DNA of 64,000 bases. It comes from Chalara sp. BL73 (Eukaryota > Ascomycota > Leotiomycetes > Helotiales). This document shows positions 1 through 64,000 of the stretch, piece by piece. Under the pieces are notes generated by a model that was given only the letters and a program-made list of their open reading frames with translations, had not been told where the DNA came from and did not search any database. Position numbers and translations under genes: made by a program. The stretch is taken from contig CAKJVC010000012.1 in NCBI GenBank assembly GCA_918026815.1, positions 2,046,001 through 2,110,000 on the forward strand, written 5' to 3'. Position 1 is the first letter of the stretch; every line of letters starts with the position of its first letter.

Positions 1-1752
1 TTATCCTTTGGCTTGCTCAAATCCCACGTCTGATCAACGTAAGGCCAGCAGATCCTGTTCCCGACAACAGCCATATCACCGCTGACCGTTACACCAGTGG
101 TATCAGTAACTGTAGCGCCAACCTTGGCACCGGTGGCATCCACGAACTGGAAGCCCGTTCCGCCGAATTTTCCTGTGCAGCTCAGGGGTACAGGTTGACA
201 ATCGGGAGATTCAAGGACTTCCCATGTGACCAGCGAGAGGGTTGAATTCAGTGTAGCGACGTGGACGTTCTGGTGATCGACCGAATCAGACTTGGTGATC
301 CAGTTAACTTGGGAATCTCCTTCCGCAGCGCCGACAGTGGAGGACGCTTCAGCGCCGGTAAGTTTAGATTTTGAGGACAGGGTTGCAATGGCGACGTTGT
401 GGTTGAGCCAGCGAGGCGAGCATTGAGTGTAAGGGGCCGCCATCCAGGAGTCGGTATAGAGATTGAGAGCGCCGCGGGATTGCCAGGCGAAGATGTACGA
501 GGTGGTGCCGAGGAAGAGCGCCAGATTGCTGTAGGAGCCAGACATGCCTCCCACTATTACATCATATATCAGCATTTATTCTACTTAATCTCCTCTACCA
601 TTCGGTGATAGGAATTAAACTTACTAGGTTCTCCGCTAACACCATTCGTAGTGTTCTCGTTAGCAATCTTAACTCCTGACATATATCTAGTCTCGGTATT
701 CAACCAGATAGCACCATGGTCTTCAGCGCAGATTGATGCGAAAGGAGGAGCGTCGGCGGCTTCGAGTCCGATACCTGTGTTGTGGGAGCAACCGAACGTG
801 CTTGCAGAAGGGATGTCTTGTCGAGCACCATTGTCGTTGACGTATTGGATCGAGTCTCCAAAATGGCCGGATGCATAGCCTGAGTAAGCTTGAAGACGTC
901 AGTGATTGTGGATAGGAATGAGAGATCTGGCGAAGATTCTCTTCATCTTCATGAAGATGCTTGACGATATCGTGAGAGCAAATCAGGCTTTATGATTCTT
1001 CTTGCATGAAAGGAGAATATACATCTTTCGTCCAACACTTGTTGAGGCTGAAGATATGCCTTCCCAATAGTTCAGAGAATATCTTTTCTATAAGGCGGGA
1101 AGGTGCCAGGCCCCGGGATTAAATCAGGAGCGGAAAACAAACCAGCAACAACAAAATAAGCCGCATAGAGTCCGGAAGCAGCAGAATAGACAAGATCCCC
1201 ATTCGCCTCAGCAGTATCCGTCAACTTTTTTTTATATCAGCATGGTTTCCTAAGTTCTTTAAAATCGTCACTTACCCCATCAGCAGCATGAACACCTGGT
1301 CCATTCAAAGGTGTCCTCCATGCCTCCACCCCGCCCTTGACCCTGATCAGGGACACGATCGGCGTATTATCAGGTGGCAAGTCCGTCGATCCCGATGCAT
1401 CAACCGTAGCCAGCAACGCAAACCCATCATTCTGTGCTACCAGTCCAGCAGCCTCATAACCTTTGGTGGAATACGGTGTCCCTACAGCCGCGAAAGTAGC
1501 TGTGTCGACCTGCTGTACGCGAACAGTGTTGTAAGTAGAGTCAAGATACGCCAAGTATGCAGACTTTCCATCAGGCGAGACAGAGAAGGGAGTTCGTCGG
1601 TGGTGCGGAAGACCGGTCCAGTATGCGGCTTTGATGGGATCAAAGGATGCGGAGAGAGAAAGAGAGTTCTTGAAAGAGGTGATGACTGGATCGCCGGCAA
1701 CGCAGGCCACGCTGGTCGCCAAGATTGAAGAAAGGAGTGCGGAGAGACGCAT
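1..1752 (-). CDS. secreted protein of unknown function, cut by the left window edge
   Basis: Four exons read leftward: 1752-1276, 1224-1143, 879-625 and 553 to beyond position 1, giving at least 455 residues. Introns start GTAAGT (1275), GTTTGT (1142) and GTAAGT (624), end in AG, and keep one open frame. The start ATG at 1752 opens a signal-peptide-like segment (MRLSALLSSILATSVACVAG), so the protein is probably secreted. The mature part is rich in short Ser/Thr/Gly/Val-heavy stretches with regularly spaced aromatic residues, which suggests an all-beta fold, perhaps a propeller; this is inference and I do not recognise the family. The stop codon is not in the window. The gene shares the 2899-1752 interval with the 3' end of GLE1, so its promoter lies to the right of 1752. 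Confidence 0.7.
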
Positions 1753-2898
1753 GTTGTAGTCTTAAAGATAGGACGCAGCGAAGCCGCAATGAAAAGAAAG
1801 AGGGCACGAAAAGAATGTGGTGAAGTAAAGAAAGGTCTGGGAAGACTGAGGAGAAAGGAAGAGATGACCTAGACTTCGCCTTATGTATATGGGCTGGCCT
1901 ACTCTCGAAATCAGAGTTCACAGGCATCGTACCGTCAGAACATAAAATTTCCGAATAAGTTCAGAGGGAGTTTCAAGCAGAAAGGGTGGAAAGGAAAGAT
2001 GAGCGCTCTCCTGATGGATGCGGGGAAACGAGTAATGAGATCAACGCCTTCTAGATCTCCCGGAATCAAAAGTGGAAATTTCTGATCCCGGGGCCTAATG
2101 AGATGGCTTGAAGCTTCGTGGTCGGAAAAATAGTTTGGGATCTAAGGTAGGAGATATATGAGGCTGATTGTTTTCTCGGGACTCAGAATGGTCTAGGCGG
2201 CGGGCCGTTTAATGAGGGGTGTTTCAAGTGTGATGAGAGCGGGAGGAGTAAACGAGAATATCGGAATGGCGGCTCTTCATGATCCCATGAGCTCGTGGTT
2301 GTATTTTCAGGGGGGTCTATAGTGGTTTTGGTAGCAACTGTTGATGTGATGGAGTCGATATAAAGGCTGTGGAACGCTGGTGTTGTGTGGTCGTCAAAGT
2401 TAATATAAAGTAGACGAGCCACCTTGGATGGGTATCTACCTCCGACCACGCTATCCTTAGGTAATCACGAATGATTCCACCTTGATTCTGCGTTTCAACA
2501 GAGCCCCTTAGACTACTTCTAGCCTCTGATCTATTTGCGACCAACATAGACGACTGGTTGGAGAGTCATTATAAACTTCCTTCTACACCCTTCAAGATTT
2601 TCAATATGAACCCCTCCATTTAACAAAAGTATGTGAGTGAATATCACAATAACTATAGAACAACGTGAAAATGAACTTCTATTTCATTTTGATGTGCACA
2701 TGCACAGGGGTATAATATCCATATCACGAACCTGCACGCCTCCGAATGCCATTGTCAACATGCCCCTTTTATCACAACCAACGCCACACCATGCAGATAT
2801 CGTCTCGATCGTTTCTCTCCCATCAATAGAAGTAACACTCATCTATTCAAATATCCCAACTTTGTCATATCTTACCGCAATAGTCATTCCCCGTTCAA
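1753..2898. other. intergenic, presumed promoter of the leftmost gene
   Basis: No coding signal seen. Small open frames here lack splice continuity or domain features. It holds the 5' flank of the minus-strand gene starting at 1752 and the 3' flank of GLE1 ending at 2899. Confidence 0.5.
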
Positions 2899-4552
2899 TC
2901 ACCATTTGTATAACTTAGGATCGAGAACGAGGCCATGATCCTTTCTCAATCCGTCTGCAACAGCTGTCAGCGCCTGAGCTCCAACGTTTCCTTTCTCGGC
3001 CCGGCGAGGGAAATCCACAAGAGCGACCTTGAGCGCTGCAATTCCAGCTGTGCCATAGAATGCCAGGAACCTTTCCTCGAACTGAGAGATCATGCCTTTT
3101 AGAACGGCGTAGTGAGTGCTTGAAGCCTCTCCAGGAGGCGCGGAGGTAATACATGCAATTGTCGTCCAGTATCTAGACGGCGGCCAAGGATTGGTAGATC
3201 GAGATCTTGAGAAGTCGCGAAGGGAGATAGCGGCATAACCTCGCCCAAGCCCAGTCATACGACGAACATTCTCTTCTGCAGAGTCTGCCCATGCTCCGGT
3301 ATCCTTGTCACGTCTCCAGCCAAGCTTGGTACGTCCCGCTTCTGTCTTGTCGTTGCCTCGGATGCCGAAGAGCGCTGGAGCTGTTACTCTGAATTTTGAC
3401 ATGATGATATCGATCAAAGATTCTCCGCGCCAGTGAAATTCTGGATTCGACATGACCGTCGCGACGACGACTCCTATGGGGTCTGCATTCTTGTGGCTAA
3501 TGGCCACTTCATCTATGCATTGTTTGACTACTGCTTTCGCCAAGTGTCCGAGCAGCCAGATGAAGAGTCCAGATATTTGTTCACCGTTGTTAGCGGCACC
3601 TTCTTTGGGACTTGGTCTGGAAACCGTGAAAAGGTTGGGATCTACTGGCACACTGGTATCCTGAAGAGCTTCACGTAGTGTCTGCATTATTTGTTCGATC
3701 TACGCACAATTAGCATAATGGTAGGCTACAGATAAAATGGGAACGTACTTGAGCCTTGTTCGTTCCGCGTCCTGGTGTAAGCTGGCCCATAGTCATTCTG
3801 ATATGCCGACGCATGGTGCCTGCCTTTGGTTTCAATCCCGGAACCTGGGGTATATATGTCTCCTCGAAGGCACGTCTTAGAGCCTTCAAATTTTTGTGGA
3901 TTTCAACATATCGCTCCGTTCCTTCCAAAACATGTGCTGGCTGTGCTGTGGGAGGACTAGGTTGTGCAGGCTGTGGAATCTTAGGCTGCAATTGTGATTG
4001 TTGAATCGGTGCCAGTGCTGGTTGAGGTGTAGGTTTCGGAGGATCACGTTTGCTTTGTGATACCAATCCCAGTTGGGATGGAGCGGTGGGGCTCTGTTTC
4101 GCGACTGGTTGCTGTAATTGTGCGGCTGGTTGGGCTGGCTGTGGCGGGGGAATTGAGGGTGCTTTTTGAACCGGTGGAGTTGCTGGTTTTGGTGTTTCCA
4201 CTGGCGGAGGAGTCGGAACTCGAGGAGCAGGTCTGGGTATTGATCGTTCTCGGTTTTCGATGTCTCGCAATCTACACTCCTCCTTTGCTCTTTCTGTCTC
4301 TAGCCTTACTCTCTCTTCCTCCTGGTCTGCAAGGATTTGGAGCTGCCTGTGGGCTTCCTCTGCCTCGTGTATTGCGAGCGCGTTCTGCGCAAGTTTGCGG
4401 AGATTCTCGTGGTATTGGTGTGCAGCGTCAAGGGCTTTGGTATGGATCTCTTCGGTATGGAGAATTTTGAATAGAGTGTCATTGAGACGTGTATTTTCAA
4501 AGGCGGAGGATAACTCATCCTCGCTAGACGGCTCGGCTTGCGACAGCGCCAT
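2899..4552 (-). CDS. GLE1: GLE1-like nucleoporin / mRNA export factor
   Basis: Two exons, 4552-3749 and 3699-2899, joined across a 49-nt intron (GTACGT...GTAG), encode 534 residues. Known role of the family: at the cytoplasmic face of the nuclear pore, GLE1 with inositol hexakisphosphate activates the DEAD-box helicase Dbp5 to strip export factors from mRNA, and it also acts in translation. What is seen: a charged coiled-coil segment (about residues 45-110, rich in Glu/Arg/Gln), a Pro/Gln-rich linker (about 110-210), then a GLE1-type C-terminal alpha-helical domain (about 215-530) with stretches such as ISGLFIWLLGHLAKAVVKQ and GRGYAAISLRDFSRS. The ATG at 4552 is the first in frame and precedes a Ser/Glu-rich start. 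Length is close to the usual size for fungal GLE1. No missing region is evident. Confidence 0.88.
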
Positions 4553-5693
4553 GACTGCGTGTAATCACAGAATGCTGAGGGTCTGGAGAGGAAGAGGGAG
4601 ACGGAGAGGTTGGGACCAGGATATTTGAGCTTTACAGCCGGCAGAATTTAGCGGTGAGGTGGCCTTTGACTGGGTTACTACTGGTGCCCCTGGCAATGGT
4701 TTCAACCACCCCTCTGGGGGGAAAGGATACGTAAGTATCATCCTGTTAACTCGGACCACGTTGAAGTGAATTGTTCAATTCACATTCATTCGCATTACTC
4801 GTAGGATGTTTATCATACAGGATGGAAGGGTTGACTTTTGATTATTGTTGTTATTATTATTATTATTATTGTAAGAATAGATATGCTTGAATGAGTGCTG
4901 ACGGATGGGATGGGCTTAGGAGAAAACTTTCCGTGATATTCATTGTAAAGTAGGAACATATCAATCGAATTATGTAGAAAATAAATAAAGGGCATGTCCA
5001 ACTTCCATCTTTCATTGGCAGCGTCACACACTTTTTTGCGGCGTACCTGATCCAACACATGTTTAGCTGATGGTTTAGTTTCACTGGGTCTTGTTTGAGT
5101 TTCTCAAAACCTTCGTGCATCATGAAATTTTTGCCAAGAAACTGTTTGCAGTGTAGATGAAGTCAATCTTAACTCTCCTTTCTCAAATCAACTAAGAATT
5201 CATGATTCCCACTTCTTCTCATCATCGTTCAGCTCCTCCCAGCCACGGTCCAATTCTCCATTACCCCAACCACAAATACCATGGTGTGCGTGCAACAATA
5301 TCTGGTCCCACAATAGCGCGACTCGTGCGCGGCCGCTAGCACTAGCCAAACAACCGAGCCAACGGGACAGGGGAAGGAGCTGCTAACGAACCCGGATCTT
5401 GCGTCCCTAAGCCTTCTAACTCAGTCTTTTGGGGGCAAAGTCCCATCAACCATCCATTGTCACACCTCACTTCTACAACCTATACCTCCCCCCCCATCTC
5501 TTTCTTCATCTCTCTCCTGCTCTACAATCGCAACACTCCTTCCTCACACATCCTCGAATCTTCGAGACTCACTCTTTCATTTTTAACCCTCTTCATCTCC
5601 TCTCCTTTGCCGGCTTTTGGAGCATAGCGACAATACCATCTTTCGGATTGCCTACAAAAATACCACCTCAGCACTTGACGTGCGCCCTCCATC
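4553..5693. other. divergent intergenic region between GLE1 and SSD1
   Basis: Non-coding as far as I can see. It would carry both promoters. It contains a TTA/TTG microsatellite (4841-4871) and a strongly pyrimidine-rich tract (about 5460-5600) just upstream of the SSD1 start, as is common in fungal leaders. Confidence 0.55.
4841..4871. repeat. TTA microsatellite
   Basis: A run of TTA/TTG triplets in intergenic DNA, about ten units with one or two interruptions. No coding role is visible. Confidence 0.85.
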
Positions 5694-8600
5694 ATGGAAC
5701 ATACCAATCCTCCACCGCAAGGTGGTGTCCCTGGCCCAACTGGCCGCAGACTACACATTGCTCATCGCAGGAGTCCTTCCGAGCTGACCCCGCTGATGAG
5801 CATGTTCTCGTCTCCTGGAAGTAAGTTGTCTCTCGTTTGCTGTGGCTGTCGTCATCGGCCGTCCTATCAAGACATTTTCTAACATGTCTGCCCACAGTGG
5901 AACAGCTTGCCATCCAACAACAAATTGAATTGCTTCAGCAGCAGCAGCAGCAGATTCAAGCTACTCACCAGCAATATGTGAATATGGGCATGATTCCTCC
6001 CACGCAACACCTTGCCCCGAACACCCAGTTCAATCCCCTACAACCACAGATGCAAAACCAGCAGAATGCATACCAATTTCCCAACCAGCTCCAACAGCAA
6101 CAGTTGAATGCACCAATGGGTGCTCCCACCCAACCTTTATCACATCGCCGTAATCAATCGGCACTACCCAACATGGGCATGGGCCCCCCTCCAGCACCGT
6201 CGTCTGGAGCTGCCGGCACAGCCTTCGGTGATTTTGGAGGGAACAACAGAGAAAATGCTCCTGGCAGAGGAGGTCGTGGAGGTGGACCTCCTGGCGGCGG
6301 ACACCAACGTCGCCATTCGCTTGCCTTACCTGAAGCCAAGAAGGCGGCAGAAATAGCTCAGCAGAAGCGAACAACATCCGGATTTCAGTTCCCCATCCCA
6401 GGTGCAGGAGGCGCTGGCTCATCGGATACTGCAGCTAGTCCAGCTTCAGATGATAAGAATGGGCAAGGTCAGAGTAATGGAAACCACGCTTCTACTGGAC
6501 CGAGCTTACGTGGTCGTGGCTCTGGGCATGGCAGGAGCCAAAGCATGGCTGTCAACGGCCGTGGCGGATCTATGCGAGGCGGTGGAAATTTTCAATTCCC
6601 TGCTATGCAGACAACCCCAGAGGTCGGTGCAAGTGGCCAAAATAACCAATTTGAGCGTCGAGGCAGCGACCGAGGCGGACACAACCGCAATTCTTCCAGA
6701 AACTTTGAAGGTAACTGGAGGAACCAGCCTGCTCAATCTCAACCACAAGATCAGCCAGGTCAGATGGGTAATTTCCAGGGTCAGCAACAGCAACAACAAG
6801 GCAATTTCCAGCCAGGCCATCGTAACCGTGCCTCCATAAACCAATCGATTACTTCCATTGGAAACTTCCAGTATGGATCACAACCCCAACTAGTGCAGCT
6901 TCCGCAGGGTCAAATGGCCCTTGTCCAGCCTCAACTATATCCCGGACAACAACTGAACCCCATGCAGATGAATCAGCTGCAGGCCTTGCAGGCAGCGCAA
7001 ATGAACGGACAAGTGGGTTTGCAAGGTGGCCCTCATGGCCAGCAATTAAATCCGCAACAACAACAGCAACAGCGCAAGACCCTGTTCACTCCTTACTTAC
7101 CACAAGCAACACTTCCTGCCCTCCTCGGGGATGGACAACTTGTTTCCGGTATCTTGCGTGTCAATAAGAAGAACCGTAGTGATGCCTACGTATCAACCCA
7201 AGATGGTCTCTTAGATGCCGATATTTTTATTTGCGGAAGCAAAGATCGCAACCGAGCATTGGAAGGAGATCTTGTTGCCGTAGAACTGCTTGACGTTGAT
7301 GAAGTTTGGGGACAAAAGCGTGAGAAAGAAGAAAAGAAGAAACGTAAGGATATCACAGACACGCGTGGCGGTTCGAACAATACCAACACCGAACGATCTC
7401 ACCGTGATAACTCAACGAATGGCGATGATCAGTCTGCTGCTCCTGAAGGTGGAATGAGGAGACGTGGAAGCTTACGGCAACGACCAACTCAGAAGAAGAA
7501 TGATGATGTGGAAGTCGAGGGTCAGAGCCTTCTTCTCGTTGAAGAGGAAGAGGTCAACGATGAACAGAAGCCTCTGTATGCTGGTCATATTGTCGCCGTT
7601 ATTGAGCGTGTCCCAGGCCAAATGTTCTCTGGTACTCTTGGCTTGCTCCGTCCTAGCAGTCAAGCTACTAAGGAGAAGCAAGAAGCAGAACGTCAAGCGC
7701 GAGATGGTGGCAATAGTCGCCAACATGAGCAGCGTCAGCAAGATAAACCAAAGATTGTTTGGTTCAAACCAACTGATAAGCGTGTTCCGCTAATCGCCAT
7801 TCCCACAGAACAAGCTCCGCGTGATTTTGTCGAGAAGCACATGGACTATGCCGATCGGATCTTCGTCGCTTGCATCAAGCGATGGCCAATCACTTCCCTT
7901 CATCCATTTGGTACTCTTGTCGAGCAACTTGGTCCTATGGGTGAGCTTAAAGTAGAGACCGATGCTCTACTTAGAGACAACAATTTTGCATCAGACGAGT
8001 TCTCTGATGCTGTCACCCGAAGCGTTGGCCTGGATGACTGGTCGCTTGAGAAAGAAGATGAGGCAGGCATAGCAGCACGCCGGGATTTCCGAAACGAAAA
8101 GACTTTCACCATCGACCCCAATGGTGCTAACGAGCTCGACGATGCAATTCACGTCAAAACTGACGTTGATGGCAAGATTGAGATTGGTGTCCATATCGCT
8201 GACTTTGCTCATTTCATAAAGGCCAACTCTCTTGTTGACCGAGAGGCTAAGAAGCGTGGTACTGCCGTCTATTTGATGAACAGATCGTGCGCAATGCTTC
8301 CTCCAAAGATTGCCTCTGATGTCTGCTCTTTGACACCTGGTCAAGACCGTCTAACTGTCAGTGTCGTTTTCAAGGTCAACCCAAGCACAGGTCTTGTATC
8401 GGACGAGGAGACCTGGGTTGGCAAAAGTATTATCAAGAGTGGTGGCAAGTTGGCATATAAAGAGGTCGATGCTGTTCTCACTGGACATCTTGACACCAAA
8501 CTTGAAGGCGCTGATGTCAAAGATATTCAGATCCTTAACGCTGTTGCTCAAAAGTTTAGAGAGCGACGTCTTGGAACTGATGGAGAGACAATCGCACCAC

Positions 8601-9898
8601 TTAGACTTGTCTATCAACTCGATGACGAAAATGTTCCGGTGGAACAGAATATATTTGACTCCACCCCATCTCACGAGCTTATCGAAGAATTGCTGCATAA
8701 AGCTAATGCATTTGTTGCTCAAAAGATTGCCAAAGGCCTTCCAGAAAAAGCACTTCTTCGCCGGCAAGGCCCACCAAATCCTCGCCGGCTCCAGACATTT
8801 GCAGATCGCATGAACAAGATTGGCTACGAAATCGACACTACAAGTAGCGGAACGCTCCAAAACAGCCTTTTCAAGGTTGAAGATACCAATATCCGGAAAG
8901 GAATGGAAACTCTCCTGGTTAAGGCGATGCACCGTGCGAAGTACTATATCGTGGGCAAGACTCCGCAGCATCTTTTCCCTCATTATGCTCTTAATTTGCC
9001 ACTATACACTCATTTCACAAATCCATCACGACGATATGCCGATCTTGTTGTTCATCGACAACTTGAGGCGGTATTGTCAGAAGGCAAGATTGAGTACAAC
9101 GAAGATATTGAGACATTAGTCAAAACCACAGAATCATGCAACACCAAGAAGGACTCTGCTCAGAATGCTCAAGAACAGAGTGTCCATATCGAGTCCTGCA
9201 GAATCATGGATCGTAAGCGGGAGTCAGCTGGGGGTGAATTGATTAGCGAGGGTATCGTTCTCTGTGTCTACGATTCGGCATTCGATGTCTTAATTCCGGA
9301 GTATGGCTTCGAAAAGCGAGTGCACTGTGATCAGCTCCCACTCAAGAAGGCAGAGTTCCGAAAATCCGATCGAATTCTTGAGCTCTACTGGGAGAAGGGT
9401 GTCCCATCGTCTGCATATGTCCCAGAGGACGAGCGACCGAGACCAGGGCTGTCTCAGCGTACCACCAATGCCGCAGCAGCTGCAAAGCAAGCTGCAGTTG
9501 CCGAACGGGCCAAGAAAGAGCACGAGGAAGCTCAGCGCAAACAAATGGAGACTGGAACAATGTCAACAGATGATGTCGATGCCCTCTTTGACGACGACGA
9601 CGATTTATCCGACGTCGCTGATAGTCTTGCTGGCGTGTCACTGGCTGAGCGACCAACACAAAGCGTGCCACCTTCACCAACCAAGAACTCACTTACAGCT
9701 GTTGGAAGTCTTCACCGCACACGATCAGATTCGAAGGTGCACAGTGCCGAGCCTGTAGAGGCTAAGCTCAGCGCCAAGGAGAAATACTTGAAGTTCTTCA
9801 CCCTCCGCGAAGAAAATGGAGAATATATCCAAGACGTTAAGGAGATGACTCGAGTGCCGGTAATTTTGAAGACCGATCTGACCAAGAGTCCCCCGTAA
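5694..9898 (+). CDS. SSD1: SSD1 family RNA-binding translational regulator (RNase II-like pseudonuclease)
   Basis: Exons 5694-5820 and 5898-9898 (77-nt intron, GTAAGT...CACAG) encode 1375 residues. The ATG at 5694 is preferred over any start in the second exon because the spliced exon adds a conserved-looking N terminus. The family binds cell-wall and other mRNAs and represses their translation under control of the NDR/LATS kinase Cbk1 (COT-1 in filamentous fungi). Seen: a disordered Gln/Asn/Gly-rich N-terminal third with five HxRxxS motifs (target Ser about 29, 130, 183, 258, 309) and three [FY]QFP motifs (about 101, 205, 274) resembling the kinase docking motif; cold-shock-like segments (about 430-700); an RNB domain (about 770-1110) with ITP-like beta strands; and an acidic tail near 1250. 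In the RNB metal-site motif, Asp782, Asp790 and Asp791 are kept but the Asp aligned with the catalytic site is Glu788, in line with a non-cleaving member. Confidence 0.93.
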
Positions 9899-11842
9899 GA
9901 ATGCCGTTGTGATCCGCTTGTTCTATGCTAACTTGATTAGATGCCTGACAATCCGCTCAATGAATCCTTATGCCTTGTAGGCTATCATTCAACATCGGAA
10001 TATTGATACCCGGCATAATGGTTGATCTTGGTCTGCGAATCATCCACGCGCCAATTAAGATCCGCTGTTCGCACAATGCCTCTGGCAAGAAACGTGCAGC
10101 TATGTAAGATGTGACATACGCACAGGCGCGAAAGATCGTGCAAAGTGCAGAAAAATATATTTCTTTTGTTAAATTGTTATTATCGTCAATGGTTGGATGG
10201 TGCATCTCACCTCATCAATTGATTGGGGGGGTGAGAAGGAGAAACGACGGGATGCACAAAAGACGGGAGAAGCAGAGATATAGGAGGGATTGCTACCATG
10301 TATTTTCATTGCTTTAGCGTTTGCATCTATATCTTTTGCTTAGCGAATTACATATTCATTGACGCACGGGTTTGAAATCATCCATCTCCTTTGTGCCCAA
10401 CGGAATAAAGATGGTGCGGTATAGTTAGGTTCGACAGCACCTTGACTTGTCTTTTGATGTATGATGATGCGTGTTTATGGGGTACATGGCGGCATATCCC
10501 CAAGTAGCCCAGGCCAGCCGCGGCAGTTGTGAACCCTTCTTACTTGCTCGCCATGAATAGGGTCCAGCTTCGTGCGCATGCCTTTCTCAGCCTCGAGCTT
10601 GAGGACTGTGATTGTTGGAGATGAAAAGCTCACGTAGGTTTGGTTCAGCGGTTAAATGTGAGTCTCCGTCTGATAGCCTAGGTGGATAAGTCCACCGCTC
10701 GACTTGCCAAGGACGCGGGCTCTTTCATCCCATGCCAGCAATGGGACGCTCGGCGTGATATATTTATTCTTATAACTGTCATCATCATCACCATTATCAC
10801 CACAGGCAAGGCATTTCTTCAACAGTTCACGAAGGTTTAGTTGCGAGGGCGCCTCTACTCTGGATGGTTGCAAACCTGCGACGTCAACTGTCGGGTCTTG
10901 CGGACACAGCGCTTTCCGTTCGTCTTGGCCACGTTTCCATTGGCGGAACGTGGCGTGAAGTCTGAGCGGCAGAGATATACGATGCTAGTCGGTGCTTGGA
11001 GTGCGTGATCTCAAACGCGGCTGATACAAGGAGTCATTAAGCGAGCGGGAACCTTGACATTTGTTCAGGGGTTCGAGGTCGCATCAGCAGAGATACCGAA
11101 TAAAGTTTATGCGGCAAGCGGGAGTGCTTGGGACGAAGAAATAGACATTAAGCTTCTTTTGATGGCCTGTTTGTCAGCCTCTTGGGACACTGTTTCTGCT
11201 GTCAAAAAAAGATCGGACATTGCAAGGGACGACCCAGGGGTCCTAGCAACCCCCGTTCATCCCTCCTATTGGACAATTCCCCCTTTCATCCTGGGCAAAG
11301 CGAGCTGGTTTGTCAATTCAACTTAGAAATGCTTGGTGATGGCTCGGATGGTACCTTATCCCTCCTCTTAGCCAGGGGTCACTTAAGTCCCTTTTTTTGG
11401 CCTGGTTGTTTGGCTGCTTGATGCTCATCTCGTGCTTCGGTCGACCTCGTTCCCGTCACTACGCTTGCCAAGCGGACAAGGCAAGGGGAGAGCTAAAAGG
11501 ACCCTCCTCTATCCCTCTTTAATAACCCACCCTCCGTCGTTGTTTGAGCCCTTCACCTCCAAATCCACCACCATCACTTATATACCCTTCGCCTCTCCCT
11601 AAGCGCTGGTTTGCTTCTCCTCTCCACGATCAACTTACGCTCTTTATTGATCCCTCCATACTCGCTCCTTATTCGTGTGTGTGTGTTACTTAATTCTTTA
11701 ATACTCTGGCAGTTTGTAATTAGCTCAGGCTGGTCTTGCTTTATTTACCCATTTCGATTCATCTAAACTCTGAGAGTTTACAAAGAAAAAGACACTTTAC
11801 ACACATCTATATACCCCGATCGTCGACGAAGAACTTATCATA
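9899..11842. other. intergenic, upstream region of the Rds1-like gene
   Basis: 1.9 kb with no convincing gene on either strand. The last 300 bases are rich in CT tracts and lead into the plus-strand gene at 11843, so a long promoter or leader is likely. A short ATC/ACC-rich stretch lies near 10780-10803. No tRNA or other RNA gene recognised. Confidence 0.5.
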
Positions 11843-12909
11843 ATGCCTAGCTTCAAGCAAATGGTTGGGTTGGTGGCCGTGGGTTTGGCAACGGTTGGGT
11901 CTGCCTTCCCAGCGATGCCCAAATTTAGCAGCAGGACCATGAATGCGTACAGCAACTTGGTCTCAAGACAGAACCCGGCGACCGGTTTGCCAGATGGATT
12001 GACCGATGTCGATGTTCTGCAATTGTACGTTGCTCCTTCGCTTCCATTCCAAAGCCCCCACGAACTAACATATCCCAGTGCTCTTACCCTCGAGTTCCTT
12101 GAGGCAGCTTTCTACCAGCAAGGATTCGCCAAATTCCCAGATTCTGATTTTGCTGCATTGGGCTTGAGCCCAGAGGCTATTGTCGATCTCAAAAGCATCG
12201 GCAAGACGGAAGAGGCTCATGTTTCCCTCCTCTTGACCGCTATTGCCACATCAGGCGCAAAGCCAGTTGCACCATGCGAGTATAACTTTGGCTTTACTGA
12301 TGCCGCCGGAATGGTAGCTACCGCTGCTATCCTTGAGCAAGTCGGTGTTTCTGCGTAAGTTTTCCAAAGATAAATCATCCCTCGCAATAACTAACAAGAA
12401 ACAGTTATCTCGGTGCAGCACCAATCCTCACTACCCCATCAATCCTCACCGTGGCAGGCGAGATCCTGACCGTGGAAGCCCGCCACCAAACATTCATCCG
12501 CACAGCCTCCAAAATTGTCGCCGTGCCCTCACCCTTCGACACACCCCTCGGTGTCCGTTCCGTCTTCTCCCTCGCCGCCGGCTTCATCAGCTCTTGCCCA
12601 GAGGGCTCCAACCTAGCCATTACCCCCTTCGAGAAGGTCACCCTCGATGGCGACGTCGCAGCTGCCTCCGTCCCAGGTGCTGAGGTCAAGCTTCAAACCG
12701 CCGCTCAGGGTGGTCAGTTCTGCGCCTTCACCAATGGTGGATTGCCCGCCGGAGGAACCGCGTTTACTCCTTTCGTCAATGGCGCCTGTACCACACCTCA
12801 GGGACTTGCCGGAGCCACTTACGTGCACATCACGAGCGCGGCCCCACCAACTGGAGGTATCACTGATGGGATCACGGTTGCGGGACCAATGTTCATGGCT
12901 GTTTCGTAG
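11843..12909 (+). CDS. Rds1-like secreted protein with ferritin-like fold
   Basis: Exons 11843-12024, 12079-12354 and 12405-12909 (introns of 54 and 50 nt, the second with a CTAAC branch site) encode 320 residues. The start carries a signal peptide (about residues 1-21, ending SAFPA). The core has the pattern of the ferritin-like family found in fungal stress-response proteins named Rds1: a helix containing QFALTLEFLEAAFY (about 59-73), and two ExxH motifs, EEAH (about 105) and EARH (about 175), which in the superfamily coordinate a di-metal site. The C-terminal third is a Gly/Ala/Thr/Pro-rich beta segment. In yeasts the name comes from genes induced by nutrient stress; the biochemical function is not established. 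It is convergent with the dihydroorotate dehydrogenase gene, with 248 bp between the stop codons. Confidence 0.85.
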
Positions 12910-13157
12910 ACGAGTGTCTTGGCTTTGATGACATGAGAATCACGGATGGCGATGAATGAATAGATAGGGTGTTTTGTGGATGGGTGTTTGGGGATTGGTG
13001 TTGGTTGGTAGTCTAGAAGGGCATATGTTAAGCTCAATCTTTTAGATATGTGTGTTCGTGAGACACCAATTATTTCGATTCTTCAAGAGCAACCTATTTG
13101 TCTTATCTCCGTGCTGTGCTTTGTCCTTTTCTCCTCAATGCTTGCTCTGAGTTCAAG

Positions 13158-14216
13158 TCATAGCTCTGGTCCACCTTGGGTGATCTTCTCGAAGATCCCG
13201 ACACCCTCCCTTCCTAGTGCTGTTCCCACACCTACGGCGGCTGCACCGACAGCTCTCATTCTGTCGAAGCCCGCACGGTCTCTAACGCCTCCGATGCCGA
13301 TGATGGCGATCCTCTTCAGGTCTTGAATCGGACTCGCATCCAACATCTGTCGAATAGTTTTCACATTGCCCAAAGCGAGCGGATGTAGCGCATCACCCGC
13401 CATGCCGCCAATACCAGTCCCATTCACACTTCCCAGCGCGGCATCGCGTCGTTGATTCAAAACCAGACATCCACCGAGGGTATTAGTCGCCGTGATGAAA
13501 GAAACAGGACACCCGCCCTCCAGCTTCGTGCTCTCCTCTAAAACCGTGATCAGAGTCCGGAACTGGTCATGGTACGTATACGGCGGCGTCTTAACCCCGA
13601 TTCTCACCCTCCCGTCCCTCGGCTCGGCAAGCGCCTCAACATACGCCATCAGCGCTCCGCTGTCATACGCCGGCGGCGGCTTATCCAGGATGTTCGGGCA
13701 CGAAAGGTTGATTTCCATCATGAGCTGCAGCCCCCTTCGGTGTTCCTCTGCCAGATTGAGCAATTTCGCGTAGCACCCCGCTACTTCGGACGCTGTGCCC
13801 GTCACGCTGACGATGAAGGGTTTGGCGGGTGCGCGGGTTAGTGATCCTTGGTTTGAGAGCTCGGCAAGCATGCGGAGGTATCCAGTAAGGGGGATGGGGC
13901 TGTAGCCGAGGGTGTTGAGGGAGCTGGTCTCGCCGGGGAGCACCTCGCTGCGGCCTTCCGCGTGGGCTTCTACATCGACGTGCGCGGTGGAATGGCCTTT
14001 GCTGGTGGAGAAGAAGGTGTACTGGTGGGTTAGGGCGGTTTGGTGGAATCCAGAGGGCTGGTCTAAGGATGTGCGGATTGTGACGGCGCCGGTGTGGGGA
14101 CAGTCGTAGAGGGCTTTGAGGTCCTCTTTTGTGGTTGCCCATGGGTTGGAGGAGTTGAGGAGGGGAGGATCGATGCGGAAATCAGAGGGTTGCTGGGATG
14201 GGTTCTGAGAAGCCAT
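13158..14216 (-). CDS. dihydroorotate dehydrogenase, class 1-like (FMN flavoprotein)
   Basis: Single exon of 352 residues. Dihydroorotate dehydrogenase oxidises dihydroorotate to orotate in pyrimidine synthesis; class 1 enzymes are cytosolic and dimeric. Seen: the signature EINLSCPN (about 168-175) with Cys173 at the place of the catalytic Cys of class 1A enzymes, RIGVKTPPYTY (Lys in the FMN/substrate region), the ATNTLGG stretch, and the C-terminal FMN phosphate-binding segment IIGIGGVRDRAGFDRMRAVG followed by GVGTALGREG. No mitochondrial targeting sequence or membrane helix, unlike the class 2 enzyme that normally serves respiration-linked pyrimidine synthesis in filamentous fungi. It may therefore be a second, paralogous enzyme or act on a related substrate; that point is inference. 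Confidence 0.87.
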   Translation of the reverse strand: MASQNPSQQPSDFRIDPPLLNSSNPWATTKEDLKALYDCPHTGAVTIRTSLDQPSGFHQTALTHQYTFFSTSKGHSTAHVDVEAHAEGRSEVLPGETSSLNTLGYSPIPLTGYLRMLAELSNQGSLTRAPAKPFIVSVTGTASEVAGCYAKLLNLAEEHRRGLQLMMEINLSCPNILDKPPPAYDSGALMAYVEALAEPRDGRVRIGVKTPPYTYHDQFRTLITVLEESTKLEGGCPVSFITATNTLGGCLVLNQRRDAALGSVNGTGIGGMAGDALHPLALGNVKTIRQMLDASPIQDLKRIAIIGIGGVRDRAGFDRMRAVGAAAVGVGTALGREGVGIFEKITQGGPEL

Positions 14217-15972
14217 CGTAAGGGTTCATATGTTCCGGCCAGCGAGTTCGATCACTGTCAATCCGCGAAACTTGGTCCACCAGGAAAGTTCTGAGATTTC
14301 AGAAACTGAAGGAATAATAAACTTGCAAAATTGAGATGTCTCTTGATGTCAAAACAAAACAATTGAGACTGCGGCTTATCAGCCAGTCTTTCATAATAGG
14401 ATGCTGGAATGTTACACACCTGTTGATGCTCCTCTAAAGTACCGCTCCTCTGAAAGCAGAGTAAATTGAGTATAAACTTGTACAGCGTAATTGATCAAAT
14501 TTGACGTGAATAATTGATACTTTGAATGAGTCGATCCAAGTTACTACTGTTTAACTTCTCTTATCAGAACCATCCCACTTGGGACACTTGAAATCTTGGC
14601 ATTCAACTATGCACACTTGCGCAAAAATAGATCCTGTTAAATCTTCTGATTTAAGTTGGACTGAAAGCTCACAAAGCACGACTATGCGAAATCATATCGT
14701 TATGCGGTATGATTCTTCACAGTTTGAAAAACAGAGAAGCACTTATAAGGGGAAGGGTAGAGGTTGCCAAGTCGTCGGGAACGTAACTGTACCATACTTG
14801 CGTTCAGTGGGGCATTTTGGGAGAAGCTTTGTGGGTACGTGAATCGCGACCATACTGACTTCATCTACCCCTACGGCCTTCTACGCTTCATCGCATGGCT
14901 AGGGCATACCAATTGAATGGCCAGTGAATTACGCGGCCAGCTACCGAAGCTTCCGGAGTGCATCGTATCGTTGATTGGCGAAGCCGACTGGCGAGGCGTC
15001 ATTCAGAAGCGCAGGGTGCCGACCAGGCACAATAAGTGCCTGGTAGTCCTAGGAGATCAATTTATAGCTATCACAAAAGTTGTGCAGGTATACGCCATAG
15101 CTGCTACAACTCAGGTCAGACGCTGGCTTTACGACTCTGTACTGAGCTCTCTGCTGACTCGATGTTGGTTGCGATAGCTGTTCCGCCATACGGACTGACC
15201 GATATTGTCGAGGGAAAGATAAGGCTGGAACCGCCAACAGTCTTCTACTCCCGGTATCTGATATTATAAGTGTATGCTGGGGCAGGAAGTGCCATACTAC
15301 GGGTAGAAGTATCTCCCAAGGCGACGAGGGCTCTTACACAAGTGTTGTGTGTTAGCGCCAATGGATCCTCTTGTAGCACACATGCCAGGAACACAGTGGT
15401 ACAAAATACTTTGTTTCGGGATCCAGAAGCCATTCGTTTCTCCCATATGCATCAGCAAATATATACATCGATCGTATATGAGTGGCCGGCCATAGTCTCT
15501 CATACTTGCCCTATCTATTCTATCTGTTCTCCAGATCTGGTTTCCAGCAAACATAGAGCAAATAGCTACGGCATTGCAAAAGTCTGCCTACCTTGCTTTG
15601 ATTCTCATCAGAACCCACCTACTGGCTGAGAATCGCTTGTGCTTCGATTATTCGCTTTGTAGCATGTCAGCCTTGGTGGCGCAATCATATGGTCCGCATC
15701 TGCATCTCACCCCAGTCATTGAGCCACGCCTCAGGCCGATCAAATTGCGGATGCGAACCAACTGAACAATAGCCATTCATTGTGCATGATGTCTCTTTTT
15801 TTACATTTAATCGTCAATACCTGCAAAGGTTTTCCGTATTCTTCGTTTACTCCATGACATCCAGATCATCTCAAGCTCTTCTATCTGTTCCATTGTAGTA
15901 TGATCTCTCAGCCATGGAACATTTTGCTCTTTAGCTATTACATCAGCTCAGATACAAGACAAATTGAAGGTC
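14217..15972. other. divergent intergenic region
   Basis: About 1.75 kb between the dihydroorotate dehydrogenase start (14216, minus) and the bZIP gene start (15973, plus). Short open frames around 14900-15770 show no domain features or splice continuity. I see only promoter space or decayed sequence here. Confidence 0.45.
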
Positions 15973-18387
15973 ATGTCGGCACTAGAAACTACCATGCACT
16001 GTAAATCGAAGGGAAAGGCACACTCTTCAAGATTCAAATCGAAAACGAAGAAAGACGACTGGTCGGAGGTTACGGACCCTCAAGAACGAAGACGCATTCA
16101 GAATCGAATTGCTCAAAGGAAGTTCCGTAAGCTGATAGACTCGAAATTTGTGATAAATCTGGGACTGACTCTGTACCCTTCTACCAGGTGATAAGGCTAA
16201 AGAAGCCAAAGAACAGCAAGCTCGGGAGGCAGAAGAACAGGTTCGTGCAGGCAGTTTCTATATCAAACCTGAGCCGAATGAGTGGGGAGACGAGAATGAA
16301 CTCTCAGGTTTACCATGGGGTTCCCCCTCCGGCTTTGGGAGAGGCCGGACTTTACGTCGAAGAGACTCGAAGTATATACAAGCTGGCATTTTCATTTACC
16401 GGCAACTAATGATTGTAGCACATCTCTACTATCTGAACGTTTATCGGAAGCAACTAGACGACATATTGAGAATTCTACATCACGCCCATGCACACCCAGC
16501 GACAGCTTCCCACGTGGGCAATCTCCCTTCCGGCCAGAATCACCATTCTACACGCCATTCTACACGCCTCCTTCCCCTTTTACTGAAACCTTTGGCAACC
16601 CTGGCGTAAATCCTTTTGTTTTGTGGGGAGGATTATATAGAAGCCCCTCAGTCCGTGATGTCAAGCCTGCCGAGAGCATAGAGGCGAATTCGGTGGAAGA
16701 ATCGACGCAGCCTGATGAGCCAAGCGACAGAACCGCGAAACTTGAAAGGGCACTTTATTTCCCAAATCTTGAGGCCAGCCTGAGTGTAGATCGCGAATCA
16801 TCAAAGTCGCTATCGGAGCAAACAGGTAAAAGCGCAGATCCCGAGCGAGAGTCTGGGGGAAATGATTCGCACCAGAACTCGGACTCATCACAGGTCATAA
16901 ACGCAACCAACTCTCGAAGAGTATTAGGCATACCAATTGATGCACATCTGGCCTTACAGGCAGCTGACGAAAGGCGTGCACGCAACGCTAGCGCCTCAGC
17001 GCGGTTTCGTCAACGACGAAAAGAGAAGGAGAAGGAGGCGAGCGCCACTATTGAGAAGATGCAGCAGCAGATCCGGGTGCTGGAACGAAGAATCACCTCT
17101 CGGGGTTTGTTTAACAAGCCATTTGACGCGTACCAGACGTCAAATGTAGCTGACTTTGAGAAGACTCTGCCTGACGACGCCGGCTCCTCGGCTCGATTCC
17201 GTCAGCGACAAAAGCAGAAAACGCAGGAAGCCAGTACTGTCATTGAGAAGATGCAACAGCACATAAAAGAGCTGCAATGCATACTTGAGGAAAATGGTGA
17301 AACAGTACTACATTCAACTCTCCCAAGTTCGACCAGCCCGTCCCGTGAAGGTGTAGTTTTGAAAGCTTCTTCGGAAACCTGTGCTCAACCTCCGAACGAG
17401 TCAAAGGCAAATTTCCACACTACGGAACCAGTTAAGCGTTCTTCTGTACCGTCTAAGTCATCGATGGTGCGTCAAGTTCTCAGAGAATATTCCCTTCTTT
17501 TTCTTTTTCCAAATTTACAAATCGCAAGTCTCAGAGTAAAATCCTCTGCTTTTACATTTTTCATGAGCCATGAAACATTCCCCAACCTTTATAAATCCAC
17601 AAAGACACATAACCTAATAGGTATTGTCACTGCAGGAGGATCTCCGGCCATGTCATAGTGATCAGACTTTACCACAAGCTGAAATTACCAATATTTCCAA
17701 CCAGGATGGCAGGACTGACAAGCGAAGAGACGATCATGCTGAGGAGGCAGTAGGGGAAGCTCAACCACAAGGGATCTTTCAACTTACCTCCTCAGACCTA
17801 TCCCTGATACCTGTGCCTTCGGTCTCGTCCAAGCCAATAGCCCTGGCGGAAAATACAGCAGTATGTTCAATTTGCCAAAAGTTTACTGGAAGGCCTAGCG
17901 AGATCCGGTATTTGACCTTGCTTTCGTTAGAATAACTTTACTAATGATTTACAGAAAGCATATGAGACGGCACGAACGACCGTATGGTTGTACATATCCC
18001 TTGTGTGCAAAGAGCTTCGGAAGCAAATTTGACTGGAAGCGACATGAGCAGTATCAACACGCTGAGCCCTGGGAAGATCAGCCTGACCAGCTAACGACTT
18101 CCGGAGACGTTCGAGACATTCCATCCACAGATTCCCTCAACGAGAATAGTAGAAAGAGGCAGCATCATCAACTTGATTTTCATGACTCAGATACTGCTCA
18201 GGACGGGACAGGGCGAGGCCTAGCTGGAGGTTCTATTGGGTCTCGTGCTTTTTGGTGCGGTTTCTGTGATGGTTTCGTGCCCGTTGCAAATGAGCTCGTG
18301 AGGGCTTGGACTGAGCGATCTGATCACATCACAAATCACTTTATACGCGATGAAAAGCGAATTGAGGAATGGATAGTCGCTAACTGA
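15973..18387 (+). CDS. transcription factor with three bZIP-type basic regions and C2H2 zinc fingers
   Basis: Five exons: 15973-16126, 16188-16371, 16419-17466, 17636-17907 and 17955-18387, total 696 residues. Every junction has GT-AG and keeps frame; the intron at 16372 has a CTAAT branch site. Domains in order: a fungal bZIP basic region, DPQERRRIQNRIAQRKFR (about 35-52); a Pro/Ser-rich linker; a second basic region, NASASARFRQRRKEKE (about 301-316), followed by a short heptad-like helix; a third, partly repeated copy starting SSARFRQRQKQK (about 369); a Ser/Thr-rich linker; and two C2H2 fingers (about 539-588), the first split by the last intron. A further CxxC...HxxxH pattern follows in the tail. 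Presumed nuclear DNA-binding regulator; targets unknown. The first and last modules could belong to separate genes if the 169-nt intron at 17467 is wrong, but the frame fit argues for one gene. Confidence 0.72.
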
Positions 18388-19333
18388 CTTGAAATTCAAT
18401 GAGGATCGCTTCCGCATGGTGTAGACGAGTTGTCAACACATTATAAAGGTAGATAAAGATCCGAGAAGTTATTTCGCCTTTCGTCATTTAAAGAGGGAGA
18501 TTTGGCTAATTCAATATTTCTAGCTAATATATCAGCAGCGCTCGGAACCTCCACGGATACCGAAATCGGCATTCTTGATTTTTGAATGAGGTCTTGGATA
18601 TTCCTCAAAAGGAGCCGAAAGCTCGAGCCCACACAATCGCTGGGCTCACACAATATTGCTGAGATTGGTCATATTACTGATGTGGTGGACCTTCGAAAAA
18701 AGCTGCATCTATTCATACCCGCCAGTATTCTAGCTATACTGCTGTAGCTGAGGAATCTGGCTCGATGGCATACAGCTCTATCCTAATCCCATCATTTTCA
18801 AAAAGGATCCAGAGAGGTGTCTCTAGCGGTAGATATTTGAAGGAGTTCTGGAGTTCATAAATAATCCCATAGACACATCCTGATGTTAGCGAGCCCAACA
18901 GATTTTGAGGGATAATTGAGTAGAAAGGTCAGGGAATTTGAGCGTTTAGACCGGCCTTAACTCGATCATCTGGTTTAGCTTTTGGCGAATAATCACGTGA
19001 TATGCATTAAAACATACTTATGCTCTCATAACGGTCACATTCATTAGCTAGACTACTCTGTCTAAGGTTAATAAGAGTTATTATGATAGTGTTGGGATCG
19101 TCCGGTGTCTAGCGTGAACTGATATAGACTCAAGGGGTGACCAAAGTTAAAGGTTTCAGCTGCTGTTGAAGTCTCAGCGCTTAGCTGTTTGACAGACAAG
19201 AGCCTTTGGAAATTATACATCCCTATCTCATTAATATCGGACATTAGCAAGAATACTTGATTTACCTTTGGGATAATTTTTTTGGCAACTTCACTACAGC
19301 TAAAAATCATTTTTAGACAACGAGGCACTTAAG
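18388..19333. other. intergenic, AT-rich
   Basis: No gene seen. It separates two plus-strand genes and should carry the promoter of the HeLo gene. Confidence 0.5.
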
Positions 19334-21254
19334 ATGGTTGTCGACCCGTTATCTGTCGCGGGGCTTGCGTTGGGGGCAATTTCTCTTTCCGCTCAAGTTC
19401 TGAAAGGATGTTTGCAAGGTATGTCTAGAACATAGCTCTCACCACTTTGGCTTTTGCTGACGCCCTCAAGCATTTGAAATCTTCCAGGGCGCAGTTGACT
19501 TACCCCAAGACTGTGCTGGGCTCTCCCTTCGATTAGAAATCGAGTACGGAAGGCTCAAGAACTGGAGTCAAGTTGCCGGATTGCTAGACTTCCAAGACGA
19601 GTCCAAAGTTTGTGGTACAATCCGGGCCAACAGATTACTGTTAGCTGCAATCTTGACTGAGATCCAAACGTCGATGACTTCATTTGCGGAGCTCAATGGC
19701 CAATATATTGAGCTCCACTCAAATCGAGGAATTGGTGTCTTCAAAGACGGTGGCGGGAAAAGCAATGACGGAGTGACCCGAGCTGATTTGGTAACCGAGC
19801 TTGGGGCTTTGGATTCCCCATACGGCCAAAACGCACCGATGGCCAAGAAGGGAGTCCTAGCTGGTGTTTCTGCTGTCTTTCGAGATACAGGGACAGTCAT
19901 TAGACATCCCAAGAAACTAAAATGGGCTTTAATATCGAGGGATCGCTTTGAGAAGCTCCTCGGTCGATTACAAGAATTGATTGACTATCTGCACGAGCTT
20001 ATGGACGATCAGCAAATGGAGGTTCTACATAAGACCACACAGAAAACGTACCTGGAGATGCTGCAACTCCGAAGTACAGTCGAGGAACTAAAGGAGCTGA
20101 TGGATGCAGTGAAGCCACTCAATCAGTTCACCGTCAATATGCAAGTTGTCATTCCAAATAATCAGGTCAGGGATGAAGACAAAGGAGAGCTTTTGAAGTT
20201 AGCGGCTTTCAAGAGCTCAAGCTTTGCACTGAGCAAGAATACCACAAGCGGAGGAATAAAAGTAAAGGAGATTTTGACCTCTTCCCTGACATTCGAAAGC
20301 TCAACATTCGCTGGTGGGCGTGCGGATGCTATTTATCACACGGGTGGTACGCCGCGGCGCGTTTGGGTGGAGTGGAAAGAACTCAAAGTCTATGAAAATG
20401 AGCAAATATCTGATCAGCAAGCTTTGCTCGGCCGTATCAAGGAACTTGCAGCACTTCTGGCTTTGGATAAGCCAAAAGAATTCTGTGCCCCTACTTGCCT
20501 TGGATATATTGACGCTCGGCAAGACGCAACAGCTGTAGGTCGATTCGGGATGGTCTTTGCAGTCCCTAGGGACCTCGACGTTAAAGACAGCCCAGTATCT
20601 ATTACCCAAGCAATAAAAGAGACCTCCATGCCATCTCTCAACAAGCGCGTTGCTCTTGCGTCCAAAATTGCAAGCTGCCTTTTCTACTTACATTCCGTCA
20701 ATTGGCTTCATAAAGGGTTCCGCAGTGAGAACCTTATCATTTTTCGAGACGCAAATAAAGAGTTTCTCACTCAACTTTATCTGACAGGATTTGAATATGC
20801 TCGACCAGCTCGAAGTGGAGAGGCAACTGAGGCAATTCCCCATGTACCAGCTTGGGAGATCTACCGACATCCGAATATTCAAGGGAGCGAGATGCAATCA
20901 CGTCGATACTACCGAAAAACATACGACATCTACAGCATGGGGATTGTGTTGATTGAAGTAGCCCTCTGGAAATCGATAGATGAGGCGGTGGGAATCGCGA
21001 ATATCGAGGACGCGTCGCCGCAGATCACGTATCACGTCAGGGACTCCCTACTAAACACCAATCCTCAAATCTTGGAGACAGTGCGATCACATATGGGAAA
21101 CAAGTATCATGATGCTGTCAAGGCGTGCATTACCGGTGGGGAAAGTTTCGGAATTTCTCCAGGCGATGATGAGACTACAAATAGATCTGGAGCTATTTTA
21201 CAAGACAATTTTCGGAAGGAAGTGTTGGATAAGCTGACTTCGATTGCTGTTTGA
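19334..21254 (+). CDS. HeLo-domain protein with C-terminal pseudokinase domain
   Basis: Exons 19334-19418 and 19471-21254 (52-nt intron) encode 622 residues. The N terminus (about 1-200) has the HeLo pattern: hydrophobic first helix MVVDPLSVAGLALGAISLSA, then an LRLEIEYGRLKNW helix and a later W-A-L...LQELIDYLHEL helix. HeLo domains form membrane-active helical bundles that execute cell death in fungal heterokaryon incompatibility and are related to the four-helix bundle of MLKL. The C-terminal half (about 300-560) has a kinase fold: a beta3 Lys in VEWKEL (about 330) is present, but the HRD loop reads HKGFRSEN (about 442-449) and the DFG position reads GFE (about 468), so both catalytic aspartates are gone. 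This predicts a non-catalytic switch domain controlling the HeLo effector. The next gene downstream, on the same strand, carries an intact kinase. Confidence 0.85.
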
Positions 21255-21821
21255 TAATGATACCTTCATTGCAAGGCGTCAAAGGAGCATAGATTCTTAC
21301 CCAGTGCTAACATTCTATGTTATTAGCGTCGTTGTAGAAAAGTTTTGTGCCACTTATTATTTATGAATCTATGTCAGCCTTGAGGCTCTGCCTTGCACAG
21401 GCTCCTCTGTAAGTATCGACTCATACCCCGCAGTTCAAGCCTGTGTTGTCCAATTGGGTGGTATTGAGCCCTGCATGTTGACCTCTGTAAGACCTCTTCG
21501 CGGCTGAGTGAGGCTGAGCAACTACTGGCAAATTTATTATCTCATACCTTCACGAACCTTTGATGGCTTGATTTAACTAGATTGCGAAGTCGTTGGTCCT
21601 TTTCATTGATATATCCGCATAGCCAGATAAGAGGAGTGTTCATATTCTGTCCCTCTGCTCGCAGCAGTGTCAGCTTCATGTCACCGACGAGGCTACTGCC
21701 CGCTCACCGTGATTCCTCTGATCAACCGCACAAATGCCTGCTTACAGCTTATTCGAAGTAACCCTTGATCACAGACTCGAGAAGTGCCTTCTGCATCTAC
21801 GTGTGATCCTTGATAGTCGCA
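21255..21821. other. intergenic between HeLo gene and kinase gene
   Basis: 567 bp on the shared strand; no coding feature recognised. Presumed 3' flank of the HeLo gene and promoter of the kinase gene. Confidence 0.55.
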
Positions 21822-24800
21822 ATGGCTACTACGAAGGCGACTCCCATGCGACACTGTCGCGAGGCGCCTGCACATATTACCAAGTTGGCCTATCTGTTTC
21901 CAATCCATGCGGATGAAACATCCTCTCGAAAGCAACCTTTTGTAGACGAAGACTTTCGCGGGATCATGGAGGTGCTCCGCGAATTCGGCTATATGACCTG
22001 GGCTGTAATCCCTCGAACATATGCCATTTTGCGGCTCATTCGCCGAATCGAAGACATGGATGATTTTCTGGAGCAAAACCTGAGCGATCTCTCGATACCA
22101 TATACAAATGATAACCTCCCGATAAACCTCTCACAATCGACCAAAGCGAGCTTCCTCAAAGTTCAACACCTGGTGTTGACGAGCGCAATGGATCTCGAAA
22201 GAGGTGAGGCTGGCGAGCATAAACATATAAAATCTCACGAAGAACTTCAATTTGATGTGGTTGGCGAGCTCGGCAGGGGCGGCGGATGCACACAAGTCCA
22301 AAAGGTGTGGAGTAATATTGGCCGTGCCCTGTACGCTGTAAAGTTTATCCGACGGGGGGAATACTTCCAAGGAGATCGTAACGCCTTGCGAGACTTCGAA
22401 GGTGAGCTGCAAAGTGCGAAGAAAGTCTTGCATCACCACGTGGTCAAGATTGTCGGAAGCTTCACCGAAGAAAAGTATGTTGGTATTATAATGGAAACGG
22501 TGGGGGAGATGAATCTCGGACAACTCCTTAAGAGACCGATCAACGCTGACACCAAGTCCTCTCTCCGAACTTATTTTGGGTGTCTTGCTTCTGGCCTCTT
22601 TGCCATCCACCAAGTTGGTATTAAACATAAAGATGTTAAGCCAGAAAATATTGTGATCAGAAAGTCTATAGCATACTTTACAGATTTTGGTCTTGCACTC
22701 GACTTTTCGACCACTGAGGAAAATCGTAGTACAACTATGGGCAAACCGGCTGTGAAGTATACTGCCCTATACTCTGCGCCGGAGTGGTGGGCCTGGAGTG
22801 AGCGAAATACTCTATCAGATATTTGGTCGTTGGGTGCGGTATACCTCGAGATGGCAACTGTCCTGTATGGCGAGACGGTCCACAAGTTATGGGATTTCTT
22901 AGCCAATCATGGAACACAGAACACTGTATCATATAGCCGTAATCTGAGCGGCGTTCTTGAATGGATTGATTTCCTTCGCTCAAAACCTAGCCACGAGACG
23001 GATACTGTTGCCCTTGATGTTGTTGAAGCTACAATGAAAGAGGCCAAAGAAAAGCGACCCAAGAGTTATCAGTTGTGGAAGATGATTGAAAATCAGGCGC
23101 CACGGCACGTATCCTTTGCTTGCCGAGCATGTGTCGAAAGTTTTCATCCGACTGAGAGACCAACTCAACGGCCTCCAGGCAGAGGACAAGTAGATTCTGC
23201 TCCCGAATTTTCACGGCTCGAGCCAGTTGCCTCTAGGCAAGAATTAATCTACCCAGAAATACATGAATTCCAACATCCAATATCCTTGCCGGAGTCCATA
23301 CCGCATGAAGCTGGCCTGGTTAGGAATGACACTGTAATTGTGAGCTTGCTTAACTAGGTAGCCTTTTATGGTAGAACCCGCCAACTAATTTTGATCTCTA
23401 GTCTAGGGCACCCTTCCCGATAGCTGTTTTCTTGGAAAACAGGTGGGATGGTGCAGTTGCAGAGTATGACAGTGACGATCTGAGTTTCATTAGCGATCGG
23501 ACTATCCGAAGGCACAAATTGAAGCTTGCGGATGGAAACATTCTCTTGACGTGGATGTATGACGGCCGCAGTCACCGGACTCGATTTTTCCCAAGCGAAC
23601 ATTTGGGTACAGATTTCCAGCTCGGGTTAAAGTGCCTTGACGAGACCTTTAATGTTGAAGATGCCCATCGCGTATTCAGAGGCCGTCAGCAAAATAAGGT
23701 TGGGTCAGCAGCTCCCCCAACTTCATCATTGACAGGTGGTCTCAAGACTACCGAAAAAGACAAAGATGTCTTGATTGATCCAAAACTAGACCTAGCGTCA
23801 AATCAAACGGTGAGATCAAATTGGTACAAAACGATGTCATTGTCGGGCAACAACTCTGACAAGTAAATGCAGCTCACAAAGGCGGTCGGAGAGTTAACGA
23901 AAACAAGCACAACAGATCCGCCAATGCATGATAAAGCTTCTGGCGGCATCAGGAAATTGGAAGACCGGAAGCGTGCAGCCACAGTCTCGAAAAATGCGGA
24001 AGAAAACAATCAAAATTCCAAGAAAGAGGAAGTTTCAGCAAAGGCTACAAAGAAAGTGTTAGACAAAGAAAAGAAGATTGAAGACCTCAAAAAGTTTGCT
24101 TCGTCAATGAAACTTCCAACCGCTATCCCGGCAGACTTGGTATCGGTTTTATCGAATGACAAACACAAGCAAAAGGAGCTTATTCAAAAGCAGAATGACA
24201 TTGTCAATAAAACAACAGGATCGAAGAAAGCAGTAGTTAAGGACCAATCTTCCCAGCAACGAGCTTCACCATCCAAAGAGAGCCCATCCGCTTTACCACC
24301 GCCGAAACCGAATAGCGCTCAGCCTCAGCAAGTAAAGGACTCAGATAGCAATGACAAACCAGCAGTGTCTCAAGTTTACCAGCCATATGTCCCTCAACCT
24401 TATTATGGATACTCCACATATGGCGGATTGAGCAACTACTCTACACAACAAGGAGAACCTTCTATAATTTCCAGAATCACTATGCAACTCGAGTTCCACT
24501 TTTCGACAGACAATCTAGTCAAAGACTTCGACTTGAGAAAACACATGGACTCCCAAGGCTTTGTTTTCTTGTTCTTCATTGCAAGCCTTGACAAGATTCA
24601 GGCTCTTTATGCTTCTATAACCCTGTTACGAAGTATTTGCATTAATTCGGATGTAATTGAAATTGTTAAAGGCGATGATCAAATCGAACGTGTACGGAGA
24701 AAGTATGGCTGGCAACCTTGGGTTCTGGAAATATCGTCGAGGTTTCCTCATGCAAGACATGATGGGCCGGAAAAGCATGTACCAGTAATGTCGGCCTTGC

Positions 24801-25915
24801 AAACATATGGCTATCATTTACCAACGTCACAATACGGCATACAGCCACCATATGGCTACCCATACCGCTCATCACCATATGGCCAGCTCCATTATCCACC
24901 AAGGAGTGATTTAGGGAGCCCCCCTAGCTCCACACCGCCTGAGTATCGCCCTATACACATCGCATCTTACCCTCGAACGTTGGGTTCTCAACGTCCCTTG
25001 CAGACCTACAATAATTTTATGTATACTTCGGCTTACCCACCGTACCAGCCCTTATCTGGAGGGACGCAAGCGCAGTCAGCGTCAACAAAGGAGCCGTCAA
25101 CTGTTTTGAGTCCCAGCCAACCATCAAAATCTTTAAATGAGCGTCCACCAGCCTTTACCATCCCTCCGAAAAAATCAGCTGCAATTGTCGTCAATCTCCC
25201 AAAAACGTCACAGATAGGACAAGCGGAGAAGCCCAAAGTGAGGTTTGCCTCTGAACCTCCCAAGGCTCCGCCAAAAGCTCCTTCCTCCACTCAGCAGAAT
25301 CCATCAGTGTCTCTTGGGCAATCAAACCCAGTTACCCAGGCTAACAATGCATCTAAAAACCGGCCAACACCATCAACTCTTATCAAACAACCACAGTTAA
25401 ACAGTCCAAATCAGCACCTTGAGCCTCCTAATGTGTTGTCACAGACCGGCAAGAACTTCAACAAATTAGAAGCAGACACAAAAATTAAGGGTGGCAGGAA
25501 TTCCAACTCAATAAGAGAAGCCTCTAATTCTCAAAATTTCGGTAAATTCACCACCCTAGCTCTACTAGATCAACCAAATACAAAGGGTTACTCACTACCT
25601 CCAAGAAGTCTTTGGAGTCAAGTGGCGGCGTTCCCAACGAAAGAAAGCCCACTTGGCAAACCAATTGATCTTGATCTTGACACTGGCCGTCCTTGGTCTC
25701 ATGAAGAAGACGCCTTGCTGTGCATAGCTTATGGCGAGACAACTCCTACAAATTGGAAGACGATTGCAGCGATAGTAGGAACTAGATCGCAGGGACAATG
25801 TAAGACGAGAGCTAAGAATCTGGATCGAATCATGAGCCCGGAGTTGAGGATTGAATTGTTGAAGACGATTAAAGAGATGATCCAGCGGAAGAAGAATGAT
25901 GCAGTGTCTGATTGA
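21822..25915 (+). CDS. serine/threonine kinase apparently fused to La motif and SANT/Myb motif
   Basis: Proposed exons: 21822-23339, 23402-23862 and 23908-25915, 1328 residues. Intron 1 (GTGAGC...CTCTAG, CTAAT branch site) links the kinase to a second open stretch that has no good start of its own. Intron 2 (45 nt, GTAAAT...ACAAG, TTAAC branch-like) removes an in-frame TAA at 23864. Without the introns the kinase ends at 23357 and the rest would start at ATG 23867. Kinase (about 150-440): Gly loop GELGRGGG, AVKF Lys (about 173), HKDVKPEN (about 268), TDFGLA (about 287) and SAPEWW, so catalytically complete. Residues 507-660 form an unrecognised beta-rich region. A La motif (about 850-935; QLEFHFSTDNL, LRKHMDSQGFV, YGWQPWVL) resembles LARP-type RNA-binding domains. 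A SANT/Myb-like helix set (about 1253-1298; RPWSHEEDALLC) is near the end. Kinase identity is firm; the fusion is moderate. Confidence 0.62.
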
Positions 25916-26687
25916 GAGGGTCTAATCCGATGGAAGATCGACCCTCAATAACTAAGGTAGCTGCTCATAACTTCGTTTAGTAAAAATATGCAACCAACGT
26001 TGAACCGGAGATATGGGAAGTGTTGAAAAGGTCAATATTCCGCACCGCGCCAGAAGCCCTGATATTAGAAGGGGAACAGCCAATCTGTGAGGGTATTATG
26101 ACCACAGTGACAGCTAGTTCGCAACACCGACGAGTTAGATGCTGCAGCGGCAGCACAACTTTATGTTACCATCCCGAGTGAGCCAGTTTAGCGATTAAGT
26201 AGGAATTGGAAATAAGTAGTGTTAGTCCCGATTCCAAAAATAGAGTGTGGTATCCTTTTATCCTATATTTGAAGGGGAGACGAGATGCACCCTGGAAGAG
26301 TAAATTTATCTCAGGTTAATGCATACCGCGTTTTTAGCATGTTAACGGCATCTCGTGTCAATGAGGCTTGGCAATTAGCTTGAAATTCAAGTTAACACCT
26401 TATGCCAGGCGTCATTCATCAAGGAGCTTGGTGTGAATCTCGATTTTCCGGATGACCTGCCACTTAACACACAAGTCATAAGTCGATTATGAGCGTGTAG
26501 AATAATATTCATAATAACATTATCAACTAAAGATTCATACTGGGTATCTCCTGACTGCATCATGTATCCGGAAACCGGGATCAATATTCTTGTTTTGCTT
26601 CAATCCATCCCAATCGCGTATAAACATCCACTAAATACAACCTAACTCGCCAAAATAAAACACATCACCTTTCCTCCCACATCTCAC
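25916..26687. other. convergent intergenic region
   Basis: Lies between the stop of the plus-strand kinase/La gene and the stop of the minus-strand membrane protein gene. Nothing else recognised. Confidence 0.5.
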
Positions 26688-27933
26688 CTATCCGTAATGT
26701 GCAGGTGCTGGCGCACCATACGGTTGAGGCTGTCCATATTGCTGCGCTAGCGAGATTGGGGGCTGTCCATACTGTTGGGTTTGGCCATATGCTGTATTCT
26801 GACCATACTGCTGTGGGACGCTTCCATAAGCATATGTTTCCTGCTTCTGCACCAACTTCGTGCTCGGCTTCATGATACCCATGACGGCCAACCCGCCGAA
26901 GATGGTCATGAGGGTGAAGGTGTAAATATAGTTCTCTGCCCAGACAAGGGCAGCGACGGTCTCGTATTTGATATTTTCGTCTTCGACGTAGGCCGTGTAG
27001 ACGCCGGCCCAGACGAGGTCCATGAGGAAGCGCAGGAAAAGGGATGGCGTCACTATGGCAAGGAAGATGATTGCGGCCTGTTTTGAGTTAGCGAAGAGTC
27101 TTCATTGGGTACTACAATGGAGGAGTTCTGACCTTCGATCTGTCTCGTAATAGCGCAAAGACAGCCATAACATTCACATATATGGCAACCACGAAATATA
27201 GCGTTATGAAAGCTATATCCACCCTTCGTCTCACACGTTGCAGATTCTGGCCGTCGGCGTAATAGGAATAAGCGAACTCCTGTCCAAAGCGGATGATCTT
27301 CACCGTCTGGTACACATAAATTCCGAAGGCGGTTGCGGACAGGACGGACAGGATAACGATGTAGAAGATATGGAGGGCTGGGAGCCGTCGCGTCAGGTTG
27401 GACATCTCTGCGATGGTACGAAGTATGACGCCTAGGATGAGGAGGTCAGACAGACGCCAGGCGAGGGATGAGAAGATATGGGTCAGGTAGTAAAGGTTTG
27501 TGGTCGTGGTTTCTGATTCGCTGAGGCCAGTGTGTGATACCGTGAATGCAAGGAAGCTATCAGGCCATTAACATGTGTCTCATTACATCAATCGGAGTTT
27601 TGCTTACACTAGGGCAGAAATGGTGGCGATCACGTATCCGATGCTTCTCAACCTGTCGCGACCAGCTTGGCGAATCCATTTGAACCTTGTTGCTGCAACG
27701 AGACATGCCAGAAGTACAATTATGGCGATTATCTCGAATGCGAATAGCGCGTTCGTCTTTTTGCTCTAGAAATCCGTCAGTTGCTGGTTTTCATGCGGGG
27801 CTTTTTCGCAACTTACTCTCCAGTCATCACCCCAAAGAGTGATCTTTTCCGTACATGCAGGGCACGAGATTCCTCCGCTTCCTCCACCCGAGCTCGAGCT
27901 AGAACTGCTTCCTCCTCCTTTCTTTGGTGCCAT
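26688..27933 (-). CDS. seven-helix integral membrane protein with Tyr-Gly-Gln-rich tail
   Basis: Four exons: 27933-27817, 27765-27608, 27556-27133 and 27077-26688, encoding 362 residues with frame kept at all junctions. The donor at 27132 is GTCAGA, which is unusual. Seen: a short N-terminal region with a Gly/Ser run and a CPAC motif; seven hydrophobic segments (for example [59 protein letters not shown]); and a cytosolic-type tail with repeated QQYGQ units and Pro/Ala (about 315-362). The layout fits fungal GPCR-like integral membrane proteins, but I see no residue set that assigns a ligand or class. Low-complexity Tyr-Gly-Gln tails occur in proteins that interact with membranes or condense; a role here is inference. 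Confidence 0.75.
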
Positions 27934-28858
27934 TATGCGCTATTATAGGTCGTCTTAGCGTATATATCTCTTGAAAAGATTCAAGCACACGGAAATCTCA
28001 ACTCTCCCACTTTTCTTTTCCGGATTTTTTTTTTAGGTTTGAGAAATCTAAAGCCTCCAAGTACTCCAGGGCTCATCAAGCCTTTATGAACCACTGACGG
28101 CCTCATCCTCCCGGTCTTATTTTGATGTGAGTCGTGCCAAGCTGCGGCGGTGTTCTAATTCCCGTTCAGCTGGCAGTGTATTTCTCGCTTAACGGTCTTC
28201 GTGGACCCAATTATGCCCCCTGGAGTCTGGTGATCCGAGTAAATTTAGCGATGTGGCTTGCTGATGTGCTGGTGGTCCAATCGCAATTGCAACCTAATGA
28301 ATATATATTGGGGCGCGGATGGGGTAGGCAACCGACAGGGCTGACTTACCAGGGAGGTCTTTATTTAGACCCCGGGTAATGAGGGGAATTTTTGGAAATT
28401 AGTGGCGTATGAGTCGTGAATAGTACAGTAATACTTACGTTCAAAGAAAAGGCAGTGTTCTTCGAGAAAATTAGGGGCAGTGTTGCACAATTTTAAATGA
28501 AGCAGGGGTCCGTGATAATACGCCTAGAGACATAACCTGAGAAGGCTTGTGAGGTGTGGTACAGCACTTGTCCCCAGAATCCCCACTTATGTATTGACAG
28601 TCAGCCTAGTGCCTAACCTTCTCATCTAACCTAAGGTCGGGTTGCTTTTAGGTACGCCAATCATGTTGGCTACTAATTTTTGCTTGAAATCACAGATGAA
28701 CAAGAAACTTCGTGAAAATAAAATGCGCACAGGTGATGGGGCAGAAATAGTGCTATTATACGATAAAGTTCATTCGCTCATAGTTTTTCGGATATAGTTA
28801 AGTCTGCCTACACACACGGAATCCATTGTACAAAACTCCAGCCCATTGCGTGTGAAGG
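27934..28858. other. intergenic, promoter of the membrane protein gene
   Basis: No gene seen. It holds the 5' flank of the gene starting at 27933 and the 3' flank of the putative secreted gene ending at 28859. Confidence 0.5.
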
Positions 28859-29745
28859 TCAATATGGTTTCGGAGGTATGTCATGTTTACACCAGCCACC
28901 CTCTTCTCTCGTCGGCTCTTTGCGCACAGGACCCATATATCCAGATTCATCCAGCAAGGACTTAACGAACTCACAGTCCTCCGGATTCTCGTAGCATGTT
29001 CCACCATACTGAAGAATCGCGCGTGTTCGCTCCTCCATCATGAAAGCGTTGAAGATGGCTCCAATGAAACCAAATTCTTCCCAGTGATGATATCTTAGGG
29101 TGCACATGCCTCCACCGGCTGGCCAAACTAGAAACGGGATCTCGCGCTCGTCAGGCCACATCCGACGTCCTGCAGATTGTGTTGTCCACCCGAAATCCCA
29201 ACGGCTGTTCCGCCATTTCCCGCCTACTTCCCGCAATCCCATTCAAAACTAATCTTCTTCGGTTGTATTTGAGCTCCATGAGGTGGGTTCGAATCTGTCG
29301 ATACCGAGAAAATCGAGGTCCACTGCCTCAGCCCTTTCTTTAATTACGAGACCAGCTGAGCTTGGAAATCCATAGGCTACATTGGGACCAAGGCCATTGG
29401 AGGGTTCACAGTGCATGAGCCTATCGTGACCATATATGTCATCCCAAGAAAGGACTGGACCTTCAAGAATCTTTGATACCCATTCTGATTCGCTCTCAGG
29501 AAGCCGATCTGCAGCCTTATCGGCAATCGCTTTATTATTCCCTCCGGACGGTTGCTCTGGCGCTTGTCTTCCCGGGATACTAAGCTTCGCGTCATGATCG
29601 TTGTTTTAATGTTTTTCTGTGATGGCTGAAGAGGCGTTTCGGCATAATATAAACTTTGATCGCTTGCCAATCTGTTGGCCTCAATACTAGCAAACACTAT
29701 CAAGGAAAGAGCTATTGCTCGCGATAAGAAAGCTATGGTTATCAT
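28859..29745 (-). CDS. putative secreted protein, exon structure uncertain
   Basis: The ATG at 29745 opens a signal-peptide-like sequence (MITIAFLSRAIALSLIVFA). Three open stretches follow in a row on the minus strand: the N-terminal one, a middle one (about 29570-29330) including SEWVSKILEGPVLSWDDIY, and a C-terminal one (about 29240-28859) including WRNSRWDFGWTTQSAG, two further Cys-containing segments and the stop at 28859. An 81-nt intron (GTATCG...GTAG, about 29330-29250) joins the last two in frame and removes two stop codons. The join between the first two needs an intron of about 90-125 nt whose ends I cannot fix (acceptors near 29557-29563), or else there is a frameshift. If the introns are wrong this is a pseudogene. 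Small size, signal peptide and lack of a recognisable domain make it an effector-like candidate. No function is claimed. Confidence 0.45.
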
Positions 29746-30540
29746 TCTGAGCCTTGAATCAAATAATTAGATCATACTTATTCCTGAAAACCTATTTAGC
29801 TGGTGGATAAGACTGATGAAACTTACGGGGGTTGATACTGCATAATACTGTTATCGTTGTTGGTCGAAAAGTCTGAGTGCCAATAGGCTCTAGTTGGATT
29901 TTCACGCTTACTTTCGCATAGCCATAGAGACGTACATCTTCTGTTACGTTCAAAATCAACTAGAACGCCCCATCTAGCCGGAATACATACACAATATTCA
30001 TCAGCATTTACGTAAGCAGAAGTTATGGCTATTTAACTCCTCGGTTAAAATAGGGGGGATGATCCATAGCCTGGTGTACTGTAAGCGAGTTTGAAGGAAG
30101 ACATCACTGGTTACACCACACCCTAGACTCTGAGCAGTTATTGTGCAAGTCTCTCATCATCATGAGAAGAATGATATCATTACCTCAGGACCACAACCAT
30201 TACCGCACTCGAGATCGTCAGGCACAAACGATTATGCATGCCGTAATTGCGGGGTATATAGGTTCATTTGAAAGTTTTTATTTAGGCTTCATCTCACAAC
30301 TACCGACGTCGTTTCAACTCACAGCCTGAGTTCATCCCCAATATGAAAACATATATTCATTCACTTGGCACGTGGCGTGGTCGTTGTTTGTGTATGAGTT
30401 GCCAATCATGCGCAATGGTATGGATATTCGTTCGGCCAAAAGGCTCGACTTAAGAGGTTGGCCGGAGACCACATATAAGTAGAGCATCACTCGTGTATGA
30501 AACCTATATTTACTAACTTTCAATTTTGTCGTCTCAGAAA
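29746..30540. other. divergent intergenic region
   Basis: Promoter space for the minus-strand gene starting at 29745 and the plus-strand PEBP gene at 30541. A TATA-like ATATAAG lies near 30473, about 65 bases before the PEBP start. Nothing else recognised. Confidence 0.5.
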
Positions 30541-31286
30541 ATGCTAGGTTTCACGCTTCTTCCTCTTCTTCTGGCGGGCGTGGCTGTGGCACAAACACCG
30601 CCTGGATATTCACCAAATGTCACCTCACACTTAGACATTAAGTTTGGATCTAACACGGTTGATCCACCTGGAGAACGGCTCACTAAGGCTGGTTGGTCAA
30701 TATTTATTGCTCGGCTTACCTTTGCAATATTAGGGTTATTCTAACAATTTAAAGAAACACAGAGTAAGCCTACGCTCGCAACATCGGACCCAGCACTTAA
30801 TGGAACATATCTATACTTTTTGCTTGGCAAGTACCACCCCTGGAACTCTGCAACATCTAAATGCTAATTCATGTACTTGATAGATCCTGACGTGTGAGCA
30901 TTGCTTTGATCTGAGTAGATTTTAAAAACTAATTATGGAACAGAAATGGAGCAACATTCGGTGGTGCGGCAGGGACCCGCGTGGTTTATCTTCACACAAT
31001 CTTGAGAGACTTCAAGGCATCAACGACCGCCGTTAATGGGCTATATACATTCAGTTCATCAGCTACCGGACCAAAAGCATATATGGGACCAGCTCCCCCG
31101 GCGGAGAACCCTCCATTCCCACATCGATACATCAATCTGCTCTACGCACAGCCACCCAACTTCCAAGTACCAGCAAGTCAGACTTCTGCTGTGCAGTCTG
31201 GTCTTAACTTCAACATAACGCAGTTTGCGATCGATGCAAAAATCGGCCAGCCGGTTGTTGGAAACTACTTTACCGTTGTTGGTTAA
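30541..31286 (+). CDS. secreted PEBP-like protein
   Basis: Four exons: 30541-30695, 30765-30826, 30884-30893 and 30944-31286, encoding 189 residues. Intron 1 has donor GTCAAT and a CTAAC branch site, intron 2 is GC-AG (GCAAGT...GATAG), intron 3 is GTGAGC...ACAG with CTAAT. The third exon is only 10 nt and completes the family motif DPDV. Signal peptide about 1-18. Phosphatidylethanolamine-binding proteins share a beta fold with a small anion-binding pocket; seen here are YFLLDPDV (about 70-76), a GTRVVYLH strand and PFPHRY (about 125), which align with the conserved DPD and H-R pocket segments. Secreted fungal members have no settled function. Neighbouring PhyH gene lies 508 bp downstream on the same strand; no functional link is evident. 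Confidence 0.78.
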
Positions 31287-31794
31287 GAGTCTTTGCCTTC
31301 CCCTCCTGGAGACTATGAATGGCGAAAGGCTGTATATAGGAGAAAAACAGTGGGGAAGGAAGCAGGCAGGAATATATTATATACCAAGCTGTTCACGCTT
31401 TTGCGTTCTTCAGTCCCTTGTCCCCATAGTTATTCAAACCAATTTTCAACCGCGTTTGATTTCACAAACAGGGCTAGAAAGCATCTGCATTACAAGCCGC
31501 CTTCCTATTTCAAAGAATTGTGCTATTTCAAGCCATCATTCTCAGTTAATATTGTTATCTGTGCCGCTGCTGTCGAAAAAGTTGTTATCAATAGTGGGGG
31601 CGACGCTCCATGAATACGAGCAGCGTACAATTTGTTAATTTGTTCTCTATACTCTATCGAAGTTTTTTATTTTTATCGATTCAGCAAAGCGAATACATAC
31701 AGATTTCGCTACCATATCAAAGCCTACATAAACTGCTGATCTTTCTTACTATTCGCTTTCACAGTCTAAAGGAGGAACAATACTAGCTCTAAGC
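31287..31794. other. intergenic between PEBP and PhyH genes
   Basis: Open frames continue past 31286 in other frames but show no domain features. Presumed 3' flank and promoter. Confidence 0.5.
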
Positions 31795-32898
31795 ATGACA
31801 GTAGATACTCCTCGAGTCATCTCAGCCTCGCCAGAAGAGTTTAGTCGTCGTGCTTACGATTGTAAGAATATCCAAGCCGCTCTGGAAGCTCTGCATCAAG
31901 ATGGGTTCGTGGTTTTAAAATCGGTTGTGGATATTGAGCATGTGGATGCCATCAACAAACACATGACAATCGAGGCCGACGATATCATCCAAAATAACAA
32001 GAAACCGTTCAATCATCGAGTAAAATGTATGTCCTTTATACTCTTGATATTCCAAGGCTAATGCAATCGTTCAAAGCCAATATTCTTCAAGCACCGCCAC
32101 TAACAGATCCACAATATCTACATAATGATGTATTCTTCAACCCGTTTGTGATACAACTAATGAATATGTCAGTAGATCTATTCGCCAAATTTGGAATATA
32201 GCTGACAAGCTTCCTCAGATATCTTGGCGCAAATCCCATCTGGAATTTTGTGACTGGCAATAACGCGCTTCCCAGAACTGAGGGACTTCGCCAGCCGGTA
32301 CACAAAGACGTAATTTTCAACCATCCTAACTGCCCCTTCTATGTTATAGCAAATATTCCTTTGTGCCCGTTCAACAAGACGACAGGCTCCACTGAGTTTT
32401 GGCTTGGCTCTCATGCCCATACTACCGGCGCTGACCAGATCCCCGTGGATGAGAAAAGTGAACTTGCGAATGCGACTCTTGTTCTAGGAGACCCAAGTGC
32501 GGATATCAAACCAGAGGTCTTGGAGGCGCGAAGACAAATCAGACCGCCTGTCCAGCCTATTTGTGGAAAGGGAGATATATGTCTCAGAGATCTGAGAACA
32601 TGGCATGCGGGAATGCCTAATGAAAGCGACCGCTATCGCATCATGCTTGCTCTCGGGTATCAGGTGAGAGAATGCGCGCTTCCATTCTGAAAGCAATAAG
32701 ATGCAAGGAATACTGACTTGTAAATAGGCACAGTGGTACCCAAATCATACTCTTCGGGCGAAGTTACCGCTTAGCCAGGGCAACTTCTTCATGAAACACG
32801 GCTCGCTGCCAGTAGAAGTTAGGGCAGACCTTCTTTCCGACGAGAGTGATTTTGGCAAGCTGAATGATACCTTTTCGTTCAGGTACTCCGTCGATTAG
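31795..32898 (+). CDS. phytanoyl-CoA dioxygenase (PhyH) family oxygenase
   Basis: Exons 31795-32026, 32077-32167, 32219-32663 and 32728-32898 (introns 50, 51 and 64 nt) encode 312 residues. The family are non-haem Fe(II)/2-oxoglutarate dioxygenases that hydroxylate lipids and many fungal secondary metabolites. Seen: an N-terminal helix with ALHQDGFVVLKSVVD, typical of the family; the metal-binding HxD as HKD (about residues 134-136); LCPFNKTTGSTEFWLGSHAH, the conserved segment after it; and a distal His in RTWHAGMPN (about 236) followed by RYRIML, where the Arg would hold 2-oxoglutarate. The active-site set is complete. The substrate cannot be inferred: there is no polyketide synthase, peptide synthetase or terpene cyclase in the window. 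Confidence 0.87.
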
Positions 32899-33429
32899 AC
32901 ATTTTTCTCTTGGCCCCTGCTCAATTTTCACGCATGGCATGACTATGAAAGACAGCTTTTTTTTCAGCCAGCAAGGTTTTACAACTAGCACAAACAGTAC
33001 CTTGCTGTTAGTATTGGCTATCTCGGATAAAAGACCAGTCATGTGAGGCTTACTGTCATAAATCATATACCTCGCACATTAAATATATCTTCCTACCCCG
33101 CGTTGAATAAGTGTGTATTGAAATCTGTTCTGTCTGTTACTTAAATTTCGCACTCTATTCACCTACCAGACAACTAATCTCTTAACACATCTTGGCGTGT
33201 CTCTTAGGTCCAAGATCTGACATTCCAAGTCAAATTCACAATCCAGTGTTTATAAACTTATTACGGAAACCTCCTGTCTATCTTAGCCAAGCGAGATCCG
33301 GCACGTGAACCAGAAATTGCCAGATGAACGTGAAACTGCCATGGCAGCCACAAATATGCCTCCAGTGAGTTCTTGCCTGCCTATTCTTTGCAAAAGCTAA
33401 AATATGGACAGAAAACTCTGTTAATGCAC
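32899..33429. other. intergenic, 3' flank of PhyH gene
   Basis: No gene seen; AT-rich sequence leading into decayed F-box-like DNA. Confidence 0.45.
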
Positions 33430-34530
33430 TCGCGGCGTCCCCGTTCTGGTGAGACTACCTCCTGAGATCCATCTCGGTCTCGTTGATATTCTTTAAGCAT
33501 AAAGCGCTTCAGTATCAGCCACACGTCTTGGACTCACTTGCAAGAAGTTATACGGCGCGTATCGTAAACCCTACAGGAGTGGGACGACCAAGAGACTTGT
33601 TCGGCTCCACAACAGATACCGAATGAAAGACAACAACCTGAACCAGATACCGTGGATCAAGTATATTCTCACGTAGAATGTCTTCATAAACTCTAACGAC
33701 TAACTCATACATCATTGGAAGCCATCAACCTCAGTCTTCCGCAATAGAAGTAGACTTATTTATCTATAGTTGTCCTTTCAACCACACCTTGACCATCGTA
33801 AGCCAGGAATAGTGGTACTAACATCAGCCAAGCAGTCTCAGAGGAGAATTTTTAGGGGTAAGCTCGATTCGATCTTCTGGCATGGAAGGACACTGATTGT
33901 ACTACAGGAGAAGTTGAGAAAGACTTCACTCAAACCCTTAGACCCATGAACTTACCAGTTGAAACTCACCTCGAGCTCTCCGACATCCTTGAGGCCTAAG
34001 GCAAGACTGTCACTCCCACCTGGTTTGGACTCATTTGCAAGATATTCTATACGATCTGGCGTGCGGGATCCGGCAAGAGCGGTCCATTGTATCGACTTAA
34101 TAGCTCTATGTCAGGCGCGCAGGACGAAACCAGTTTCGACTGATTGGATGCCAGTAGACAAACGCTTCATTCCCGAGGAGCCACCCAACACCCCTCCGCT
34201 GCACTTCTATTTGCGCTCATTGATTTAGCCTGATATGACGCCTGTCCATACTGTCGGTGGCTTTGCCATAAGAGAGCAAGCGAAAAAACAAGGAGTGCAG
34301 TTCTGCGTCGAACATGATCACGAAGATCACCGAGCATATCTTTTCCAAGTGTTTCAATGGCGAATTTGAGGAGGCTGTAAAGCTTGAGGTTCGAAATAAA
34401 CTTTTGAAGGAACACATTAACAAGCGTCTCGATTTCGCAGACCTGGGAATATGCTTTAGAAGGGATACTTTTAGAGGGTGATTTGAAAGAGGAGGCAGCA
34501 TGATTGGACGAAAAACAACATACATTGAGC
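33430..34530 (+). pseudogene. decayed F-box-like sequences, two related fragments
   Basis: Two plus-strand stretches translate into F-box-like starts with stops inside. The first (about 33462-33660) reads RLPPEIHLGLVDIL, two stop codons, then SATRLGLTCKKLYGAYRKPY. The second (about 33946-34130) reads MNLPVETHLELSDILEA, a stop, then TWFGLICKIFYTIWRAG. Both have the LPxE...L spacing and the later L-x-C-K-x-x-Y segment of fungal F-box proteins. A third open stretch, with GGFAIREQAKKQG near 34255-34370, is broken by stops and could be the C-terminal part. They look like relics of a tandem pair. The assignment rests on short motifs only. Confidence 0.45.
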
Positions 34531-35540
34531 TGCACTACCGTAGACTAGTATTCTGGTAGAATGGTGTCACATATTCCATCGTAAGGGAACAATTATCTGG
34601 CATTCTGCAAATCGCTTTCTTTGATCAAAGTCCGGAACAAGCGGAGAACAAACTCATGATCAAGTCTTTGCCTAAGCCGCCGGGGCATTGAGAATGTATA
34701 TCACGTGATTTAATGCGATACTGGCACGAGCTGAAAGGAAGCCTCCAAGCATGGTGAAAGTGTCAGAAAGATCAGCTGAACCCGTCTTGCACACCTATTT
34801 TTAAAAAAGGGATCACTCTCTGTCCTCTCCTTTCCATCTTGCCCTCAACAAACACGTGATCCATGCACCGCTCGCCAAGCAAACGCCCCTAAGTCGCACC
34901 GAAACAGCCCCTGATCGGCTCAAAGCTCCGAAACACAAAACAAAGTCTCATCAGACCCGCCCAGCCCCAAGTTGAAGGCGGATCATTCATGCCCTGTTTA
35001 AGCTTGAATTCGATCGTACGATAATGATGTTGGTTACCCAGTCCCCAAACAACAAACTGCCGGAGCGCGAAATTGAGGCGTAGGAAAATGTGCCAAAGTT
35101 TCGCCGGTGCATGCTTGGGTAAGCGAGGTGATCGGCGAGATTTAGAATGAGGATGGGATGAGGATTGGGAGGGTATAGGGGCCGTCTTATTTCTGGATGT
35201 GATGGACCGTATAGATTTTGGACGGTTCTGAAATGAGATCGAGGGAGGAAAGAACTTCTCAGCAAGGTGCATATAGACCACAACTTAGGACGGACGATTC
35301 ATCTCAACTCAAATCTCAAGTGTAGAGGGAAGCGGAGGCCATAGGATCACAAAAATATAAGGTAGACAACACTTTGTAAAAAAATTATTTCCCAAGCAGG
35401 AAGTGACTTATACATCGTGAAATCTAACACCAGCCATAAAAAGTTCCCACCAAACCCCCTTGTTGCCCCCAAGGTATTGTTCAATTCTAGTTTGACTCAT
35501 TTCATCAATAAGACGCTGGACCTCCAGACCAGCCAGGGCC
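34531..35540. other. intergenic
   Basis: No supportable gene. A 130-codon open frame on the minus strand (35281-34889) has no domain, signal peptide or intron pattern and is left unassigned. The 3' flank of the repeat-rich secreted gene (stop at 35541) lies at the right end. Confidence 0.45.
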
Positions 35541-37414
35541 TTAGTTCCTCGCGCGCCCTCTACCTCTACCACGACCGCCGAATCCTCCTTGCCCTCGTCC
35601 ACCTCCCTGGCCCGCGCCTGCGTTACCGGCGTTGGCATTTCCTGCATTTGCGTTGCCAGCGTTCGCGTCTGCATTTGCGTTGCCAGCGTTCGCGTCTGCA
35701 TTTGCGTTGCCAGCGTTCGCGTCTGCATTTGCGTTGTCAGCGTTCGCATCCGCATTTGCGTCGTCAGCATTAGCATCTGCATTGGCATCCGCATTTGCGT
35801 CTGCATTCGCATTGTCAGCATTGGCATCCGCATTTGCGTTGTCAGCGTTAGCATCTGCATTCGCATTGTCAGCGTTGGCATCCGCATTTGCGTCTGCATT
35901 TGCGTTGTCAGCGTTGGCATTATCCGCATTCGCATCGTCGGCGTTATCTGCGTTTGCGTTATCTGCATTGGCATCATCTGCGTTTGCGTCTGCATTATCT
36001 GCATTGGCATCATCTGCGTTTGCGTCTGCATTGGCATCATCTGCGTTCGCATTGTCGGCATTGGCGTCTGCATTATCTGCATTGGCATCATCTGCGTTTG
36101 CATCTGCATTGGCGTTATCTGCGTTCGCATTGTCGGCATTGGCGTCTGCATTATCTGCGTTGGCATCGTCTGCGTTTGCGTCGGCATTGGCATCGTCTGC
36201 GTTCGCATCTGCATTTGCGTTGTCGGCGTTAGCATTTGCGTTGTTCCCTTGGTTGGCGTTTGCATTGTTGCCCTGGTTGGCATTGTTGTTGTTGTTGCCT
36301 TGGTTGGCGTTGTTATTGTTGCCCTGGTTGGCGTTGTTGTTTCCGCCACCAGCACCGACTGTGAACTTCTGGCAATCATCCTGAGGCCCACGTTGAGCTA
36401 CAGGCATAATAACAGGTTGATGGTTGGATGCGGAGGTCATGCTGCAAACACGGTAGTTTCCTGCTGGAAGACCGCCTGTAACAGTGGCTGAAAGAAGGCC
36501 GTTGCCATTTCCGGCATCGTTGATACCTTTGAAGAAAACGAAAGTCTTAGGGTCTGGCGGGTTGTTTGGTTGCAAGCTGTTGCCCAAGTCCTGAACACTG
36601 ACGTGAGTATGCCCAATAATCTGGCCCTGGCCATTTAGGTCTTGCGGAGCAGAGTAGTATGTCTCTTGAGCGTTCGTAAAGGATCCAGCATCGAGACCTT
36701 GGACTTGAACGGAAATGGTGAAGTCTGTGTTCGCCTCCTTGTCCTCTCCAGGTAGTGGATCAACAATGACAGCTGAGATCATGTTGTTTGTGGAGGGAAT
36801 TTTGCCCATGACTACATGGGATGTCAGCTTGAGAAAGATTCGTTAAAACAGGAAATCTTACCGATTCCGTTGCATGAGCCACCTTGGACCTGGAGGCCGT
36901 TGGTCAGAGTCTCACCCGAACAGAAATTGATAAAGTTGTTATCATCACTATTCCCGCGTCAGTATATCGGGTTCTATCAAGGGCTTCTTTGCGACTCATA
37001 CGTTGCTGATGGGGATTGCCCATCTACAGGAGGGTCTTGACCGTCGCTTGCGCTTCCAGTCTGGATTGCGTTGGCCTCAAGACATGTTGCTGCAGCGTTA
37101 TTGTTTCCTCCGTTGTTGGCATTTCCCCCATTGTTGGCGTTGCCTCCATTGCCCGCATTTGCATTTCCTCCATTGTTGGCGTTACCAGCATTGGCATTTC
37201 CTGCATTTCCTGCATTCGCATTGCCACCTTGATTCTGGTTTCCACCTTGACCCTGACCTTGGCCTTGACCTTGACCCCCCCTTCCTTGACCATTTCTATT
37301 TTGAGGAAGAGCCGCCCTGCGGAATAAATTCGTGTTCTCTATGCTCCTCACAGAGAGAGCTTCTGTTGTTGTGGAGGCCAAAGCCAAAAGCACGACCGAG
37401 GCGCGAAGTAACAT
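35541..37414 (-). CDS. secreted protein with conserved core and long Ala-Asn-Asp repeat tail
   Basis: Exons 37414-37002, 36947-36862 and 36811-35541 (introns 54 and 50 nt) encode 589 residues. Signal peptide about 1-20. Then a Gly/Gln/Asn-rich spacer (about 40-110; GQGQGQGQGG and GNANAGNAGN units), a conserved core (about 113-310) and a repeat tail (about 325-560) built of ANAD, ANADD and NAD units after a short NNNANQG section, ending in a Gly/Arg-rich tip. The core has the pattern of a widespread fungal secreted family: TCLEANAIQTG near its start, NNFINFC, GKIPSTNNM, GQIIGHTHV, FVFFKGIND and ASNHQPVIMPVAQRG. Database entries for such proteins sometimes carry the wrong name ribosomal protein S17. 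Function unknown; a cell-surface or extracellular matrix role is plausible but inferred. The purely repetitive tail is probably variable in length between strains. Confidence 0.82.
35640..36260. repeat. coding minisatellite, Ala-Asn-Ala-Asp units
   Basis: About 600 bases of tandem 6- to 15-base units (GCATTTGCGTCT and GCATTGGCATCA type on the plus strand) inside exon 3 of the secreted gene. Unit length is a multiple of three, so copy changes would keep the frame. The lack of stop triplets makes long false open frames in the other five frames. Confidence 0.9.
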
Positions 37415-40400
37415 GATGAGTGAGTTGAAGAAAGTAAAAGGCCCAGCCGTTATTAGTTACAAAAACAGAAATGCAAGTCAGCGCATTCGAAGAAGAAAAG
37501 TGAAATGAACGACCGGCCTCGAGAAAGGAATGACGGTTGCAAACTTGAGGATTAGAAGTTGGAAAGAAAGTACAGACGGGAGATTAAGAGGGAAGTCTTG
37601 GGCTTGCCAAGAGCCAAGATTCCTGCGATGGCAACCCGCTTGGTTCGAAGCAGAGATCAAACCGGCAACTTGGGGTAAGACTGCTAGGGTAGTGACAGGC
37701 CTATAGAAAGCAGTTAAACACTGGTTCGGACTATTCATTACGAAGAAAGCTCGGTGCAGATTGGTCAATTGCCGCGACATGCCGGTGCCACCCTTGACAA
37801 TCTTCTATGCCTTGGCCGCTTGAGGTCACAAAGGCTGGGCACTGAGGTTTCGTCGCATAGCTAGGCGTTTCTCATGTCATCCTATTCATCGGATGTATTC
37901 CCTGCCATGCATAATTGGACATTGAGATGGGGGCGGCTCAGGTCTTGAAGCGGGTTTCAGTTGGTGAAGTTAAGCTCGGATGAGGGTCTTAGCGCGTCTC
38001 AACATCCCCTTCTGGGTCTGGGCGAGCCGTACAAGGCATGGCGCTGATCTTTTGTTTCTGAATTTTAGACTGTCTGAACCCAAGGAAAGAAACTCATGCT
38101 AACGAGTCGTGAGAGAGACCCAGTGGAAGACTTTAGAAGAAAGATGAGTACAATTAGGGCGATCTTTGCCTTCTGATCAGCAATATGCGGAAAAGGTTAA
38201 AACTTTAAAAAATTAAAAAAAATTAAAAAAAATGGTCATGAACTTGGGGTTTGGGCGGCGTTTGAATAAGGTTAGAGCCCACTCTCATTTAGCGAGAGGA
38301 GCCTAAACCCCTTCTGGAATCTAGTAGCCGCCCCTAAGTACGGAGCATCCATATCGAATTGGTGATTGCTACAATATATCACTAGAGTATTAATCCCCAG
38401 GAATCTTTTTGCTGTGCCGATGCGCGCTCCGTAGTTCGTGATTGAGGCTCCAGCTGATTCTACTACCCCTTCCCGCATGGTGAGCCTCCCTACCTTAGTT
38501 TGACAGCAATCAGAATCTTCCCTGCAACAACCATCTCTAATCTGCTTCAAAATGCCTGCCCACTTACAGCGAAGGACGGATTCAAAGGAACACAGTGTTC
38601 AACTCATCAATCCGGATATTCGGCCAGGTATTTGATTATTTGAAATTCTTTTTGAGACAGTCAAGACAACACACGACCTTGACGGTGTTCCAGCTTCCAC
38701 GGTAGTGCCTGTTCTGAAGCAGTCGGTACCTCAGCCAAGCGGAACGCCAAGTCCCGGCCAACCTGGTCATTCGCCGTGGAGCCAGTGGGGAAGAAGGCCA
38801 AACAGTTTCAACCTCAAATCTTGGCGCTTAGAACGAAAACAAGTTTTGCTTTTTGATGTATTTCAAATTCTGAAAAGTTTCTGTTCATCACATTACTGGA
38901 AGGCTTAAGAGCGTGGCATCAAAGCACGGCTTACTATTAATAATCAAGCCAAGCGACACTGACAGCTCGGCAACGGTCAAGCTTATTTGGTGGAAAAGTT
39001 CAGACTAACATTTTTAGTCTTGTCCGTCCGAGAATTAGCGTTGCTTGGAAACTCTTTGCATGCCCTGAAAACAAGTGATGAACTTTCATCGTCTCAAATC
39101 AGTAAAAAAATAATGCCTCCCACCAGCAAGTTCTCTGATCATTATAGCGTTGGTGAGGACTTCTACATCGTCTCCAGATACTTGTCAGAGGGGAAATTCT
39201 ACGTGATCTGATACGTTCCATACAATTCTTCCACTTCGTTAATTGTTGAATTTCATTTTCCTTTTTCGTGAAATTCACGTCAACTAGCTCTAGCCAACTT
39301 CGACTTCCTCTATGGGAAGACAATTAAAGCACCTCAAAATCAAGCTTTCTCAAGTCCTATTTCCCCTCGATCATGTTTCTGACTCAAAAACATCGTTACC
39401 AAACTTCTGAATCTGAGGATCCTCCTCCCACGTTGCTTCCAGCATGTCTCACCATCCGAAGATTTCCATTCATCAAACGAAATAGTCTCGGCGTGACTTC
39501 AGACTCTACCGTGTCTCTCTGCACTGAGGCTCTTGCGCATGTCATGGTTTATACGGAGATCATGTCTCGGCATTGAGGCTCTCCGTCACAATTGATTGTC
39601 CTCGTGCATGCGGGAGTTTGAATATTCTCTGACGTTCAGATGTATGTGCCGCCAATATCACGCCACTTCCACAATGTCGGCGACTTGGAATGCGTCACTT
39701 GACCCAAAGTATCCGTCCAACGAGGAGATACCTGCAAATAACACTATGGATTGAAAGGGCTGACTGTCGAAGATGGAGAATGACCAGATGATGCTAAGCC
39801 ACCACTACATTCTGAGCACAACTATTGACGGCAAGGAAAAACAAGTACGGCATGAGATATCTCATGGAGGAAGGTCTTCACAAAGGAATCTGTGCTCATG
39901 GAAAACGATAATCATGGAGTTCTTCACTGCAAGCTACCATCACCGATGTTGAAATCACAAGTGCCCGGACTAGAGGCATGCGACGGCTGGAGGTATATAT
40001 TCAGAGCAGCCGCTAGCCATACTACACTCGTTCTAGATGAACTCCGTGAATTACACTCTTGAGTCGCTCCTGACGATCGTTCGGGAGCGAGAAACCACGA
40101 TGCGAACTGAGGATAGGCGAGGAATAATCATACAGGACCAATTGCCAGAAATACGATTATCCATTAATGGCCAATCCTCGATATATCGAGACCCTTCGTA
40201 CTATCCCAGCATTGCGACGTTATAGGGCTTCGCTTTCGAAGGGCCAGAGCTCTATAACTGTACACATTGGACAATATCGATGGGCATGCGCATATGTTTT
40301 ATGGTAAAAGTGGAGGCTGAGCGTACGTAGGCAACAAACGCCATAAACTCTAAGGCAGGCTTTCTATGCCGTCTCATATTGAAAGTTCCTTCGGGATGAG

Positions 40401-42002
40401 GCAGATCCATCATGAGTAATACTCTCATTCTCAACTAGTGGACCCAACGCGAATCCCCGGCAGTGTACTTCTTATATCATCAGGTCAAGCTGAAAAGGCT
40501 CCAAAGAAGGGTGATAAATTGACACGCTAATTGTAGATGAAGCATCCTCGACTAACACGCCTTTATCGTCAAGTGTTGGCAAGTGCAATTTTACAAGTAT
40601 TTGGGTTTCAAGAGTGTCCTGGACAAGCAAAAGTGCAGAGGCATGCAAGGTATTGCCGCATGTTCATGCCGAAGCTAAATGTGCTATGAACGAAGCGATG
40701 ATAAGATGGTGTTGAAAGACCATATTCGAATGCCCGACTCAACTCTTGAAGAAGCCATGGTGATATGGGATCGATCTATATTGTCTGGTCATTGGTGCGT
40801 GTCTTGACACAAAATGCATCGCATTATCCGAAGAACATAGTCTCTCATACTGAACGGTGTCCCTGATGAAGACTTGGTATATTCTGAAAGATTTTATGAA
40901 GAGCTCGAGATACATGGGAGAATAAGGCAGAAAGCTGGTAGGCCATTTCGATGTGAAGGCGTGGTGATAAAATGAGCGGCCAGTCTTCCGGGCAGATACT
41001 TCTTCCAGAATTCGAATAGGGCCCCAATTCAAATGCATTTGCAACTGATATATACAAGATATTGGTCGGGAGACGCCAGTCCTAGTCCGCGCGCTGAAGG
41101 ACATCATCTATCACGTGTGGCTAGGTGCATGCATTAGTAACTAGAAGCATCTTGGTGAAGATATGATCAGAAAAAAGCTTCGGCCAGTCCCTATGGTGTA
41201 AGAAGTTAGGCATATACTTACCTGGCAAGACAGAAACTTATGATAAGAAAGACATCGCTACTTTAAGAGAGACGATAATTTATTTCGAACGCACATATAG
41301 ATTATAAAAAATATTTATTCGTATACATAGGGTATATTAACTGCCTCGCAGTGTTCTCTCCGAATATCACCGTTGCCCCGCGCCAGGATCGGGTTGATAG
41401 AGTATGCCATCCGCCTTGGATCTCCATCCTTTTTTCGGTCAAGGTTAATCGAAACACTATTGCAGCACATGTCTGTAAATATGATGCTGATTGGGGACCG
41501 AAAATTCCCTTTCTTTCCGAGGTACAGATTACAGCACGAGGTATACAGGCAGATACAAGCAACCCCGAAAATGCCTCGTGCATTCTGGTCTCCTAGTTAT
41601 CCTGTCCACAAGAAGTTTAGCTCCACGGGAACGAGGGTAGCTCTCCCTTGAAGCAACTCCACTCACCAAAAGGCGCCCCGCTGCCGCCTGGCTTTGACGA
41701 CCCCGCCCAACTTCCCAGCTTCTTGTTCAACAGTAACCCTGGAATATCAACACTTTTCCCACTCCCAGCTTCTTTTTCACAATTGAATTGCAAACAAGAC
41801 GATTTGCGTTTGAGTTGGATTGCCTGCTTGTCCTTGCACTATTATTCTGCTTCATTACAATATTACCAGCATTGTGGAAGTATTACACAAACTTCCCCCA
41901 CCATCAGCCCCGTCATCGACTAGACCCACGGACATCCGGTTCTTATAGATCGTTTGAACATCAATTACAATTCTCGCATAGTAGAAATCAGCAACTACAA
42001 TC
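37415..42002. other. 4.6-kb gene-poor interval
   Basis: No gene I can support. The left end is the promoter of the secreted gene at 37414. AT-rich runs (A6 and A8 tracts) lie at 38205-38231. A possible small plus-strand model, ATG 38551 to stop 38908 with a 33-nt intron-like gap at about 38626, gives a Pro/Ser-rich peptide (LKQSVPQPSGTPSPGQPG); the gap is too short for a normal intron, so I leave it uncalled. Other open frames are short and stop-rich. No inverted repeats or transposase motifs recognised. Confidence 0.4.
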
Positions 42003-42960
42003 ATGCCTAAGGTACAAAATCTCTCTTTTCAATTTCTGCCAGGAAGGGAATTATCACGGCTGCCCAAGGCCAATCCCCGCTGCAGGTGGGTGATCGAGAC
42101 ACAGACACAGCTGACAGGCATAGATTACAACCATTTTATTCGACTGCGATAACACGCTTGTCCTGTCCGAAGAGCTCGCATTCGAAGCATGCGCCGAGCT
42201 CGCCAACGAGATCCTCGAGTCTCGAAACATTCCCGATCGCTGTAAGCATCTTCCATCATCTCCTTTCCCCAGGTAATACAAAGCCTCATACGTTACGCAG
42301 ACACCGGGCCACAACTCCTCAACGAATTTGTCGGTCAGAACTTTCGTGGCATGATGGTGAGCCTAAAGGCCAAGTACAAATATGAGATGGAGCAAGACGA
42401 GCTAGAGAAGTATGTCAGCAAGGAGGAGGACCAAGTGATCAAGAAGTTGAAGGAGGCACTCAAGCCATGCATTGGTGTGGAGCCCGTGCTAGAGAAGCTC
42501 CATAAGGAGGGCAAGTATTATCTCAGCGTTGTGAGCTCGAGTGCATTACGTAGAGTGCGGGCCAGCATCGAAAAAGTGGATCAAGACAAGTACTTCAAGA
42601 AAGAAGGTAAGCCGTCCCAATTTCACCATATTGCCTGTGTTTGCTGAACGAGAATCTGTAGATGTCTTCTCAGCAGCGACCTCCCTCCCAAAGCCAACCT
42701 CGAAACCTGATCCAGCAATCTACCTCTATGCGATCGAGAAGCTAGGCAAGAAAGCCGAAGAGTGCGTTGCGGTCGAAGACTCAAAGTCTGGCGCAACGGC
42801 CGCCTATAGAGCCAATATCAAGACGATCGGGTATACCGGCAGCTACGAGCCGGAGAAGGAGGCGGAGATGACGGAGGTGCTTGAGAAGGCCGGTTGCGCC
42901 GTCATAATGAAGCATTGGTCGGAGTTTGAGAGCGCGTTGGCTAAGATTGAGGCTCTGTAG
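42003..42960 (+). CDS. HAD-superfamily phosphatase (phosphoglycolate phosphatase-like)
   Basis: Exons 42003-42011, 42124-42241, 42301-42606 and 42662-42960 encode 243 residues. The first exon holds only three codons (MPK). HAD enzymes use an Asp nucleophile to cleave phosphate esters. Seen: motif I FDCDNTLVLS with Asp10 and Asp12; an alpha-helical cap (about 25-100) of the C1 type; motif II Ser in VVSSSALRR; motif III Lys in KPDPAIYLY; and motif IV EDSKSGATAA, the acidic Mg-binding pair. This set matches phosphoglycolate phosphatase, beta-phosphoglucomutase and 2-deoxyglucose-6-phosphatase relatives; the exact substrate cannot be read from sequence. No targeting signal, so presumed cytosolic. 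Confidence 0.85.
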
Positions 42961-43511
42961 AGAGTTCCAAGCGCACGCTTACCGTACCGGAGTTGAGCGA
43001 GATGTTCTTGAAGTCAAGCCTTGCGTGCATGGTAGACCATAGACCGAAGACTTAAGTGCGCCGTTGTGGTTGTGTTTGTCTATTCGAATTTCCTTGCCAA
43101 AATTTGGAGATGATGTTGGGTTTTACGAAATGAATATGCGATATGATAAGATGATAGACGAATAGGACATTCTTTATCTGCCTTCTAGCTCCGTGATGCT
43201 GCCTTCCTTATTGAAGATGCCCTACATCCTCAGCACTGTATTCGATATAAACTATCATTCAAGCTATACTATAGCATGAGCCGTATCGCCAATGCATATA
43301 AGCTATTCTGAAATCAAACTGGCGTCCAATTCGTAGAATAGATTTTCACTAAACGAAAGAGACCCCAAATAAAACCGTCAAAAAGCAATCCTGGCATAAA
43401 TATTAAAGAGGATCCCGCGATCCATCGATAATGAGTTTGTTCTATGATATCATAACCGTAGCCACACTTATAACACAATTAAAACCTAGAAATCCCGTGA
43501 AACAAACGCCT
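42961..43511. other. convergent intergenic region
   Basis: 3' flanks of the HAD gene (plus) and the MARVEL gene (minus). Nothing else seen. Confidence 0.5.
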
Positions 43512-44492
43512 CTAATGCCTATCCCCCAACACCGGTACATTATCGTACCTCCCGTCTGGGAAGTGCACTCGTCCATTATCCCCTACAACCGGAGCCTGCT
43601 GGCGCCCGTAGCTCGCATCATTGTACCCCGAATAACTTGTATCCTCGCCTACGCTGGGTGGTGCATAGGCTCCCCCATATTGTGGTGGATCGTATGCGTT
43701 CCCTGCACCGATGTCCGAAGGGCCCTGATACGTATGCGATGATTGATTATAGCTATGCGAGTCCAGCGGGCCATTTATGCTATGGATCGGAATCTCATGG
43801 TCGTCGTTATGCACGGGGGCATACTCGTCATCGTGAGGAGCGGTCGAGAAGGCGTCCTTGTCGGGGTCGATCATGTTTGCGTTGGTCGGCGCCCTCGACG
43901 CCCCCGGCAGATATCCTTCTCGCTTGTAGTAAAACACCGCGTACAGGGACATAAACGTTGATCCTATCCATAGCAACCAGATGAATACCCCTAGCCCAAC
44001 AACTGCCTTGGAAAGGCCGCATGCACCTCCGCACTTCCCGGTCGCGTTCCAGTTTGCCACTGCTGCGAAGGCGCTGAGCCAGAGGATGCAGAAGACGCCG
44101 TCGACCGTGGCCATTGCGTAGGGGTTTGCGAATTTTCTCGTTCTGGGAAATCTAGGCGTCATGGCGAGGTATATTATAGCTGGGATTGTGAGGAAGCACT
44201 ATTCACCGGCATGTTAGCAGTTGGAATTTCTGCAAATCCCATACCTAGAAGGGCGAGGATAAAGCATGATGTCTGGAGATGGAAGAACGAGAAAAGGCGG
44301 CAAAGGCCTTTGGAATTGTGAGATGTAGGAACGTACCAGACCAAAATGCCAACCCGGCCGCCCGTCAATTTTGCTTTTATCATCCTTCAGCACCGCTATT
44401 TCGATAGCCCATGACACGAATATGAACAGAGCCTGTGCAACATGCAGTCCGGTTTTTATATTCTGGAATTGGTGGATCTCGAACTCCAACAT
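43512..44492 (-). CDS. MARVEL-domain membrane protein
   Basis: Exons 44492-44337 and 44198-43512 (138-nt intron, GTACGT...GAATAG, TGCTAAC branch site) encode 280 residues. Four hydrophobic segments fit the MARVEL layout: GLHVAQALFIFVSWAIEIAV, then CFLTIPAIIYLAM right after the intron, VDGVFCILWLSAFAAVANW, and VGLGVFIWLLWIGSTFMSLY, with conserved Cys-Gly residues (KCGGACG) in the last loop. MARVEL proteins sit in plasma membrane or vesicle membranes and shape membrane apposition domains. The C-terminal tail (about 160-280) is polar, rich in Tyr/Pro/Gly/Asp, and probably cytosolic and unstructured. Such fungal proteins are usually uncharacterised. Confidence 0.83.
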
Positions 44493-45214
44493 CTTGCGTT
44501 TTGATTCCCCCGATCAAGCCGTGGGAATTTAGGTCGCTCCTCCTGCTGTACTGATGACTGGAGAAAGGGGAAGGGTTGGCGGAGAAAGGATCAATTAATT
44601 ACTCAAGCGGGGTAGGGTTGAGAATGAGTGAGAAGAGTAGAAGAGAACGAGTGTCAGTGTCAGACAGATTGTACATAAAAGAAGAGAGAATCAACAGTGA
44701 GGCTCAGCCTTTGGCAACGCGTTGCTGTTCAGCTTCGGGATAAACTTTTTGGCGCACTGATTGGTGTAAAGCCACAATTATAAATAGATCCCTGAGGCTG
44801 ACCAGAACCCACAACCCAAGGAACGTCTCAGTTAGATAAATTATGCTTCGTTCGATTGGTCGTGCCGTCACGGCCCTGTTGTGGCCAATATTTGTCAGGC
44901 ATTTGAGGATATACTTTTGCAATAGTTTGCAGCAGTAGAGGCTAAAGTACTGTAGATCCAGTGGTTCCACCGCTGTGGCTGCTCTGGCCGGTTTCGTCAT
45001 AGATGCTTTGGGAGCTTCCCAGTGCCCGGAGATCGGACTCGAACCAACAAAATTTGGTGATCGAATCCCACCCTCTCCCACTCTCAGTAAGTACCTTTTG
45101 CTTACGGAGTAAGCAAAGTGGAGTTTATCACGGAGTTGGATAATTTTTCTTTCCTTCACAAAGCATGAGTATAATTTGACACTTTCCTCTGGTCCGCTCC
45201 TAACAAAAGTCCTA
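44493..45214. other. divergent intergenic region with tRNA-like fragment
   Basis: Promoter space for the MARVEL gene and the MFS transporter gene. On the minus strand at about 45028-45060 there is a box-B-like sequence (GGTTCGAGTCC) in a T-arm-like hairpin, but acceptor-stem pairing is missing. A minus-strand open frame (45237-44704) runs across it and overlaps the transporter start; no domain is seen. Confidence 0.45.
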
Positions 45215-46936
45215 ATGGCGAACAATAGCCCCTCCAACGGCTCTGCGCTGCGAGCAGATGAGGAAACGCCACTCCTCCATGATGATAATAATGCTGCCCA
45301 GACCCAAACCGATCAGATAGCAAACGAGCAAACCATCATCGTCGACGAGCCTTCTAACAAACGCCTTGTCGTCGTCCTGGGGAGTATGTGGATCGGAGTT
45401 TTCCTAGGAGCCTTGGATTCAACCATCATCGCAACCCTCAGCGCGTCCATCTCCACGTCTTTCAACTCGCTCTCCCTCCTTTCCTGGCTCGCCTCCGCCT
45501 ATCTAATAGCCAATGCCGCGTGCCAACCCTTGTCCGGGCGACTGACAGACATCTTCAGTAGGAGAAACGGCCTGGTGCTCAGCAACGTCCTCTTCGCCGC
45601 CGGAAACCTGCTTTGCGGGCTGGCCAAGTCAGAATGGGTTATGATAACTGGCAGGGTGGTTGCAGGCATGGGGGGAGGCGGCTTGATGGCGATTAGCACA
45701 TTCGTGGGCTCGGATTTGGTGCCGCTGAGGAAGAGAGGGCTTGTTCAAGGACTGGGGAATCTGTGCTTCGGAGCTGGCGCGGGACTGGGTGGGCTTTTTG
45801 GAGGCTGGATGAATGATACTGTGGGCTGGCGCTGGGCATTCCTCGCCCAGGTTCCGCCTGTCATCGCCTCTGCTATCATCGTTTATTTCGTGATTGACAT
45901 CCCTCCTAAGCATTCTGCGAAGTCGAAGCTTTCTCGAGTTGACTTTTTGGGGGCTTTCACTCTGGTACTTACCCTAGTACTGTTGCTCCTCGGCCTCAAT
46001 TCAGGCGGAAACGTTGTTCCAGTAATTATCCCCAATATTCCTTGTCTAAGGTGTACGGAAAAAAGCAACGGTTTACAATTGCTAATTATGAATTCACAGT
46101 GGAATCATCCTCTAGTCCTCGTCTCCCTACCTCTATCGTTCATATCATTACTCGGATTTATATACATCGAGGCATATATCGCGTCCGAACCTGTTATTCC
46201 CGTTAAGCTACTCCTGAATCGCACTGTAGCTGCGGCTTGTCTGACTAACTGGTTCGCGACCATGGTTCTTTTTATGGTGACCTTCTACATTCCCATCTTC
46301 TATCAAGTAGCTGGTTTCTCCGCAACAGCCGCCGGAACACATTTGATTCCCTCCTCTGTCGGAGCATCCTTTGGATCGCTAGCATCTGGTGTCATCATGA
46401 ACAAAACAGGAAAATACAAGGTCCTTGCTCTTGGTCTTCTTGTATCACTAGTCCTTGGGGTTGGCTTTCTTTCTACCTTGACCTTCACCACTCCAGACTG
46501 GCCAGCTTATATCTACCTGTTCCTGATAGGAACAGGCTATGGCGGTATGCTTACGGTTACCCTTCTGGCAGTCATTAGTGCGGTATCGCACGATCATCAA
46601 GCTGTCGTGACTTCCGCTACCTATGCCTTTCGCTCAACAGGTTCCACAATCGGTATCACGATTGCTAGTGCCGTCTATCAAAATATACTAGTCAAAGCTC
46701 TCTATTCAAGATTTGGGGATCAACCGGGAGCGGAAGAAGAAATTCAGCGCATTCGGGACTCATTCGATGAGCTAAATCGCCTCCCAGATGGATGGAAACA
46801 AGGTGTTCTGGAATCTTTCGCCGGCGCCTTAAGGGGCGTGTTCCTTAGTGCTCTGGGACTTGCGGTTCTAGCATTTATATGTTCAGCATTCATAAGACAG
46901 CATACTTTACACAAAAGCATTGCGCGACGAGATTAA
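45215..46936 (+). CDS. MFS transporter, DHA2 / vacuolar basic amino acid transporter type
   Basis: Exons 45215-46021 and 46100-46936 (78-nt intron with CTAAT branch site and CACAG end) encode 547 residues. Fourteen-helix drug:H+ antiporter-2 fold; closest in pattern to the fungal Fnx1/Vba vacuolar amino acid transporters. Seen: an acidic N-terminal tail with EETPLL, a dileucine-type vacuolar sorting motif; GVFLGALDSTIIATL in helix 1 with the membrane Asp; RLTDIFSRRNGLV, the loop 2-3 motif A; GRVVAGMGGGGLMAIS, motif B-like; and GLGAGLGG-type motif C (GAGAGLGGLFGGWM). The intron length is a multiple of three and has no stop, so unspliced mRNA would encode a protein with 26 extra residues. Specific substrates are not readable from sequence. 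Confidence 0.86.
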   Translation: MANNSPSNGSALRADEETPLLHDDNNAAQTQTDQIANEQTIIVDEPSNKRLVVVLGSMWIGVFLGALDSTIIATLSASISTSFNSLSLLSWLASAYLIANAACQPLSGRLTDIFSRRNGLVLSNVLFAAGNLLCGLAKSEWVMITGRVVAGMGGGGLMAISTFVGSDLVPLRKRGLVQGLGNLCFGAGAGLGGLFGGWMNDTVGWRWAFLAQVPPVIASAIIVYFVIDIPPKHSAKSKLSRVDFLGAFTLVLTLVLLLLGLNSGGNVVPVIIPNIPCLRCTEKSNGLQLLIMNSQWNHPLVLVSLPLSFISLLGFIYIEAYIASEPVIPVKLLLNRTVAAACLTNWFATMVLFMVTFYIPIFYQVAGFSATAAGTHLIPSSVGASFGSLASGVIMNKTGKYKVLALGLLVSLVLGVGFLSTLTFTTPDWPAYIYLFLIGTGYGGMLTVTLLAVISAVSHDHQAVVTSATYAFRSTGSTIGITIASAVYQNILVKALYSRFGDQPGAEEEIQRIRDSFDELNRLPDGWKQGVLESFAGALRGVFLSALGLAVLAFICSAFIRQHTLHKSIARRD

Positions 46937-47391
46937 TGATCTAAACATCTGCTCATAGACAAATATGTACAAAATAATGCCGAAGCCTTAGATGTCCTCA
47001 ATATTAAACAAATTTCAAGATCGAACTCGGTGCTCATGTTTTGATAGACCGCAAAGCTATGGTCGGTCCTAAGATCGTCTCTTCCCATCTAAGCCTAGCA
47101 ACTCGCTCTCCCATACATCTCCCCAAGCCCAGCCTTCACATTTCGCCTTCTACTCCCAACTAGGTTTTGGTCGGTACCTCACCGTCATCACAACGATGAA
47201 TCTACAAAGGATTCACTCAGAAAACCATCTTGAGCTCCCTACGAATAATCTGAAGCAACCCCGTTTCAACCAGGCTCTCGGTTTCGTCACTGCCGCAGTT
47301 TACTTTTTAAAATAAAATAAATTAAAAAACTTGCTGTGAAGCTTGTGTTTTCTATGGTGTTGTTGGCGTCCTTGGGGTTTGGGCTTTTCTT
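46937..47391. other. convergent intergenic region
   Basis: 3' flanks of the transporter gene (plus) and the Ulp1-like gene (minus). An AT-rich stretch lies near 47306-47330. No other feature. Confidence 0.5.
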
Positions 47392-49327
47392 CTACGTTAA
47401 CTCTGTACCCTTTGACTTTTTCATAGTGTTTGCAGGCCCTGGCTTAGCCTTGGTAGTACTCGTTCTCTTTGCCGGGGATTCCTTCGCTGTCTGCTTCTTT
47501 GCTGCTTTCGGCTTTTGTTCTACTCGCGCTGCAACAGACTTTGTCTTCTTTCTTGGTTGCCTCTGCTCTTCATCTTGTTCGGCGCGCTCTCTCTTCCCTT
47601 GAGCCCCCCTTTTGGCTTCCGCTTTCTCGGTAGCATTTCTAGTCATTCTTGCGCTTTTGTTATGCGCCGCCATTTTAGGTTTTTTGCTTCGAATTGCAGC
47701 CTTTTCACCCTCCTCGCCCACTACCTCTCTCTCTGCCATCTCCTGCTCCATCCACCACCTAAACAGATCTTTCGGACCTTCGCTCCACCATGTAAATTTC
47801 TTTATCCCATGGTCTCTGCATGCCTGCTTTAGCTCGACCTTGGTTGTTAGCTCCGCAAACAACGGCTTCTTCACCTCAAATATCGCCGCGGTTCTCTTAA
47901 ACGTCTGGGGGTTGAATTGCGGTGGCCACTCCTCCATACTACCTTTAACTTTCTTAGCAACGAGCTTCTTTGAATTTCCTTCTGGATTGCGAAGAGGTTG
48001 TTTTTCTTCACTAAGACCTCCACCGTACGAGTTCTTTTTTGGATTACCCTTTCGAGGCATTTTCCACTGACGTTTTCCAACGCCTGTTCTCAGACGTCGG
48101 CCATCGGAATACTCCATCTCCTCATCCTCGTCGTCTTGAGCAGATGGCGATACATCTCTCTCAGCAAATGAAATTTCACTTTCACCCTCCTCATCAGAGA
48201 ATCGCTCGCCTTCCTCGTCTATTTTGTACCGTATCTCCCCGCCGCCGGGTCTGCCAAGATCATTCATGATCCAGGTTCTCGCCCAGGCTCCTTTTGGCGC
48301 AAGAGGCAGGAGTTGGTAGTTGAAGGGCGGGCTAAATCCGGCATTATCGAGCTCTGCCAGCATACGCCGCCTTTTGCCTATTGAACTGGTGAGCCATTAC
48401 CTATTTGTGAGCTTAGCAATCCTGCTTACCACGATCCAAATACTTTGACTTGATACACATATTATCATATCCAAATGCAAAGCACAGCGCGTTCGTTAAC
48501 GAGTATACCCCACAGTTATGGCTGTCTCCCTGGATCTTACATGGCGGGCTGCCGTCCTCCCCAAACACGAAATCACAAAATACTTCCCATCCGTCTGTCG
48601 ACTTGCCCGCCAAGATCGTATTATGCCCAATGGTTAACATAAGCTCCCTCATCGGCGAAACGTCCTTATGAAGAATCCTCCCAGCTCCGTCGATCCAGAA
48701 TATCGCATTATGTTTTGGGGCAACACCCAACAGCGAATAGTGGGCGGTACCGTCAACCCCATGAATGAAGAAGACATAGTCCAAATCGAAGAACTGCGCG
48801 CCGCTACAGCCCTCTTGATCGAGGAGGGGTTGCAAGGTGTCGATAATACCGTTGGCACTGGGATTCTGTAGTGAATCCGCAACGTCAGTGCCGAACCCCA
48901 GCACAGTAGTTCGCCCGTCTTGCTCATTTCTATAGCGACAGATAGCCTTCAAGTACGCGTTAACGACCGCGGGCTCGATACTCTGCTTTTTCCCTCTGAA
49001 TTCAACATCCTCAATAAATGCCGAGGCTAGCGAGATAATATCTTCTCCATCCAGTCTACAGAGATCATTATCGATCGGATAATCCTCCTTGGATTTTATG
49101 GCGTTCTCCACTCGGTCCTGCCACTCTTTGCTGAGCCTTTTGAATTGGCCACGCGCGATGGCACGGTTTTGCTTGGGTGTTAGGGTTGCGGGGGCAGCGC
49201 CCGTTGCGCTGCTTCCGCTGACGCTTTGGCAGACGGAACTTCGTGAGCGCTCGAAACCGCTGCGATTTCTGGAGGGGCTGGTGCTTCGGCCGCGAGCGCG
49301 GCTGCTAGAACCTTTCTTAGGACCCAT
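47392..49327 (-). CDS. Ulp1-like (C48-type) cysteine protease with basic C-terminal tail
   Basis: Exons 49327-48430 and 48377-47392 (52-nt intron) encode 627 residues. Ulp1-type proteases cleave ubiquitin-like modifiers such as SUMO. The catalytic set is present: His196 in TAHYSLL, Asp213 in FWIDG, Gln267 and Cys272 in QGDSHNCGVYSL. Before it is a Ser/Arg-rich N terminus and a helical part (about 50-170). After the catalytic domain the second exon encodes an acidic segment (about 340-400) and a long Lys/Arg/Ala-rich tail (about 440-627) with nuclear-localisation-like clusters. The protein is unlike the standard SUMO proteases in having the catalytic domain first. It may be a nuclear protease of a lineage-expanded fungal family or derived from a domesticated mobile element; both are inference. 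Confidence 0.76.
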
Positions 49328-50693
49328 TTAAAACTTGGGTTGCTTGGTTTCGAGGTGATTTGTCTCGAGGAGACAGGCTTGACTTAGCTTGGTACAGCGT
49401 TTTTGTTGATATAAGGCAATTGTGTTAAGGCCAGAATATATTGGAGAATGAAGACCCTTCGGAGCATCTCATAAAGGAAAAGGAATTAAAGCTGGTCTTT
49501 AATCATGAACAAAGCGCCATATCCGGAATGGGTTCCGTCTCCTTGACCCTCCATGCTCGAACGCATTTGGCAGCCTGTCTGTTGATGACAATCAAATCAT
49601 TAATATGTCGACAAAGAATTTCAAAACCTCAACTGAAATGAAGCTACTGAGTCTTAACGAAATCTAGGCAGGGATATAACAAGATGACTAGATCAAGAGG
49701 AGAACATGCGTCCAATATTTAGGCGTATTATAGAGCCACTAGAGGTGCTAGCAAAGAGTTTTTGATTCGTGATATACAGCTGTATTCTGGGTTGCCTCCG
49801 ATCCTGCAAGGAGCCAAAGAGGAGGGCTAGCGGCGGGAAGAGCCGTCACTATCCTAGATCCGCCTGGTGTATGCTCGCCGTGACTCAGGTTTCGTTCTAC
49901 ATCACGAGAAATATTTAGAATGCCAATATGTGCTCTGCCTAAAGAGCCATCTCTCATGCGGTCCAAGGCTTCCAGCTGGCGTCGCCGATGGTTGTGCCCA
50001 AAGGACGTCACTAGAGTTTGGACTAAGAGATCCTCGTCGAATTCTTGAGATACTAGTAAGACGTTTCATCAAGCCAAGGCTAGAAAATCGGTGGGGCCTC
50101 TCCTCAAATTTGACCAGGACTTCCACCGCAACTGCTTTGAGGAGGTACTCTGTCATGTTCCGCGTCTTCAGCAACAAGTAATTGCAAAGGCCATACTGAA
50201 AATCAACAAACATATTTCTGTCGTAGCGCATACAACACGAAATCTGCTTCTAAATGCTTAGAGCCATTTATCGGCAATGGCAGCGACAAGAACGAAAGAC
50301 AAACACCACGAACGCTCGTTTTCTAGCAGATTGGTCTCAATAGAGATGTGCCATGGAGAGCGGATCCATAGATACGATTGTTTCTATCTCTCTCGGCTCT
50401 TTTCTTTCCAAAGCATATGTTGATATCCGGAGCATCCAAGAAAGAGCGAAAGGGAATGGAAACTCCTGATTGGTCAGAAAGTTAGTTAGCTAGCCTATTT
50501 AGAAAACAAGTAGGTCTTCTATAGAAATGACGTATATTAGCATACAATATAATACTTTTTCTATGGTAGCTAGCCGATACCATACAACAACAATACAATC
50601 ATTGACTCCATACCGGCTATTATTACGTGATATCAACAGTATATCATACGCTCAATCATCATGAACACCGAAATGATTGCACCACCCGTACAT
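49328..50693. other. intergenic with a possible gene relic
   Basis: Promoter of the Ulp1-like gene at its left end and 3' flank of the F-box gene at its right. The middle holds broken minus-strand coding-like sequence (listed separately). No RNA gene seen. Confidence 0.45.
49748..50231 (-). pseudogene. possible relic of a protein gene
   Basis: Two adjacent minus-strand stretches, about 50231-50060 (including LLKAVAVEVLVKFEERPHRF) and about 50045-49750 (including LLVQTLVTSFGHNHRRRQLE), look like continuous protein sequence but are out of frame with each other and no clean intron joins them. The first could be helical repeat sequence. I do not recognise a family. Confidence 0.25.
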
Positions 50694-52202
50694 TCATTTT
50701 AGCCCACGAATGAGTTTTCCATAGCAATGAGCTTTTTCAACCACCACGAAAGGTCGACCAATCGATACTTCTTTCAACGTAAGCATCTCATCCACTATAG
50801 CTTTCCACATTTGCCAATTCGCGTCGTCTGGAGTAGCTTCAATGCGTATGAGAAAATGTGACAGGTGTGGGAGCCTCGCCTCCTTCTCCGTCTTATAATC
50901 CCTCAAAAGCTTTTGCAGGCATCCTGCTTTCTCATCGGTCATATCAGTGATCAGCTCCAAACTCTCGATTGACGGCGGAAGAAGGTTCACCAAGCGAGGT
51001 GCTGTGAGGCCATCTCTCGAGCAGCCATCTAGCTCGTTCGATTGGTCTGGCTCGCTGATATATGAGGGCCCCTTTAGCGGTCGAATATCGAGCTCTAGGG
51101 TTCTTAGCTTAGTGAAGCCTTGCATGCTGACGATGCCAGTACCCGTAGAGCCATATGTTGATATGACCGATATTGAAAGGTCTTCCAGGGTTCCGCCGGC
51201 TTCCTTCTCTACCACAGCCATGACGGCACCAGCATCCCAGTGACGACCACGCCCACGCCGTTTCGCCTCGTAGGAAAACCTCAGTGATTTAAGGGCTGGG
51301 GTACGCGAGACGAATTTCTCGAGGCCCGTGGCGTCGATGCAAGCACAGCCCAGCTCTACATGAGTAAGGTTTGAGCTGTAAACGTTATATCGAGGAGTGA
51401 ACCACTCTAGTCTAAAGCCATGTTCCCTGGCGATACACCCGCCACCGTAGAATCTTCGCACCGAATTGATCGCCAGGAACGGTTGGTAGATTTCCAAGAA
51501 ACACTTCTGCTGGTAGGGAAACCTTTCGTTTGGATATATAGCCTCCAGATGCGAGAGCGCCGCGCCAGAGACCTCAGGGTCATTCGCTCTAAGCGGGATC
51601 ATGTCTAGCACCGCCAGTAGAGGCGCTCCAGGCCCCGTCTCCATAGGGTGATCTATATTGGGAAAGCCGAATAACCACGAGGCAGGCAACGCTAGTTCTC
51701 GCACATTGGGTAACAGCGTCAGCAGGAATACTGATGCATGATATTTATACCTATAGTTGTCGCGGCCGATCTCCGTGATCTCCTTGTACCATTCCTCCGG
51801 ATCCTGCCCTGCGGCCTGCAAGTATGGCGATTCTTGGAGCAGGCGTTTCAGCTTATCGCCGCTTTCTGCCATCAAGGCTGCCATCGCCTCGTCAAATACA
51901 TCGTCCCACTTGAAGTCTGCATGTTCGATATAGTACGCTATCTGAGGATCCATCGCAATATGAAAAAGCAACCGGGCAGCCGTGGCCTCCCCTTCGCCTT
52001 CATAGGGTTCGTTGCTCAAATCAACATATTCAAAGCGCCGGTACTGTTTCCTTAGCCTATTGTGTTTTGCAAGAAACTTTCCACTTGCTGCGTAGAGATC
52101 TTTGCACGCTGTCGCAAGGCTTTCGAAGTCACGAGGGAAAGTCTCCCCGAAACTCTCAACTATATTGTGGAGAATCTCAATTGGCAGGTTCAAGAGTCCC
52201 AT
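50694..52202 (-). CDS. F-box protein
   Basis: Single exon of 502 residues. F-box proteins bind Skp1 and present substrates to SCF ubiquitin ligases. Seen: an N-terminal F-box pattern (about 1-45: MGLLNLPIEILHNIVESFG, then a helix with DFESLATACKDLY), followed by a large alpha/beta region with leucine-spaced segments (for example LTHVELGCACIDATGL, LKSLRFSYEA, LEDLSISVIS, LRTLELDIRPL, IESLELITDM) that suggest irregular leucine-rich repeats. This is the usual architecture of expanded fungal F-box families. Substrate unknown. Intact, unlike the decayed F-box sequences at 33-34 kb. Confidence 0.82.
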   Translation of the reverse strand: MGLLNLPIEILHNIVESFGETFPRDFESLATACKDLYAASGKFLAKHNRLRKQYRRFEYVDLSNEPYEGEGEATAARLLFHIAMDPQIAYYIEHADFKWDDVFDEAMAALMAESGDKLKRLLQESPYLQAAGQDPEEWYKEITEIGRDNYRYKYHASVFLLTLLPNVRELALPASWLFGFPNIDHPMETGPGAPLLAVLDMIPLRANDPEVSGAALSHLEAIYPNERFPYQQKCFLEIYQPFLAINSVRRFYGGGCIAREHGFRLEWFTPRYNVYSSNLTHVELGCACIDATGLEKFVSRTPALKSLRFSYEAKRRGRGRHWDAGAVMAVVEKEAGGTLEDLSISVISTYGSTGTGIVSMQGFTKLRTLELDIRPLKGPSYISEPDQSNELDGCSRDGLTAPRLVNLLPPSIESLELITDMTDEKAGCLQKLLRDYKTEKEARLPHLSHFLIRIEATPDDANWQMWKAIVDEMLTLKEVSIGRPFVVVEKAHCYGKLIRGLK

Positions 52203-52723
52203 ATTGCGTGTGCCTTTTCCACAAAAGTTTCTCTTAACTTTACTACTTGGGGAAGTGGTGTATATGCTGTGTGAGGATGAAGGAATGACGTTACACGTTC
52301 CCCACTCTTACATGCGGACGCGTTGGCTTGGTGCAACAAGGGAAGTTGTACGTCGAATGTGCCTTGTGATCACTGCTACTACTTCCTCGATATATTTCTC
52401 ACTATTACGAGTTTAAGCTTTGCCGCATAATTTGAAAATGACTCAAACAAAGCATTTTTGAGCACTCTAAATCGCAGCCTGAATAGTATGATCTTTCACA
52501 AGGCAAAATAAACGGAAACTAGATGGAAGACGACAAGGATATTATTTCATATTCATTTTTCTATCGCTTTATAAGGAATCCAGCAATGTGATCTTCTGAA
52601 GTACCGCTATAGTTACAACACGGTCTAAGGGGAAACTAGGGCAATGCATCAATCACGTTACGATTCGATAAGATTATTCGGTATTCGGGATCCAGCGTTC
52701 ATGAATTCTGAGTCATCAGCTCA
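52203..52723. other. intergenic between F-box gene and downstream minus-strand gene
   Basis: Promoter of the F-box gene. Nothing else recognised. Confidence 0.5.
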
Positions 52724-54136
52724 TTAGCGCTTCCAGCTGTCCGAAGGCGGAAATATCTCTATGTGCAACTTTGCGGGGAAATATTCGCGTGTTCCGGGGG
52801 TGCTGGATTGATTTATGAACGTCCACTGAGTAGCTAAGTGGCCATCGGACGCCTCCATGAAATCCTCAGCAACCAGTGCTGTTTCCGCGTCTTCCCTAGC
52901 TACTCCTTGAATCTGTGTTCCCTTGACTTGTATCTGTGTAAGATGTGCGGCTCGGCAAATAGGTCCTTGAATAAGCCCAGCCTCAAGAAATCTCTGAAAC
53001 CGATCAAGCCTACCTCTGCTTCTGTCTTCTTCAAATATATGCGGATTTCTGCTATACCAAACATACTCCTTGAATTCAGTCGAGGGGTAGATATTCTCTT
53101 GTTTCTGCCCATTGATGAAAGCTGTGGGTAGCTGTACTTTCACAAGCAGTGTCTCAGCAGCCGGGCATCTGCGTGCGGTCCATTGCCTAAACTTCTCCGC
53201 CGTGTCTCGCTCTCCATAAAGGACCAAAAGTCTCTTTCCCTCAATACCGAAGTCATGACCTGCCATTTTCGAACCGAGCTCATCTGGTATCACAGATCCA
53301 TTCTCTGTAAATAATTGGCGGTGCTCGCCGACCGAGTCTGCTGCGAACACTGCTCTAGCCATCCAAAGCGTAGTGTGGTTTGGGAGATCTTGCCTAGCAG
53401 TATCTACAACACTGCAGACTTGTGGACGTAGTCCATAGTCTGCGAGGGAAGATTCTATTTCTGGCAGAGGATCACCTAGATATTCCGGAGACAAGGACCC
53501 TGGTTGCGATAGTTGGGTTTGTTCGTTCTCTGGGCTATTAGGAGATGAGCCGTGTGCTTTCGTATAATTCTTCAGCCGGAGAGAGATTTCCTCCAGAGCA
53601 CGGTAGTTAGTTTTCAGGCTATCCACAGCCCAGAAATGGTCTGTCTGCGTGTCACACACGTCCTGAAATTCTGGGTCAAGAATTGCCTTTCGCAATTGTG
53701 GCGAAATGCCAATTACTTCTAGCCTCTTGTCGCGGGAGGCGCGAAGGAAAGGTGTTATGCAATCGGGAGACAGATAGTAATCCAGATGGACACACGAAAT
53801 GGCATAATCTAACAAGGACATAGGGGGCGACCGTATATGACTGTACGCCACCTGCAAAGCCATCGCAGTCTCAGGCGTAAAGCCTATCCACTCTACTGCC
53901 GCAGCTGATTGATTGTCCGTAGGAATATCCAATCTCACTGTTGCGGATCGCTCGAAGTATTTGAACTGCACAGGGGCAGAAGAGTTTCGACCCTCGACAC
54001 TTGGGGGGATAATTAGTGCGCCCAACTTCCTCCAATCTGGTCCATTTGATGAATGCCCCAAGATACCATCACGCTCCAGGACTTGTAGTTCATCTGCTGT
54101 TAATGCACGAATTTTATCGTTTGTTGGGCCTGGCAT
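52724..54136 (-). CDS. hypothetical protein, 470 residues
   Basis: Single uninterrupted exon from ATG 54136 to the stop at 52724. No signal peptide or membrane helix. Two folded-looking regions, about 1-190 and about 255-470, are separated by a Ser/Pro/Glu-rich linker (about 195-225). The second has a beta-alpha pattern with KRLLVLYGERDTAEKFRQW, AETLLVKVQLP and FKEYVWYSRN, which could be a nucleotide- or NAD-binding fold similar to fungal DUF3990-like proteins, but I cannot confirm that. The closeness to the F-box gene (same strand) suggests no operon-like relation. Length and continuous coding bias argue it is a real gene. Confidence 0.65.
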   Translation of the reverse strand: MPGPTNDKIRALTADELQVLERDGILGHSSNGPDWRKLGALIIPPSVEGRNSSAPVQFKYFERSATVRLDIPTDNQSAAAVEWIGFTPETAMALQVAYSHIRSPPMSLLDYAISCVHLDYYLSPDCITPFLRASRDKRLEVIGISPQLRKAILDPEFQDVCDTQTDHFWAVDSLKTNYRALEEISLRLKNYTKAHGSSPNSPENEQTQLSQPGSLSPEYLGDPLPEIESSLADYGLRPQVCSVVDTARQDLPNHTTLWMARAVFAADSVGEHRQLFTENGSVIPDELGSKMAGHDFGIEGKRLLVLYGERDTAEKFRQWTARRCPAAETLLVKVQLPTAFINGQKQENIYPSTEFKEYVWYSRNPHIFEEDRSRGRLDRFQRFLEAGLIQGPICRAAHLTQIQVKGTQIQGVAREDAETALVAEDFMEASDGHLATQWTFINQSSTPGTREYFPAKLHIEIFPPSDSWKR

Positions 54137-55690
54137 CTTGACACGTGCTCAAAGATGTAGAAGTTAATGTGGAAATAACAAGTGGTATAGTGAAAAAGAT
54201 GATACAGCTCTTAACTTTTGATATTGAGATAGTGAGGAGAGGTGATTCAGATCAAAATTGTCAAGAATGACCACCATGACTGGTTTGAAGGTAGTTGCAA
54301 TCGTACTTATTAACCATTTCCTAGCTATTTCTTAGGAAAGAAGTTGCATGCTTCTTGATGCATTGTTGCCATGGCTTGCCCTTGCCGCACTATCTAGTTA
54401 ACTATTTACCCACAGCTTCAACGCGGCTGCAATCGCCAGAGAGCTATCAATAATCTTTATCACCTAGCGAATTTCAGGAAGATCATATTTGCGTTACGAC
54501 AAGAACTCTTCAGAGCAAACACAGATTCAGACTAAACATTCACCACTACTAATTTGCAAAACAAATTATGGGAAGGCTTGTGGTGAATACATTTCATCTG
54601 TGAAACCAATCTGCTCCCAGTTTTTACTACTCAAGGACTGTCCACTACTGATAAACGCACTGGACTTCTGAGGACAATTGTCAGAATGGCCCGCTCAAAT
54701 CTACCGTGGGCAAATCGAAGAATGGATTGTGCAGATACTTATCCAAACTGGCTATAGTCTAAGTAAGTCAAAAGCCTATACAAGTCTACAAATAGGTGAT
54801 TGCAGTGTACTGCTTGTCTCTAACGCATGTTCGTAAGACTAATTAGGCTCGTTGAGCCCAAGACTATGCATCTCCATCAGAAATGGCCTTGCTTTCTGTC
54901 CTTCATCTAGAAGCCGCGGTCATTAGAGACGCTAGTGGTGACTCCTTTCACGAAATAGGCTATCTATATCTAAAGAGAGTGAATCGATCTGTCAGTCACA
55001 GTCATGCTAGATGTCTTGAGACCCAGGCGTGGCCTAACACGCTATTTGAGTCTCGGTCTTGTTACGTACTTTCAGTCTTCACTTTGAAAGGCACAAGCAT
55101 CAGCGTGCACAGCACATGGCGCCTTAGCCAGCAAATTATAGCCATATACAGGCATGAAGGGCTGCAACATGTGTTTTCATGCTTTCTATCTCCGTGGCTA
55201 TTACCCTCACGTCATCTTTGTTTCCCATAAATCCAAACCATAGAGAGAACCAGCACTTTCATTTAGAAACGAATTCTCATGCTCTTCCAGGGAGCAAGGA
55301 GCAACAGCGAGAGCGCTGGTACAAGCCGAGAAAATATTTATCAGCTTTTCAGATACCATGTCGGAATCATTGTTGTGGATAAGAGAAGGTTCTGGTTTGC
55401 TTGAATGCTGGTAAGGGAGTGTAAAGTATAACGACGAAGACCTTTTGATACGCATTACATAAAGTATGATGCATTACAGTGTATGCACTCAAGTAGAGGG
55501 ACTACCCCAGAACGACAAGGCACGATCATAACGAGATATGTAGCATATGAGCAAGTAGACTCAATTCGACGCGTGTCATTCCCGCTACCATGGCAACCCA
55601 GATCGAACAGAAATGCTCTCATCCAATTCCTCTGGAATGAAAACTCCACAACGCCATCAATGCATCTCAATCTTTTGTCATTCAACGCCG
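54137..55690. other. intergenic
   Basis: 1.55 kb with only short open frames on both strands. Promoter of the 470-residue protein gene at the left; 3' flank of NOP16 at the right. Nothing else recognised. Confidence 0.5.
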
Positions 55691-56434
55691 TTATGTTTCA
55701 GCTTGTGATACCGTTCCCCCAGCAGCCCTCCACCTGTCAATCCTTCTCCTAACATCCGCTTCGGTCTGCTGCATCGGATTCAGCCTCCGGTCCCTCATCA
55801 TCGACCTATAATCTTCTCCCCACATCCTGACTAAGCGCTCGCACCACTCCTTCTCCCGCTGGCTCTGTCCCCTCTCGCGAACTCTCTTCCCGCCCGTCTC
55901 CGCCTGTCGCTCTAGTTCTGCGACTATGTTTCCCGGCTTCTTGACCGGCTGCTCATTTTCCTGTACATCATCTAGCCCCTGGAATTCGTCCTCGTCCTCA
56001 GAATCAGAATTGAGAGGGTCGTTTAGAGGATTGAACCGTTTCTTATGCAGAACATTGAGAATCTTTCCTGTCTCTGGGTCACGCTCAACGCGTACTTCGG
56101 TCGGCGTAAAGGTCTTAGGGACGGCGTTGCTGATGGCAAGTTTGTTTGTTGTGGAGGTTGTGCTTGCGGTACCGGGACGTAATTTCTCGATTCCGCCTGT
56201 TGCAGCGTTGAGACGTGATGTGAGGCCTAGGCGGGCGTAGTTCTGTGTGAGTGTTTGCTTTTGGTCCCTGATTTATATGCGTAAGAGAAGGTTGGTAATG
56301 ACAGAGGGAGGGGGGAGCTACCAGTTCGCAGCGATGATGGGATTTCCGAGCGGATTTATGCGCTTGGATTTTGGCTTGTGCTTGACCTTGGCGATCGAGG
56401 AGCGCTTTTTCCTTTTTTGGAGTTCGCGACCCAT
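55691..56434 (-). CDS. NOP16: NOP16-like nucleolar 60S ribosome biogenesis protein
   Basis: Exons 56434-56322 and 56267-55691 (54-nt intron, GTAGCT...AATCAG) encode 229 residues, close to the usual family length. NOP16 is a component of early 60S pre-ribosomes in the nucleolus. Seen: the basic N-terminal start MGRELQKRKKRSS and KHKPKSKRINPLGNP, NWDQKQTLTQNYARLGL spanning the splice junction, a central acidic SDSEDEDEFQGLDD patch, and the C-terminal helices REKEWCERLVRMWGEDY and MQQTEADVRRRIDRW. The splice junction is decided by the conserved NWDQKQTLTQNY sequence. No part is missing. Confidence 0.9.
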
Positions 56435-59400
56435 ATTGTGTTGTGATTCTGGTGCTGTCGTCTTGAACCTCTCTGCAAACTGGCACAAAATTATTTTCAG
56501 ATATGCTTATCTTAGCGCATCTTGTTATCCGATAAGGATTACCGACCCAGGAATATTTATGCCTGAGGCAAATAAACCCAAAATATATCACGTGATTATA
56601 CAGAGGAAAACGACCTGTCAGGAATCGGCTTAGATAATAGAAAGCTCTTTGATCAGAGATTACAGCTGTTTGCGGCCATCTCTTTATTAGGGCTTGCTAC
56701 AAGGCGATATAAGAGGGATAGATATCACAGAGTAGACCTGTAACTAATTGATCTGTACAAGATATAACCTATTGTTGTGACACTTCCATACTTCCATATC
56801 AGATCCTCTAGCCAATAGTGCCTATTTCTGACACGAGCGAGGTGCCAAGTATTTCACGTGAAGAGGGGGCGAATGGGGCAATTTCTTCCATCTCCATCTT
56901 CATCTTTCATCCACATCAGTGTCCATCATCACCCCCACGGCGCCCAGAATCCTTCGAGACCTTCCCTTTTTTTCATCCACTTCCATTGCTACACACCACA
57001 TTTCTGTGCTTCTCACTGTCGTCTTTGCATGTTGCATCAGCATAGCCCGTCGATTAACTCAAATTGTTGACTGCTAGCGACGTGAGAGTTGACTCTCTGG
57101 TGGTGTGCTCTTTACAAGTATAATATCTTGTATATTGATAGCCTTATATTTCAGGCTGTGGTGAGGGGATGGATAATCACAGGTAACGTAACAGTCGCCA
57201 TTGAGTGAGGGGGAATCAAGCCACAGGCGCTGGTGATAGGTTAGGTATTTCGAAGGATTTGCTCTCTTCATGCTTTATTGTCGAATCAGCGGTGGGAAGA
57301 AGCAAGGCTATGAAAGCCTCCGTCTATTCTTACACACAAGAACTGGTTCGATTCAGTCAGTTCTGGACTTAACTGACCTCGAAATGACTTGAGATAAAGC
57401 GCTGAGTTCACATGCTGCTACATCAACAGTTCTTTTCATTATCTTTCTGTTAAGAAAGGGCACTTGCCTCCTTCCCTCCTAGTCTTGCTTGCCCGCAAAT
57501 TCGAATGTCCTGTCTCTTCAAGACGAGGCTGGCAACAGAAACCAAAACTCAGAGGAGAGGTGGTTGGCCTCTTGGCAAGATCTGAGACAACACTATTGGC
57601 CGGAGATGTAACCTGAATCGGATATCGCGTAGAAGGCTTCGAGAAGGCCGGATATTCTTGGGAGTTTCTGCGACTTGGCGGTTACTTGGCGCGATGCTTG
57701 AATGCGTTCTGTGTTCCCTGAAATCCCCGGGGTGAAAAGTATCCACGCAGCTACGCGCAGAGCGGATGGGAAAGCTTCGGCATTTGAGGGCTTTTGGGCA
57801 TGGAGAAACAGCCACAGAAAGTCCTCGTTTAGGATCGAAGAATCACCTTATTTGGAGGTTAACGACAACAATCACTCATTTGATTTCTTGCTGCTCAAGC
57901 CAACTTCCTCCTCTTTCTTGTCAGATATGCTCTAAGTGCTACAAATTATAGCTTGCGGCCCTGCAGAGCTTGTTATAAAATTTTGATGCAAGGACGAGCA
58001 CTGCTGGAGACATGTATCTTCTTACGTGAGGTGCTCGTAACAAACTTGGAGCGAGCACTAACATCAAGCCGAAGCTCAAGCTTCTCTTGTTATTCCCAGC
58101 ATAGGTCACTATTACATATTCGCCAAAGTTATTCCCCTGGATCGACAAAGACATCCTCTGTCTCATTGGCCATGAGCAGGAAGCCCAGGATGTCCTATCT
58201 TCTGCTCCGCAAGCACTAACAGGCTTCGGGGGGCTTGCAAAAGCTTCCATGCAGCATTCGAGCAGGCTAGCGGCATCTTGTGTGCTTGCGCCGCCGCTAT
58301 GAGGCTAGTGCTCTGCAGGTCAGCTACGGTGGCTTTCTGATTCGTGAAAATCGGGGCAATCGTGGGAAAAGTAGACTTGGCTGGTCCTTTGGCCTTTAGT
58401 CTCATGGCTCTGGCTTCCAACCAGCGTAGTTAACGAGGTTCAATTTCCAAAGCCTCTGTAAGCGTCTGTAAGCGCAAAAAAGCGGTCGAGAAACCGAACC
58501 TCTCCCTTCCAAGGCTGTCTGTTGCTTCTTAAGTTCTCTTATCGCGCATCTAAGAAGGATCATTTGACGGGAAACCCATGAGGGGCTGGATCCTAACGAT
58601 GCAAAGCATTAAGGTCAAGGCTCTGTCGGGCTCTGTTGACCACTAATCACCAATCTTTGCGCTGATCTCTGATCGGGCAACTCACGATAGCGTCATGTTC
58701 AAATCGCGAAGATATAGGTCAGATCTCGACGTGGACTGGAGGACAGCTGCTGGTATCACAACGCAGATATGAATAGAGAGGTAGCTGTGGTAGCTGTATT
58801 GCCCAAGAGCTCCCTGATGCAAATGCGATGCGATCCCCGGGAGCGCGACCAGGGAGCCTGCTAGTTGCACTGCAACGCTCATCACAATCGCATCTTAAAT
58901 CAGCCAAAGCAAGGTATCTATCTGGTTCTATGCTTGAGGCTTGAAACGAGCTTTAAGCGCTTTTCTTGCATGTCCTTACATAGCGATACAAAATTCGAGC
59001 CCCGTATGTTGTTAGATCGCATCACAGAAACATAATCTTATCTTCTCTCGTTGTCTTATCGGTAGGTAACCCGGCCTTGCTCCGATCATATACGAGACAG
59101 GCGGTAATTTGAGACTGGGGTGGAGGTATGTGTTGTGCTTTTTCTTCCGAGTCTCGATCCTCCATTTTTCGACGCGACCTTTCTTACTGTAGACACCGCA
59201 CCGATTTTCACGATCGCCGTGCTCGCCTTGAGCCTCCGGGTATGGCCACTATTGGCCGTCATGCCGCTCCATTTTTATATATTTCGTATCACCTTCGAAA
59301 GTGCAGGATGTTGCGAAGGCTTGGATATGCTTTCATTTTCGCCATCATCACAATTCAAAACATCCCGCACGGCATTACGTTAAGCCACACCCTCCATCTG

Positions 59401-60790
59401 CCAGCAACAGTGGCACTGGCTTTGCCTCCACACTACGAACCTTCGGTCGCCGTCAGTGGCTGGTAACGCCCAGCTTTTTGGCGCGCAGCACGATCGCACC
59501 GTTGGATGGGGCGTTTGTGCTCATCTCCGTTGTTGCAGACTCCCAAACTTCGCTACAAAAACTCAGATTCGCTTGTATATTTCGCCTTCGCCTCCAGTTC
59601 AGGCTGGGATTGACGTAGGATTATTCTAGAGAGCCAATATCCATTAAGATAGTACCAATAAATATTGCACGCACAGTGTCGCGACATGCAACATGCTAAG
59701 CATTTTGAGTTTAACAAGCTTCAGTGGTTAATCAATAATTCATATCGGAGGTCCCCGCTTCCAAGTGCCATTTTGCATGGAACACATCCCTAGATATATG
59801 ACACCGCTATAGAACCATTATCAAATTCAAATGGGTTTTTGGGTTTTTGCGGTTGCGAAATATAAGTGCCCGATGGTGACAAGCGAGCCATGAGTCCGGC
59901 ACTCCTATTTTTCCAAATCTCCTTGCATCGCCTCCGGCCCATTCGTTTTCCCAGTCCCTTGAACCAATTCACATGGGAAGTATGGATGCTAAACGGGCTC
60001 GGTGATTGTGTGCAGGACTTGCTTGGGCCTGATATGTATCAAGTATTATGCTTAAGCTTTAGATGGAGTTCGGCTCGGGGCAGGGCAAGCCTTCGCTAGC
60101 CCTCGCTGCTCTCATGGAACTGCCCCTTTCAGCGCATAGTGTGTTTGGATTGGACGAGGCTTGTGATCGATCAGCCCGTCTCTTGAGTGCAGAGTGATGT
60201 GTTCAAGCCGTGGTTCCTGCGAGACATCCCTCTCAAAATACCTACCAGGCCATTCATGTCATGGGTTTGGTGACGGAGAATAGCCAAGAGAGGGTGTGGA
60301 CAGGCTAGACAGCGGTACGAGTTAGCAGCGAGGAGGCAAATAACCCTTGTATAGAAGGCTGCAGTGTGCTTCCTCTGCAGCTTCCACTCCCTCTGATTAG
60401 TTCCCCTTCTCGGGGTGGCATTTGAAAAGGTCCTCGGTTCCTAGCCAGCTTCAACTGCTCTATGGCCCTAAAACCGCCCCTCCAACACCCCTGGTGTATA
60501 CAGTAGTATCCCCCCCGGCATGCCGTAGGAGGGGATCTCCATCGTCGTTGAAATGTTCACCAACCCGGACCCTCGCCTTCTCGACTATCTGCCCCATGTC
60601 CCTATCTGTGTGCATCCTCTCATAACTACCCGCGCCCCATCCCATCTCAAATCCATCATCCAGAGGTTACTTTGCCCTCTTCTCCTCGCAAATTGTTACT
60701 TCATACCCGCCAGATCCGAACGATACCTAATGCTCTTCATACTTTGACAACATTAACATTTCTTATTGTTGACCTGAACTTTGGGTGAAG
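56435..60790. other. 4.3-kb intergenic region upstream of the Zn2Cys6 gene
   Basis: No gene supported on either strand. Open frames of 60-110 codons at 57549-58420, 59120-59620 and 60422-60750 lack domains, splice continuity and start context. The right end is probably a long promoter and leader of the regulator at 60791; a CT-rich stretch and several short upstream ATGs (for example near 60554) lie in it. A short inverted repeat (GAACTG...CAGTTC) lies at about 57350-57376. Confidence 0.45.
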
Positions 60791-63499
60791 ATGACTTTGC
60801 CTGTCGCATGTCCTCCCTCCTCTTGTGCCGGCTCGGACCCGCCCACAGTCCCCCAGCGCAAGCGTAGGCGGAGGGCTCCAGCTAGTGGTGCCACAGACGA
60901 CTGCTTCACATGTACCAAGAGAAACCTGAAATGCGACCGACGACGACCATATTGTTCACAATGTTTGGAAATAGGAAAAGAATGTTCAGGCTACAAAACT
61001 CAGTTGACCTGGGGAGTGGGTGTGGCGAGTCGAGGGAAGCTTCGAGGATTGTCGCTTCCCATTGCACGATCTGCACCGGCGCCAAAGAGTCCGCCAGTGA
61101 GCGGAATTCGACAACGCGCATTATCAACGACGTCGAATTCGAATTCTCATCGTGAAGATATTGTCAAAATCAAGCTGGAGTCCACGGGTTCTATCATGCC
61201 CTCTAATCCCTTCACCACTTACGATTTTGTTAATATGGCGCCTAACGGAGTTGCAAATCCGTCAATGCATCACCAGATTCCCGACTGGAACCTTGCTGTG
61301 TCGCACGACTATCCCATTCAAGATTATCACCAGCATGACGGAATGAGCAATCAGAGGCAGCTGCCCCAGCTACACCGACTCAACACCCTCCATCTCAGTC
61401 TGGGAAGGGATAACCTGGGGCTTTCCAGCTCGATGGATTCTTTGAGCGCTTACGCCGAAAGCGATTACGCTTCTCCCATTAGCCAGTCATATACGAATGA
61501 TGATATTCCATTTCTCCATAGCCCGGTTCCTATGTACAACAATTACTCATCGCGAGACTCGGTTCCTCACAGTCCGGTAGCAAGTATGATGGCGGATGCA
61601 CGTGGCCCAACCTCATGTCCTGATCCATACTATGCGCAATCCGAGATGAGCTCAAGCATAAGCTCCCACCAAAATGTGTATGACATCGCCGAGTCCAGAC
61701 AGCATCAGCACTCGCCGGCAGGGAATGACATCTTCTATGATGACGATATGCTTGGTAAGGCCGTTCAGCCTATTATCATGCAGTTCGTAAATTAATTGAC
61801 CACAGGGCCACCAACCGCACAGGAGATGGATGCATATGCGACGAGCGCGCGTTCCAGTCATTTTGGCTGGACTTCAGTTAATGAAAGCGATGATGCGGCG
61901 TCGCGACCTCCCTCGGAGGCAGACACCAGCTACCGCATGGGCCATGAGGCTCATGATTCAATCTCCTCCACGAGCTCGGTAGATCTCACGCCTCGCGTCT
62001 CATTCTTCCTGGATTACTATGAGAAAATTATCTGCCCCTCGGTGGTGGTAATTGATAGTCCGACGAATCCTTACCGGGAGCACATTCTCAGCTTAGCTAC
62101 TACCAGCCAGAGCCTTACCCATGCAATTTGTGCGCTAGCTGCCTGTAACCTTCGCATGAAGCGTAAACAGTCTTTGGGACAAAATAATCTGCGTCCCCAG
62201 CCTTTTGAGTTGGAATTGCAAGATCACATCAACGGTGGCCCTTCCCGCCCAACCTGTGTCAGGAGAACATCTTATTTCCCTGTCTCTCCAGATGTGCACT
62301 CCAATGACTCTTCTATTCAAGAGGAATATCAACATCGCTCGCTAGCTGTCTCATTGCTCAACCAACAGCTTAGTGATCCTTCAAAAGCCCGGCATGATTG
62401 TGTTCTCGCCACACTTTTTATTCTCTGCCATTATCGTATGTGTGAGTCTGGCATCGCACAATTTCGCACCCAATTTGCCGGCGTGAAGAAGATCTTGGGG
62501 ATGCGAGAATCTGGACTGGAAACAGGAAATTGGGGCTGGATGGAAACTCTCTTCACTTATTTTGATGGCATTGCGGCTTCTATTAATGATAGGGAGGCTC
62601 AGCTGCGTGGTGGCTATCTCTCTATGATTGCTGCCACTCCCTCGAATCCTAACCACGCACTTGAAAACATGGCAGGCTGTGACTCTCATCTCTTCAAGAC
62701 GATCGCCAAGCTTGGCCGACTAAACTTATTATGCCAGCACCGTCCTGTGCTCGCAGATCCCACACAAACCTCACTTGAGTGTCTGGCTGCAAGACGCAAC
62801 TCTCCTCCACAATCTCGTCCCGGCCTTGCAGGCCAAGCACTGGCTGATTTCTACAACCTGCACGCACACAATTTCGACGGTAACGGATTTGCATCGACCC
62901 TTGACGACGATGCCGCCTTCCCACTTCTTACGTCGACCTCGTCCCACGAGGACTTGCGGACGACCTTCTGGACAGAATGGAAGGCTGCCCGTCTTGCTTT
63001 GCAGGAGTGGGAGTTCGACCCTGCACGTCTGGTCGCCACTTTACCAGCCACACCAACACCCACCCAGCTCCGCGACTTTGGATACATCTCCGAGGCTTTC
63101 CGCTACTCAGCTCTGCTCTATACGGAGCGCCTCGCCTGCCCAAACCTTCCTGCTTCTCATCTCAACTTCCAGAACCTGGTTTCCCAGGTATTATACTATG
63201 TTACCTCGCTGGAGGCGGGTAGCGGCTGCGAGAAATTCCTTCTCTGGCCCCTGTTCATCTCCGGGAGCGAATGCGTGAATGAACTACAGCAAGGAATCGT
63301 ACGAAGAAAATGCCGCGAGATCATGGGACGCAGCGGCTATCTGAACAACCTCGCCGGACTCGAGGTCTTGGAGAAACTGTGGATGGAAAAGGAAGATCGC
63401 GTGGGAGAACGGGAGAGAGAGGGTCGACCTGGGCTGGGCGGCCCCTTTAGATGGACGAGGCATATGGATGGAGTAGAAGGAGAATGGATGATGTTTTAA
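60791..63499 (+). CDS. Zn2Cys6 fungal transcription factor
   Basis: Exons 60791-61754 and 61806-63499 (51-nt intron, GTAAGG...CACAG) encode 885 residues. The binuclear zinc cluster is at Cys38, 41, 48, 55, 58 and 65 (CFTCTKRNLKC...CSQCLEIGKEC), preceded by a basic RKRRRR stretch. The cluster is followed by GYKTQLTWGVGVASRGKLRG, a segment I associate with a conserved subgroup of Pezizomycotina regulators that includes ACR-2-like proteins; that link is from memory of the pattern only. A Ser/His/Gln-rich linker (about 90-330) leads to a fungal-specific regulatory domain of the transcription factor 2 type (about 380-860; FFLDYYEKIICPSVVVID, ICALAACNLRMK, WPLFISGSEC). The intron lies between the DNA-binding part and the regulatory domain; if unspliced, a stop near 61793 gives a protein of about 333 residues without the regulatory part. 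Confidence 0.88.
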
Positions 63500-64000
63500 G
63501 ATCTTTTCTTCTGTTTGTCACCACGAAGGATATCAGCGTTTCTTTCAGGGATTATTTTTATGGAGGTTAACTAGGCATTGAGGCATTATGGGTAAATGTC
63601 CCCTTACGAATGCATGTACGGATGGAGGGATGACAGGGCAAAGTCACGAAAACAAAACACGAATTGGGAAGGTTCGGCCACCTTCATGGTGGGTTTAATC
63701 GGCGTTTTTGGGCAGCAGGCATTTTGATGAACCCGGGCCAGCGAGCGTGCGATTCTGGATAATGGGCAATGTGTAATGCGGATACCAATATCAATATCAA
63801 TATGAAATACCAATCACCATGATCCAAAATCCAATACGATATCTATCTGATTGTGACAGCTTTCGGTTCTGACTTTCTTTCGTGTGAGCAAAAAACAATA
63901 CTGAGCAAAAAAAATATATATCATGTACTGCCGATTGACTATACAGCACAACTATCGACACTAGAATCGTCCATGCAGTAGCGGAGTAAGACAAACACAA
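63500..64000. other. 3' flank, no gene seen
   Basis: Sequence after the Zn2Cys6 gene to the window edge. Short open frames only. Confidence 0.5.

What the first reader, a model, noticed from the sequence alone, without database searches (positions are those of the whole stretch)
19334..25915. HeLo-pseudokinase next to an active kinase: possible necroptosis-like executioner and activator pair
A HeLo-domain protein with a dead kinase domain sits 567 bp upstream of a catalytically complete kinase on the same strand. In animals MLKL (four-helix bundle plus pseudokinase) is switched on by the kinase RIPK3, and fungal HeLo domains are established relatives of the MLKL bundle. The pairing suggests a fungal cassette in which the neighbouring kinase, here with apparent RNA-binding and SANT modules, controls the HeLo effector. 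Adjacency and domain content are seen; the functional link is inference.
Basis: partly seen in the sequence, partly recalled or inferred. Interest (0 to 1): 0.8.

Follow-up and report, generated by a model that had tools for sequence, protein, structure and literature searches.

The report
Fungal kinase–death-protein gene pair
Two neighbouring fungal genes, a likely membrane-killing protein carrying a dead kinase and an apparently active kinase, belong to a repeated set of such pairs in this genome, which suggests that some fungi run self-destruction by a kinase switch like the one in animal necroptosis.

Summary
Gene A (19334-21254, 622 aa) is a HeLo domain joined to a kinase-fold domain without catalytic Asp or DFG. 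Gene B (21822-25915, 1322 aa) is a catalytically complete kinase with La and Myb modules, 567 bp downstream. The "possible pair" reading gains support from the rest of this 58.7-Mb genome. The best paralogues of A and B are themselves neighbours, and 10 of 14 loci with A-type pseudokinases (9 of 13 without one added late) adjoin an active-type kinase gene, against 0 of 6 HeLo-only loci. Pseudokinase and partner-kinase divergence correlate (Mantel P 3e-4, n=10). Partner kinases carry exchangeable modules (TPR, ankyrin, La-Myb); B holds an ataxin-2-related segment. A Thr of A's activation segment is Thr/Ser in 19 of 19 aligned relatives. I propose phosphorylation-gated HeLo executioners run by plug-in sensor kinases: necroptosis-like logic, not shown membership of the MLKL/RIPK3 families. 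Untested: phosphorylation, cell death, and synteny beyond a near-identical strain. A 2025 review already notes HELL-(pseudo)kinase proteins; my searches showed no report of the kinase pairing.

The parts
19334..21254 (+). Gene A: HeLo + pseudokinase, 622 aa (exons 19334-19418, 19471-21254)
   Evidence: same length as P0001 of Bisporella sp. PMI_857, 98% identical
19334..20099 (+). HeLo region with hydrophobic N-terminal helix (Pfam match residues 10-238)
   Evidence: Pfam PF14479 1.6e-32; A-family profile hits HET-s HeLo 2wvo at 5.7e-5; N-terminal hydropathy 1.65 over 19 residues
20157..20225 (+). Helix (model residues 258-280) between HeLo and pseudokinase, in the place of the MLKL brace
   Evidence: predicted model of P0001, mean pLDDT 69.7; the likeness to the brace is recalled, not tested
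20259..21251 (+). Pseudokinase domain (about residues 292-622)
20709..20717 (+). HRD position reads HKG: catalytic Asp lost
20826..20828 (+). Thr481 in the activation segment, candidate phosphorylation site
   Evidence: Thr in 17 and Ser in 2 of 19 aligned relatives; Thr/Ser in 8 of 10 paired pseudokinases, A included
21822..25915 (+). Gene B: kinase + ataxin-2-related segment + La motif + Myb-like domain, 1322 aa (exons 21822-23339, 23402-23809, 23873-25915)
21921..22256 (+). N-terminal extension of the kinase (about residues 34-145), shared with the partner kinase on C130
   Evidence: 38% identity over residues 34-418 to the C130 kinase
22257..23072 (+). Active-type kinase domain; Lys 22341-22343, HKD 22626-22634, DFG 22683-22691
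   Evidence: Pfam PF00069 1e-30; bases checked
24038..24241 (+). Segment related to ataxin-2/Pbp1-type (LsmAD) proteins
   Evidence: the two other genome matches lie beside the two LsmAD domains, E 2.0e-9 and 2.2e-9; B 37% over 49 aa, P0026 54% over 83 aa to the C122 LsmAD gene
24476..24634 (+). La motif
   Evidence: Pfam PF05383 1.1e-10; one of 5 La matches listed for the genome
25694..25825 (+). Myb/SANT-like domain
   Evidence: Pfam PF13921 8.3e-7

Best explanation
A and B form a two-gene cell-death module. A is the executioner: its HeLo bundle permeabilises membrane when released, and its pseudokinase half holds it in check. B is the sensor and switch: a non-RD kinase whose C-terminal arm (ataxin-2-related segment, La motif, Myb) perceives a disturbance of RNA or RNA granules, for instance by a mycovirus; once triggered, B docks on the pseudokinase and phosphorylates its activation segment (Thr481 is the best candidate), freeing the HeLo domain. 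The same kinase-pseudokinase logic is reused at about ten loci in this genome with other kinase-linked modules (TPR, ankyrin) and, at three loci, a kinase fused to the pseudokinase in place of HeLo. Shown: domains, motifs, repeated adjacency in one genome, correlated divergence, exchangeable modules. Inferred: interaction, direction of phosphorylation, killing, ligand.
For: The best paralogue of A (34%) and of B (38%) in the 58.7-Mb genome are neighbours on contig C130, in another orientation, the kinase there with TPR repeats. An active-type kinase gene adjoins 10 of 14 A-type pseudokinase loci; 0 of 6 HeLo-only loci have one. With one Pkinase list: 6 of 14 pseudokinase, 0 of 16 HeLo-only, 0 of 13 other DUF7580 loci, chance 2.1%, P 2e-7. 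Mantel r 0.52, P 3e-4, n=10. Kinase fused to pseudokinase at 3 loci. Thr481 Thr/Ser in 19 of 19 aligned relatives. HET-s HeLo and MLKL are among the profile hits of the A family. In PMI_857 both orthologues lie on a contig of 821,261 bp.
Against: Four of 14 pseudokinase loci have no kinase within the 2.9-4.4 kb read on each side. Only 5 of the 10 paired pseudokinase genes carry HeLo. The pseudokinase at C9:1950 keeps an Asp at the catalytic position. Thr481 is not Thr/Ser in 2 of 10 paired pseudokinases. LIMK1/2 outscore MLKL in the profile search, and MLKL is not among the 50 rows shown of either structural list. Among the hits listed, no contig length is shared by A-type and B-type proteins except that of PMI_857. 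Adjacency was read in one genome only. No experiment.
Confidence: 0.6

Rival explanations
1. Kinase and pseudokinase work together, but not as activator and executioner: the pseudokinase is a regulatory or decoy subunit that holds the kinase in check or guards it (as I recall being proposed for plant tandem kinases), and HeLo is a membrane anchor.
For: Three paired loci have kinase and pseudokinase in one protein without HeLo; two more have no N-terminal domain assigned by Pfam.
Against: Five of ten paired genes and 23 of 25 listed A homologues carry HeLo, whose characterised relatives such as HET-S kill cells (PMC12881547, passages read).
Confidence: 0.2
2. The adjacency only reflects clustering of fast-evolving defence genes or co-duplication of neighbours, without a functional link.
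For: Two pseudokinase loci lie beside HET-like genes (C3:1400512-1402368, C77:56973-59072; named by eye). Correlated divergence would also follow from duplication of the whole segment.
Against: HeLo-only and other DUF7580 loci do not have kinases beside them (0 of 16, 0 of 13; 0 of 6). Orientation differs among the ten pairs (5 divergent, 3 tandem, 2 convergent; coordinates), yet adjacency is kept.
Confidence: 0.12
3. Gene B is an RNA-metabolism or stress-granule kinase, and its place next to A is accidental even if other pairs are real.
For: La, Myb and an ataxin-2-related segment; RRM and LsmAD in relatives.
Against: B's closest genome paralogue carries TPR repeats and stands next to A's closest paralogue; the C-terminal modules vary among B relatives, unlike a housekeeping protein.
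Confidence: 0.08

Closest known systems
MLKL / RIPK3 (necroptosis, animals) and plant MLKLs
   Same: Four-helix-bundle effector joined to a kinase-fold domain without catalytic residues; a separate active-type kinase as candidate activator; Thr/Ser in the activation segment.
   Different: HeLo (HET-s type) bundle; partner kinases carry La/Myb/ataxin-2-related, TPR or ankyrin modules, and no search for a RHIM was made; the genes are paired in the genome; phosphorylation not shown.
het-S/nwd2 and HELLP/PNT1 two-gene clusters (Podospora anserina)
   Same: HeLo or HELL executioner encoded next to its activator.
   Different: There the activator is an NLR acting by amyloid templating (PMC12881547, PMC10197012, passages read); here it would be a kinase acting on a pseudokinase, and no amyloid motif was searched for.
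Fungal gasdermin plus TPR-bearing protease clusters
   Same: Pore former encoded beside an enzyme fused to superstructure-forming repeats (PMC12881547, passages read).
   Different: Protease acting on gasdermin instead of kinase and pseudokinase.
Wheat tandem kinase proteins (Lr9, Pm36/WTK7-TM)
   Same: Kinase domains in tandem in one protein (that one is often a pseudokinase is recalled); compare the three kinase-pseudokinase fusions here.
   Different: Plant proteins, seen only as titles and abstract starts in search listings.
Fungal NLRs with integrated kinase decoys (CHK2/PRD-4 type, Sordariales)
   Same: A fragment of a housekeeping protein built into a defence-type protein, as proposed here for the ataxin-2-related segment.
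   Different: There the kinase is the integrated piece in an NLR (PMC12258605, passages read); here the kinase is the core and an RNA-protein fragment is integrated.

Membership tests
HeLo-domain proteins (Pfam PF14479) | Match to the HeLo profile over its cut-off, N-terminal | tested here: met
   113.4 bits against cut-off 23.2, profile 1-205 of 205
HeLo-domain proteins (Pfam PF14479) | Membrane permeabilisation and cell death on release | not testable with these tools
   Hydrophobic N-terminal helix is present; no assay
MLKL | Four-helix bundle followed by pseudokinase | tested here: met
   HeLo 10-238, kinase fold 292-622 in the model, catalytic Asp absent
MLKL | Pseudokinase nearest to MLKL among kinases | tested here: inconclusive
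   MLKL 4m68 E 3.6e-5, but LIMK1 5e-8 and LIMK2 1.2e-6 score better; no tree made
MLKL | Activation-loop phosphorylation by a partner kinase releases the bundle | not testable with these tools
   Thr481 is Thr/Ser in 19 of 19 aligned relatives; phosphorylation unknown
RIPK3 | Active Ser/Thr kinase domain | tested here: met
   By sequence only: Lys, Asp of HKD and DFG present; Pkinase 1e-30
RIPK3 | RHIM amyloid motif | not tested
   No RHIM/PP profile was run; the Pfam scan listed none, but whether Pfam holds a model for it was not checked
RIPK3 | Kinase closest to RIP kinases | tested here: inconclusive
   No RIP kinase among the 60 chains shown of 1066 matched; StkP, TTK and NEK7 lead
Fungal two-gene cell-death clusters | Executioner and activator genes adjacent, pairing recurrent | tested here: met
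   10 of 14 pseudokinase loci, 5 of those ten with HeLo; one genome read
Fungal two-gene cell-death clusters | Adjacency conserved between species | tested here: inconclusive
   Only PMI_857, 98-99% identical, both on an 821,261-bp contig; no relatives found in genome contigs or viral contigs

The most novel reading that the evidence does not exclude
Fungi hold a whole class of phosphorylation-gated HeLo executioners with plug-in sensor kinases: a kinase-pseudokinase switch used at about ten loci in one genome, in which the sensor arm is exchanged (TPR, ankyrin, or pieces of RNA-granule proteins). In the B type, captured ataxin-2-related, La, RRM or LsmAD pieces would act as integrated decoys for RNA-granule targets of mycoviruses. 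Then kinase -> dead kinase -> four-helix bundle, the core of necroptosis, either predates the split of animals and fungi or arose twice.
Probability: 0.3. Interest if true: 0.92.

Novelty: new variant of a known kind. Interest (0 to 1): 0.78.

Why it matters
The characterised HeLo executioners of fungi that I read about are fired by NLRs or prions through amyloid templating (PMC12881547, PMC10197012, passages). A kinase-fired class would give fungi the missing half of the necroptosis analogy (kinase acting on a pseudokinase effector), would make the origin of that logic testable by comparing fungi, plants and animals, and would name new candidate self/non-self or antivirus loci in fungi without any NLR. 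The ataxin-2-related piece suggests a concrete trigger to test.

Tried and rejected
Cross-species synteny: A-family scans of genome contigs and viral contigs found no relative, as expected for collections of prokaryotes and viruses. Comparing by eye the longest-contig lengths of A-type hits (all 25) with those of B-type hits (120 of 167 listed, 120 of 131) gave only 821,261 bp (PMI_857) in common.

Considered and rejected: B as two genes (kinase and La-Myb). An ATG at 23867 opens the frame of the last exon, but P0026 and P0030 carry kinase, linker motif and a La or Myb stretch (both below Pfam cut-off) in one protein. The annotated PMI_857 kinase is a 506-aa 'partial' that ends where my first exon ends, so public annotation does not confirm the splice.

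Considered: a caspase-like N-terminus at C129 (eye only; Pfam finds none): not claimed.

Biases: the 14th pseudokinase locus (C9:1950) was noticed because a kinase hit lay beside it; without it the count is 9 of 13. Flanks were not read to equal length: paired loci were read mainly towards the kinase (C67 and C14 have little or no sequence on the other side), unpaired ones 2.9-4.4 kb on each side. The kinase model was built from the partner kinases, so there only the zeros (6 controls, 4 unpaired loci) are informative. The Pkinase list scored 122 of 343 candidates. In one search one of the six (C168) counts a kinase in the same frame. Only 6 of the 16 HeLo-only loci and none of the 13 DUF7580 loci were read directly. 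Reciprocally, 7 of the 10 strongest loci of the TPR/ankyrin kinase family adjoin a pseudokinase; C9:1380, C59:109 and C130:136 do not within about 3 kb. The alignment behind one search used 19 of the 25 homologues. My own note (entry 3) says the catalytic Asp is lost in all pseudokinases and mixes fused and partner kinase motifs; C9:1950 keeps the Asp.

Literature: the listings of searches and the passages opened (and section 18) showed me no description of kinase/HeLo-pseudokinase gene pairs; no whole paper was read, and most subscription papers and all preprints are not held. PMC4790977 is not held.
Full report
What is there. Gene A is a 622-aa HeLo-pseudokinase protein and gene B a 1322-aa kinase with La and Myb modules, 567 bp apart on the same strand. 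A's catalytic triplet reads HKG and its DFG position TGF; B keeps Lys, HKD and DFG. The closest public proteins are a 98% (A) and a 99% (first exon of B) identical protein of Bisporella sp. PMI_857, both on a contig of 821,261 bp, so the window comes from that fungus or a very near relative. Of the 25 A homologues listed, 23 carry HeLo and all 25 carry DUF7580; named ones come from Bisporella, Lepraria, Sclerophora, Cudoniella and Lasallia.

Is the pairing more than chance? The genome that holds the window (58.7 Mb, 199 contigs) allowed an internal test. The best paralogue of A is at C130:113572-115209 (+) (34%), the best of B at C130:110061-111194 (-) (38%): they are neighbours, divergent, and that kinase carries TPR repeats. 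I then read around the 13 pseudokinase loci and one more found later (C9:1950). An active-type kinase gene stands beside 10 of 14 (9 of 13 without the late one): A/B, C130, C9:2197, C59, C67, C168, C3:1404, C129, C14, C9:1950. Four have none in the 2.9-4.4 kb read on each side: C3:1207, C77, C9:379, C9:1854. The gaps between the frames of a pair, read from stop to stop, run from under 50 bp to about 2.5 kb, in divergent (5), tandem (3) and convergent (2) order.

Controls. With the uniform, incomplete Pkinase list, a kinase lies within 4 kb of 6 of 14 pseudokinase loci (at C168 by the kinase of the same frame), 0 of 16 HeLo loci without an A-type pseudokinase and 0 of 13 other DUF7580 loci; the chance for a random 2-kb gene is 2.1%, P 2e-7; 6 of 14 against 0 of 29 gives Fisher P 4.9e-4. 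Six of the 16 HeLo-only loci, read over 7.2-7.6 kb each, have no kinase hit (0 of 6; 10 of 14 against 0 of 6, Fisher P 0.011). Distances among the ten pseudokinases correlate with those among their partner kinases: Mantel r 0.52, P 3e-4; without C14 r 0.45, P 0.0056; without C14 and A r 0.71, P 0.002. A with C130, and C59 with C67, are reciprocal nearest in both families. This shows co-inheritance; it does not by itself show function.

Anatomy of the class. Five paired pseudokinase genes have HeLo (A, C130, C9:2197, C3:1404, C9:1950). Three (C59, C67, C168) have a second kinase domain in front of the pseudokinase in the same frame, with HHD and DFG motifs. C129 and C14 have an N-terminus that Pfam does not assign. 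Partner kinases carry TPR repeats (C130 and C67 by Pfam; C59 and C168 by eye), ankyrin repeats (C9:2194 and C3:1406 by Pfam; C9:1952 by eye) or La-Myb (B); no further module was seen on those of C129 and C14. Nine of ten have a residue other than Arg before the catalytic Asp (B K, C130 K, C9:2194 G, C59 G, C67 G, C168 G, C3:1406 G, C129 A, C9:1952 G; C14 has HRD), read by eye. That non-RD kinases are frequent in innate immunity is recalled; only lists papers holding both terms. C9:2194 reads DFS instead of DFG.

The activation segment. At the position of A's Thr481, Thr stands in 17 and Ser in 2 of 19 aligned relatives, and Thr or Ser in 8 of 10 paired pseudokinases (the C9:1950 row was joined by eye). 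In a domain that has lost its catalytic Asp, this is what a phospho-acceptor would look like. In MLKL the regulatory loop of the pseudokinase is phosphorylated by RIPK3 (PMC12881547, section 18 read).

The sensor arm of B. In B's linker lies a segment with three matches in the genome: itself and two at E 2.0e-9 and 2.2e-9 that sit beside the two LsmAD domains. That LsmAD marks ataxin-2/Pbp1 proteins is recalled. Of 17 B-type proteins compared with the C122 LsmAD gene, 4 match: B (37% over 49 aa), P0026 (54% over 83 aa, 2e-25) and P0030 (40% over 63 aa) in the linker, and P0149 in LsmAD (53% over 36 aa). Other B relatives carry RRM (P0027), GAT (P0028), a sub-threshold Myb (P0030) or ankyrin repeats (P0031, P0034, P0035, P0037). 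A kinase core with varied fragments of RNA proteins resembles the integrated decoys proposed in fungal NLRs (PMC12258605, passages read).

What is known. The review PMC12881547 (passages and section 18 read; [quoted passage not shown] The listings of searches and the passages opened showed me no report of kinase partners. Hence: the executioner architecture is known, the recurrent kinase pairing with exchangeable arms appears new, and I file it as a new variant of the fungal two-gene cell-death cluster that works like, but is not shown to be, MLKL/RIPK3.

Noticed in passing
G000 C59:98818-101685, C67:244610-246937, C168:13151-16198 (L011, L017, L014): Single reading frames with an active-type kinase followed by an A-type pseudokinase and no HeLo, each beside a kinase-TPR gene; may resemble plant tandem kinases.
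   Followed up: partly
G000 C59:517982-518762 (L077, L079): A second LsmAD (ataxin-2-type) gene besides C122:289111-289940; I recall such genes as usually single.
   Followed up: no
G000 C67:240902-242587 and C130:133347-135800 (L052, L072): Very regular TPR arrays in kinase genes, by eye alike from repeat to repeat, as recalled for the fast-evolving repeats of fungal NLRs.
   Followed up: no
G000 C3:1400512-1402368 and C77:56973-59072 (L054, L063): HET-like genes (named by eye) directly beside HeLo-pseudokinase genes.
   Followed up: no
window 35408-36842: Long low-complexity stretch (N-A-D and N-A-N repeats in the minus-strand frame 35541-36842) that is open in four listed frames.
   Followed up: no
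window 16300-18387: bZIP-like gene (Pfam PF07716, 2.7e-6) upstream of gene A; other window frames scanned include GLE1, dihydroorotate dehydrogenase, MFS and fungal transcription factor genes.
   Followed up: partly
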